DNA of 41,342 bases from Vitreoscilla sp. (GTDB taxonomy: Bacteria; Pseudomonadota; Gammaproteobacteria; Burkholderiales; Burkholderiaceae_C), in assembly GCA_018780145.1 (NCBI GenBank), contig JADMKA010000088.1, forward strand, positions 1-41,342. Direction: 5' to 3'. A program made the translations under genes and the position numbers. This document shows positions 1 through 41,342 of the stretch, piece after piece. The notes below the pieces were generated by a model. That model saw only the letters and a list, made by a program, of their open reading frames with translations, did no database searches and had not been told where the DNA came from. Position 1 is the stretch's first letter, and each line of letters starts with the position of its first letter.

Positions 1-1
1 G

Positions 2-133
2 CTCGCGCCCTACGAGTACCCGAAGGAGATCGAGTTCATCGACGCCTTGCCGATGACCACCACCGGCAAGGTGCAACGGCGCGTGCTGCGCCTGCAGGAG
101 GAGGAACGCGCCCGGGCGGCGTCAGCAGTCTGA
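2..133 (+). CDS. Acyl-CoA synthetase (AMP-forming), C-terminal end only
   Basis: Only the last 43 residues are in the window; the gene enters from the left edge. They contain the typical end of the ANL (adenylate-forming acyl-CoA ligase) family: 'LAPYEYPKEIEFIDALPMT' followed by TTGKVQRR, whose lysine is the conserved C-terminal-domain lysine needed for adenylation. The family activates a carboxylic acid to its CoA thioester using ATP. The 'APYEYPKEIEF' stretch resembles medium-chain, aromatic or acetoacetyl-type ligases more than acetyl-CoA synthetase, but the substrate cannot be told from this fragment. The next gene is convergent, 8 bp away. Confidence 0.85.
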   Translation, partial: LAPYEYPKEIEFIDALPMTTTGKVQRRVLRLQEEERARAASAV

Positions 134-141
134 CGGCCGCT

Positions 142-717
142 TCATTTGCCGCACTTTCCCCGGGCCACCTGCACGGCCAGCAAGGGGATGCCCAGCAAGC
201 CGCCGGGCACGGGCGCCTTCATGCAGTCCGCCAGGCCGGCCTGGGCGACCTGCTCGGCGAGCGCGGTGTCGCTGCGTTCGATGCCCTGGCCCGTGGCGGC
301 CGCCGCGCGCTCGTGCAGCAGTGGCGATTGGCCAGCCAGGCGGATCGCCGCACGCGTGGCGGCGCTGTCCAGCAAGCGCTCGGCCGGCGGCGCCGAGGCT
401 GCGCTGGCAGGCGGCTCGGGCGCCGCGGCCACCCACTGGGATTCACCGGCGGGCAGGGGCACCGACGGCAACGCGGCGGCCGCGGCCGCGGGTGCGGCGC
501 CGGTCGCCGGCGCGCCTCGACGTGGACGCGGCGCGGCAACCGGTGGCACCGGTGCGGGCGGGCGCAACCAGAGCACCGCCGGCGGCTCGACGCGCAGCGG
601 CACCGACCGATGCCGCAGCGTCTGCCACAGGCCCACCAGCAGCAGCGCATGCAGGCCCAGCACCAACAGCCCATGCGCGGTGCCGGGGCGGCGCCAGGGC
701 TCAAGCTGGAGCGTCAT
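142..717 (-). CDS. Hypothetical single-pass membrane protein with Pro/Ala-rich region
   Basis: 191 residues if translation starts at the ATG at 717, which overlaps the end of the XRE regulator gene by 17 bp; an ATG at 741 is also possible. Near the N-terminus there is one hydrophobic segment (roughly residues 15-33, rich in Leu and Val), then a long Pro/Ala-rich stretch and a short C-terminal part with two cysteines (ADCMKAPVPGG and GKCGK). The architecture recalls the N-terminal half of TonB-like proteins, but no TonB C-terminal domain is visible. It is the third gene of an operon with DUF2975 and XRE genes. Function unknown. The start is uncertain; the reading frame is well supported by its composition and the tight spacing. 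Confidence 0.6.
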   Translation of the reverse strand: MTLQLEPWRRPGTAHGLLVLGLHALLLVGLWQTLRHRSVPLRVEPPAVLWLRPPAPVPPVAAPRPRRGAPATGAAPAAAAAALPSVPLPAGESQWVAAAPEPPASAASAPPAERLLDSAATRAAIRLAGQSPLLHERAAAATGQGIERSDTALAEQVAQAGLADCMKAPVPGGLLGIPLLAVQVARGKCGK

Positions 718-919
718 CCGGGCGGTATTCCAGCAGGTCACCTGGTTGGCACTGCAGGGCCTCGCAGATCAGCTCGAGCGTGTCGAAGCGCACCCCGCGC
801 ACCTTGCCGGATTTCAGCAGCGAGATGTTCTGCTCGGTGATCCCCACCCGCTCGGCCAGCTCACGCGAGCGCATCTTGCGCCGGGCGAGCATCACGTCGA
901 GGTGAACGATGATGGCCAT
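701..919 (-). CDS. XRE-family (Cro/C1-type) small transcriptional regulator
   Basis: A 72-residue protein that is almost entirely one helix-turn-helix domain: MLARRKMRSRELAERVGIT for helices 1-2, then EQNISLLKSGKVRGVRF as recognition helix and turn, then LELICEALQCQPGDLLEY. This is the YozG-like subgroup of Cro/C1 regulators. Its ATG overlaps the stop of the DUF2975 gene by one base (TGATG), so the two are translationally coupled. XRE/YozG regulators are often encoded next to DUF2975 membrane proteins. The perfect inverted repeat just upstream of the operon (1495-1513) is a plausible binding site, which would make the operon self-regulated; that link is inferred. Confidence 0.9.
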   Translation of the reverse strand: MAIIVHLDVMLARRKMRSRELAERVGITEQNISLLKSGKVRGVRFDTLELICEALQCQPGDLLEYRPDDAPA

Positions 920-1491
920 CAGACGAAGCCCTCGTTCTCCTCGGCGACCCGCGCGGCCTCGGTCATCACGCGCGCGATGGCCATGAAGACCAGCGCGCCC
1001 AGCACCAGCGCATAGTCGTTCGAACCCAGCGTCAGCACCACCATGCGCTGGCCCGGTGGGTTGTCCCAGGACACCGCCACCGACATCAGGGTATGGGACA
1101 GCGGCTGGGCCACCGACAGCGCCAGCAGCAGCGCGCCGAAGCGGCGCAGGCAGGCCAGCGCACGTGGGCTGAACACGGCGCCGCGCAGGTACTCGCCAAA
1201 CAGCCGCCACAGCTGCCACAGCAGCGCCAGGCCCAGCAGCACCGGCGGCAGGCTGGCAGCGGCCATACGGGCCCGGCCGGGGAATCCCAGGGGTTGCTGC
1301 GACAAATGCATCAGGCTCAGGCCCGAGGTCTGCCCCAGGCCCAGGTCGAGCAACACCTCGGGGGCCCACAACAGCAGCGGCGGAATGGCCAGCAGCAGCG
1401 GCACGGCCAGCAGGGCAAGGCCGCGCACGCCACGGGCCAGCCCCGCCAGGCGAGCGGCCAACGCCGGTTGAGGAGTCACGGTCAGTGTCAT
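919..1491 (-). CDS. DUF2975 family membrane protein
   Basis: 190 residues from the ATG at 1491. Four hydrophobic segments are visible: about residues 24-45 (LALLAVPLLLAIPPLLLW), 75-100 (PPVLLGLALLWQLWRLF), 120-140 (GALLLALSVAQPL) and 160-178 (ALVLGALVFMAIARVM). The layout, with a central FGEYLRGAVFSPRALACLRRFG region and the C-terminal EAARVAEENEGFV tail, is typical of DUF2975. The family's role is unknown; pairing with a YozG-type regulator suggests a membrane-linked, regulated function. There is no clear Shine-Dalgarno sequence upstream. The start codon lies only 3 bases from a palindrome, so the transcript may be nearly leaderless. Confidence 0.85.
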   Translation of the reverse strand: MTLTVTPQPALAARLAGLARGVRGLALLAVPLLLAIPPLLLWAPEVLLDLGLGQTSGLSLMHLSQQPLGFPGRARMAAASLPPVLLGLALLWQLWRLFGEYLRGAVFSPRALACLRRFGALLLALSVAQPLSHTLMSVAVSWDNPPGQRMVVLTLGSNDYALVLGALVFMAIARVMTEAARVAEENEGFV

Positions 1492-1494
1492 GTG

Positions 1495-1513
1495 TTTACT
1501 GTAAAACAGTAAA
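1495..1513. promoter_or_regulatory. Perfect inverted repeat, probable operator of the DUF2975-XRE operon
   Basis: The sequence reads TTTACTG, a 5-base spacer TAAAA, then CAGTAAA: two perfect 7-base arms. It lies 4-22 bases upstream of the DUF2975 start codon and 59 bases before the divergent aldo-keto reductase gene. It is a locally AT-rich island in very GC-rich DNA, as expected for a promoter/operator. The XRE protein encoded two genes on is the natural candidate to bind it. I inferred this from position and symmetry. Confidence 0.6.
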
Positions 1514-1571
1514 AAATGGTTGTCAAACAGGTTGCCTGCACGCCTGCGCAGGCTGCGGCACACTTTGCGTC

Positions 1572-2630
1572 ATGCAAACACTCCCCCTCGGGCGCAGCGA
1601 TCTGCGCGTCAGCCCCATCTGCCTGGGCACCATGACCTTCGGCGAGCAGGTCGGCCAGGAGGCCGCCCACGCCATCCTCGACCGTGCGCTGGAGCGCGGC
1701 ATCAACTTCCTCGACACCGCCGAGATGTACTCGGTGCCACCCAAGCCGGAGACCTTCGGCGCCACCGAGGCCATCCTCGGCGAGTGGTTCGCCCGCCGGC
1801 CCGGTGTTCGGCAGAAAGTGGTGTTGGCCAGCAAGGTGGCGGGGCCCTCGCGCGGCATGCCCTGGGTGCGTGGCGGCGCGCCCGATCTGCGGCCGGCCGA
1901 CATCGTTGCCGCCTGCGAGGACAGCCTGAAGCGCTTGCAGACCGATGTCATCGACCTGTACCAGATCCATTGGCCCAACCGCAACGCACCGAGCTTCGGC
2001 GCGATGTACTTCGACCCGGCGCGCGACACGGCGCAGACCTCCATCCACGACCAGCTCGAAGCCCTGGCCGGGTTGGTGAAGGCGGGCAAGATCCGCCACA
2101 TCGGCCTGTCCAACGAGACGCCCTATGGCGTGGCCGAGTTCGTGCGCGTGGCCGAGGCCCACGACCTGCCGCGCGTGCTCACCGTGCAGAACCCGTACTG
2201 CCTGATCAACCGCTCGTTGGACAACGGGCTGGACGAGACGCTGCACCGCCTCGGCGTGGCGCTGATCCCGTACTCGCCGCTGGGCTTCGGCCTGCTGACC
2301 GGCAAGTACGACGAGCGCGGCTTCGACGACCCCGCCAGCACCGGCCGCATGGCCCTCTACGAGCGCATGAAGCAGCAGCGCTGGGGCCGGCCCACCGCCC
2401 TGGCCGCAGCGCGCCGCTACAACGCGCTGGCCCGAGAGCACGGCCTCACCCCCAGCCGCATGGCACTGGCCTGGTGCTACACCAACTGGCGTGTCGCCTC
2501 GACCATCATCGGCGTCACCTCGTTGGCCCAGCTCGACGAGGATCTGGATGCGTGGGGCACCACGCTGCCAAAGGACCTGCTGGCTGCCATCGACGCCATC
2601 CGACTCGAGATGCGCGACCCAGCGCAATAA
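1572..2630 (+). CDS. Aldo/keto reductase, Tas family
   Basis: 352 residues, starting at ATG 1572 (MQTLPLGRSDLRVSPICLGT). It follows the E. coli Tas pattern along its length: GTMTFGEQ near the N-terminus, catalytic Tyr in DTAEMYSVPPKPET (Asp and Tyr of the Asp-Tyr-Lys-His tetrad), Lys in VLASKVAGPSR, His in LYQIHWP, then HIGLSNET, VQNPYCLINRS and the NADP-binding PYSPLGFGLLTGKY. The family reduces aldehydes or ketones with NADPH in a TIM barrel in the cytoplasm; the physiological substrate is not known. It is followed after 8 bases by ybaK, so the two are probably cotranscribed. Confidence 0.92.
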   Translation: MQTLPLGRSDLRVSPICLGTMTFGEQVGQEAAHAILDRALERGINFLDTAEMYSVPPKPETFGATEAILGEWFARRPGVRQKVVLASKVAGPSRGMPWVRGGAPDLRPADIVAACEDSLKRLQTDVIDLYQIHWPNRNAPSFGAMYFDPARDTAQTSIHDQLEALAGLVKAGKIRHIGLSNETPYGVAEFVRVAEAHDLPRVLTVQNPYCLINRSLDNGLDETLHRLGVALIPYSPLGFGLLTGKYDERGFDDPASTGRMALYERMKQQRWGRPTALAAARRYNALAREHGLTPSRMALAWCYTNWRVASTIIGVTSLAQLDEDLDAWGTTLPKDLLAAIDAIRLEMRDPAQ

Positions 2631-2638
2631 TTTCGGGC

Positions 2639-3130
2639 ATGGCCAAGAAGGACAAGCACGTCAGCGAAACCCCCGCCACCCAGTGGCTCAAGGCCCACGG
2701 GGTGGCCTACACCGAGCATGTCTACGACTACGTGGACCATGGCGGCACCGCCGAGTCCGCGAAGCAGCTCGGCCGGCCGGAGCACGAGGTGGTCAAGACC
2801 CTGGTGATGCAGGACGACCGGGGCGAGCCGCTGGTCGTGTTGATGCATGGCGACCGGCAGGTGAGCACCAAGAACCTGGCGCGGGCCATCGGCGCCAGGA
2901 GCGTGGAGCCCTGCAAGCCCGAGGTGGCCCAGCGCCACAGCGGCTTCCTGGTCGGCGGCACTTCGCCATTCGGCACACGCAAGTCCATGCCGGTCTACGT
3001 GGAGGCCAGCGTGCTTGCGTTGCCTGGCATCCTGATCAACGGCGGGCGCCGCGGTTACCTGGTAGGCATCCCGCCATCGGTACTGACTGAGGTGCTCGGC
3101 GCGCGCGCCGTGACCTGCGCCCTGGCATGA
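2639..3130 (+). CDS. ybaK: Cys-tRNA(Pro)/Cys-tRNA(Cys) deacylase YbaK
   Basis: 163 residues. The protein hydrolyses cysteine wrongly attached to tRNA(Pro), a proofreading step in translation. Family hallmarks are present: TPATQWLKAHGVAYTEHVYD at the N-terminus, a conserved lysine in VVKTLVMQ (Lys53, the key active-site residue of the YbaK/EbsC group), LVVLMHGDRQVSTKNLARA, the loop GGTSPFGTRKSMPVYVE and the C-terminal INGGRRGYLVGI. Full length for the family. It begins 8 bp after the aldo-keto reductase stop and ends 42 bp before a convergent kinase gene; I see no strong terminator hairpin in that gap. Confidence 0.95.
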   Translation: MAKKDKHVSETPATQWLKAHGVAYTEHVYDYVDHGGTAESAKQLGRPEHEVVKTLVMQDDRGEPLVVLMHGDRQVSTKNLARAIGARSVEPCKPEVAQRHSGFLVGGTSPFGTRKSMPVYVEASVLALPGILINGGRRGYLVGIPPSVLTEVLGARAVTCALA

Positions 3131-3172
3131 CGGGCTGGCGGGCCGGGCCTGCGTTGCTCATTCCGAACCGGG

Positions 3173-5449
3173 TCAGCGCGTGCTCAGCCCCCCGTGGACG
3201 GTGGCGGGGTTGGAGGCCATCACCGCATCGATCTGACGAAGCACCTCGTCGAAAGCCAGTGGCTTGGTGACGTAGGCGCGCGCGCCGGCTTGCAGCGCGG
3301 CGTTCACCGTCTCGTCCATCGCATCGGCCGACACCATCACCACGGGCAGGTAGCGCAACCGCGGGTCGGCACGCAAGATGTGCAGCAGTTCCAGGCCGCG
3401 GCCGTCGGGCAACTGCATGTCCAGCAGCAACAGATCGGGCGGTTCGGCTCGCAAATGGGCCAGGCCGTCGGCGAGGGTTTCGCAGACCTCCAGGCGAAGG
3501 TCGGGGCGGCGGCCGACCAGCGCGGCCATCACCAGCGCGTTGACGGCGTCGTCTTCGATGTAGAGCAGGCGGCGCGGGCGCCCCTCAGTGAACTCGGGCT
3601 CCTCGGTGAAATCCGGCGGCAGATCCATCAGGTCGCCCACGGGCTGGCCCACCGGCAGCGTGACGGTGAACTCGCTGCCGGCGCCCGGCGTGCTGCGCAC
3701 GCCCAACTGGCCTTGCATCAACTGCACCAGGGTGCGGGTGACAACCAGGCCGATGCCGGCGCCCGGCTTGCCCGAGGACTCCCGGCCCAGCCGGTTGAAC
3801 GACTGGTACAGGCCCTCCAGCTGCTGTGGCGTCATGCCCAGCCCGGTATCGCGCACGGTGATGCGCACAGCCGCGCCATCCACCGCCAAACGGGCTCGCA
3901 GATCCACCCGCCCGCCGGGCCGGTTGTACTTGACGGCGTTGGACAGCAGGTTCACCAGCACCTGCTCGACACGCACCGGGTCGGCGTGCACCCAGCGCGC
4001 GTCCTCGGCAATCTCCAGCGTGCACTGCACCTGGTCGCGTTTCGCGTCGGCGGCGACGAACGCCAGCGCGTCGCGGGCCAGCGGCGCCAGGTCCACCGGC
4101 CCGAGGGTCAGCCGCAGCCTGCCGGATTCGATGCGCGACAGGTCCAGCACGTCGCTGATCATGCCGGTCAGGTGCCAACCGGCCCGTTCGATCAAAGCCA
4201 CCCCTTCGCGCCGCTTGGCGTCCGCCTTGACCACCGGATCCTGCGACAGCGACTGGGCAAAGCCGACGATGGCGTTCAGCGGGGTGCGCAGCTCATGGCT
4301 CATGCGCGACAGGAACTCGGTCTTCGCCAGGCTGGCCGCTTCGGCGGCCGCGCGGGCCTGTTCGGCGGCACGGGTGCGCAGGGTGTCCGAGATGTCCGAG
4401 ACCACGATGATCCAGTCGACCTCCCGGGCGCCGCTCACCGGTGTCAGCTGCAGCTGCGCCTCGAAGGCCGGGGCGTCGGCGGGCTTGAGCGGCAGGCGGT
4501 CGGTGCGGGCCTCGCGCTGGTTCAGCCGGGGGGCCAACCAGGCGGCAAGATCGGGGTTCTTGCCGGTGGCCACCTGGGCCAGGCCAGCGAGCGAGCGCCG
4601 CTGCGCCAGGGCCTCCAGCGGCTGGCCGAGCAGGCGCGCCGCGGCTTCGTTGGCGTAGCGAACGCCCAGTGTGGCGTCGAGAGCCAGCAGGCCGTCGCGC
4701 AGCGAGCCCAGGATGGCGGTGCGCTCGCCCAGGCCCTCCCGCAGCTTGGATTCGGCCAACTCCCGGCGCTGCATCTCGGTGGCACGCACATCCAGGAAAT
4801 GGTTCAGCGCGTGGCTGAGCACGATGACCTCGTCGGTCGAGCCGACGCTGTCGGGATCGACCGGCAGGCGGGCGCCGCGGTCGTCGATCTTCAGCCCGCG
4901 CAAGTCCTGCACCAGGCCGGCGAGACGCCGGGTCACCAGCCGGTGCATCAGCAGCAGCAGGCCCAGGGCGATGGCGACCACCTTGAGCAGTTCCCAGGGC
5001 AGCCGCTCCATCGCGCGGCGCTCGATCTGGGCATCGATCTCGGCAAAGGATTCGCTGATGCGCAGGCTGCCGATCGGTGCCTGACGCGCCGCCACGCTCA
5101 GCGGTACATGGCGCGGCTCGACGGTGCGGGTGATGTCGAAGCCGGGCCGCCACAGGTCGATCAGGATCTTGCCGTCGTCGGCCAGCACCTGGGCCCGCAC
5201 CACTGCACCGTCGCGCACCAAATTTCGCAACAGCAGGTCCAGTGTGGCGAGGTCGTAGTTCCACAGGGCCAGCGCGATCGGTGGCGAGCTCAAGGCCAGC
5301 GCGGCCTCGGTGCGTGCCCGGGCTGCGCGAGTCAAATCACCCCGCTCTCGCCACAATTCGACCGCGCCGATCAGCATGAAGACCAGCACGCTGAACGCCG
5401 CGACAGACACCAGCATCCGGGTGATCAGCGACGAGTTCAGGCGCAACAA
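3173..5449 (-). CDS. Membrane-bound hybrid sensor histidine kinase with receiver domain
   Basis: 758 residues. A transmembrane helix at about 9-30, a short periplasmic sensor region (about 31-150) and a second helix at about 153-170 lead into a HAMP-like segment and a PAS domain (about 240-355). The dimerisation/phosphoacceptor domain has SHELRTP with His385. The ATPase domain has the N box (VNLLSNAVKYN, Asn504), DTGLGM (534-539) and GAGIGL (about 563). A C-terminal receiver has IEDD (631-634), phosphoacceptor Asp677 and Lys729. It would sense a periplasmic or membrane signal and pass phosphate internally and onward. No partner response regulator lies beside it; the signal is unknown. DUF3422 lies upstream on the same strand, 132 bp away. 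Confidence 0.93.
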   Translation of the reverse strand: MLRLNSSLITRMLVSVAAFSVLVFMLIGAVELWRERGDLTRAARARTEAALALSSPPIALALWNYDLATLDLLLRNLVRDGAVVRAQVLADDGKILIDLWRPGFDITRTVEPRHVPLSVAARQAPIGSLRISESFAEIDAQIERRAMERLPWELLKVVAIALGLLLLMHRLVTRRLAGLVQDLRGLKIDDRGARLPVDPDSVGSTDEVIVLSHALNHFLDVRATEMQRRELAESKLREGLGERTAILGSLRDGLLALDATLGVRYANEAAARLLGQPLEALAQRRSLAGLAQVATGKNPDLAAWLAPRLNQREARTDRLPLKPADAPAFEAQLQLTPVSGAREVDWIIVVSDISDTLRTRAAEQARAAAEAASLAKTEFLSRMSHELRTPLNAIVGFAQSLSQDPVVKADAKRREGVALIERAGWHLTGMISDVLDLSRIESGRLRLTLGPVDLAPLARDALAFVAADAKRDQVQCTLEIAEDARWVHADPVRVEQVLVNLLSNAVKYNRPGGRVDLRARLAVDGAAVRITVRDTGLGMTPQQLEGLYQSFNRLGRESSGKPGAGIGLVVTRTLVQLMQGQLGVRSTPGAGSEFTVTLPVGQPVGDLMDLPPDFTEEPEFTEGRPRRLLYIEDDAVNALVMAALVGRRPDLRLEVCETLADGLAHLRAEPPDLLLLDMQLPDGRGLELLHILRADPRLRYLPVVMVSADAMDETVNAALQAGARAYVTKPLAFDEVLRQIDAVMASNPATVHGGLSTR

Positions 5450-5581
5450 CGGTGTCCCTCTGTACGGCTGGATGGGGGCGACGGCCGGGGCAGGGCTGGC
5501 CCGGCACGGATGGCGCTGTGGCGCGGCAGGCGGCCAGCATACCCAACTGCGGCGGCTGCGCCAACCGGCGCCTGTGCGGCT

Positions 5582-6949
5582 TCAATCCTTCATGTGGCGT
5601 TTGAAGCGATGGATGAACCAGGTGACCGCGCCCACCACCGGCAGCACCGCGACCCCCACCACGACCTCGGGTTGCAGGTGCCAGGCCTCCAGCGCCGGCA
5701 AGACCTTGGCCGCCTTGGCCAGGTAGCCGACCAGGCTCAACGCGTAGTAGCTGATCGCCACCACCGACAGGCCCTCCACCGCCTGCTGCAGGCGAAGCTG
5801 CAGCTTCTGGCGGTGCACCATGGCCTGCAACAGCGCCTGGTTGCTGGCCTCGCGCTTCATCTCCACCCGCACCCGGGCCAGGCTGACGGCGCGGTTGATG
5901 CGCTCGGCGATGTCGGTCAGGCGGTGGTCGGTGCTGTCGCACAAGGCAATGGCCGGCTCGAACCGGTGGCCCAGGAAGCCGCCCAGCGTGCGCGAGCCGG
6001 CGATGCGCCGCTCGCGCAGGCTGCCCAGCCGGTCGGCGACCAGGGCACGGTAGGCGCGGGTGGCCGAGAAACGGTAGCGCGTGCGCGAGGCGCTGTGCTC
6101 CACCTCGGCGGCCAGCCGGGTCAACGCCTCCAGCGACTGGGCGTCCTCGGCGGGTGAACTCGCCTCGCGCGCCATCGCGTCGACCAGGCCTTGCAACGCG
6201 GTCTCCAGCTCGGCCAGCGCGGCCGCTTCGCGCTGGGCCACCGGAAAGCCCAGCATGGCCATCATGCGGTAGGCGTCGATCTCGCACAGGCGCTGCACGC
6301 TGCGTGCCGCCTGGTCGGCCGTCAGCCCCTGATCGAGTAGCACGAAGCGGGTGAAACCGTCGGTCGACACGGTGAGCCGGGTGAAGACGGTGGCGGCGCC
6401 GTCGGCGATCTGCGACGCCATCAGCGGGGCACCGGGTTCGGCACCGGGGGTGGCGAAGTGGCCGTGGCAGCGCTCGACCAGGCCAGCGTCGGCGCGCAGC
6501 ACCAGCACGTGGGTGGCCGAGATCAGCTCCCCGGCGCCCTCGCCCGACAGCAGCGTGGTGAAGGCCGCCGGCAGGCGGGTGTGGGCGTTCGCCTGCTCCA
6601 GCAACGCCGCCAGGCCAGGCCCTTCGCGCGCGGACTCGTCCGTGCCGAGCGGCCGCGTCATTTGCCAGCTGACGAACTCGCCATGGCGCTCCAGCTTCAA
6701 GGCCCAACCAGGCCCCTTGAGCACGTGGCGCCGCACGCCGGCCGGCGGCGCGGGTTGGCCCACCGCCGCGCACAGCACCGCCAGCGCCTGCTCGGCGCGG
6801 GCCGGCTGCATCTGCCAGTGCACCCAGGTCGAGACCACGCTGTCCGCGGCCACCGCCATCGGTGGGCGGGCGTGCAGTTCCTCGTGCAGGGCCAGGCGCT
6901 GCCGGGCAGGCCAGGGGGCCGGGGTGTCGTCGGGCAGTGGCGCGGTCAT
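5582..6949 (-). CDS. DUF3422 family membrane protein
   Basis: 455 residues from the ATG at 6949 ([19 protein letters not shown]); a start further upstream is open but lacks family similarity. The N-terminus carries [12 protein letters not shown], typical of DUF3422. Most of the protein is soluble and helical, and two hydrophobic segments lie near the C-terminus (about 383-405 and 418-440), ending in [12 protein letters not shown]. The family is widespread in proteobacteria and has no established function. It is transcribed divergently from plsY with 83 bp between start codons, which must hold both promoters. Confidence 0.88.
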
Positions 6950-7032
6950 TGCCGCAAGTCTCGCACGGCGGTCGGCGGGGCCGCCCGGCTTACACTGCCA
7001 GCCCGGCATCGTTGCCGCAGGTGTGCACCGGC

Positions 7033-7716
7033 ATGGATCTCGTCTACTCGCTGCTGGCCGTGGGGCTGGCCTATCTCGTCGGCTCGTTGTCGTTCGCCGT
7101 CATCGTCAGCCGGGCCATGGGCCTGTCGGACCCGCGTTCCTATGGCTCGGGCAACCCCGGTGCGACCAATGTGCTGCGCTCGGGCAACAAGGCCGCGGCC
7201 TTGCTGACGCTGGCTTTCGACGCCTTGAAGGGCTATCTCCCGGTGCTCGTCGCATTGATGCTGCAGCCGCGCTTCGGCTGGGGCGAGACCACGGTGGGTT
7301 TCGTCGGGCTGGCGGCCTTTCTCGGCCACCTGTGGCCGGTGTTCTTCCGCTTCCAGGGCGGCAAGGGCGTGGCCACGGCGGCCGGCGTGCTGCTGGCGCT
7401 GAACCCGATGCTCGGCCTGGCCACGTTGGGCACCTGGATCATCATCGCGGCGTTCAGCCGCTACTCGTCGCTGGCGGCCATCGTGTCGGCCGCTTTCGCA
7501 CCGTTCTACCAGCTGCTGATATGGGGTGCCTCGCCGATGGTGCTGGCCATCGCCGTGATGAGCCTGCTGCTGGTCTGGCGCCACGAGGCCAACATCCGCA
7601 AGCTGCTGGCGGGCACCGAATCCAGGCTGGGGCAGAAGGCCGGCCCGGCAGCGGCCGGCGCGCCCTCGCACAAGCCTTCACACCACACGCGGCACACCCG
7701 CAAAGGAAAGTCATGA
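7033..7716 (+). CDS. plsY: Glycerol-3-phosphate acyltransferase PlsY
   Basis: 227 residues. PlsY transfers the acyl group from acyl phosphate to glycerol-3-phosphate, the first step of phospholipid synthesis, at the inner membrane. The three conserved cytoplasmic motifs are visible: [11 protein letters not shown] (17-27), [14 protein letters not shown] (38-51) and [18 protein letters not shown] (98-114), with five hydrophobic segments. It is about 25 residues longer than usual because of a basic, His-rich tail ([16 protein letters not shown]). Its stop overlaps the start of the next gene (ATGA), so it is coupled to the RidA-like gene. Confidence 0.96.
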
Positions 7717-8060
7717 CCCTGCAACGCTTCGACGTCGGCGCCCGCATGTCCGAGATGGCCGTGCACAACGGCGTGTGCTACCTCGCCGGCCAGGTGGCCG
7801 AGGACGGCTCGCAAGACATCTACGGCCAGACGCGCCAGGTGCTGGCCGCGATCGACGCGCTGCTGGCCAAGGCCGGCACCGACAAGACCCGGATCCTGCG
7901 CGCCCAGATCTACCTGGCCGACATCTCGGATTTCCCGGGCATGAACTCGGTCTGGGACACCTGGGTGGTGGCTGGCCACACGCCGCCACGCGCCACCGTG
8001 CAGGCGGCACTGGCCAAAGCCGAGTGGAAGGTCGAGATCGTGGTGACCGCGGCCGTCTGA
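7713..8060 (+). CDS. RidA/YjgF family protein
   Basis: 115 residues, the usual length. Members of this family hydrolyse reactive enamines/imines or have related roles in the cytoplasm. Seen here: [39 protein letters not shown], a central [18 protein letters not shown], and [10 protein letters not shown] with Arg93 at the place of the substrate-binding arginine, then KVEIVVTAA. It is of the YjgH/RutC-like side branch rather than true RidA, so enamine deaminase activity is likely but not certain. It overlaps plsY by 4 bp (ATGA) and the next gene by one base (TGATG). Confidence 0.9.
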
Positions 8061-8434
8061 TGGAGCGCAGCCCGCGCCGCGAGCTGATCGCCTTTGCGGC
8101 GGTGGCCATCGCGGCCACGCTGGCCTTCGGCCTGTGGCAGGGCCGGCGCGAGGCCCGGCAGGGCGAGGAGATCGCCCGCCTGGCGCGGCTGGGCGACATC
8201 CGCATGGTGTCGTCGCAGACCTGCGTCTTCTGCGACCGAGCTCGCCTGTGGTTCGACACCCACCACGTGGCCTACAGCGAATGCTTCATCGAGCGTGACG
8301 GTGCCTGCGCCGCGCAATACCGCGCCCAGAACTCGCCCGGCACGCCACTGATCTGGGTGCGCGGCCAGCCCCAGCTGGGCCTGTCGCCGACGCGGCTGCT
8401 GGACGCCTTGCGTGAGCAAGGCAGACCGGGCTAA
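8060..8434 (+). CDS. Membrane-anchored glutaredoxin-like CxxC protein
   Basis: 124 residues. A hydrophobic helix at about 10-27 is followed by a thioredoxin-fold domain: SSQTCVFCDRARLWF with Cys55 and Cys58, the ECFIERD strand, and a Thr-Pro pair (Thr95-Pro96 in SPGTPLIWV) where the cis-proline of glutaredoxins sits. By the positive-inside rule the basic N-terminus (MERSPRRE) would be cytoplasmic, putting the domain in the periplasm. A thiol-disulfide role is likely; the partner is unknown. The start overlaps the RidA stop by one base, and its own stop overlaps the stop of the convergent YrdC gene by 4 bp. Confidence 0.8.
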   Translation: MERSPRRELIAFAAVAIAATLAFGLWQGRREARQGEEIARLARLGDIRMVSSQTCVFCDRARLWFDTHHVAYSECFIERDGACAAQYRAQNSPGTPLIWVRGQPQLGLSPTRLLDALREQGRPG

Positions 8435-9054
8435 AGCCCCAGCATCGCCGGGTCGCCCCGGCCCTGGCGCACCAGCACCGGCTCGTCGCCGCTGAGGTCG
8501 ATCACCGTGGTCGGCTGCATCGGGCAGGCGCCGGCGTCCACGACGGCCTGCAGCTGCTTCTGGAAGCGCTCGCGGATCTCGGTGGCCTCGTTCAGCGCCT
8601 CGGTCTCGCCGGGCGGGATGAAGGTGGTCGCCAGCAGCGGCTGGCCGAGTTCCTCCAGCAGCATCTGCAGCACCTTGTGCCCGGGCACACGCAGGCCGAT
8701 GGTGCGGCGCGACGGGTGCGACAGCCGGCGCGGCACTTCCTTGGTGGCCTCCAGGATGAAAGTGAACGGGCCCGGCGTGCCGAGTTTCAGCAGGCGGTAC
8801 TGCCGGTTGTCCACTCGGGCATAGGTGGCCAGCTCGGAAAGGTCGCGGCACAGCAGCGTCAGGTGGTGCTTGTCGTCGACCTGGCGGATGCGGCGCAGGC
8901 GTTCGGCGGCGGCCTTGTCATCGAGGTGGCAGACCAGTGCATAGCTGGAGTCGGTGGGCACGGCAGCCACGCCGCCGGCATGCAGGATCTGCGCCGCCTG
9001 CTTCAGCAGGCGCGGCTGGGGGTTGTCCGGGTGGACCTCGAAGAGCTGCGACAT
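8431..9054 (-). CDS. YrdC/Sua5/YciO family protein (L-threonylcarbamoyladenylate synthase type)
   Basis: 207 residues from ATG 9054. The YrdC fold binds L-threonine and ATP to form threonylcarbamoyl-AMP for tRNA t6A synthesis; this branch most resembles YciO. Seen: AAQILHAGGVAAVPTDSSYAL, RLRRIRQVDDKHHLTLLCRD (family KxR motif region), GTPGPFTFILEATKEVPRRL, RRTIGLRVPGH and the C-terminal VIDLSGDEPVLVRQGRG. The SSYAL and KHHLTLL variants are usual for YciO, whose activity is weaker than that of Sua5/TsaC, so a duplicate or a role other than t6A is possible. The gene is divergent from the flavin monooxygenase (85 bp apart). Confidence 0.9.
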   Translation of the reverse strand: MSQLFEVHPDNPQPRLLKQAAQILHAGGVAAVPTDSSYALVCHLDDKAAAERLRRIRQVDDKHHLTLLCRDLSELATYARVDNRQYRLLKLGTPGPFTFILEATKEVPRRLSHPSRRTIGLRVPGHKVLQMLLEELGQPLLATTFIPPGETEALNEATEIRERFQKQLQAVVDAGACPMQPTTVIDLSGDEPVLVRQGRGDPAMLGL

Positions 9055-9139
9055 GCGCAGATTGTCGCAGCCAGATCTGCGCCGCCGCACCCGGCTGCCG
9101 GGCACAATCGGCGCGGCATTGCGTGCCGCCCAATCTGCC

Positions 9140-10615
9140 ATGAACTCGCCCGCGACCGACAGCGCCTCACGCCAGGCCACCCGGGTGGTGATCCTCGGTG
9201 CAGGGATGTCGGGGCTGTGCATGGCGATCCAATTGCGCAAGGTGGGGATCGAGGACTACATCATCCTGGAAAAGCAGCCCGGAGTGGGCGGCACCTGGTG
9301 GGATAACGTCTACCCGGGCGCGCACGTGGACATCCCGGCACCGGCCTACTCGTTTTCCTTCGAGCCCAACCCGCACTGGACCCGGCGTTTCGCCTCGGCG
9401 CCGGAGATCCAGGCCTACATGCAGCGCTGCGCCGAAAAGCATGCCGTGTTGCCCAAGGTGCGCTTCGGCACCCGCATCACGCGGGCGCGCTTCGATGCCG
9501 AGAGTGGCGATTGGCTGATCGACACCGACCGGGGCCCCGGTGTCCGGGCGCGCTTCTTCGTGTGCAGCACCGGCCCGTTGAGCCAGATCCGCTTTCCCGA
9601 CATTCCGGGCCTGGCCGAGTTTCGTGGCACCTTGCTGCATTCGGCCCGCTGGGACCCGGACCACGACCTGGCGGGCCAGCGCGTGGCGGTCATCGGCACC
9701 GGCTCCACCGCATCGCAGCTGGTGGCGCCGATCGCCCGCCGGGCAGCGCGGCTGCATGTGTTCCAGCGCACCGCCAACTGGGTGCTGCCGCGCCTGGACC
9801 GGCCCTACAACGCGCTCGACAGGCTGCTCGCGCGTTTCCCGCCGTACTCGGCCCTGGTTCGCCAGGCCTGGGTGGCCTTGCTGGAATTCGGCCGACGCGG
9901 ATTCGACGAAGGCACGCTGGCGCGCCGCGCCATGCTGCGCACCGCCGAGGCCCACCTGCGCCGCCAGGTGGCCGACCAGGCGCTGCGCGCCAAGCTGCGG
10001 CCGGCCTACCCGCTGGGCTGCAAGCGCATCATCTACTCGAACGATTTCTACCCGTCGCTGAGCCGGCCGAACGTCGAGCTGGTGACCGAGCCCATCGCCC
10101 GCATCTCGCCGAGCGGCATCGTCACCGCCGACGGGCGCGAGCGGCCGCTGGATGTGCTGGTCTGCGCCACGGGCTTCGATGTCCAGCATGCGCTGGGCTC
10201 GCTGGCGATTGCAGGGATCGGGGGGCGCACGCTGCGCGAGGCCTGGGCCGAAGGCCCCGAGGCGCACCTGGGCGTCACCGTCTCGGGCTTCCCGAACCTG
10301 TTCCTGATGCTGGGGCCCAACACCGCCACCGGCCACACGTCGACGCTGCTCTACATCGAGCCCGAGGTGCGCTACGCCATCGCCTGCATGCAGCGGGTGG
10401 TCGCTGGCGGCCAACGCTGGATCGACGTGCGGCCCGAAGTTCAGCGTGCCTCGAACGCGCGCCTGCAGCAACGCCTGGCGGGCTCGGTGTGGACACAGTG
10501 CCGCAGCTGGTACCGCGCCGACAACGGCAAGGTGATCGCGCTGTTCCCGGGCTTCACCCGCGAGTACCAGGCGATGCTGCGCCAGCCCGACTTCGCCGAG
10601 TACACCTTTGGCTGA
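9140..10615 (+). CDS. Flavin-containing monooxygenase, Baeyer-Villiger type
   Basis: 491 residues from ATG 9140. An FAD-binding Rossmann motif GAGMSG (20-25) is followed by GGTWWDNVYPGAHVDIP, characteristic of class B flavin monooxygenases. The NADPH-binding motif is GTGSTA (from Gly186). The Baeyer-Villiger fingerprint FxGxxxHxxxW is present as FRGTLLHSARWD (from Phe161), with Asp rather than Pro at the end. This class inserts oxygen next to a carbonyl, or oxidises N or S, using NADPH and O2. The substrate cannot be read from the sequence. The gene is alone; no catabolic partner is adjacent apart from a broken alpha/beta hydrolase, which might once have hydrolysed an ester product (speculative). 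Confidence 0.88.
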   Translation: MNSPATDSASRQATRVVILGAGMSGLCMAIQLRKVGIEDYIILEKQPGVGGTWWDNVYPGAHVDIPAPAYSFSFEPNPHWTRRFASAPEIQAYMQRCAEKHAVLPKVRFGTRITRARFDAESGDWLIDTDRGPGVRARFFVCSTGPLSQIRFPDIPGLAEFRGTLLHSARWDPDHDLAGQRVAVIGTGSTASQLVAPIARRAARLHVFQRTANWVLPRLDRPYNALDRLLARFPPYSALVRQAWVALLEFGRRGFDEGTLARRAMLRTAEAHLRRQVADQALRAKLRPAYPLGCKRIIYSNDFYPSLSRPNVELVTEPIARISPSGIVTADGRERPLDVLVCATGFDVQHALGSLAIAGIGGRTLREAWAEGPEAHLGVTVSGFPNLFLMLGPNTATGHTSTLLYIEPEVRYAIACMQRVVAGGQRWIDVRPEVQRASNARLQQRLAGSVWTQCRSWYRADNGKVIALFPGFTREYQAMLRQPDFAEYTFG

Positions 10616-10775
10616 TGGTTGGCCCGCCACATTTGGAGCGGGATCAGGCCGCCGGGGTACTCTGCTCCGCGAATGTCCCCCGCCGCCAGCCTCGGCTCGC
10701 GCCGACATCTTCGCAGCACGAACGACCGCAACGTGCCGAACGCGGTCAATCATCGCCAGCTGCAACTGAGATGGC

Positions 10776-11572
10776 TCAGAGCGCGTCGAGGAAGCTTGCG
10801 ATCGCCGCGTTGACCACCGCTGGGTGGGTGACCGGGCCCATGTGGCCCAGCTCCGGGAAGTTCACGCGCTCGAGGCGGGGCAGCACCGTTTCCAGGCGGG
10901 CCGACACCGCGTGGGCGGCCGGGGTCGAGCGGCTGCCGCTCATCAGCAGCACGGGCATGTCCAGGGCCGAAAAGGCCTGCAGCGGGGTGGGCTCGGTCAG
11001 CAAGGCGTGCCCCCAGCGGCGCAGGTTCTTCACCGAGGCGGCGATGGCCGGCTGCCGGGCGGGTGGCGTGGCATCCCAGGCGCCGGGGCCCATCCAGTAG
11101 TCGATGAAGATCCGGGCGGCTTGATCGATGTTGCCATCGTCGAGCGCCTGCGTGGCACGGGCCACCGTGTCGCGGGCACCGTCGGCGGCGTTCGGTGGCG
11201 GCGAGTGGCCGTCGATCAGCGCGAACAGCGTCGGCTCGTAGAGCACCAGGGCACGCACCCGACCGGGGTTCGCCAAGGCGGCGACCAGGGCCACCGCGCC
11301 ACCGTACGAGTGCCCCACCAGCACCAGCGGCGATCCGGCGTGTGCCAGCACCGGCTCCAGCAGGGCGGCCTCGTCGCGCAGCGCGATGCGGCTGTCCGAC
11401 GGCCACTCCGGGCTCTGGCAGAGCCGAAGGAGTCGGCCGCCAGCACATGAAAGCGCGGCGCCAGCAGGGCCATCAGATCCTTCCACTGCCCGCTGGTGCT
11501 GGCATTGGCATGCACGCAGACCACGCCGGGGCCGCTGCCGGCTTCGCGGAAGTAGGGGCGGATGGTGCTCAT
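10776..11572 (-). pseudogene. Alpha/beta hydrolase, interrupted by a frameshift
   Basis: The N-terminal part is read from ATG 11572 (MSTIRPYFREAGSGPGVVCV, then HANASTSGQWKDLM, HVLAADSFGSA). The rest is in another frame and continues SPEWPSDSRIALRDEAALLE to the stop at 10776. The catalytic part is intact: nucleophile Ser in VLVGHSYGGAVAL and a C-terminal His in ELGHMGPVTHP. The frames join around 11412-11420, where one missing base would restore GSA-x-SPEW and give about 264 residues. It is either a recent pseudogene or a sequencing/assembly error. The family hydrolyses esters, lactones or related substrates. The 160-bp gap between 10616 and 10775 shows nothing I recognise. Confidence 0.8.
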
Positions 11573-11581
11573 CCCGCCATT

Positions 11582-11662
11582 CTCAGCCGAGCGCCGGGCC
11601 GCCCCAAGCCGGCTGAGCACCCGCTCGGCGGGTGGGGCCGGTACACCGGCACCGGGTGCCCC
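11582..11662 (-). repeat. Hairpin repeat element, copy A (short form)
   Basis: Reading on the minus strand the element starts 3 nt after the stop of the FAD protein gene with GGGGCACCCGGTG. It then has a hairpin GGTGCCGG-TGTA-CCGGCCCC (one mismatch) and a second, CACCCGC-CGA-GCGGGTG. The first unit is only 57 bp because the third hairpin seen in the other copies is missing. It closes with GGGG and CGCTCGGCTGAG, the same tail as at copy C. Confidence 0.8.
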
Positions 11663-11665
11663 ATC

Positions 11666-13342
11666 TCAGACAGTTTGCGCCAGCAGGTGCGCGCCCAGGG
11701 CCTCGGCCACCTCGATGCCGTCCACCCCGGCGGACATGATGCCGCCAGCGTAGCCCGCGCCTTCGCCGGCCGGGTACAGGCCGGTGACGTTCAAGCTCTG
11801 GTAGTCCTTGCTGCGCGGGATGCGCAGTGGCGACGAGGTGCGCGTCTCGACGCCGGTGAGCACCGCGTCGGCCATCGCAAAGCCGGGAATCTGCCGCTCG
11901 AAGGCGGGCAAGGCCTCGCGGATGGCCGCCAACGCGGCATCGGGCAGGCTGCCGCGGCCGGGCTCGGCCAGGTCGGTCAGGTGCACGCCGGGCTTGTAGG
12001 AGGGCAGCACGCTGCCGAACTCACGGGCCACTGCGCTCCCATGCCGGCCGGCGACGAAATCGCCGACCAGTTGGCCGGGTGCCTGGTAGCTGCCGCCGCC
12101 CAACTCGAAGGCGCGCGACTCCCAGAAGCGCTGGAAGGCGATGCCGTCCAGCGGCGAGACGGTGCCGCTGGCCAGGCCGTCCTGCCGGTAGTCCTGCGGG
12201 TCGATGCCGACGACGATGCCGGCATTCGCGTTGCGCTCGTTGCGCGAGTACTGGCTCATGCCGTTGGTGACCACCCGGCCGGCCTCGGAGGTGGCGGCCA
12301 CCACCGTGCCGCCCGGGCACATGCAGAAGCTGTAGACCGAGCGGCCGTTGCTCGCGTGGTGCACCAGCTTGTAGTCCGCCGCGCCGAGGATGGGGTGGCC
12401 GGCGTTCGGGCCGAAGCGGGCCTTGTCGATCAGGCTTTGCGGGTGCTCGATGCGAAAGCCCACCGAGAACGGCTTGGCGTGCATCTGCACGCCGCGCTCG
12501 TGCAGCATCGCGAAGGTGTCGCGCGCGCTGTGGCCGACGGCCAGCACGACGTGGTCGGTGCGGATCTGCTCGCCGGAGGCGAGGGTGATCCCGCGCACCT
12601 GGCCGTCATCCACCAACAGGTCCGTGACGCGCTGCTGGAAGCGGATCTCGCCGCCCAGCGCCTCGATGTCGGCCCGCATCTTCTCGACCATGCCGACCAG
12701 CCGGAAGGTGCCGATGTGCGGCTTGCTGACGAAGAGGATTTCTTCCGGCGCGCCGGCCTTGACGAACTCGGTGAGTACCTTGCGCGTCAGGTGGCGCGGG
12801 TCGCTGATCTGGCTCCACAGCTTGCCGTCGGAGAAGGTGCCGGCGCCGCCCTCGCCGAACTGCACGTTCGATTCCGGGTCCAGCACGCCGCGCCGCCACA
12901 GGCCCCAGGTGTCCTGGGTGCGCTCGCGCACCTCCTTGCCGCGCTCGAGCACGATCGGGCGCAGGCCCATCTGGGCCAGCACCAGCGCCGCAAAGATGCC
13001 ACAGGGGCCGAAGCCGATCACCACCGGGCGCGGGCGGCCGGTGGCAAAGAAGCCGGCAGGTGCCTGGCCGACCAGGCGGTAGCGGGTGTCCGGGCTGGGC
13101 CGGATATGGTGGTCACCGGCATGGCGCGCCAGCACGGCGGCTTCGTCGGTGGATCCAGCCAGCTCGCAGTCGACCGTGTAGATCAGGACCACGGCGGACT
13201 TCTTGCGCGCGTCGTAGGCACGCCTGAAGACGGTGAATGCGGCGAGTTCGCTGTCCTGGACCTCCAGCCTGGCCAGGATGGCCGGCCTCAGCGCCTCGGG
13301 GGCGTGGTCCAGTGGCAGGCGGAGTTCGGTGATTCTGAGCAT
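11666..13342 (-). CDS. FAD-dependent dehydrogenase-like protein (COG2509 type)
   Basis: 558 residues from ATG 13342. An N-terminal domain of about 95 residues (MLRITELRLPLDH, then FTVFRRAYDARKKSAVVLIY) precedes the FAD Rossmann motif GFGPCGIFAALVLAQMG, then FGEGGAGTFSDGKL, HVVLAVGHSARDTF, SFCMCPGGTVVAATSEAG and a C-terminal YPAGEGAGYAGGIMSAGVDG. This matches the widespread uncharacterised FAD-dependent dehydrogenases of COG2509. The substrate and electron partner are unknown. The start was chosen because the upstream open frame runs into a repeat element and loses family character. It may be cotranscribed with the small basic gene upstream, with a hairpin element between them. Confidence 0.9.
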   Translation of the reverse strand: MLRITELRLPLDHAPEALRPAILARLEVQDSELAAFTVFRRAYDARKKSAVVLIYTVDCELAGSTDEAAVLARHAGDHHIRPSPDTRYRLVGQAPAGFFATGRPRPVVIGFGPCGIFAALVLAQMGLRPIVLERGKEVRERTQDTWGLWRRGVLDPESNVQFGEGGAGTFSDGKLWSQISDPRHLTRKVLTEFVKAGAPEEILFVSKPHIGTFRLVGMVEKMRADIEALGGEIRFQQRVTDLLVDDGQVRGITLASGEQIRTDHVVLAVGHSARDTFAMLHERGVQMHAKPFSVGFRIEHPQSLIDKARFGPNAGHPILGAADYKLVHHASNGRSVYSFCMCPGGTVVAATSEAGRVVTNGMSQYSRNERNANAGIVVGIDPQDYRQDGLASGTVSPLDGIAFQRFWESRAFELGGGSYQAPGQLVGDFVAGRHGSAVAREFGSVLPSYKPGVHLTDLAEPGRGSLPDAALAAIREALPAFERQIPGFAMADAVLTGVETRTSSPLRIPRSKDYQSLNVTGLYPAGEGAGYAGGIMSAGVDGIEVAEALGAHLLAQTV

Positions 13343-13356
13343 CGTGCCGGCAGGCC

Positions 13357-13450
13357 GGGTGCCCCACTGAGCGGCCAGCGCCGGGCCGCTCCCAAGCGGC
13401 CGCGCTACCCGCCCGGCGGGTGGTGGCGGTACCCCGCCACCGGGTGCCCC
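13357..13450 (-). repeat. Hairpin repeat element, copy B (one 85-bp unit plus start of the next)
   Basis: Read on the minus strand it starts 2 nt after the stop of the 55-residue gene. One full unit spans 13450 to 13366 (85 bp), followed by a second GGGGCACCC (13365-13357). Hairpins: GGTGGCGG-GGTA-CCGCCACC, ACCCGC-CGG-GCGGGT, and GGCCGCT-TGGG-AGCGGCC. The first stem differs in sequence from that of copy C but stays fully paired, which argues for selection on structure. Confidence 0.85.
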
Positions 13451-13452
13451 AA

Positions 13453-13620
13453 TCAGCCTCCCTTGTGGGGGCGCTTGCCGGGGTTTTTCTTGCTGCGGGT
13501 GTGCGAGCCGCGCTCCAGGCTGATCTTCTGGCCCTTGCCGGCGGTGAAGGTCTGGCCGGCGGGGGCCTTCGGGCGCGGCGTGGCTTTGCGGTCGGCTTCG
13601 GTGATGATCTTGTTGCCCAT
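13453..13620 (-). CDS. Small basic conserved-type hypothetical protein (55 aa)
   Basis: The protein runs from ATG 13620 (MGNKIITEADRKATPRPKAP) to ISLERGSHTRSKKNPGKRPH and a final KGG. It is rich in Lys, Arg, Gly and Pro, lacks a hydrophobic segment, and is strongly basic, so a nucleic-acid or ribosome association is conceivable but unproven. Its composition is unlike the shadow frames around it, and the codons have the expected G/C third positions. It lies directly upstream of a hairpin element and the FAD protein gene. I do not recognise a named family. Confidence 0.7.
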   Translation of the reverse strand: MGNKIITEADRKATPRPKAPAGQTFTAGKGQKISLERGSHTRSKKNPGKRPHKGG

Positions 13621-13825
13621 CGGGTGGCTCCGTGACTTGAAAAATGCGGGAGGCGAGATTAGGCCACAAAGCGGCGGCCTTCCCGCCTGAGGCCCCTCAA
13701 GCGCCGAGCCGGCGCTGTCCTACACCGCGTCGGCACACCGTCCGCTGGCTGGCGATCCGGCAGCACCGCACGATCGTGGCATCGGGCGGCCGCACATCGC
13801 GGGCGACGCAACCCAAGGGCAGGTC

Positions 13826-14092
13826 ATGGACAGCAGGGCGTGGGGATGGACACCGGCGGCCGCTGCGGTGGCCGTGCTGGCGCTGCTGCTGGCCTTCGAG
13901 CAGGTGGTGCGCCACGTGGTGCAGCAGGGCGAAGCGCGCCGGCGCGCCGACGCGGTGTACGCCGACGGGCTGTGGCGCTGCAACGCCCTGAGCCAGCGCC
14001 AGCTGCGCGCCGCCTGCATGACCCGGCTCGCCGGGGTGACCACGGCCTCGAATGCACCGACCCATCCGCAGACCGACTGGAGCCCCGAATGA
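13826..14092 (+). CDS. Small single-pass membrane protein (88 aa), hypothetical
   Basis: ATG 13826 gives MDSRAWGWTPAAAAVAVLAL and a hydrophobic segment to about residue 25. A likely periplasmic part follows with RRADAVYADGLWRCNALSQ and RQLRAACMTRL, containing two cysteines. The stop overlaps the next start (ATGA at 14089), which supports translation. Function unknown. The 205 bp upstream (13621-13825) lie between divergent genes and presumably hold the promoters; I see no clear motif there. Confidence 0.65.
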   Translation: MDSRAWGWTPAAAAVAVLALLLAFEQVVRHVVQQGEARRRADAVYADGLWRCNALSQRQLRAACMTRLAGVTTASNAPTHPQTDWSPE

Positions 14093-14241
14093 ACCCGACC
14101 CGGCACTCGGCTGTCCTGGCCTTGGTGCTTTTCGCGCTGCCTCTGGTTGCTGCCGAGCCGGCGCGGCCACTGGATCCGAAGGCGCGCCACCAACGTGAGA
14201 GCGCCCGCCGCACGGCACTGGCCGCGTCGACGGCCCTGTAA
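14089..14241 (+). CDS. Short secreted peptide/protein (50 aa), hypothetical
   Basis: MNPTRHSAVLALVLFALPLV then AAEPARPL looks like a signal peptide with a cleavage site after about residue 22 (VAA or VAAE). The remaining 28 residues are charged (DPKARHQRESARRTALAAS). The start overlaps the previous stop by 4 bp (ATGA), so the pair is coupled. No function can be assigned. It could also be a decayed remnant of a longer protein. Confidence 0.55.
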   Translation: MNPTRHSAVLALVLFALPLVAAEPARPLDPKARHQRESARRTALAASTAL

Positions 14242-14272
14242 CGCGGAACGGCACCTCGGAGCGCCGTCGATC

Positions 14273-14857
14273 ATGAGCAGCCCCTACACACTCTGCCGTG
14301 GCGGGGTCTTGGGCCTGGCGGCGCTGTTGCTGTCCGGCTGTGCATCGCTGCTGCCGGCCTCGCGGACCGAGGTGGTCTCGGCCTGGGGCAGCTACGACGA
14401 TGCCTTGCAGTCCCTCGCGACCATCACGCCCTACGGCACCACGCGTGCCCAGGTGCACGGCATGGGGCTGGACCCGCGTGAGAACCCCGCCATCACGGTG
14501 CTTCACTTCGGCGACGTGCTGCAGCGCTTTGCCGCCGCCACGCTGATCCGTCCCGACGACGTGGACCGCGGTATCCGCGACTGCCTGCACGCCGGGCAGC
14601 AGTGCACCGGCTACTCGATTTCGGTGAAGAAGATAGCCCGGCAGCGCGTGGGCAACTTCTGGCTCGACTCGCTGAACTTCAAGCGCGAGACCGTGTCGAC
14701 CGGCTGGAGCGTCGACGCACTGCTGGTCTTCGTCGATGACCGCCTGGTCTATGAACTGGTCGGCGGCCACCCGACGATCAACGAGGTCGAGGTCAAGCGC
14801 AATCCTCTCGGGCCGCTGCAGGCCTGGGGCGAGGTCCCGCTGCTGGGCCTGCAATGA
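14273..14857 (+). CDS. Putative outer- or inner-membrane lipoprotein
   Basis: 194 residues from ATG 14273. A lipoprotein signal is clear: LGLAALLLSGCAS, with Cys23 as the lipidated residue. The mature part has ITPYGTTRAQVHGMGLDPRE, typical of small proteobacterial lipoproteins with an SmpA/OmlA-like start, then VLHFGDVLQRF, and ends in GPLQAWGEVPLLGLQ. Cys52-like paired cysteines occur in RDCLHAGQQCTGY. The function is unknown. It follows the two small genes after 31 bp, so the three may form an envelope operon. Confidence 0.82.
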   Translation: MSSPYTLCRGGVLGLAALLLSGCASLLPASRTEVVSAWGSYDDALQSLATITPYGTTRAQVHGMGLDPRENPAITVLHFGDVLQRFAAATLIRPDDVDRGIRDCLHAGQQCTGYSISVKKIARQRVGNFWLDSLNFKRETVSTGWSVDALLVFVDDRLVYELVGGHPTINEVEVKRNPLGPLQAWGEVPLLGLQ

Positions 14858-14892
14858 GGGACCGGCGGCCGCCCGCCCTCCGGCCGTCCGGG

Positions 14893-15294
14893 TCAGATCA
14901 GCTCTTCGACCGTCAGGGTCCGGTAGTGAACCGCGAGCCGAGCGCCTTGCGCGCGTGCCAGTTCGGCGGCCATCGACGCGCGCTCGCTGTTGCTCACCTT
15001 GACGAGCAGCCATTGGTAGCCCTCCCGCGACAGCTCGAGGTAGCGGCGCAGCATCGTGATCTCGTAGCCGAAACCTGCCATGTCACCAGCGCCCGCCACC
15101 ATCGCCTCCAGTTCGGCCACCGTGTCGCCCGGCTTGAAGTGGCGCACGTCCTCGGAGGGCCAGCCGGCCTCCCGAAGTGCGGCGAACACGGCGTGCGAGC
15201 GCGCCAGGTCGGGCGGCCCGAGCATGAGATGCCCCACCGGCTTGAAGGTGCCGAAGGAGGTGGGAATGTCCTGGTCTGAAATCGAGCCGCTCAT
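14893..15294 (-). CDS. Conserved-type hypothetical cytoplasmic protein (133 aa)
   Basis: From ATG 15294 the protein begins MSGSISDQDIPTSFGTFKPV and continues with GHLMLGPPDLARSHAVFAAL, VAELEAMVAGAGDMAGFGYE and YQWLLVKVSNSERAS. No signal peptide or membrane segment. The second half looks like an alpha/beta fold (YEITMLRRYLELSREGYQWL, ARAQGARLAVHYRTLTVEEL). I do not recognise a family with confidence; resemblance to stress or ferredoxin-like small domains is only impressionistic. The gene is convergent with the lipoprotein gene, 35 bp away. Confidence 0.65.
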   Translation of the reverse strand: MSGSISDQDIPTSFGTFKPVGHLMLGPPDLARSHAVFAALREAGWPSEDVRHFKPGDTVAELEAMVAGAGDMAGFGYEITMLRRYLELSREGYQWLLVKVSNSERASMAAELARAQGARLAVHYRTLTVEELI

Positions 15295-15540
15295 GTCACA
15301 TCCTTGCCCTGTGCGTTTCGATCTTGCGCTGCGCCGCCCGGACCCACTGTTCGCCACCGCACGCAGCCCACCTCAACGCTCCACGTTGCCGGGCAATACG
15401 GAGCAGAATGAGAATAGATTCATGGCGCCAGGCCCGTTCGCAGTCCAGCAACACGCGGCGGTCACCATGTCGCCACGCCAGCGGCGTGCAGCAACGCGCC
15501 GGGCGCCTGTGTCATCCACCCCACGCAGCGAGGAACGAGC

Positions 15541-15945
15541 ATGTCACACCCCTCTCCAGCTCACACACGCCTCCCCCGACGCCACCTGACCCTCGGTCTG
15601 CTGGCGGCCTGCCTGGCACTCGGCCTGGGCGCTTGCGCCGTCGCGCCGCCCGAGCCGTTCCCGCCCGCACCCTTGGCCGAAGGCTGGCAGGCGCACAGCC
15701 AGCCGCTGTTCAACCAGGGGCCCGGCTTCACGGCCGGCACCACCACCTGGAAGGTCTCCGGCCTGCTGCCACGTGGCAGCTACCGGCTGATCGACCGGCG
15801 CGGCGATCAGGCACGCCTGGTGGACGGCTATCGCCTCGAGGTGGACGGCCATGTGATGAAGGACACCTACCTGTTCCTGCCCTCGGGCTACGGTGGGGTC
15901 GAGGCGGTCGAGGAACGCTACGTCCTGGCCAGCGCCAAGCCGTGA
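15541..15945 (+). CDS. Putative lipoprotein (134 aa)
   Basis: ATG 15541 gives an Arg-rich N-terminus (THTRLPRRH-like), a hydrophobic core and a lipobox LGLGAC with Cys32. The mature part contains WQAHSQPLFNQGPGFTAGTT, GLLPRGSYRLIDRRGDQARL, VDGYRLEVDGHVMKDTYLFL and ends VLASAKP, suggesting a small beta-rich domain. Function unknown. The gene is followed 3 nt after its stop by two tandem hairpin repeat units. The 246 bp before it (15295-15540) hold no gene I can support. Confidence 0.78.
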   Translation: MSHPSPAHTRLPRRHLTLGLLAACLALGLGACAVAPPEPFPPAPLAEGWQAHSQPLFNQGPGFTAGTTTWKVSGLLPRGSYRLIDRRGDQARLVDGYRLEVDGHVMKDTYLFLPSGYGGVEAVEERYVLASAKP

Positions 15946-15948
15946 CAT

Positions 15949-16141
15949 GGGGCACCCGGTGCCAGGAGTACCTGGCACTACCCGCCGAGCGGGTGCGCGG
16001 CTGCTTCGGAGCGGCCGTGCGCTGGCCGCGCTTGGGGCACCCGGTGCCAGGAGTACCTGGCACCACCCGCCGAGCGGGTGCGCGGCCGCTTCGGAGCGGC
16101 CGTGCGCTGGCCGCGCTTGGGGCACCCGACGCTCGGCTGAG
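15949..16141 (+). repeat. Hairpin repeat element, copy C (two tandem 85-bp units plus partial third)
   Basis: Units lie at 15949-16033 and 16034-16118, nearly identical, followed by GGGGCACCCG and the tail CGCTCGGCTGAG to 16141. Each unit has three consecutive hairpins: GGTGCCAGG-AGTA-CCTGGCACC, CACCCGC-CGA-GCGGGTG and CGGCCGCT-TCGG-AGCGGCCG. It starts 3 nt after the stop of the lipoprotein gene and ends 16 bp before the convergent slyX stop. There is no T-run, so it is not a standard intrinsic terminator. Confidence 0.9.
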
Positions 16142-16157
16142 GCCGAAGCGCTCTGGG

Positions 16158-16370
16158 TCAGTAGTGGGGCGGTAGCTCGTCGCGCAGGCTGCGGAACGGG
16201 CCCGGCACGTCCGCCGGGGCCTGGTCGCGCAGCCGGGCGACCTCGCGCAGCAGCAGGTCGATCTGCTGCTGCTGCCGCACGATCACCTGGTTGAGCTGGT
16301 CCACCAGGTCCTCGCTGAAGCTGGCCTTGATTTCCAGCTCGGTGAGGCGGCGGTCGATGTCGTTGTTCAT
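16158..16370 (-). CDS. slyX: SlyX family protein
   Basis: 70 residues from ATG 16370. The sequence is a coiled coil: MNNDIDRRLTELEIKASFSE, DLVDQLNQVIVRQQQQIDLL, then REVARLRDQ and the conserved SlyX ending RDELPPHY (family consensus ..PPHY). SlyX is a small cytoplasmic protein of unknown function, common in proteobacteria. The upstream frame is open to about 16598 but loses family similarity, so the internal ATG is chosen. The gene is divergent from the symporter kinase, with 254 bp between start codons. Confidence 0.93.
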   Translation of the reverse strand: MNNDIDRRLTELEIKASFSEDLVDQLNQVIVRQQQQIDLLLREVARLRDQAPADVPGPFRSLRDELPPHY

Positions 16371-16624
16371 GGGGCTCAGGGCCTGTGCGCCGTTGCCGGC
16401 TTCGGAGCTCTCCAGGAGCCCTACCGCGTCGTACTGCGGTTCGTCGTGGTACCAACCGGTCAGGCTGGCTTCGGTGTCGTGGCGCCATTTTCCCGCATCC
16501 GACAGCCTCCCAGGCCGGCGCACGTCCTCGCACCCCCGTGGAGGGCACATGATGTTGCCGCCGGCACCATTTGAGTGCATGCTCCACACGGTATGCAAGG
16601 CGCGACAACAAGGGAAGCCACCGC

Positions 16625-19600
16625 GTGAACGCCCTGCTGGTCACCGCGATCGGCGCGGTCTACCTCTACCTGCTGTTTGCCGTGGCCTACCTGATCGACC
16701 GACGGGCCCGGCGCGGCGCGCCGGCAGCCTGGCAGGGGCAATGGGTCTATGCGCTGTCGATCGCGGTGTACTGCACCAGCTGGACGTTCTACGGCAGCGT
16801 GGGCCGTTCGGCCGCCAGCGGCATCGGCTTCCTGCCGATCTACCTCGGCCCGGTGCTGGTGTTCGTGTTGGGTCAGCCGCTGCTGCGCAAGATCTTGCGC
16901 GTTGCCAAGTCCCAGCACATCACCACCATCGCCGATTTCATCTCGGCGCGCTACGGCAAGGACCCGCTGTTGGCCGGCGTGGTGACGGTGATCGCGGTGG
17001 TCGGCATCATGCCGTACATCTCGCTGCAGCTGAAGGCGGTGACCACCAGCTTCGGGCTGCTGCTGGCCTATCCCGCCGTCGGCCAGCCGGCCGCCGTGCC
17101 GCCGCCGATCTACGCCGACACCGCGCTCTACGTGACGCTGGCGATGAGCCTGTTCGTCATCGTCTTCGGCACCCGCCAGGTGGATGCCACCGAGCAGCAC
17201 CGCGGCATGGTCGGCGCGGTGGCGCTGGAGTCGCTGGTCAAGTTGGCGGCGTTCCTGGCGGTGGGGGTGTTCGTGGTCTGGGGCCTGTTCGACGGCCTGG
17301 GCGATCTGTTCGGGCAGGCCGCCGCCCAGGAGCGCCTGGCGCCGCTGCTGGACGTGGGCGCGGCGCTGGGCAGCGGGCAGTTCTGGGCGCTCACCGTGCT
17401 GTCGATGGCGGCCATCGTCTGCCTGCCCCGGCAGTTCCAGGTCACCGTGGTCGAGAACACCGACGAGGCCGATCTGCGCCGCGCCGCCTGGCTGTTCCCG
17501 CTGTACCTGCTGGCCATCAACCTGTTCGTGCTGCCGATCGCCCTGGCCGGGCTGCTGAGCTTCGCGCCAGGCAGTGTGAACGCGGACACCTTCGTGCTGA
17601 GCCTGCCCATCGCCGCCGGCCAGCCCGCGCTGGCGGTGGTGGCCTTCATCGGCGGGCTGTCGGCGGCCACCGGCATGATCATCGTCGAGACCATCGCGTT
17701 GGCCACGATGGTCTGCAACGACCTGGTGCTGCCGTTGACGATGCGCCGCGCGGCGATCCACGGCCGCAGCGATCTGACCGGCCGCGTCAAGCTGATCCGC
17801 CGCTGCGCGATCGTCCTCGTGCTGCTGCTCGGCTATGCCTACGTGCGCGGGGTGGGCGAGTCGCGCGCGCTGGTGAGCATCGGCCTGGTCTCGTTCGCCG
17901 CCGCCGCGCAGTTCGCGCCGGCGATGCTGCTGGGGCTGTACTGGAAGGGCGGTTCGCGACAGGGTGCGCTGGCCGGCCTGCTGGCGGGCTTCGCGGTCTG
18001 GGCTTACACGCTGCTGCTGCCGGCGTTCGCGCGCTCCGGCTGGCTCGACGCCGGCTTCGTGCTGCACGGGCCATTCGGTATCGACTGGCTGCGGCCGGAG
18101 GCCATGCTGGGCATGGTGGGCTACGACGAGATCGGCCACAGCCTGTTCTGGAGCATGGTGGCCAACGTCGGCGTCTACATTCTGGTCTCGCTGCGGAGCG
18201 ACCCGGACATCGTCGAGCGCACCCAGGCCCGCGCCTTCGTCGAGGTGTTCGAGCGCCCGGCCACCGGCCTGGTGCGCACCTGGCAGGCCGAGATGCAGGT
18301 CGGTGGCCTGGTCGCTCTGGCCTCGCGCTTCATCGACGAACGACACGTGCGCCAGGCTTTCGCCCAGCATGCCACCCAGCGCGGGCGCTCGCTGGACGAC
18401 ACCCAGCGCGCGGATCTGGAAACCGTGAACTTCTGCGAGCGCCTGCTGGCCGGCGCCATCGGCTCGGCCCTGGCGCGCGTGGTGGTGGCCTCGGCGATCC
18501 AGGAAAAGCAGGTCAGCCTGGAGGGCGTGATCGAGATGCTCTCCGATGCCTCGCAGGCCATCCAGACCAACTGGGAGCGGCTGCAAGAGACTGTCGAGAA
18601 CGTCTCCCAAGGCATCAGCATGTTCGACGCGGACTATCGCCTGGTGGTCTGCAACCGCCGGTTGGCGGAGCTGCTGGACATGCCAACGCAGCTGTGCACG
18701 GTCGGCACCCGGCTGGAGGACATGCTGCGCTACAACGCCCAGCGCGGCGAGTACGGCCCGGGTGACGCGGAGCGCCTGGTCGCCGAGCGCATGGCGCTGG
18801 CGGCCAGGCAGGTGCCGCACGTCTTCGAGCGCCCCGGCCCGGCCGGCCGCGTGCTGGAGGTTCGCGGCAAGCCCCTGCCCGGCGGTGGCTTCGTCTCGAC
18901 GACCACCGACATCACCGAGCGAAAGCGGGCCGAGCAGGCCTTGCGTCAGGCCTACGACGAGCTGGAGCTGCGGGTGGCCCAACGCACCGAGGAGTTGCAG
19001 GCCGGCCGCGAGCGCTTCCGCGGCTTCGCCGAATCTGCGTCGGACTGGTTCTGGGAGACCGACGCGCAGCACCGCCTGCGCTACGTCTCGGAGCGCTTTC
19101 TGGAGGCCACCGGGCTCGCGCCGGCGCGGGTCATCGGGCACAGCTTCTGGGAACTGGGGTCCAGCGGTGGCAGCGAGGCCCTCTGGCAGGCCGCGCAGCA
19201 GACCATGCACCGGCACGAGGCCTTTCGTGGGTTGGAACTTCCGCTCACCGCGCAGGACGGCGGCGTGCTGCAGCTGCGCGTGACCGGCCAACCATGGCAC
19301 GATTCCGCGGGCGTGTTCTGCGGCTTCCGCGGCACTGGATCGGACGTGACGCAACTCGTGCAGGCACAGGCCGAGCTGCTGCGCGCCGAGCGGCTGGCCG
19401 CGCTGGGCGGGCTGGTGGCGGGCGTCGCGCACGAGATCAACACGCCGGTGGGCATTGGCCTGACGGCGGCCAGCTACCTGGAGGAACTGTTCAAGAACTT
19501 CGAGCAGCAATACGCCGACGGGCAACTGCGTCGCTCGGATGTCGAGGCCCTGTTGCGTGGCGGCACCGAAGCCAGCGGTTCGATCATCGCCAACCTGCGC

Positions 19601-20146
19601 CGTGCCGCCGATCTGGTGCGCAGTTTCAAGCTGGTGGCGGTCGATCAGTCCAGCGAGCAGCGCCGGACTTTCAATCTGCGGGGGTACGTGGACGAGATCC
19701 TGCGCAGCCTGCATCCCAAGCTCAAGCGCGTGCCGCACCGCATCGAGATCGACTGCGCGTCCGACATCGAGCTCAACAGCTATCCCGGCGCCTTCTCGCA
19801 GGTCCTGACCAACTTGATCATGAACTCGCTGATTCACGGCTTTGAAGCTGACCGGCCCGGCCTCATCCAGATCGGTGCCCGCGTGGCCGATGGCCGCCTG
19901 CTGCTGACCTACCGTGACGATGGCAAAGGCATGAGCGCCGAGCACACGCGGCACATGTTCGAGCCTTTCTTCACGACGCGGCGCGGCCAGGGGGGGAGCG
20001 GGCTGGGCCTGCATGTTGTATACAACCTTGTCACGCAGACTCTGGGCGGCCGCATCGAGGGCAGCAGCGGCCCCGGCCAGGGCGTAAGCTATCGAATCGA
20101 CGTTCCCTTTGCCGCACCGGAGGGTCCCCATGAGCGCGCAGCCTGA
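16625..20146 (+). CDS. Sodium/solute symporter fused to PAS domains and a sensor histidine kinase (CbrA-like)
   Basis: 1173 residues from GTG 16625, which has AAGGGA nine bases upstream; a TTG at 16571 is the alternative. The first about 510 residues are a sodium:solute symporter domain with some 12-13 membrane segments (SIAVYCTSWTFYGSVG, KSQHITTIADFISARYG, VVENTDEADLRRAAWLFPLY). A PAS domain (about 655-775, ENVSQGISMFDADYRLVVCN), a coiled segment (YDELELRVAQRTEELQ), a second PAS (about 805-925) and a kinase core follow, with GVAHEINTPVG (His936) and an ATPase domain (DDGKGMS, GGSGLGLHVVYNLV). CbrA-type proteins couple transport or nutrient sensing to phosphorelay; the ligand here is unknown. 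The end overlaps the HD-GYP gene by 17 bp, so they are very likely partners. Confidence 0.92.
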   Translation: MNALLVTAIGAVYLYLLFAVAYLIDRRARRGAPAAWQGQWVYALSIAVYCTSWTFYGSVGRSAASGIGFLPIYLGPVLVFVLGQPLLRKILRVAKSQHITTIADFISARYGKDPLLAGVVTVIAVVGIMPYISLQLKAVTTSFGLLLAYPAVGQPAAVPPPIYADTALYVTLAMSLFVIVFGTRQVDATEQHRGMVGAVALESLVKLAAFLAVGVFVVWGLFDGLGDLFGQAAAQERLAPLLDVGAALGSGQFWALTVLSMAAIVCLPRQFQVTVVENTDEADLRRAAWLFPLYLLAINLFVLPIALAGLLSFAPGSVNADTFVLSLPIAAGQPALAVVAFIGGLSAATGMIIVETIALATMVCNDLVLPLTMRRAAIHGRSDLTGRVKLIRRCAIVLVLLLGYAYVRGVGESRALVSIGLVSFAAAAQFAPAMLLGLYWKGGSRQGALAGLLAGFAVWAYTLLLPAFARSGWLDAGFVLHGPFGIDWLRPEAMLGMVGYDEIGHSLFWSMVANVGVYILVSLRSDPDIVERTQARAFVEVFERPATGLVRTWQAEMQVGGLVALASRFIDERHVRQAFAQHATQRGRSLDDTQRADLETVNFCERLLAGAIGSALARVVVASAIQEKQVSLEGVIEMLSDASQAIQTNWERLQETVENVSQGISMFDADYRLVVCNRRLAELLDMPTQLCTVGTRLEDMLRYNAQRGEYGPGDAERLVAERMALAARQVPHVFERPGPAGRVLEVRGKPLPGGGFVSTTTDITERKRAEQALRQAYDELELRVAQRTEELQAGRERFRGFAESASDWFWETDAQHRLRYVSERFLEATGLAPARVIGHSFWELGSSGGSEALWQAAQQTMHRHEAFRGLELPLTAQDGGVLQLRVTGQPWHDSAGVFCGFRGTGSDVTQLVQAQAELLRAERLAALGGLVAGVAHEINTPVGIGLTAASYLEELFKNFEQQYADGQLRRSDVEALLRGGTEASGSIIANLRRAADLVRSFKLVAVDQSSEQRRTFNLRGYVDEILRSLHPKLKRVPHRIEIDCASDIELNSYPGAFSQVLTNLIMNSLIHGFEADRPGLIQIGARVADGRLLLTYRDDGKGMSAEHTRHMFEPFFTTRRGQGGSGLGLHVVYNLVTQTLGGRIEGSSGPGQGVSYRIDVPFAAPEGPHERAA

Positions 20147-21731
20147 CAACAGCATCACCCGAGCGCCGGCTGCTTTCGGCGACGAGCTGCTCTCCTTCGC
20201 CGACGACAGCAGTGGTGTCGTGCCGCGTCGACGCACCTCCGACAACCCGTGGAAGATTCTGATCGCCGACGACGACGACGCGGTGCACAGCATTTCGCGC
20301 ATGGTGCTGCGCGACTTCGAGTTCGAAGGCCGGGGGCTGGTCTTCATCAGCGCGCACTCGGGGCAGGAGACCCAGCGCATGGTCGAGGCCCACCCGGATG
20401 CCGCGATCCTGCTGCTGGATGTGGTCATGGAATCGGACAACGCCGGCCTGGACGTGGTTCGCCATGTGCGAGACGTGATGCGCAACCGCTTCATGCGCAT
20501 CATCTTGCGCACCGGCCAGCCGGGCCAGGCGCCGGAGCGTTGGGTGGTCGTCAATTACGACATCAACGACTACCGCGAGAAGACCGAACTGACCGCGCAA
20601 AAGCTGGTCACCACCGTGGTCTCGGCGCTGCGCGCCTACCGTGACATCCAGATCATCGAGGCGAGCCGGCGCGGGCTGGAGCAGATCGTCGGCGCCTCGC
20701 GCGACCTCTTCGAGCCGCAGTCGCTGTCGCAGTTCTCGGCCGGCGTACTGAACCAACTCACCGCGTTGCTGAACCTGGGTGCGGACAGCCTGTTCCTGCA
20801 GTCGAGCGGGTTCGCGGCCAAGCGCGACCATGCGCACGAGCAGGATGCCTTCACCATCCTGGCCGGCACCGGCCAGTTCGAGATGGCCGTGGGGCGCAAC
20901 CTGCACGAGGCCGTGCCCGGCCATGTGCTGCAAAGGCTGCTGGCTGCCCGCGAGGCCGGCCGCACGCTGGTCGACGGCAACGAGTTCGCGGGCTATTTCA
21001 AGACGTCCAACGGCTCGGAGAACATGGTCTACCTGCACACCCGGCGCAGCCTGGGCGAAATGGATGTGCACCTGTTGCAGGTCTTCGCCTCCAACGTGGC
21101 CATCGCCTTCGACAACATCTACCTCAACGACGAGATCACCAGCACCCAGGTGGAGCTGATCCTGACGCTGAGCGAGGTGGTGGAGACGCGCTCCAAAGAG
21201 ACCGGGCGGCATGTGTTCCGCGTCGGCGAGTACTCGCACCTGATGGGCAGCAAGATCGGTCTTTCGCCTCGCGAGTGCGACTTGCTCCGCATGGCCGCAC
21301 CGATGCACGACCTGGGCAAGATCGGCATCTCCGACGCCATCCTGTGCAAGCCCGGCCGCTTGACCGCGCCTGAGTTCGAGGCGATGAAGCGCCACACCAC
21401 CATCGGCCACGACATCCTGAAGGGTTCGCGCCGCGACGGCTTGCGCGCCGCGGCCATTGTCGCGCTGCACCACCACGAGTGCTGGGACGGCAGCGGCTAC
21501 CCTGCTGGTCTGGTCGGCGATCAGATCCACATCTTCGGCCGCATCGTCGGTATGGCGGATGTCTTCGACGCCCTGGCCAACAAGCGCATCTACAAGGAGG
21601 CCTGGCCGATCGACCAGGTCATGGATTACATCGCCAACCTCTCCGGCACCAAGTTCGACCCCCGGCTGGTGCAGGTGATTCGGGACCACCTGGACGAGTT
21701 CGTCGACATCCTGCGCCGGTATCCGGACTGA
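20130..21731 (+). CDS. Response regulator with DUF3369 and HD-GYP domain (c-di-GMP phosphodiesterase type)
   Basis: 533 residues from ATG 20130, with GGAGGG just upstream. The N-terminal receiver has IADDDDAVHS, phosphoacceptor Asp97 in LLLDVVM and Lys151. A DUF3369 sensor-like region follows (about 175-335). The HD-GYP domain has His393-Asp394 in PMHDLGKIGI, TTIGHDILKGS, HHHECWDGSGYP (Gly456-Tyr457-Pro458) and RIVGMADVFDAL, with all expected metal ligands. It would hydrolyse cyclic-di-GMP in the cytoplasm when phosphorylated. The 17-bp overlap with the symporter kinase gene makes that kinase the probable donor. Its stop is 4 bp from the stop of the convergent DMT gene. Confidence 0.94.
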   Translation: MSAQPDNSITRAPAAFGDELLSFADDSSGVVPRRRTSDNPWKILIADDDDAVHSISRMVLRDFEFEGRGLVFISAHSGQETQRMVEAHPDAAILLLDVVMESDNAGLDVVRHVRDVMRNRFMRIILRTGQPGQAPERWVVVNYDINDYREKTELTAQKLVTTVVSALRAYRDIQIIEASRRGLEQIVGASRDLFEPQSLSQFSAGVLNQLTALLNLGADSLFLQSSGFAAKRDHAHEQDAFTILAGTGQFEMAVGRNLHEAVPGHVLQRLLAAREAGRTLVDGNEFAGYFKTSNGSENMVYLHTRRSLGEMDVHLLQVFASNVAIAFDNIYLNDEITSTQVELILTLSEVVETRSKETGRHVFRVGEYSHLMGSKIGLSPRECDLLRMAAPMHDLGKIGISDAILCKPGRLTAPEFEAMKRHTTIGHDILKGSRRDGLRAAAIVALHHHECWDGSGYPAGLVGDQIHIFGRIVGMADVFDALANKRIYKEAWPIDQVMDYIANLSGTKFDPRLVQVIRDHLDEFVDILRRYPD

Positions 21732-21735
21732 ACGG

Positions 21736-22674
21736 CTAATCTGCCATCGTGTCGGCGGCCACCGGGTCGGCAGGCTTGGCGGCACCGCGCATGTTCAGCC
21801 AGGCCCCAGCCGCCCCGCAGGCGGCGATGACGCCCATGCCGACGAAGGCCCAGAAATCCGGCACCTGGCGAAAGATCAGCCAGCCCAGGCCGGTGGCCAC
21901 GGCGATCTGCAGGTAGACAAACGGCATCAGCGTGGCCGTGGGCGCCATGCCCAGCGCGAGGATCAGCAGCAGGTGGCCGGTGGTGCCGAGCGCGCCGATC
22001 AGCGCCATCAGGCCGAGTTGCCAGCCGGGCGCGGCCTGCAGGATCCCGCCCACGTCCAGCGGGCTGGCCAGCAGCACGGGCGTCAGCAGCGCGGTGCCGG
22101 CGAGTCCTGTGTAGAAGTGGGTCGTGTAGGGGCTCTCGCTGCCCGACAAGCGCCGCGTCAGCACCTGGAAGCTGGCGTAGGTGAAGGCGCCGGCCAACGG
22201 GAACACCACCGCCCAGCCGAACAGGCCCGAGCCGGGCCGGATGACGATCAGCGCGCCGGCAAAGCCGCCCGCCACCAGCGCCCAGCGCACCGGCGTCACC
22301 TTCTCGTGCAACCACCAGCCGGCCAGCACGATCACCAGCAGCGGTGTCAGCATGTTGATGGCGGTGAACTCGGGCACCGGCATGTGCTGCACGCCGTAGA
22401 AGCTCATCGCGCTGGTGGCGGCCAGCAGCGCGCCGCGGACGAACTGGAAGCGCGGGTGCGTGGTGGCGAAGGCGCGCCGGCCGCCGCGCCAGGCCAGCCA
22501 GACCCCCATCACCGTGGCCTGGAACGCATAACGGGCCCAGAAGAAGATCAGCACCGGCATGAAGCCGCCGAGGTAGCGGATGGTGCTGTCCATGCTGGCG
22601 AAGCAACTGGCCGCCAGTGCGATCAGCGTCACGCCCAGCAGCGGGCGTGTCGGGGGCAGGCCGGGTGCGGTCAC
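21736..22674 (-). CDS. DMT superfamily (EamA) transporter
   Basis: 312 residues from GTG 22674, whose GTGA overlaps the stop of the PHP gene; an ATG at 22725 would lie inside that gene. Two EamA repeats make about ten membrane segments (LLGVTLIALAASCFASMDST near the start; GTTGHLLLILALGMAPTATL in the second half). Such proteins export metabolites or drugs across the inner membrane; the substrate is not deducible. The coupling with the PHP phosphoesterase gene suggests cotranscription rather than shared function. Confidence 0.9.
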   Translation of the reverse strand: MTAPGLPPTRPLLGVTLIALAASCFASMDSTIRYLGGFMPVLIFFWARYAFQATVMGVWLAWRGGRRAFATTHPRFQFVRGALLAATSAMSFYGVQHMPVPEFTAINMLTPLLVIVLAGWWLHEKVTPVRWALVAGGFAGALIVIRPGSGLFGWAVVFPLAGAFTYASFQVLTRRLSGSESPYTTHFYTGLAGTALLTPVLLASPLDVGGILQAAPGWQLGLMALIGALGTTGHLLLILALGMAPTATLMPFVYLQIAVATGLGWLIFRQVPDFWAFVGMGVIAACGAAGAWLNMRGAAKPADPVAADTMAD

Positions 22675-23546
22675 GCGGCCGAGGCGGGCGCGGGCAACGA
22701 CAGCCGGTCGGCCCAGAGCGACCACAGCGGCGTGACCTTGCCGGGCAGATCCGGCAGCGAGCCGAGCGGTACGCGGCTTTCACCCGGGGCGTGGAAATCG
22801 CTGCCGCGCGAGGCCAACAGGCCGAACTCCAGCGCCATGTCGGCGTAGCGGGTCACCTCGTCGGGGAAGTGGCTGCCGCAGGTCACCTCGACGCCCTGGC
22901 CGCCATGGGCCTGGAACTCCGAGAACAGCGCGTACTCCTCGGTGGGCGTGAAGCGGTAGCGGGCCGGGTGGGCAATGGCGGTGACGCCTCCGGCGCCATG
23001 CACCCAGTCCAGCGCCTCGCCCAGGCCGGCCCAGCGGTGCGGCACGAAGCCCGGCTTGCCCTCCTTGAGGTAGCGGGTGAACACCTCGTGCACGTTGCTG
23101 CAATGGCCCTGGTCCACCAGGAAGCGGGCGAAGTGCGTGCGCGAAACCAGCTCCGGGTTGGCCGCGTAGGCCGTGGCGCCTTCGTACGCGCCGTGGATGC
23201 CGACGCGGGCCAGGCTCTCGCCCATGCCCTGCGCGCGCGCCGTGCGGCCGGCGCGCAACCGCGACAGGCCCTGCACCAGCCGGGGCTCGTGGGGGTCGAA
23301 ACCGAACCCGAGGATGTGCACCGTCTCGCCGGCGAAGGTCACCGAGATCTCGACGCCGGTCACGTAGGCCATGCCCAGCGCCGCCGCAGCCGCCTGGGCC
23401 TCGGCCTGGCCGCCGATCTCGTCGTGGTCGGTGAGCGACCAGAGCTCGACGCCGCCGTCGTGGGCCCGCTGGGCCAGCGCCGCCGGCGCGAGGCTGCCAT
23501 CCGAGCAGATCGAGTGGCAGTGGAGGTCGGCGTTCAACAGGTGCAC
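22671..23546 (-). CDS. PHP-domain phosphoesterase, RNase AM / 3',5'-nucleoside bisphosphate phosphatase type
   Basis: 291 residues from GTG 23546; an in-frame stop lies just upstream, so no longer start is possible. All PHP metal motifs are present: DLHCHSICSDGSL, SLTDHDEIGG, GVEISVTFAGETVHILGFGF, AIAHPARYRF and SRGSDFHAPGE. The family includes E. coli RNase AM (YciV/TrpH), which trims 5' ends of rRNA and hydrolyses 3',5'-nucleoside bisphosphates using Mn ions. Full length for this group. The stop overlaps the DMT start by 4 bp. Confidence 0.92.
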   Translation of the reverse strand: MHLLNADLHCHSICSDGSLAPAALAQRAHDGGVELWSLTDHDEIGGQAEAQAAAAALGMAYVTGVEISVTFAGETVHILGFGFDPHEPRLVQGLSRLRAGRTARAQGMGESLARVGIHGAYEGATAYAANPELVSRTHFARFLVDQGHCSNVHEVFTRYLKEGKPGFVPHRWAGLGEALDWVHGAGGVTAIAHPARYRFTPTEEYALFSEFQAHGGQGVEVTCGSHFPDEVTRYADMALEFGLLASRGSDFHAPGESRVPLGSLPDLPGKVTPLWSLWADRLSLPAPASAA

Positions 23547-23592
23547 CGCCGCATTTTACGGAGGAGACCCTGCCCCCTGTGCGGGCAAGGGA

Positions 23593-25617
23593 TCAACGGC
23601 CCCGCGCATGGATGCGGCCGCCCGCGGTGTCCATGAACTGCTGGACGATGTCCATGCGCTTCGGGCCGAGCCAGTCCGGGTGGCTGAGATCGATCACCCG
23701 GCAGGGGTGCGGCGGGTCGAGCAAGGCGCGCAGCTCGGCCCACTCGTGGCGCGGCCCGGGCTGGTCGAGCGAGTTGGAGCGCTCGATCACCAGCAGGTGC
23801 AGCACCCAGCCGCGGGCCCGCGTGTCGGTCTTGGCGAACAGCCAGGCGCGGCCGACCGCGGGCTCTCGCCGCAGCCTGTCCAGCAGCGGCCGCAGGGCCC
23901 GGGCGGACAAGCGCGCCGGGGTCAAGGTCTGGCCACCGTCGAAGTTCAGCAAGGCGCCCAGAGCCTGGTCGGCCTCGCGCTCGAGCTCGGGCAGGCGGCT
24001 GCGCAGCAGGCGCAAGGCGTCCAGATCCTCACGCTGCATCCAGGCGCGCTCCAGGCGGCGCGCGGCGTGGAGCGACCACGACGGATCCGCCAGCTCCTGC
24101 CGCACCGCGCGGCCGAAGCGGTCGAGGCGTTCGTCGTCGTGCACCAGCGCCATCAGCAGGCCGGCACCCTCGGCGGCCGGCGCCGGCAGATCCGGCTCGC
24201 GGCTGCGCGGTGGCAGCGGGCCTTGGGCGTCGAGCAGCAGGCTGCCGAGCAGGTGCCGTGCCGCTGCCGAGGTGGCATGCCGGGACAGCGCCGCACGGGC
24301 GACCGGCAGCGCGGCTGCCGCCCCCAGCACCGCGTGCGCGGTGCGCACCCACAGCAGGTGGTCGTCCAGCGGCAGCGGCTTCTCGGCGTCGGCCTCCGCG
24401 AGCTCGGTGAGCAGGCGCTCGCGCTGGCGGTGGTCGTGGTGGCGGTCGGCCCAGTCGGCTGCCACGCGCTGTTGCCAGTGCCGGTCCAGCGTGTCGATCC
24501 AGCCGTCGAGCTCCGCGCCCAGCAGGGCCTCGGCGGCGTTCGGGCCGGTGGCGGCGGTGATCGCAAGCGGCTCGCCGGTCAGCGCCAGCCGTTCGCGCAG
24601 CGCGGCACGGCCATCGGCCCGGCCGTGCACCCGCGACGGGGCGGCGTGCAGGGATTCCTGCAGCCAGGCCTTCGCCTGGGGGTGGCGCAGGCTGGCGGCG
24701 ATCAGCACCTTCAGCTCGCGCAGGGGCAGCGCGTCCGGCACCGCGGACTGGCGGGTGTTGTCCCAGCGACGGGGCCAGAACACCTCGTCGAGAAAGTGCT
24801 GCTGGATCGCCGTGCGCAGCAGGGCCTGTGCCAGCGCCGGGCCCCGGCCCAGGCTGCAGGCCAGGCGGTCGGCAGCCACGGCTTCGTCGCGCGCGACCAC
24901 CAGCGCGCGGGCCTCGAAGCGTGGCCAGAAGTGGCGCAGGAACAGGGTGACGAAGGCATCCGCCCACTGCGGCAGCAGCCGCGCGGGCCGCCAGGTTGCC
25001 GCCAGGCCGGCCCACAGCCGGCGCTGGCGCTCCAGCCACGGTGCCGGCTCGCGCCAGGCGCTGCGCCAGTCGGGCGCCCGCCGCAAAGGGGCCAACTCCA
25101 CCGCCAGCAGCGCCGCCAGCGCCCCCGGGGTGAGCGACATCATCAGCGGCAGGCCCAGCACCAGCGTGTGCCGGTTCAGGCCCAGCGGGCCCAGCTGGGG
25201 CCGTTCGACCAGGCGGGCGCCGAGCGAGGTGTCCAGCACCACCTCGTGCACTGGCGCCGCGTGGAGCTGGGCACGCACCTCGTCGATCAGGGCGCTGAGA
25301 GCGGGCGCCTGGCCCGGCGCGAGCGCCAGGCCCAACGGCACGGCCGGTTGCAGGCGCAGCAGGCGGGCCAGCGGCCAGGCAGCGCCGGCGGCGGCCAGCA
25401 GCAGCATCCAGGCCGCCGCCTGCCAGGCACTGGCTGCCTCGCCTGCCAGCGTGACGATGGCCCACCCTGCCATGGCCACCACCAGGGCGATGGTCGCCCA
25501 GCCGAGGGCCAGCGCCGCCAGTGCCGCCAGCGCCGTCTCGATCAGGAAGCGGCGGGGGCGGTCTCGCCAGGCATTGGCATGCTGGCCGACACGGCGGCGA
25601 AACGCCTGTTCATTCAT
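23593..25617 (-). CDS. Large membrane protein related to M48 peptidases but lacking the HExxH motif
   Basis: 674 residues from ATG 25617. Two hydrophobic segments (about 31-60 and 65-86) precede a domain that follows the M48 peptidase pattern: PVHEVVLDTSLGARLVERPQ, LGLNRHTLVLGLPLMMSLTP. Where HExxH is expected the sequence reads AVELAPLRR: Glu174 is kept but the zinc histidines are Val173 and Pro177. The rest (about 190-674) is helical and rich in Leu, Arg and Ala, with no family I recognise. It is therefore probably a non-catalytic M48 homologue; the role is unknown. It lies between the PHP and PQQ-dehydrogenase genes on the same strand. Confidence 0.75.
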   Translation of the reverse strand: MNEQAFRRRVGQHANAWRDRPRRFLIETALAALAALALGWATIALVVAMAGWAIVTLAGEAASAWQAAAWMLLLAAAGAAWPLARLLRLQPAVPLGLALAPGQAPALSALIDEVRAQLHAAPVHEVVLDTSLGARLVERPQLGPLGLNRHTLVLGLPLMMSLTPGALAALLAVELAPLRRAPDWRSAWREPAPWLERQRRLWAGLAATWRPARLLPQWADAFVTLFLRHFWPRFEARALVVARDEAVAADRLACSLGRGPALAQALLRTAIQQHFLDEVFWPRRWDNTRQSAVPDALPLRELKVLIAASLRHPQAKAWLQESLHAAPSRVHGRADGRAALRERLALTGEPLAITAATGPNAAEALLGAELDGWIDTLDRHWQQRVAADWADRHHDHRQRERLLTELAEADAEKPLPLDDHLLWVRTAHAVLGAAAALPVARAALSRHATSAAARHLLGSLLLDAQGPLPPRSREPDLPAPAAEGAGLLMALVHDDERLDRFGRAVRQELADPSWSLHAARRLERAWMQREDLDALRLLRSRLPELEREADQALGALLNFDGGQTLTPARLSARALRPLLDRLRREPAVGRAWLFAKTDTRARGWVLHLLVIERSNSLDQPGPRHEWAELRALLDPPHPCRVIDLSHPDWLGPKRMDIVQQFMDTAGGRIHARGR

Positions 25618-25673
25618 GCATCGGGGCCCGTGGTGGAAAGCCTGGCGTTGTATCGCCGGCCGATCGTTCGACT

Positions 25674-26891
25674 TTAGCGGTCGATTCGTAAGAGTCGGCC
25701 GCTGTCGGTCAGCAGGTAGATCCAGCCGTCCGGGCCCTGGCGCACGAAGCGCACCCGGTCTTTCAGCGCGCTGCCGAGGGGTTGGTCGCGCGAGACCTCG
25801 CGGCCCCCGTCGAGAACCAGGCGCCACAGGGTCTGCCCCGCCAGCGCACCGACGAAGGCGTTGCCGCGCCATTCAGGAAAGCCGCTGCCGGTGTAGAACA
25901 TCAGCCCGCTGGGGGCGGTGGAGGTGGGCACCCAGTACGAGACCGGCTCGACATAAGCCGGCGCATGGGTGCCACCGCCGATGCGGCAACCGTCTCCCAC
26001 CGGCGACCCATAGGGGCAGCCGTAGCTGACCAGCGGCCAGCCATGATTGCCGGCGCGCTGCACGCGGTTCAGCTCGTCACCGCCCTGCGGGCCGTGCTCG
26101 GTGAGCCAGAGCTCACCGGTGTCCGGGTGAATCGCCAGGCCCTGCGGGTTGCGGTGGCCGTAGCTCCAGATCTCGGGGCGGCTGCCCGGGCCGAGCGGCG
26201 GGTCGTCCGGTGGCAGGCTGCCGTCCGGCCGGATGCGCACCACCTTGCCCAGCGTGGTGGCGAGGTCCTGCGCCGGGCTGCCGAGCTGGCGCTCGCCCAG
26301 CGAGACGAACAGGCTGCCGTCGGGCGCGAAGGCCAGGCGCGAGCCGAAGTGGCCGTTGCCCGACACCTTGGGAACCTGCCGGTAGATCACCTGCAGCGCC
26401 TGCAACTCGTTGCCGACCAGCCGGCCGCGGGCCACCGCGGTGCCGGTACGGCCCGCATCGCTGCCGGTGCCGGGCTCCGAGTAGCTGAGGTACACCCAGG
26501 GCTGGCTGGCGAACTGGGGGTCGATTACCACGTCCATCAGGCCGCCTTGGCCGGCCGCGACCACCCTGGGCACGCCGGCGATCTCCGCCTCGATGGTGCG
26601 GCCATCGGCCGACAGGCGGCGCAGGCGGCCGGCCTTTTCGGTGACCAGCATGCGGCCATCGGGCAGGAAGGCCAGGCCCCACGGGCTGGCGAGGGCGGTG
26701 TTCAGCTCCGCCACCTTGGCGCCGCCCGGCGCTGGCGCCGGTGGGGTCGTGGAGGCCCCGCCGCAACTGCTGCCACTCGCGACCACCATCAGCCAGGCCA
26801 CGGCCAAGCCGGCCCGGCGCACGCCACGGCGCAGCGGAGTGCGCGTGGCGTCGGCAGCCGCGTCGCGAGGAGGGGGTTCCGGTGTCGCCAT
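25674..26891 (-). CDS. PQQ-dependent sugar dehydrogenase (soluble aldose dehydrogenase, YliI-like)
   Basis: 405 residues from ATG 26891. The N-terminus has a basic region then a hydrophobic segment ending in VVASGSSCGG, so it is exported, possibly as a lipoprotein at Cys43, though the lipobox is weak. The beta-propeller motifs are clear: ASPWGLAFLPDGRMLVTEKA, GQGGLMDVVIDPQF, GNGHFGSRLAFAPDGSLFVS (catalytic His region), IWSYGHRNPQGLAIHPDTGE and EHGPQGGDELNRV. It would oxidise aldoses with PQQ in the periplasm. No PQQ synthesis genes are in the window. Confidence 0.9.
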   Translation of the reverse strand: MATPEPPPRDAAADATRTPLRRGVRRAGLAVAWLMVVASGSSCGGASTTPPAPAPGGAKVAELNTALASPWGLAFLPDGRMLVTEKAGRLRRLSADGRTIEAEIAGVPRVVAAGQGGLMDVVIDPQFASQPWVYLSYSEPGTGSDAGRTGTAVARGRLVGNELQALQVIYRQVPKVSGNGHFGSRLAFAPDGSLFVSLGERQLGSPAQDLATTLGKVVRIRPDGSLPPDDPPLGPGSRPEIWSYGHRNPQGLAIHPDTGELWLTEHGPQGGDELNRVQRAGNHGWPLVSYGCPYGSPVGDGCRIGGGTHAPAYVEPVSYWVPTSTAPSGLMFYTGSGFPEWRGNAFVGALAGQTLWRLVLDGGREVSRDQPLGSALKDRVRFVRQGPDGWIYLLTDSGRLLRIDR

Positions 26892-26981
26892 GGCAGCCGA
26901 TATTGACAGGGCGCCCTTGGCTTGCCAAGGCCGCTGCACCATCGAGCCGGAAACCAGTTGTTGCGCCCCGCGGGAGGTGCG

Positions 26982-28325
26982 CTACACCAGCGCCAGCACC
27001 CGGTCCACCATCACGCCCGACTGGCCCAGGTAGTTCGCCGGATCCAGCATGCGCTGCAGCGCCGCGCGGTCCACGTGGCGGGCGATCTCAGGGTGGCCGG
27101 CCAGCAGCTCCAGCAAGGGCACCTTCTTGGCGAGCGACTCGCGGCACAGGTCGTAGACCAGGTCGTGCGCATACTCGCGGCCGATGAACTTGCCCAGGCC
27201 CATCATCACCGCCTCGCTCATCACCAGGCCGCCGGTCATGTCGATGTTGCGGCGCATGGCCTCGGCATCCACCTGCAGGCCCTCGACGACGAAGCGCGAC
27301 TGCTTGAGCGCGCCGGCCATCAGGCAGAAGGCCTCGGGCAGCACGATCCACTCGATCTCCCACGGGCCGGTCGAGCGCTCGTGGTCGGCCACCATCGCGT
27401 CCATCAGCGCGGCGGCGTGCTGGCGCACGACCGAGATGGCGGCGTGGATGTAGCAGCTCGAGATCGGGTTGCGCTTCTGCGGCATGGTGCTGCTGGAGCC
27501 GCGGCCGTGGTGGTACGGCTCGTAGACCTCGCCGACCTCCGTCTGCATCATCAGCTTCACGTCCATGCTGAGCTTGCCGAGCGTGCCGCCGATCAGCCCC
27601 AGCACCGCGCCGACCTCGGCGATGTTGTCGCGGATCGTGTGCCAGGCGATCACCGGCTGCTTCAGGCCCAGCTCTGCGCAAAGGCCGGCCTGGGTCTCCA
27701 TCGCGCCGGTTTCCAGCGAGGCCAGGGTGCCCGCCGCGCCGGCGAACTCGCCCACCAGCACCCGCTCCTTCAGCTGCGCCAGGCGCTCGCGGTGGCGCAG
27801 CACGGCCGACAGCAGGCCGGCCATCTTGTAGCCGAAGGTCACCGGAATGGCTTGCTGCAGGTTGCTGCGGCCGATGATGGGCGTCAGGCGGTGCTCCTGC
27901 GCCAGCCTGGCCAATGCCGCGGCGATGGCGGCCAGCTCGTCGTCCACCAGTTGCAGGGCCTGGCGGATCTGCAGCACGGTGGCGGTGTCGGTGATGTCCT
28001 GCGTGGTCGCGCCCCAGTGCACGTACTCGCCCAGCTTGTCGCGGCAGAGCTGGTTGATCTGCGTGACCACACCGAGGATGGGGTAGCCGATGCGCTCGGT
28101 CTGCTGGCGCAGGCGGGCCATGTCGATCTGCTCCAGGTGGCAGTGGCTGACGATCTCCTCGGCGGCTTCCGGAGGGATCAGCCCGAGCCGGCCCTGCACG
28201 ACGGCCAGCGCACGCTCGACCTCGATGTACTGGCGTGTGCGGTTCTCGTCCGACCAGACCTCGCGCATCGCGTCGGTCGTGAAGATGCCCTGGAAGATGC
28301 TGGAGTCGATGATCGAAGCGGCCAT
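26982..28325 (-). CDS. Fumarase/aspartase-superfamily lyase (CMLE/PurB-like); candidate trans-aconitate decarboxylase
   Basis: 447 residues from ATG 28325, with AGGAGA eight bases upstream. Superfamily signatures: YVHWGATTQDITDTA (101-115) and GSSSTMPQKRNP (276-287), the loop with the catalytic serine. At the second motif it has GRSNLQQAIPVTFG, without the His found in fumarases, as in the 3-carboxymuconate cycloisomerase branch. Generic annotation would be adenylosuccinate lyase or PcaB, but no purine or protocatechuate genes are near. It is the last gene of an operon that encodes itaconate-type CoA enzymes and a PrpF isomerase. The fungal trans-aconitate decarboxylase Tad1 belongs to this superfamily, so decarboxylation of trans-aconitate to itaconate is a reasonable but unproven role. 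Confidence 0.85.
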   Translation of the reverse strand: MAASIIDSSIFQGIFTTDAMREVWSDENRTRQYIEVERALAVVQGRLGLIPPEAAEEIVSHCHLEQIDMARLRQQTERIGYPILGVVTQINQLCRDKLGEYVHWGATTQDITDTATVLQIRQALQLVDDELAAIAAALARLAQEHRLTPIIGRSNLQQAIPVTFGYKMAGLLSAVLRHRERLAQLKERVLVGEFAGAAGTLASLETGAMETQAGLCAELGLKQPVIAWHTIRDNIAEVGAVLGLIGGTLGKLSMDVKLMMQTEVGEVYEPYHHGRGSSSTMPQKRNPISSCYIHAAISVVRQHAAALMDAMVADHERSTGPWEIEWIVLPEAFCLMAGALKQSRFVVEGLQVDAEAMRRNIDMTGGLVMSEAVMMGLGKFIGREYAHDLVYDLCRESLAKKVPLLELLAGHPEIARHVDRAALQRMLDPANYLGQSGVMVDRVLALV

Positions 28326-28356
28326 GTGGAGTCTCCTGAAGATGTGGGCTAGGTAT

Positions 28357-29163
28357 TCAGTGGCGGGCGCGGGCCTGCAGGGCGAGTGCGCGCTGCAGCA
28401 CCGGCTTGTCGACCATGCGGCCGTCGACCTGCACGGCGGCGCCTCGCGCGGCCTCGGCGGCGGCGATCACGCGCTGGGCCCAGGCCAGCTCGGCATCGGT
28501 CGGGCGGAATGCGGCATGCAGGGGGGCGACCTGTTGGGGGTGGATGCACAGCTTGGCGCCGAAGCCAAAGGCGCGTGCCCAGGCGAAGTCAGCCAGCAGC
28601 CGGGCCTCGTCGTGGATCTCCGGCGTGACGCCGGCCACCGGTGCGGGCAGGCCGGCGGCGCGCGAGGCCAGCGCGATGCAGGCCGCGGCATGGGCCAGGC
28701 CGGCGGGCTCGGGGGCGATGCCAAGGTCCAGCGCGAAATCCAGCGTGCCGAATACCAGGCGCGAAACCCCCGGCGCAGCGGCCACCTCGTTCACGGCAAC
28801 GACCCCTGTCGCGCTCTCGATCAGCGCCAGCACCTGGGCGCCGGGCAAGGCCGCGCACACGGTGGCGATCTGCGAGGCGGTCTCGGCCTTGGGCAGCATC
28901 ACGTGAGTGGCACCGGCCGCGGCCAGCATCGCCAGGTCGTCGTGGAAGCCCGGAGCCGCAACGTCGTTGATGCGCACCGCCACGCGCTCGGCACGCGCCG
29001 GCGTCAGCCAGGCCGCAATGGCCTCGCGGGCCAGCGCCTTGCGCTTGGGGGCCACCGCGTCTTCAAGATCGAGCACCACGACATCGGCGCCGCTGGCGGC
29101 CGCCTTGTCGAAGCGCTCGGGGCGGTCGCCCGGCACGAACAGATAGCTGCGCGGCATGTTCAT
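28357..29163 (-). CDS. CitE-like HpcH/HpaI lyase, probable citramalyl-CoA lyase
   Basis: 268 residues; ATG 29163 overlaps the CoA-transferase stop (ATGA). The TIM-barrel motifs of the CitE group are visible: MPRSYLFVPGDRPERFDKA, ADVVVLDLEDAVAPKRK (metal-binding Glu/Asp), VAVRINDVAAPGFHDDL, HVMLPKAETASQI, LALIESATGVVAVNE, LVFGTLDFALDLGI and the C-terminal LCIHPQQVAPLHAAF. CitE-like enzymes cleave citramalyl-CoA to acetyl-CoA and pyruvate, or malyl-CoA types. With a class III CoA transferase and a MaoC-like hydratase directly upstream, citramalyl-CoA is the most likely substrate (as with Pseudomonas Ccl). Confidence 0.88.
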   Translation of the reverse strand: MNMPRSYLFVPGDRPERFDKAAASGADVVVLDLEDAVAPKRKALAREAIAAWLTPARAERVAVRINDVAAPGFHDDLAMLAAAGATHVMLPKAETASQIATVCAALPGAQVLALIESATGVVAVNEVAAAPGVSRLVFGTLDFALDLGIAPEPAGLAHAAACIALASRAAGLPAPVAGVTPEIHDEARLLADFAWARAFGFGAKLCIHPQQVAPLHAAFRPTDAELAWAQRVIAAAEAARGAAVQVDGRMVDKPVLQRALALQARARH

Positions 29164-30338
29164 ACCGCGCTCTCGGCCCGCAACGCGGCGATGTCCGCGG
29201 CGTTCAAGCCCAGTTCGGCCAGGATCGCATCGGTGTGCTCGCCCAGTGCGGGCACCGGGTCCATGCGCGGCTCTTCATGCCACGATCCCGGCGGCAGCAT
29301 CGCGGGCAGCGGGCCGACCGGCGAGCCCACCTCGCGCCAGCGCTGGCGGGCCTTCAACTGCGGATGCGCCCAGACCTCGGCCATGGTGTTCACGCGGGCG
29401 TTGGCGATCTGCGCCAGCTCCAGCCGCTCGACCACCTGGGCCGCTGTCAGCGGCGCGAAGGCCAGGACGATGATCGCCCGCAACGCCGCGCGCTCGGCGC
29501 TGCGGCGCGAGTTGCTGGTGAAGCGCGGGTCCTGCGCCAGCGCGGGCTGCAGCAGCACCTTGTCGCAGAAGGCCCCCCATTCGCGCTCGTTCTGCAGGCC
29601 CAGCATCACCGTGCCGCCGTCGCCGGCGGGGAAGGGGCCGTAGGGGTAGATGGTGGCGTGGCTGGCGCCGGTGCGCGGCGGCGGCGCGGCGCCTTCGTAG
29701 GCGTAGTACAACGGGTAGCTGGTCCACTCGGCCAGCGACTCCAGCATCGACACGTCGATGTGCTGGCCGCGGCCGGTCTGGGCGCGCTGCAGCAGGGCGG
29801 CCAGGATGTTGGTGTAGGCGTACATGCCGGCGGCAATGTCGGCGATCGACGGCCCGGCCTTGCAGGGCTCGTCGGGCGTGCCGGTCACCGAGACGAAGCC
29901 GGCCTCGCTCTGGATCAGCAGGTCGTAGGCCTTCTTGTCGCGGTAGGGCCCGTCGCCGCCGTAGCCCGAGATGTCGCAGACGATGATGCCGGGCTTCAGC
30001 GCCGCGAGCTTGTCGTAACCCAGGCCCAGGCGCGCCGAGGCGCCGGGGGCCAGGTTCTGGATCACCACGTCGGCCTTTTCCAGCACCAGGCGCTGCAGGA
30101 TCTCGTTCGCCTTCGGGTGCTTCACGTCGAGCGTCAGGCTTTCCTTGCTGCGATTGGTCCAGACGAAGTGCGAGGCCAGGCCGCGCACGCGCTCGTCGTA
30201 GCCGCGGGCGAAGTCGCCCACGCCGGGGCGCTCGATCTTGATCACCCGCGCGCCCAGGTCGGCGAGCTGGCGGGTGGCGAACGGGGCCGCGATCGCATGT
30301 TCCAGCGTCACGACGGTCAGGCCCTTGAGGGGTTGCAT
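29160..30338 (-). CDS. Class III CoA transferase (CaiB/BaiF), probable itaconate/mesaconate CoA transferase
   Basis: 392 residues. Family features: LEHAIAAPFATRQLADLGA, RVIKIERPGVGDFARGYD, NRSKESLTLDVKHPKANEIL, ISGYGGDGPYRDKKAYDLL and TGRGQHIDVSMLESLAEW. Asp167 in GPSIADIAAGMYAY is at the place of the catalytic aspartate that forms the acyl anhydride. The enzyme would move CoA, probably from succinyl-CoA, to a dicarboxylate. The order CitE, CoA transferase, MaoC hydratase is that of known itaconate clusters (ccl, ict, ich). It is 13 bp from the MaoC gene and overlaps the CitE gene by 4 bp. Confidence 0.92.
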   Translation of the reverse strand: MQPLKGLTVVTLEHAIAAPFATRQLADLGARVIKIERPGVGDFARGYDERVRGLASHFVWTNRSKESLTLDVKHPKANEILQRLVLEKADVVIQNLAPGASARLGLGYDKLAALKPGIIVCDISGYGGDGPYRDKKAYDLLIQSEAGFVSVTGTPDEPCKAGPSIADIAAGMYAYTNILAALLQRAQTGRGQHIDVSMLESLAEWTSYPLYYAYEGAAPPPRTGASHATIYPYGPFPAGDGGTVMLGLQNEREWGAFCDKVLLQPALAQDPRFTSNSRRSAERAALRAIIVLAFAPLTAAQVVERLELAQIANARVNTMAEVWAHPQLKARQRWREVGSPVGPLPAMLPPGSWHEEPRMDPVPALGEHTDAILAELGLNAADIAALRAESAV

Positions 30339-30351
30339 GGTGCGTGGCCTT

Positions 30352-31200
30352 TCAGCGCAGCGTGGCGGTGGCGTCCATCGTCAGCCAGCCGTCGTGGTCC
30401 TGGGCCCAGAGCTTCACGGTCTTGCCGTCGGCCTGGGGTTGGCCATTCAGCCGGAAGGCGTTCAGATCGAAGGTCGGGCGAACCGCCTTGAATCGGAAGC
30501 TCGCCACCTCAGCCTCGGGCGCATGGCGGCGCAGCAGGTCCATCAGCAGCGTGGCGATCAGCGGGCCGTGCACGATCAGGCCGGGGTAGCCCTCGACCTC
30601 GGTGACGTACTTCCTGTCGTAGTGGATGCGGTGGCCATTGAAGGTCAGCGCGCTGTAGCGGAACAGCAGCACGTCGTCCGGCACGACTTCTCGTTGCCAG
30701 GCGGCGCCGGTGGCGGCGGCCACCGGTGCCGGCTCCACGTCGCCCGGCTGCTTCGCCTCGCGGTAGACGATGTCGTGGAACTCGACGATCGCCGGCTCGG
30801 CGGCACCGTTGCAGCGCAGCTCGTGGCGGACCTTGACGAACACCAGCGGGCCGGTGCGGCCTTCCTTCTGGGTCACGTCGGCGATGGTCGAGGTGCGCTC
30901 GACAGCGTCGCCGACCCGCACAGGCGCCCGGAACTCGAACTGGCTGCCGGCCCACATGCGCCGGGGCAGCGGCACCGGCGGCAGGAAGCCGCCGCGTTGG
31001 GCGTGGCCGTCCGGGCCGATCTCGCTCTGGCGATGCAGCGGCAGAAAGTACAGCCAGTGCCACAGCGGGGGCAAGGGCGTGCCGGGCCCTGCGGTGCTGG
31101 CCGGGTGGTCCAGCGTGGCTTCGAGCGCCCGCACGGGCGTGGCGGTGATGGTGTCGCGCAGCGTCTCGCTGCGGCCGATCCAGGTGCTGAGCGTGTCCAT
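30352..31200 (-). CDS. MaoC-like hydratase, itaconyl-CoA / mesaconyl-C4-CoA hydratase type
   Basis: 282 residues. It shows the long-form double hot-dog fold: PLWHWLYFLPLHRQSEIGPD, RGGFLPPVPLPRRMWAGSQF and EFRAPVRVGDAVERTSTIAD in the first half; LFRYSALTFNGHRIHYDRKY (hydratase-2 motif with the Asp/His pair) and GYPGLIVHGPLIATLLMDLL in the second. This pattern is shared by mesaconyl-C4-CoA hydratase and itaconyl-CoA hydratase (Ich), which make citramalyl-CoA. The sequence alone does not separate the two. The porin gene ends 2 bp upstream of its start. Confidence 0.9.
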   Translation of the reverse strand: MDTLSTWIGRSETLRDTITATPVRALEATLDHPASTAGPGTPLPPLWHWLYFLPLHRQSEIGPDGHAQRGGFLPPVPLPRRMWAGSQFEFRAPVRVGDAVERTSTIADVTQKEGRTGPLVFVKVRHELRCNGAAEPAIVEFHDIVYREAKQPGDVEPAPVAAATGAAWQREVVPDDVLLFRYSALTFNGHRIHYDRKYVTEVEGYPGLIVHGPLIATLLMDLLRRHAPEAEVASFRFKAVRPTFDLNAFRLNGQPQADGKTVKLWAQDHDGWLTMDATATLR

Positions 31201-31202
31201 GG

Positions 31203-32270
31203 TCAGAACGTGTGCCTTATGCCGATTTCAACGCCGCGCGAGCTGCCGCCACCGGCCATGCCGGAGATGCCGCCCGGCACGGCCAGGGTGTGCGCGCCTT
31301 CATTGTCGAGATGGGACAAGGTGCCGTACAGCGCGCTGCGCTTCGAGAGGTTGTAGAAATAGCCCAACGCCCATTGCCGTGCACCGTTGCCGTCGATGGA
31401 AGCGCCTGCGGCGCTGCCCGACATTTCTGCCCGGGTCCACGACAGTTTCAGTTCGCCCGGACCCAGCGGCACCCAGGCACCGACCAGCAGATTGGTCTGC
31501 GCTGCCGCGTCTTGCTCGAAGCGGCGCCAGGCGGCCGAGGCGCGCGCGAAACCAAGGTTGAGCTGGGCGCCGATCGCGCTGTCGGTGAAGGCCTGGTCAC
31601 CCGTCAGGTCGTTGGTGCTGCGCGTGTGGGCGGCCGACACGCCGAAGGAGTCGCCCGCGTAGCCCAGCCGCGCGCCGACCACCTTGTGCTGGCCCGTGGC
31701 AGCCGTGCCGCCCTCGCCCGCGGCGACCATCAGGCCGCCTTCGAGCCCACCCCAGCCGCTGGGCATCAACCACTGCACGGCGTTGCTGGAGCGGACGACG
31801 GTGTTGGGGTTGCTGCCGAAAGCCGACTTGATCGGTCCGACGGGCGAGGCCGAGATCAAGTTGGACGAACTGCCGACGCCGACGTAGCCGAACGGGTCGT
31901 AGCGGCTCCAGTTCGAGTAGCTCGGCACGAAGTCGCGCCCGGCGCGCAACTCGCCCAGCGTCTTGGAGGCCAGGCTCAGCGTCGAGCGGCGGTCCCAGAA
32001 CTGCGCCGCCTGGGCCGGGCTGCCGGTGTCGAGCGCCAGGCCGTGTTCCAGCCAGAAGCTGGCGGCCAGGCCGCCCCCCAGGTCTTCACTGCCGCGAAAG
32101 ACCAGGCGGCTGGTGGCGTTGCCCCCGCTCACCAGCGAGCGTTCGGTGCCGCGGCCGTCGTTGCTGACCTGGCGCAGTGCGGCGTCGGCCACGCCGCCGA
32201 GGGTCACGGTGGTCTGAGCGTGCGCGCCTGTGGCGGCGGCGACCATGGCGAATGCAAGCAGAGTCTTCAT
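31203..32270 (-). CDS. Gram-negative general porin (Porin_4/OmpC-like)
   Basis: 355 residues with signal peptide MKTLLAFAMVAAATGAHA, then QTTVTLGGVADAALRQVSND, the loop LVFRGSEDLGGGLAASFWLE and typical betaproteobacterial porin strands (RRSTLSLASKTLGELRAGRD). It ends in the outer-membrane signature EIGIRHTF with terminal Phe. A trimeric porin would let small anions across the outer membrane. Its place inside the operon, between the binding protein and the hydratase, suggests it serves the same acid substrate. It has AGGAGAA ahead of its start. Confidence 0.92.
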   Translation of the reverse strand: MKTLLAFAMVAAATGAHAQTTVTLGGVADAALRQVSNDGRGTERSLVSGGNATSRLVFRGSEDLGGGLAASFWLEHGLALDTGSPAQAAQFWDRRSTLSLASKTLGELRAGRDFVPSYSNWSRYDPFGYVGVGSSSNLISASPVGPIKSAFGSNPNTVVRSSNAVQWLMPSGWGGLEGGLMVAAGEGGTAATGQHKVVGARLGYAGDSFGVSAAHTRSTNDLTGDQAFTDSAIGAQLNLGFARASAAWRRFEQDAAAQTNLLVGAWVPLGPGELKLSWTRAEMSGSAAGASIDGNGARQWALGYFYNLSKRSALYGTLSHLDNEGAHTLAVPGGISGMAGGGSSRGVEIGIRHTF

Positions 32271-32307
32271 CAGGTTCTCCTGTGGGTGTTGTTGTGGGGG
32301 TTGCGGG

Positions 32308-33267
32308 TCAGTCCGCGCTGAGCTTGGCCTTCTGGACCACGCCCTTCCAGCGGGCGAGTTCGTCCTTCACCAGCTTGCCGAACGCCTCGGGTGTGCTGGT
32401 CTCGACATCGGCGCCGTGGTCCTCGATGCGCTTGATGATGTCCTTGTCGTTAAGCACCTGGTTCAGCGCCTTGTTCAGTTGCTCGACGATGGGCTTGGGC
32501 GTCTTGGCCGGCGCGAAGAGGCCGTACCACTGCTGTACGTCGACGCCGTCCACCCCGGCCTCCTTCAGCGTGGGCACGTCCGGCATCAGCGGCGAGCGCT
32601 TCGGCCCGGCGATGGCCATCGCCTTCAGCTTGCCGGCCTTCACGTGAGGCAAGGCCGTGAAGAAGCTGGGGAACATGAACTGGGTCTGGCCGCCGATGGT
32701 GTCGCTCACCGCGGGGGCCGAGCCCTTGTAGGGCACGCCCAGCATCACCACGCCGGCGTTCAGCTTGAACAGCTCGGCGGCGTAGTGCGGTGCGGTGCCG
32801 TTGCCGGCCGAGGCGTAGGTGTACTTGTCCGGCTTGGCCTTGAGCTGGGCGATGAGGTCCTTCACGTCCTTGACCGGCACCGTGGCGCTGGAGACCATCA
32901 GCGTGGGCGAGGTGCCCACCAGGCCCACCGCCTCGAAATCGGCCACCGGGTCGTAGCGCAGCTTTTGCAGCGCCGGGTTCATCGCGTGGGTGGCGATGTA
33001 GCCGAACATCAGCGTGTGGCCATCCGGCGTGGCGCGGGCCACGTACTCGCTGGCGATGGAGCCGTTGGCCCCGGCGCGGTTGTCGATGATGATGGTCTGG
33101 CCGAGCAGCGGGCCCAGCTTCTGGGCGATGGTGCGGGCCATCGCGTCGTTGCCGCCGCCGGCGGCGGTGGGCACCACCAGCGTGATGGTCTTGTCGGGCC
33201 AGGCCATGGCGGCCGGGGCGGACGCAGCCAGGGTGGCGGCGAGCGCGGGGGCGATGAGTTTCTGCAT
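32308..33267 (-). CDS. Tripartite tricarboxylate transporter substrate-binding protein (Bug/TctC), internal start
   Basis: 319 residues from ATG 33267, preceded by AGGAGA at good spacing, the same ribosome binding site as the lyase gene. MQKLIAPALAATLAASAPAA then MAW is a signal peptide; the mature domain has PDKTITLVVPTAAGGGNDAM, IIIDNRAGANGSIASEYVAR, DGHTLMFGYIATHAMNPALQ and GVPYKGSAPAVSDTIGGQTQ. TctC/Bug proteins bind carboxylates in the periplasm. The membrane parts TctA and TctB are not in the window, as is usual for the many orphan Bug proteins of Burkholderiales. It shares the frame of the upstream isomerase with no stop between them. Confidence 0.88.
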   Translation of the reverse strand: MQKLIAPALAATLAASAPAAMAWPDKTITLVVPTAAGGGNDAMARTIAQKLGPLLGQTIIIDNRAGANGSIASEYVARATPDGHTLMFGYIATHAMNPALQKLRYDPVADFEAVGLVGTSPTLMVSSATVPVKDVKDLIAQLKAKPDKYTYASAGNGTAPHYAAELFKLNAGVVMLGVPYKGSAPAVSDTIGGQTQFMFPSFFTALPHVKAGKLKAMAIAGPKRSPLMPDVPTLKEAGVDGVDVQQWYGLFAPAKTPKPIVEQLNKALNQVLNDKDIIKRIEDHGADVETSTPEAFGKLVKDELARWKGVVQKAKLSAD

Positions 33268-34368
33268 GTCCTTGTCTCCTGAAATGGGTTTGGAAAACAC
33301 GTACTCGGGGATGTGCAGGTCGCCCTGCAGGATCTTTCGCGCGGTGCGCACGAGCGCGGCGCGCTGGATGCGGGCGTCGTCGCCCTGGCCTTCGATGACC
33401 GCTTCGACCTCGATGCGGCCTTGGGGGTGCAGCACGGCCACCTTGCGCGTGCCGCTCTGGCCCAGCGGGCTGCTGGCCACGGTGCCCGGCAGCGCAAAGG
33501 CGGTGGCCACGCCGATGGCGCCGGTGACCGCGTGCGAGGCATGGCAACGCCGCGGCGTGAAGTAGCGCGAGGTGATGCTGTGTTCGTCGTCGCCGGCGCT
33601 GACGATCACCGGCTTGGGGATCACGCTGTCGGACACATCACCCAGGCCCATGCGCTCGCCGGCGGCCAGGCGCAACTGCTCGATGCGGGCCAGCAGCGCG
33701 CGGTCGGCGTCCAGATCGGTGGGTGATTCGCGGCCGCTGAGGCCCAGATCTGCCGCGCGCAGGATCATCAGCGGCATCGCTGCGTCGATGCAGGTGAGTT
33801 CGATGCCGTCGATGGTGTCGATGCGCCGGCCGGTGGGGAACAGCGAGCCGGTCACCGAGCCCCAGGCATCCAGGAAGTTCAGGCGGATCGGTGCGGCGCT
33901 GCCGGCCACACCGTCGATGCTGGTGCTGCCTTCGTAGCTGACGCGGCCGCCAGGGGTGAGCACGGTGACGTCGATGCGCGAGCGTGTGTTCACGTTGAAC
34001 ACACGCACCGTGGTTTCGCCGTCCGCGGCCTGCACCAGCCCCTGCTCGATGGCGAAGGGGGCCACGCCCGAGAGCATGTTGCCGCAGTTGGGACGGGTGT
34101 CGACCGATTTCTGGCCGACGCCGACCTGGGCAAACAGGTAGTCCACATCGCAATCCGGCTGCTCCGAGCGCGAGACGATGGCCACCTTGCTGGTCAGGGT
34201 GCTGCCGCCGCCCACGCCGTCCACCTGCAGCAGATCGGATGCGCCGATGGCGCCGATCAAGGCCTGGTCGCGCGCCTCGTCGCCAGCGGGCAACCAGTCT
34301 CGCAGGAAGAACGGGCCGCGCGAGGTGCCGGCACGCATCAGGACGCAGGGGACGGTGAGTGAAGCCAT
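32308..34368 (-). CDS. PrpF-type isomerase read in frame into TctC-like binding protein (686-aa open frame)
   Basis: From ATG 34368 the first about 362 residues are a complete PrpF-family isomerase: MRAGTSRGPFFLRDWLP, GGGSTLTSKVAIVSRS (Lys61), DTRPNCGNMLSGVAPFA (Cys95 in NCGN), SRYFTPRRCHASHAVTGAIG. The family moves double bonds or isomerises methylaconitate, methylitaconate, oxalomesaconate or aconitate. Where the gene should end (YVFSKP) no stop occurs; ISGDKD leads straight into the signal peptide of TctC at 33267. A single base change at 33280-33282 (TCA for TGA) would separate the genes. So either a true fusion or a lost stop. A fused TctC would not be exported normally, so the internal start likely matters. 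Divergent from LysR. Confidence 0.8.
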   Translation of the reverse strand: MASLTVPCVLMRAGTSRGPFFLRDWLPAGDEARDQALIGAIGASDLLQVDGVGGGSTLTSKVAIVSRSEQPDCDVDYLFAQVGVGQKSVDTRPNCGNMLSGVAPFAIEQGLVQAADGETTVRVFNVNTRSRIDVTVLTPGGRVSYEGSTSIDGVAGSAAPIRLNFLDAWGSVTGSLFPTGRRIDTIDGIELTCIDAAMPLMILRAADLGLSGRESPTDLDADRALLARIEQLRLAAGERMGLGDVSDSVIPKPVIVSAGDDEHSITSRYFTPRRCHASHAVTGAIGVATAFALPGTVASSPLGQSGTRKVAVLHPQGRIEVEAVIEGQGDDARIQRAALVRTARKILQGDLHIPEYVFSKPISGDKDMQKLIAPALAATLAASAPAAMAWPDKTITLVVPTAAGGGNDAMARTIAQKLGPLLGQTIIIDNRAGANGSIASEYVARATPDGHTLMFGYIATHAMNPALQKLRYDPVADFEAVGLVGTSPTLMVSSATVPVKDVKDLIAQLKAKPDKYTYASAGNGTAPHYAAELFKLNAGVVMLGVPYKGSAPAVSDTIGGQTQFMFPSFFTALPHVKAGKLKAMAIAGPKRSPLMPDVPTLKEAGVDGVDVQQWYGLFAPAKTPKPIVEQLNKALNQVLNDKDIIKRIEDHGADVETSTPEAFGKLVKDELARWKGVVQKAKLSAD

Positions 34369-34419
34369 GGCCGAATGATGTTCGGCCGATCGATGCAAGG
34401 GAATTGCCTAATAATCATC

Positions 34420-34444
34420 GATTGATCCATGAAACAGATCAATC
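34420..34444. promoter_or_regulatory. Inverted repeat in the divergent LysR/prpF promoter region
   Basis: GATTGATC, a 9-base spacer, then GATCAATC: perfect 8-base arms in an AT-rich patch. It lies 15 bp before the LysR start and 52 bp before the prpF start. The T(n)A pattern and the place between a LysR gene and its divergent operon fit a LysR-type binding site that would regulate both. Binding is inferred. Confidence 0.7.
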
Positions 34445-34459
34445 AACCGGAGCACAGCC

Positions 34460-35395
34460 ATGGCGATCCAGTTCGATCTCAACGACTTGCAGGCCTTTCG
34501 CGCGGTGGCCGAGCTGCAGAACTTCCGCCGTGCGGCGGAGGCCGTGCACATCTCGCAGCCGGCCTTCAGCCGCCGCATCGAGAAGCTGGAGCAGGCGCTT
34601 GGCGTGCGCCTGCTGGAGCGCACCACCCGCAAGGTCAGCCTCACGGCCGTGGGCCGCGAGTTCGCGCGCAGCGTGGCGCAGTGGCTGGATGAGTTGGACG
34701 GCACCTTGCTGGCCCTGCGCGGCATCGCCCCCACGCGCATGGGCGAGGTGACGGTGGCCTGCGTGCCGTCCACCGTCTACTACTACCTGTCGCAGGTGAT
34801 CCGCCGCTACCGCGAGACCTACCCGAAGATCCGGGTGCGGGTGCTCGATGCCGGCGCCAACGAGGTGCTGGCCGCGGTGGCCGGCGGCGAGGCCGATTTC
34901 GGGCTGAACTTCATCGGCAGCCAGGAGCCGGACATCGAGTTCCGCGCGCTGGTGGAGGAGCGCTTCGTGGCCGCCTGCCGGCGCGACCACCCACTGGCCA
35001 AACGCCGCCGCGTGACCTGGCGCGATCTCGGTGAGTACGACTTCATCACCGTCAGCAAAGCCTCCGGCAACCGGCTGCTGCTGGACCAGGCGCTGGCCGG
35101 CGTGCCGGGCCGCCCGCAAGCGGTGTACGAGGCCCAGCACGTGACCACGCTGCTGGGTCTCGTCGAAGCCGGCCTGGGCGTGGCGGCGGTGCCGTCGATG
35201 GCGATGCCAGGCAAAGATCACCCGCTGCTGGTCAGCATCCCTTTGGAGGAGCCCACGGTGACGCGGCATGTGGGGTTGATCCGACGGCGCGGGCGGGCAT
35301 TGACGCCGGCAGCGCAGCAGCTGTTTGATTTCTTTGCGGACATCTCGCCAGCTGGCTCAGCGGGCAAGGGTCGACAGGCGCGTCGGGCGCGTTGA
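34460..35395 (+). CDS. LysR-family transcriptional regulator
   Basis: 311 residues from ATG 34460, with CGGAG upstream. The winged helix-turn-helix occupies residues about 4-62 (LNDLQAFRAVAELQNFRRAA, VHISQPAFSRRIEKLEQALG), followed by the effector domain (MGEVTVACVPSTVYYYLSQV, GGEADFGLNFIGSQEPDIEF, LLGLVEAGLGVAAVPSMAM). It is divergent from the operon at 26982-34368 and very likely controls it, with the pathway substrate or an intermediate as co-inducer. The C-terminal tail is basic (GSAGKGRQARRAR). Confidence 0.93.
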   Translation: MAIQFDLNDLQAFRAVAELQNFRRAAEAVHISQPAFSRRIEKLEQALGVRLLERTTRKVSLTAVGREFARSVAQWLDELDGTLLALRGIAPTRMGEVTVACVPSTVYYYLSQVIRRYRETYPKIRVRVLDAGANEVLAAVAGGEADFGLNFIGSQEPDIEFRALVEERFVAACRRDHPLAKRRRVTWRDLGEYDFITVSKASGNRLLLDQALAGVPGRPQAVYEAQHVTTLLGLVEAGLGVAAVPSMAMPGKDHPLLVSIPLEEPTVTRHVGLIRRRGRALTPAAQQLFDFFADISPAGSAGKGRQARRAR

Positions 35396-35563
35396 GTTCG
35401 CGGCGCGACGGTCTGAGCTCAGTGTGATGGGGCGGGCCTCCAGCCTCGTGTGCCCCCACGATTGAAGGGCCACCAAAGTGAATCCGTTGGCGATCTGTTG
35501 GTCCGCCGCAGGCGTGCCTCACTAGAGTCTGCTCAATGGCCAGGTCGGCCGCGGGAGCCCCTC

Positions 35564-36754
35564 ATGAAGCGCACCATCACCTTGATCGCATTCGCCGTGT
35601 CCTGCACCCTGGCCCAGGCGGCCGGTGGCACGCATTGGGAGTTCGAGCACCTGTATTCCTTCAACCCCGCCAGGGGAGATGGTTCCACCCCGCTGGCCGG
35701 TTTGGTCGAAGCGGGCGGCGCCTTCTGGGGAACCACCAGCGCCGGCGGCCCCGGGCGGGGCGCGCAAGGCAACGTCTTCAAGTTCGTGCCCGGCACCGCG
35801 CCGGTGGTGATGCACACCTTCCGCGGCGGCGATGGGGCGACGCCGCGGGGCGAGCTGCTGGCCGTCGGCCGCAGCCTCTATGGCACCGTGGAAAACGGCA
35901 TGCTCGACAACCAGGGCGGCATCTACCGCATCTCCACCTTGGGCAGCTTCAAGGTGATGCACAAGTTCCTTGAGGAAGAGGGCACGAACCCCAGCGCGGG
36001 CCTGATGCGGCACTCGAACGGCAATTTCTACGGCACCGCGGTGGGCGGCGGCGTCAACTACGGCGGCCTGGGCACGGTGTTCCAGATGACGCCCGCCGGC
36101 GTGGTCACTGTCCTGTTCTCCGATTTCGAGGGCTGGTATGCCGGCCCCAAGAGCCCGCTCGTGCAACACGTCGACGGGTCTCTTTACGGCACCACCTCCA
36201 CCCAAGGCCCGCATGGCGGTGGCTCCGTGTACAAGATCACCACGGCCGGCACCTACGAGCTCAAGCATTCGTTCAAGAACCCCGAGGACGGGGATCTGCT
36301 GGGGTGCGCACCGCGCGCCGGCCTCACACCCATCGCCAGCGGCAGCCTGGCTGGCGTGGCGCCGTCATGCGGTGACGATATCGGGGGCACGGTGTTCAAG
36401 GTTTCGGTCGGCGGCGTCGTCAGCCTTGCGCATGACATGGTCCTCGGCGTGGATGGCATCTACCCGGAGGGCGGGCTCGCGCTGAGAGAGGGTGTTCTCT
36501 GGGGCACGACGAGGTATTGGGACGTCCAGGTCCTCTTCTACGAAGGCTGCGGCACCGTGTTTGCGATGTCGAAGACCAACAAGGTCGGCGTGCATCATGT
36601 CTTTGCCGACGACGGGTCCGAAGGCTGCGAGCCGCGAGGCACCCTGCTGAGCGCCAAGGATGGCGCGATCTACGGCACCACGAGCCGCGGCGGCGCCTAC
36701 GACGCCGGCACCATCTTCCGCCTTCGAAAGGTGAGCACGCCGCCGGTGCAGTGA
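35564..36754 (+). CDS. Secreted GloVer-type tandem-repeat protein
   Basis: 396 residues from ATG 35564. MKRTITLIAFAVSCTLAQAA is a signal peptide. The rest is a series of about seven beta-propeller-like repeats with the pattern LYGTTSxGG followed by GTVFKxT and a hydrophobic strand: FWGTTSAGGPGRGAQGNVFK, SLYGTVENG, NFYGTAVGGGVNYGGLGTVF, SLYGTTSTQGPHGGGSVYKI, AIYGTTSRGGAYDAGTIFRL. This matches 'choice-of-anchor' GloVer-containing proteins, extracellular and of unknown function. No anchor domain is visible at the C-terminus, so it is secreted or a truncated family member. Part of it (35733-35787) recurs at the window's right end. Confidence 0.85.
   Translation: MKRTITLIAFAVSCTLAQAAGGTHWEFEHLYSFNPARGDGSTPLAGLVEAGGAFWGTTSAGGPGRGAQGNVFKFVPGTAPVVMHTFRGGDGATPRGELLAVGRSLYGTVENGMLDNQGGIYRISTLGSFKVMHKFLEEEGTNPSAGLMRHSNGNFYGTAVGGGVNYGGLGTVFQMTPAGVVTVLFSDFEGWYAGPKSPLVQHVDGSLYGTTSTQGPHGGGSVYKITTAGTYELKHSFKNPEDGDLLGCAPRAGLTPIASGSLAGVAPSCGDDIGGTVFKVSVGGVVSLAHDMVLGVDGIYPEGGLALREGVLWGTTRYWDVQVLFYEGCGTVFAMSKTNKVGVHHVFADDGSEGCEPRGTLLSAKDGAIYGTTSRGGAYDAGTIFRLRKVSTPPVQ
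35733..35787 (+). repeat. 55-bp direct repeat, internal copy (within the GloVer gene)
   Basis: These 55 bases are identical to 41288-41342 at the right edge of the window. They encode the TTSAGGPGRGAQGNVFKFV part of the GloVer protein. The two preceding bases differ (AA here, GG at the end copy), so the identity starts sharply. Confidence 0.95.
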
Positions 36755-36794
36755 CTGTGCGCCGGCCCGGGGCCGGGGCAGGGGGGCGGGCGTG

Positions 36795-37808
36795 TCATTC
36801 GTCGCTCTTCACCCTGCCGACGGGCTTTTCGTTGAGCCAGCCGTCGCCCTCGATGATCCTGCCGTCCTTGTCGACCCGGCCTGTGCGCTTCTCATCGAGC
36901 CAACCGCTGCCTTCGTACATGTGGCCCTGTTCGTCGATGCGGCCCACCTGCTTCTCATCGAGCCAGCCGCTTCCTTCGAACACCTTGCCTTGCTCGTCGA
37001 CGCGGCCGACTTTTCGCTCGTTGAACATGTTGGTGCCGGCGTATCGGTTGCCTTGCTCGTCGGTGCGGCCCACCAGGCGCTCGTTCAGGATGTTCGTTCC
37101 CTCATAGACCTTCCCCGCTTTTCGGAACCATCGAAGCGGGCGTTCCTCTGTGTGAGATGGGCCGTCGAAATCGAAGAGCCGCAGTACCAGCCCGACGAAG
37201 AAGAGCGTGATCGCCACGAGCACGATCGTCACGACGATCACTGTCAGGACATACGTCAGCAGCAGGAACAGGCACACCGCAAAGACGTAGCTCGCCGCCT
37301 GTGCGCCATTGCGCCACGCTTCGTGCTGGATCCGCTCGCATCGGGCCTTCAGAGCCCCCTGGAGCCACATCACCGGTCGCATGACCCAGCGGCTGAAGCG
37401 GCCGGTCGACACGCGCGTCGCAGCGGCGCGGCGGTCGGCCCACGCGGAGAACCACTGCAGCCACCCCGGCATTGTCGTGTCGCAGACGGCAACCAGCGCT
37501 GCGCCTGACGCGACCGGGAGCACGACGAGCCACGCGAGGATCCAACCGAGCACGTGCCAGCCGGACGCCCGTGGGCTGCCGTTCGTCGACCAAGTCAACA
37601 GCGCAACGGCTACAACTGCCAGCCCGACGATTCCAGCAGCCTGCCAGCGGGAGTCAGGCGCTGCGCGCACTGTCGAAGCAGCTTCGGCCGCACCCACCGG
37701 CACGGCCGCGGCGAAGGCGAGTTCGAGCTCGCGCAAATCCGCCCCGCAGTTCGTACAAGCGGCCGACCCAAGTGCATACGGTGTTCCGCACAGGTCGCAA
37801 TAGCTCAT
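36795..37808 (-). CDS. Zinc-ribbon membrane protein with five 21-residue C-terminal repeats
   Basis: 337 residues from ATG 37808. An N-terminal zinc ribbon has Cys4, Cys7, Cys18 and Cys21 (CDLCG, CTNCG). Hydrophobic segments follow at about 54-73, 84-108 and a long stretch at about 172-214. Residues 233-337 are five exact-length 21-residue repeats of the form YEGxxxLNExxVGRxDEQG (for example KVFEGSGWLDEKQVGRIDEQ). They alternate acidic and aromatic residues and probably form a beta-solenoid or beta-meander on the cytoplasmic or outer side. I know no function. It is convergent with the GloVer gene (40 bp) and 40 bp downstream of another zinc-ribbon gene on the same strand, likely an operon. 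Confidence 0.82.
   Translation of the reverse strand: MSYCDLCGTPYALGSAACTNCGADLRELELAFAAAVPVGAAEAASTVRAAPDSRWQAAGIVGLAVVAVALLTWSTNGSPRASGWHVLGWILAWLVVLPVASGAALVAVCDTTMPGWLQWFSAWADRRAAATRVSTGRFSRWVMRPVMWLQGALKARCERIQHEAWRNGAQAASYVFAVCLFLLLTYVLTVIVVTIVLVAITLFFVGLVLRLFDFDGPSHTEERPLRWFRKAGKVYEGTNILNERLVGRTDEQGNRYAGTNMFNERKVGRVDEQGKVFEGSGWLDEKQVGRIDEQGHMYEGSGWLDEKRTGRVDKDGRIIEGDGWLNEKPVGRVKSDE
36798..37112 (-). repeat. Five in-frame 63-bp tandem repeats (C-terminus of the zinc-ribbon protein)
   Basis: The last 105 codons before the stop split into five units of 21 codons. Invariant positions include EG/AG at 4-5, N/DE at 10-11, VGR or TGR at 13-15 and the D-x-x-G ending. The third and fourth units are the most alike (EGSGWLDEK in both), suggesting recent expansion. 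Confidence 0.9.
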
Positions 37809-37848
37809 AGCTTTCCTCCATCGGCTTGCAGGCGCCTCGTCAGTGGCA

Positions 37849-38850
37849 TCACTGCCTTTCACGCGAAGCGGTCTGCGGGCACTCGGGCACGCTGCCCCAC
37901 CGGTTTCCTGGCCCGCAGTACTTGAACTTCGCTTTCTCTTCGCAGAACGTGCGAGTAAGGAAGTTGCTGCCGGCACGGCAGCGACCAAGCGCTTCCTTCA
38001 ACGCGTCGTGCCAATCCGAGGGGGCCGCTGCAGCAACGGGTGCGGGGTCGAACACAGGGCGTGACTGCGCCGGCGCGGCAGCCGCGCTGAAATCGGTGCC
38101 CCGTGCCCCTCGGTGATCGGACGCGTTGGAGGCACCAGCATTTGGCGAGCGAGCAGGAGGCGCGTTCGCTACACGGCCACCCAGCAGAGGCGGCGGCAGC
38201 GAAGGCTGAACACGCTGCGGCGGCGCGGCCGTTGCTGTTGCTGCCGCCGGCTTCTCGGCCCGCGGAGCGGCCGGCAAAGTGGACGGCGCAGCGAGCGCGG
38301 CCGGCGGGCCCGATGCCGCTTGCGGCACAGGCTGCCTCGCAGCTGGCGCGGCGGCGGTGGCCGGACCTGCGGGACGCTCGCCCGGCGAGGCGGTTGGTTC
38401 CGGTCCCTTTGTGGCGACGGTCTGCTCGCTGGTGTAGGCGACGCCCAGCCGCTGGATCCCCACGAAATATCCAACCGTACCCGCGACGACTAGCGAGCCG
38501 GCCAGGGCCACAGCCTGCAGTGCGCGCCTGCGGCGCCGATTGCCTTGGCCCGGTGTGGCTGGCAGAGGCGGCGCGGGGTCCTGCGGCGGCGTTCGCGCCT
38601 GCGATGCCGTAGACATGAGGAGTGGTGACGGCGGCGAAGGCGGCGGCGGGAAATGCGGCGCCGGAGGGTCGGCCAGGGCGAGATCGACGTCCGGTATCAG
38701 CAGTTCGGACTTCGCAGACTCCGCGTCTAGCGTCGGAAAGGCGGTCAAGGACCCCGCCGGTCCTGCGGACGGCCCAGCAATGGGGTGACCGCACATCCTG
38801 CAGTAACGTGCAATGTCGCGGTTCTCGGCCTCGCAGCCAAGGCACCTCAT
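37849..38850 (-). CDS. Zinc-ribbon protein with Pro-rich linkers, one membrane segment and a Cys-rich C-terminal domain
   Basis: 333 residues from ATG 38850. The zinc ribbon is CLGC (Cys3, Cys6) and CRMCG (Cys17, Cys20). A Pro-rich region (HFPPPPSPPSPLL), a basic stop-transfer sequence (NRRRRRALQ) and a transmembrane helix at about 110-132 follow. A long Ala/Pro-rich linker leads to a small domain near the end with four cysteines (DALKEALGRCRAGSNFLTRT, CEEKAKFKYCGPGNRWG, PECPQ). The topology suggests the zinc ribbon in the cytoplasm and the Cys domain in the periplasm, perhaps disulfide-linked. Function unknown. It precedes the other zinc-ribbon gene by 40 bp. Confidence 0.8.
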   Translation of the reverse strand: MRCLGCEAENRDIARYCRMCGHPIAGPSAGPAGSLTAFPTLDAESAKSELLIPDVDLALADPPAPHFPPPPSPPSPLLMSTASQARTPPQDPAPPLPATPGQGNRRRRRALQAVALAGSLVVAGTVGYFVGIQRLGVAYTSEQTVATKGPEPTASPGERPAGPATAAAPAARQPVPQAASGPPAALAAPSTLPAAPRAEKPAAATATAAPPQRVQPSLPPPLLGGRVANAPPARSPNAGASNASDHRGARGTDFSAAAAPAQSRPVFDPAPVAAAAPSDWHDALKEALGRCRAGSNFLTRTFCEEKAKFKYCGPGNRWGSVPECPQTASRERQ

Positions 38851-39228
38851 AGGGAGCCTCGCCGCCAGCGCATGCACCTCCACATGTCGCCTCCCCGAAC
38901 GCAGTGGCCGTGTTGGCCTCCGTGCGCACGGCACGAGTCTGGCCCCTTTCAGCGCCGCTTACAAGGGTGTGCAGAGGCCGCTTCGTGCAGGTTCACGCCG
39001 TACATGCCGCTCAGAGTTCAAGCGCTAGGAAAGCCTTGCCACGTCACCTCAACCCCGAGCCCAACGAGCATGGCACCGCTCGCGCAAGACAGCCGCGCCA
39101 GCGACTGCGCTGCGTACGCGGAACTAGAGAATTTGCCATCAGTAGTCTGGGGGATGACGGATCGGTTGCTGTGCGGTGCGATGGCGGGGGGGGCTAAAAG
39201 GCGGCGTCTACTAGCTTGGGGAGGCGAA
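38851..39228. other. Intergenic region upstream of divergent zinc-ribbon and LivK-like genes
   Basis: 378 bp without a gene I can support. The frame of the LivK-like protein is open upstream through part of it, but the translation is Cys/His/Arg-rich and unlike the family. A purine-rich GGGGAGG stands right before the LivK-like ATG. No clear promoter, riboswitch or hairpin was recognised. Confidence 0.6.
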
Positions 39229-40452
39229 ATGGAAATACAGTTCTGGAAATTCCTCGTGCTTGCGTTGCTCAGCGCCGATTTGCAGGTTGGGCAAGCTCAA
39301 GAACTCGTGGTCAAGATCGGTCACGTCGGTCCCAAGAGCGGCGCGATAGCGCACCTGGGCAAGGACAACGAGAACGGCGCGCGCATGGCCATCGACGAGC
39401 TCAACGCCAAGGGCGTGACGATCGGCGGCAAGAAGGCCAAGTTCGAGCTGCTGGCTGAAGACGACGCGGGCGACCCCAAGCAGGGTACCGCCGCGGCACA
39501 GAAGCTGGTCGACGCCAAGGTCAACGGCGTGATCGGCCACCTGAACTCGGGCACCTCCATCCCGGCTTCGAAGGTCTACTCCGACGCTGGTATTCCGCAG
39601 ATCAGCCCCTCGGCGACGAACCCGAAGTTCACCCGCCAGGGCTTCAAGACCACCTTCCGCGTGGTGGCTGACGACGTGCAACTGGGCGGCGAGTTGGGCA
39701 GGTATGCGGTAACCAAGCTTAAGGGCAAGTCCATTGTCGTGATCGACGACCGCACGGCCTACGGCCAAGGATTGGCCGATGAGTTCGAAAAGGGCGTCAA
39801 GGGCAAGGGCGGCTCGATCGCCAAGCGCGAGTTCACCAACGACAAGGCGACCGACTTCACCGCCATCCTGACCAGCATCAAGGCGGCCAAGCCGGACGTG
39901 GTGTTCTACGGCGGCATGGACGCGGTGGCCGGCCCGATGATTCGCCAGATGAAGCAACTGGGCATCACGGCCAAGTTCATGGGCGGCGACGGCATTTGCA
40001 CAGGCGAGTTGCCCAAGCTGGCCGCCGGCGCGATGGCTGACGGGCAAGTGGTGTGTGCCGAGGCCGGTGGCGTCGAAGGTGCAAGCAAGGCCAGCATGGA
40101 CAAGTTCAAGGTCGACTTCAAGAAGAAGTTCAACGCCGACGTGCAGATCTACGCCCCGTACGTGTACGACGCGACGATGGTGATGGTGGACGCGATGGTC
40201 AAGGCTGGCTCGGCCGATCCGAAGGCCTACCTGCCGGTTCTGGCCAAGACCGCCGGCTACAAGGGAGTGACCGGCACGATCGCTTTCGACGAGAAGGGCG
40301 ACATCAAGAATGGGCTCATCACGCTCTTCACGTATGTAGACGGCAATCGAAAGGAACTCGCGGGAGCGGGTGGCAACTGCAATGACTGCGGGAGCGGCGA
40401 AATCTGTTGCTCACGCAGGACTCCGCCTTCCTGCGCGAAGACCTGCACCTGA
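39229..40452 (+). CDS. Branched-chain amino acid ABC transporter substrate-binding protein (LivK-like), atypical ends
   Basis: 407 residues from ATG 39229 with GGGGAGG upstream. A short signal peptide (MEIQFWKFLVLALLSADLQV, then GQAQ) is followed by a standard LivK core: VVKIGHVGPKSGAIAHLGKD, NENGARMAIDELNAKGV, DDAGDPKQGTAAAQKLVDAK, GVIGHLNSGTSIPASKVYSD, VVIDDRTAYGQGLADEFEKG, FYGGMDAVAGPMIRQM and FDEKGDIKNGLITLFTY. It would bind branched-chain or related amino acids in the periplasm. The last about 25 residues are unusual, with six cysteines (GNCNDCGSGEICC, SCAKTCT), where relatives end soon after TYxxGxR. The N-terminal signal is also odd for the family. No permease or ATPase genes follow. 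Confidence 0.88.
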   Translation: MEIQFWKFLVLALLSADLQVGQAQELVVKIGHVGPKSGAIAHLGKDNENGARMAIDELNAKGVTIGGKKAKFELLAEDDAGDPKQGTAAAQKLVDAKVNGVIGHLNSGTSIPASKVYSDAGIPQISPSATNPKFTRQGFKTTFRVVADDVQLGGELGRYAVTKLKGKSIVVIDDRTAYGQGLADEFEKGVKGKGGSIAKREFTNDKATDFTAILTSIKAAKPDVVFYGGMDAVAGPMIRQMKQLGITAKFMGGDGICTGELPKLAAGAMADGQVVCAEAGGVEGASKASMDKFKVDFKKKFNADVQIYAPYVYDATMVMVDAMVKAGSADPKAYLPVLAKTAGYKGVTGTIAFDEKGDIKNGLITLFTYVDGNRKELAGAGGNCNDCGSGEICCSRRTPPSCAKTCT

Positions 40453-40542
40453 GCATCGACCGAAAGAGTTGACAATGCAAACAAGACGCCGTCTTACTTC
40501 GCTAAGACCTGCTCCCGAGCGTCGACCGAAGGAGTTGGCGAT
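40417..40542 (+). repeat. Imperfect tandem duplication, 66-bp period
   Basis: The segments 40417-40476 and 40483-40542 align without gaps at about 48 of 60 positions; the best part is AAGACCTGC-ACCTGAGC versus AAGACCTGC-TCCCGAGC and TCGACCGAA(A/G)GAGTTG in both. The first copy covers the tail and stop of the LivK-like gene. The second lies inside the start of the next gene, so that the phrase RPAPExRPKEL would be read twice in that frame. Confidence 0.8.
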
Positions 40543-41257
40543 CTCGGACGACATCTTGGACAAGTTGACCTGGGTGTTTCTTCTGCTCCCAGGCTTCATT
40601 TGCACCTCTGTTATCGGCAGCATCGTCGAGCTGCCTCAATGGTCAGAGTTTCAGCTCACTTACTACAGCGTCATTCTGAGCATCGTGACCGGAGTGCTGG
40701 CATGGCCCGTTGCCGAGGGTCTCAATTGGCTGGTTGGTCGTGCCGCGCCCGCATGGCGGCTGAAGAGAATCACGTATTTGTTTTTTGGTGTCTCCGTGGC
40801 GTTCGCCGTTCTCCTCGGCGTCGTGCTTGGCGCGATGGCTCAGCGCGATGAAACGCTTCGCATCGTGCGAGCCATCCCCGGGATGCCTCCGTTGGACAAG
40901 TCGAGCGCCAAGCGGCCATTGGTGCTGATCTTGGGTGTGAACAATAAGGCCGACACAGAAGTGAGGGGGCTGAAGACGCACGGCATGGACGGGCGGCCTG
41001 CCCACTTGCAGCAGGAGAAGGCGTATCTGCGGCTGGGCGTGAAAGATGGCCCGACTTATGAAGGCTGGGCGCGGTCCTTCGCCCACGGCGACGCGGTAAC
41101 CGAACTGTATCTCTCTCCGGCGTGCAGGGTGGACGACAAGAGTGGAGTCGTCAGCGTTATTCCCGGCGCAGGAGTCATCGTGATGGAGTCGGAAGTCAGT
41201 TTCATCGAACTGATTGACGCTTCGGCAAGCGAGTGCAGGAGGCACTTCTTTCGGTAA
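40475..41257 (+). CDS. Membrane protein of unknown function (possibly DUF6338-like)
   Basis: 260 residues from ATG 40475; the frame is open further upstream into the LivK-like gene, and a start near 40540 is conceivable because the first about 22 residues derive from a duplicated segment. Two or three hydrophobic segments follow: LTWVFLLLPGFICTSVIGSI, TYYSVILSIVTGVLAWPVAE and YLFFGVSVAFAVLLGVVLGA. A soluble C-terminal part has PLVLILGVNNKADTEVRGLK and LYLSPACRV. The N-terminal pore-like pattern and overall plan recall DUF6338 proteins, but I am unsure. GC content is visibly lower than in the housekeeping genes, which suggests later acquisition. Confidence 0.72.
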   Translation: MQTRRRLTSLRPAPERRPKELAISDDILDKLTWVFLLLPGFICTSVIGSIVELPQWSEFQLTYYSVILSIVTGVLAWPVAEGLNWLVGRAAPAWRLKRITYLFFGVSVAFAVLLGVVLGAMAQRDETLRIVRAIPGMPPLDKSSAKRPLVLILGVNNKADTEVRGLKTHGMDGRPAHLQQEKAYLRLGVKDGPTYEGWARSFAHGDAVTELYLSPACRVDDKSGVVSVIPGAGVIVMESEVSFIELIDASASECRRHFFR

Positions 41258-41287
41258 GAGGCGTGCACGGCCATGCGAAGAGCGAGG

Positions 41288-41342
41288 CCACCAGCGCCGG
41301 CGGCCCCGGGCGGGGCGCGCAAGGCAACGTCTTCAAGTTCGT
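41288..41342 (+). repeat. 55-bp direct repeat, terminal copy at the window edge
   Basis: Identical to 35733-35787 inside the GloVer gene, and runs up to the last base of the window, so its true length is unknown. In the frame beginning GCC at 41287 it would read ATSAGGPGRGAQGNVFKF, that is, a GloVer repeat. It is either the start of a second GloVer gene or fragment, or an assembly end artefact. Confidence 0.9.

What the first reader, a model, noticed from the sequence alone, without database searches (positions are those of the whole stretch)
26982..35395. Candidate aconitate/itaconate degradation operon combining Adi1/Tad1-type enzymes with the itaconate CoA route
Seen in sequence: one minus-strand operon holds a PrpF-type isomerase, TctC binding protein, porin, MaoC-like hydratase, class III CoA transferase, CitE-like lyase and a fumarase/CMLE-superfamily lyase, with divergent LysR. 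Known: the CoA transferase, hydratase and CitE lyase families, in this gene order, carry bacterial itaconate degradation (itaconate to itaconyl-CoA to citramalyl-CoA to acetyl-CoA plus pyruvate). In the fungus Ustilago maydis, a PrpF-family isomerase (Adi1) converts cis- to trans-aconitate and a fumarase-superfamily enzyme (Tad1) decarboxylates trans-aconitate to itaconate. Inference: this operon could import a tricarboxylate (TctC, porin), isomerise it, decarboxylate it to itaconate and degrade it, a whole bacterial aconitate-to-acetyl-CoA module in one transcript. Mesaconate, citraconate or methylitaconate use is the main alternative.
Basis: partly seen in the sequence, partly recalled or inferred. 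Interest (0 to 1): 0.87.

Follow-up and report, generated by a model that had tools for sequence, protein, structure and literature searches.

The report
Bacterial aconitate-to-itaconate breakdown operon
This bacterial operon very probably turns aconitate, an acid abundant in grasses, into itaconate with a decarboxylase so far described only in smut fungi, and then breaks the itaconate down to acetyl-CoA and pyruvate.

Summary
The lyase groups with the fungal trans-aconitate decarboxylase Tad1 (clade support 100/100; 55% identity), apart from PcaB and fumarate-lyase-like relatives. The serine mutated in the Tad1_S320A crystal is present in 86 of 86 clade members and in 0 of 33 other lyases compared. 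The MaoC protein matches two PDB sequences, one named itaconyl-CoA hydratase; the CitE protein's best PDB match is an acyl-CoA lyase that I recall as the P. aeruginosa citramalyl-CoA lyase. Relatives keep these genes together, swap transporters, and in 17 of 85 loci carry tricarballylate-utilisation genes. A LysR-type operator is conserved before PrpF in 26 of 26 close relatives and precedes detached pieces in some. New here: all 31 close PrpF copies in these loci are fused to TctC. A 2025 paper left a similar Cupriavidus cluster as 'a different pathway'. No enzyme is assayed. I judge aconitate to itaconate to acetyl-CoA plus pyruvate about 78% likely; my searches found no report of it.

The parts
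26982..28325 (-). Tad1-type lyase: proposed trans-aconitate decarboxylase (447 aa); S277 = Tad1 S320, R317 = Tad1 R360
   Evidence: phmmer vs PDB: Tad1 526.7 bits, 3c8t 440.7, PcaB 1re5 363.4, CreD 252.9, PurB 187.4; trees; residues; Foldseek ranks 1-12 are Tad1 chains (78)
28357..29163 (-). CitE-like lyase: proposed (S)-citramalyl-CoA lyase (Ccl)
   Evidence: best PDB matches 8khl 198.4 bits and 9nzb 198.3; best NCBIfam match RipC_Ccl, 157.5 bits, under its cut-off of 375; only hit at 1e-20 in the host genome (68)
29160..30338 (-). class III CoA-transferase: proposed itaconate CoA-transferase (Ict)
   Evidence: PF02515 356.7 bits; no NCBIfam cut-off reached; overlaps the CitE gene by 4 bases
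30352..31200 (-). MaoC/FAS1-dehydratase protein: proposed itaconyl-CoA hydratase (Ich)
   Evidence: two PDB sequences matched at E 0.01: 8khg itaconyl-CoA hydratase (236.7 bits) and 8huc, unnamed MaoC protein (233.9); single hit in the host genome
31203..32270 (-). porin, proposed outer-membrane entry
   Evidence: PF13609 168.6 bits; in five relatives a porin gene on the other strand has the same operator
32308..34368 (-). PrpF-TctC fusion gene: aconitate-isomerase-like domain plus tricarboxylate-binding domain
   Evidence: one frame, no stop; NF033377 490.7 bits over cut-off 440; fused in all 31 copies of 71% identity or more in the loci and in L154-L156, L174, L179
32308..33267 (-). TctC frame (319 aa) from a likely internal start (ATG after GGAGAC) with a signal-peptide-like beginning, inside the fusion gene
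   Evidence: Shine-Dalgarno, start and hydrophobic stretch in 28 of 36 fusions
34401..34441 (-). proposed LysR-type operator TGAT-N11-ATCA-N15-GCAATTC
   Evidence: palindrome in 26 of 26 LysR-PrpF intergenic regions, GCAATTC at the same spacing in 25 of 26; only site in the host genome with up to 1 mismatch
34460..35395 (+). divergent LysR-type regulator
   Evidence: PF00126 and PF03466; LysR at 45% identity or more near 52 of 85 lyase loci

Best explanation
A LysR-controlled operon for growth on aconitate. The acid enters through the porin and a tricarboxylate uptake system that uses TctC; the PrpF domain interconverts cis- and trans-aconitate; the Tad1-type lyase decarboxylates trans-aconitate to itaconate and CO2; the class III CoA-transferase makes itaconyl-CoA; the MaoC-type hydratase makes (S)-citramalyl-CoA; the CitE-type lyase splits it into acetyl-CoA and pyruvate. 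Shown here: gene content, orthology of the lyase with Tad1, presence of the two Tad1 residues altered in crystals, conserved linkage and a conserved operator. Inferred: every enzymatic step, the import route and the inducer.
For: Lyase + Tad1 clade 100/100; holding Tad1 with the fumarate-lyase-like group is rejected, p-AU 5.8e-5. Tad1 S320 equivalent: Ser in 86 of 86 clade members, Ala/Gly/Thr in 33 of 33 others; eleven columns are at least 98% one residue in the clade and the same in Tad1 but absent from the 19 fumarate-lyase-like and 8 PcaB-like rows, including S154-N155 against T-H or mostly T-W. PDB titles give Tad1_S320A and Tad1-R360A binding with trans-aconitate. Ich and Ccl matches. 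TcuA or TcuB near 17 of 85 loci; the probes pass curated cut-offs for TcuA and TcuB; that TcuA makes cis-aconitate is recalled. Bradyrhizobium sp. CB82: LysR | dctA-MaoC-CoA transferase-CoA ester lyase-lyase (no PrpF match in 21 kb). Variovorax sp. SRS16: MaoC-CoA transferase-CoA ester lyase-lyase-dctA | LysR | TctC-PrpF::TctC. A. brasilense plasmid: LysR | PrpF-dctA-MaoC-CoA transferase-lyase. The operator precedes both PrpF and the MaoC block in L085 and L090, where they have parted, and porin genes on the other strand in five loci.
Against: No biochemistry. Of 53 loci with long flanks, PrpF is missing in 17, CitE in 18, CoA-transferase in 10, MaoC in 6; three (L037, L099, L131) lack MaoC, CoA-transferase and PrpF. 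In four genomes with a MaoC-lyase pair only, a 68-72% CoA-transferase lies elsewhere; in two of the three mapped it is followed by what looks like branched-chain-type ABC transporter genes (by eye), so it may serve something else. The PcaB model TIGR02426 is just exceeded (356.5 vs 355.75). A Tad1 position that differs between PDB chains (I315) is His here and Ala/His/Tyr in the clade. In C. necator the second Ich and Ccl homologues were of low abundance in the proteomes and the authors place them in other pathways. No TcuA hit in the host. Ict and Ccl family cut-offs are not met. The operator palindrome lies before MaoC in only 4 of 44 loci where no probed gene stands just upstream (some have a transporter gene there), and parted loci L119, L122, L128 do not show the full motif.
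Confidence: 0.78

Rival explanations
1. The operon serves C5 acids (itaconate, mesaconate, citraconate, methylsuccinate) from outside; PrpF is an itaconate or methylitaconate Delta-isomerase and the lyase has another role.
For: Ich/Ccl-type genes are present; Geiser et al. state that the PrpF-family enzyme Mii also acts on itaconate (passage).
Against: No acyl-CoA dehydrogenase or MmgE/PrpD gene of the known itaconate/methylsuccinate cluster is in the operon; it does not explain a Tad1 orthologue or the TcuAB neighbours.
Confidence: 0.1
2. Aconitate is the substrate but is isomerised to cis-aconitate for the TCA cycle, as in the TarA system; itaconate is only an overflow or detoxification branch. 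(Overlaps with the best explanation in substrate, not in flux.)
For: A PrpF-family isomerase feeds trans-aconitate into the TCA cycle in Bacillus velezensis (PMC11495376, abstract and passages). The same PrpF-TctC fusion occurs in L154-L156 with no Tad-type lyase on the 7-17.5 kb fetched.
Against: MaoC is tied to the lyase more often than PrpF is (47 and 36 of 53), and a full Tad operon without PrpF exists.
Confidence: 0.2
3. The lyase is a C-N or C-O lyase releasing fumarate, like the sister group with 3c8t, or a PcaB-type cycloisomerase.
For: Superfamily membership; TIGR02426 just exceeded; several sister-group loci pair a related lyase with GntR-like regulators, transporters and fumarase-like genes; overall identity alone does not separate the groups well (sister-group plasmid proteins reach 54%).
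Against: Trees and AU test; S277, S154 and N155 absent from those groups; no fumarase or protocatechuate gene in the operon.
Confidence: 0.07

Closest known systems
Ustilago maydis itaconate cluster (Tad1, Adi1; PMC4720413, passages and one section)
   Same: Orthologous lyase (55% identity, one clade); a PrpF-family isomerase whose closest known homologue is 4-oxalomesaconate tautomerase (Table 1).
   Different: The fungus makes and exports itaconate; here the decarboxylase is joined to an itaconate-degrading route with uptake genes and a LysR regulator.
P. aeruginosa / C. necator itaconate degradation cluster (ich, mcd, mmgE, ict, ccl; PMC12290011, passages and one section)
   Same: Ich- and Ccl-type enzymes and a CoA-transferase in one cluster.
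   Different: No mcd or mmgE; a Tad1-type lyase and a PrpF-TctC fusion instead. The same paper mentions a second C. [quoted passage not shown]
Bacillus velezensis tar system (TarA isomerase, TarB importer, TarR; PMC11495376, abstract, passages, one section)
   Same: PrpF-family isomerase, importer, divergent LysR, substrate trans-aconitate.
   Different: Feeds cis-aconitate to the TCA cycle; 'itaconi' occurs 0 times in its text.
Tricarballylate genes tcuA/tcuB
   Same: Tricarballylate is oxidised to aconitate (recalled); tcuA or tcuB lie near 17 of 85 Tad loci.
   Different: No TcuA hit in the host genome (no positive control).

Membership tests
Tad1-type trans-aconitate decarboxylases | falls in one clade with characterised Tad1 | tested here: met
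   100/100, SH-aLRT 100, 100/99
Tad1-type trans-aconitate decarboxylases | serine equivalent to Tad1 S320 | tested here: met
   window S277; 86 of 86 clade rows, 0 of 33 others
Tad1-type trans-aconitate decarboxylases | arginine equivalent to Tad1 R360 | tested here: met
   window R317; not diagnostic, present in all 119 rows counted
Tad1-type trans-aconitate decarboxylases | converts trans- but not cis-aconitate to itaconate | not testable with these tools
   needs an enzyme assay
Itaconate degradation (Ict-Ich-Ccl) | itaconyl-CoA hydratase homologue | tested here: met
   PDB matches at E 0.01 are 8khg (itaconyl-CoA hydratase) and 8huc
Itaconate degradation (Ict-Ich-Ccl) | (S)-citramalyl-CoA lyase homologue | tested here: inconclusive
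   best PDB match 8khl but NF038242 cut-off not reached: 157.5 vs 375
Itaconate degradation (Ict-Ich-Ccl) | itaconate CoA-transferase | tested here: inconclusive
   class III family only; no reference Ict compared
PcaB (3-carboxy-cis,cis-muconate cycloisomerase) | clusters with P. putida or Acinetobacter PcaB | tested here: not met
   though TIGR02426 is just passed (356.5 vs 355.75) and NF006554 is not (492.4 vs 595)
Adenylosuccinate lyase (PurB) | TIGR00928 cut-off | tested here: not met
   293.6 vs 326.2
4-oxalomesaconate tautomerase / PrpF family | NF033377 cut-off | tested here: met
   490.7 vs 440; substrate not tested
Adi1 / TarA aconitate isomerases | groups with Adi1 or TarA | not tested
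   no sequence of either was at hand

The most novel reading that the evidence does not exclude
Besides a bacterial aconitate-to-itaconate catabolic pathway, the operon holds a new kind of bifunctional gene: an aconitate isomerase fused to a tricarboxylate-binding TctC domain that gives two products, the full fusion with TctC held in the cytoplasm or at the membrane next to the isomerase, and (by internal initiation) a free exported TctC. Two relatives (Cupriavidus oxalaticus L174, Variovorax L179) keep both forms in another way: a signal-less fusion with a separate tctC gene directly before it.
Probability: 0.35. Interest if true: 0.85.

Novelty: new variant of a known kind. Interest (0 to 1): 0.74.

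Why it matters
trans-Aconitate is called the most abundant organic acid of maize (PMC5375134, passage), and the bacterial use of it that I found in print is isomerisation into the TCA cycle. A bacterial Tad would show that bacteria make itaconate, itself an antimicrobial acid, as a catabolic intermediate; it would put a function on proteins now named PcaB or 'adenylosuccinate lyase family', including in Azospirillum and Bradyrhizobium; it would offer an explanation of the second C. necator cluster; it would supply bacterial Tad enzymes for itaconate production; and it bears on where the smut fungi got Tad1.

Tried and rejected
PcaB, PurB and fumarate-lyase readings of the lyase were tested and rejected. 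A sequencing error as the cause of the missing PrpF stop was rejected because all 31 close copies in the loci lack it too. Eight more distant PrpF genes (34-38% identity to the probe) that showed long open frames were checked as a control: none is fused to TctC; in seven the extra length lies upstream, in one (L183) the frame runs on without a TctC match; in L184 and L187 TctC stands near but apart. The AlphaFold model of the fusion was poor (mean pLDDT 63.3, pTM 0.46), so nothing is said about how the domains pack. The lyase model (pLDDT 78.0, pTM 0.81) served to rank folds (Foldseek also uses sequence, so this is not independent), but 155-157, 262-287 and 315-323, which hold N155, S277 and R317, are under 50, so no pocket was drawn. 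Direction of transfer between fungi and bacteria: Tad1 joins Komagataeibacter with 89/79 and both branches are long, so it is open. PrpF against Adi1 and TarA was not done for lack of sequences. Literature searches that bear on a bacterial Tad; on a PrpF-TctC fusion; listings showed neither (open-licence PMC papers only; one search had 33 papers of which 15 were listed, one search had 100 of which 25 were listed, one search had 4,324 of which 15 were listed, one search had 33,187 of which 25 were listed).
Full report
What is there. The minus-strand block 26982-34398 and the divergent LysR gene 34460-35395 are as described, but PrpF and TctC are one reading frame (32308-34398; likely ATG at 34368). 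Gaps inside the block are small (37, 2, 13, -4 and 31 bases).

The lyase. Against the PDB sequences it scores 526.7 bits with U. maydis Tad1, 440.7 with 3c8t, 363.4 with P. putida PcaB, 252.9 with CreD and 187.4 with the best PurB. In a careful tree of 41 rows, Tad1 and the 19 bacterial rows of this type form a clade with 100/100 support; PcaB and the group of 3c8t lie outside, and forcing Tad1 into the 3c8t group is rejected (p-AU 5.8e-5). A quick tree of 78 rows and a careful one of 35 rows agree. Identity to Tad1 is 55.3% for the window protein and 60.8% for L111, against 46.9-50.3% for three sister-group rows (L042, 3c8t, L038) and 38.5% for PcaB. PDB titles list Tad1_S320A and 'Tad1-R360A binding with trans-aconitate'. 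Mapped on the alignment, S320 is window S277, serine in 86 of 86 rows of the clade, and alanine, glycine or threonine in 19 of 19 fumarate-lyase-like rows, 8 of 8 PcaB-like rows and 6 of 6 others; R360 is window R317, present in all 119. The string RSNL is in 86 of 86 clade rows and GPWEIxW in 81 of 86; RSNL also turns up in one of the 19 sister rows, but at another place, since the aligned columns there read T-H in 19 of 19. A Komagataeibacter plasmid protein at 54.6% identity to the window carries the Tad signature, while Methylobacterium and Roseomonas proteins at 54.5% and 54.1% carry the other one and sit beside GntR regulators and symporters, with a fumarase in Methylobacterium and a dihydrodipicolinate-synthase-family gene in Roseomonas. 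So overall identity near 54% does not decide the group, but the signature does. Foldseek with the predicted model ranks Tad1 chains 1-12, then 3c8t, then PcaB. In the host genome the search gave one match at E 1e-60, the window's own, with 5 of 19 first-look candidates scored.

The CoA route. The MaoC-type protein matches in the PDB, at E 0.01, itaconyl-CoA hydratase 8khg and the unnamed MaoC protein 8huc. The CitE-type protein is closest to 8khl, 'probable acyl-CoA lyase beta chain'; that 8khl and 8khg come from P. aeruginosa and are its Ccl and Ich is recalled. Its best NCBIfam model is the itaconate lyase RipC/Ccl, though well under the cut-off. The CoA-transferase is class III and reaches no curated cut-off in NCBIfam. 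The host has one MaoC hit and one CitE-type hit.

Conservation. A scan of genome contigs with an alignment of window, five relatives and Tad1 found 309 relatives, of which the best 80 were kept. In 85 loci (80 + 5), within about 10 kb: MaoC in 69, CoA-transferase 63, CitE 53, LysR 52, PrpF 47, TctC 32, porin 18, TcuB 17, TcuA 16; in 15 more distant lyase loci, none at the same identity cut-offs (at lower identity some of these 15 do have TctC, CoA-transferase, LysR, porin or PrpF genes nearby). Many of the 85 are cut by contig ends. Of the 53 with long flanks: MaoC 47, CoA-transferase 43, PrpF 36, CitE 35, TcuA 11. TcuA and TcuB probes pass NCBIfam cut-offs (731.9 vs 369; 615.2 vs 524). The uptake gene varies: TctC here, DctA in Azospirillum and Bradyrhizobium, a TRAP binding protein in Aromatoleum. 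Swapped transporters around a constant enzyme set fit a pathway for a di- or tricarboxylate (inference). Against a simple picture, 17 of 53 loci lack PrpF, 18 lack CitE, and three (L037, L099, L131) lack MaoC, CoA-transferase and PrpF alike.

Regulation. Between LysR and PrpF, TGAT-N11-ATCA occurs in 26 of 26 loci and GCAATTC follows at the same spacing in 25 of 26. The combined motif occurs once in the host genome with up to one mismatch, and the reversed control not at all. Of 88 loci scanned for the combined motif, 26 have it: before PrpF in 24, all from the close group; also before MaoC in L085 and L090, where the MaoC-lyase block has parted from PrpF-TctC; before porin genes on the other strand in L062, L076, L079, L082 and L092; before a tctC gene in L096; and upstream of the porin-like and MaoC genes in L174. 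It is not seen in the parted loci L119, L122 and L128. The palindrome alone stands within 330 bases before MaoC in 4 of 44 loci in which no probed gene lies just upstream (L033, L036, L085, L090); some of the 44 have a transporter gene there that was not probed. So the shared-regulon argument holds for the close group, not for the whole clade.

The fusion. In 30 of 30 + strand PrpF-TctC neighbours the two are one frame; the minus-strand one, L096, is too. In the Tad loci all 31 PrpF copies at 71% identity or more are fused (two, L080 and L096, are cut by contig ends), and all 23 copies at 44-52% are not. In 300 genomes of the window's order, the hits at 70% or more (window and three others) have open frames of 688-753 codons; the next, at 63%, has 395, and there (L157) PrpF and TctC lie side by side but apart. 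Some hits at 42% or less also have long open frames; the eight I fetched are not TctC fusions. Of 36 fusions, 28 have a GGAGA Shine-Dalgarno, a start codon and a signal-peptide-like stretch inside the linker, so TctC can also be made alone; 8 have none of these (L119, L122, L128, L154-L156, L174, L179), and L096 looks the same by eye. In L174 and L179 a separate tctC gene precedes the fusion. The record's gene table lists the Variovorax fusion as one CDS, 13850-15874 of L179, named 4-oxalomesaconate tautomerase, and Pfam finds both domains in it and in three others. Linker lengths vary (31-88 residues between the fixed marks used) yet the frame is kept, so the fusion is probably under selection (inference). 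Three fusions (L154-L156) have no Tad-type lyase on the 7-17.5 kb fetched.

Literature. 'trans-aconitate decarboxylase' is in 10 open papers (listing only); by title and abstract start none reports a bacterial Tad; one engineers Pseudomonas putida for itaconate and names tad1 and adi1 (PMC8050072, listings). Bacterial use of trans-aconitate is described as isomerisation to cis-aconitate (PMC11495376; abstract, passages and one section). Gonner et al. 2025 (PMC12290011; passages and one section) saw in C. [quoted passage not shown] I did not fetch that locus, so its identity with this system is inferred, though C. oxalaticus has MaoC-CoA transferase-lyase next to a PrpF-TctC fusion.

Judgement. 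The pathway reading is the best supported; its enzymatic steps are untested. It joins two known pathways in a way that I could not find described, hence 'new variant of a known kind'.

Noticed in passing
L038, L040, L041, L042, L177, L178: A sister group of lyases (with 3c8t) sits in GntR-lyase-transporter loci; a fumarase-like gene follows in L038, L042 and L177 (the L038 and L042 genes are under the equivalog cut-offs), which suggests a fumarate-releasing C-N or C-O lyase; function not looked up.
   Followed up: partly
L154-L156: PrpF-TctC fusions without a Tad-type lyase nearby and without a signal peptide in the linker; an MmgE/PrpD-like frame lies within a few kb in each (by eye).
   Followed up: partly
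L176 (Komagataeibacter oboediens plasmid pKOB1): Tad-signature lyase with transposase, recombinase and toxin-antitoxin genes around it, joining fungal Tad1 in the tree with 89/79 support.
   Followed up: partly
window 25674-26942 (-): Glucose/sorbosone dehydrogenase family gene starting 39 bases after the lyase stop on the same strand; could be co-transcribed.
   Followed up: no
window 35450-36754 (+): GloVer-type tandem-repeat protein (TIGR03803, five stretches) downstream of the LysR gene.
   Followed up: no
L104-L108, L111, L114, L120: Two different PrpF copies in one locus, one beyond tcuAB in several; they may do different aconitate work.
   Followed up: no
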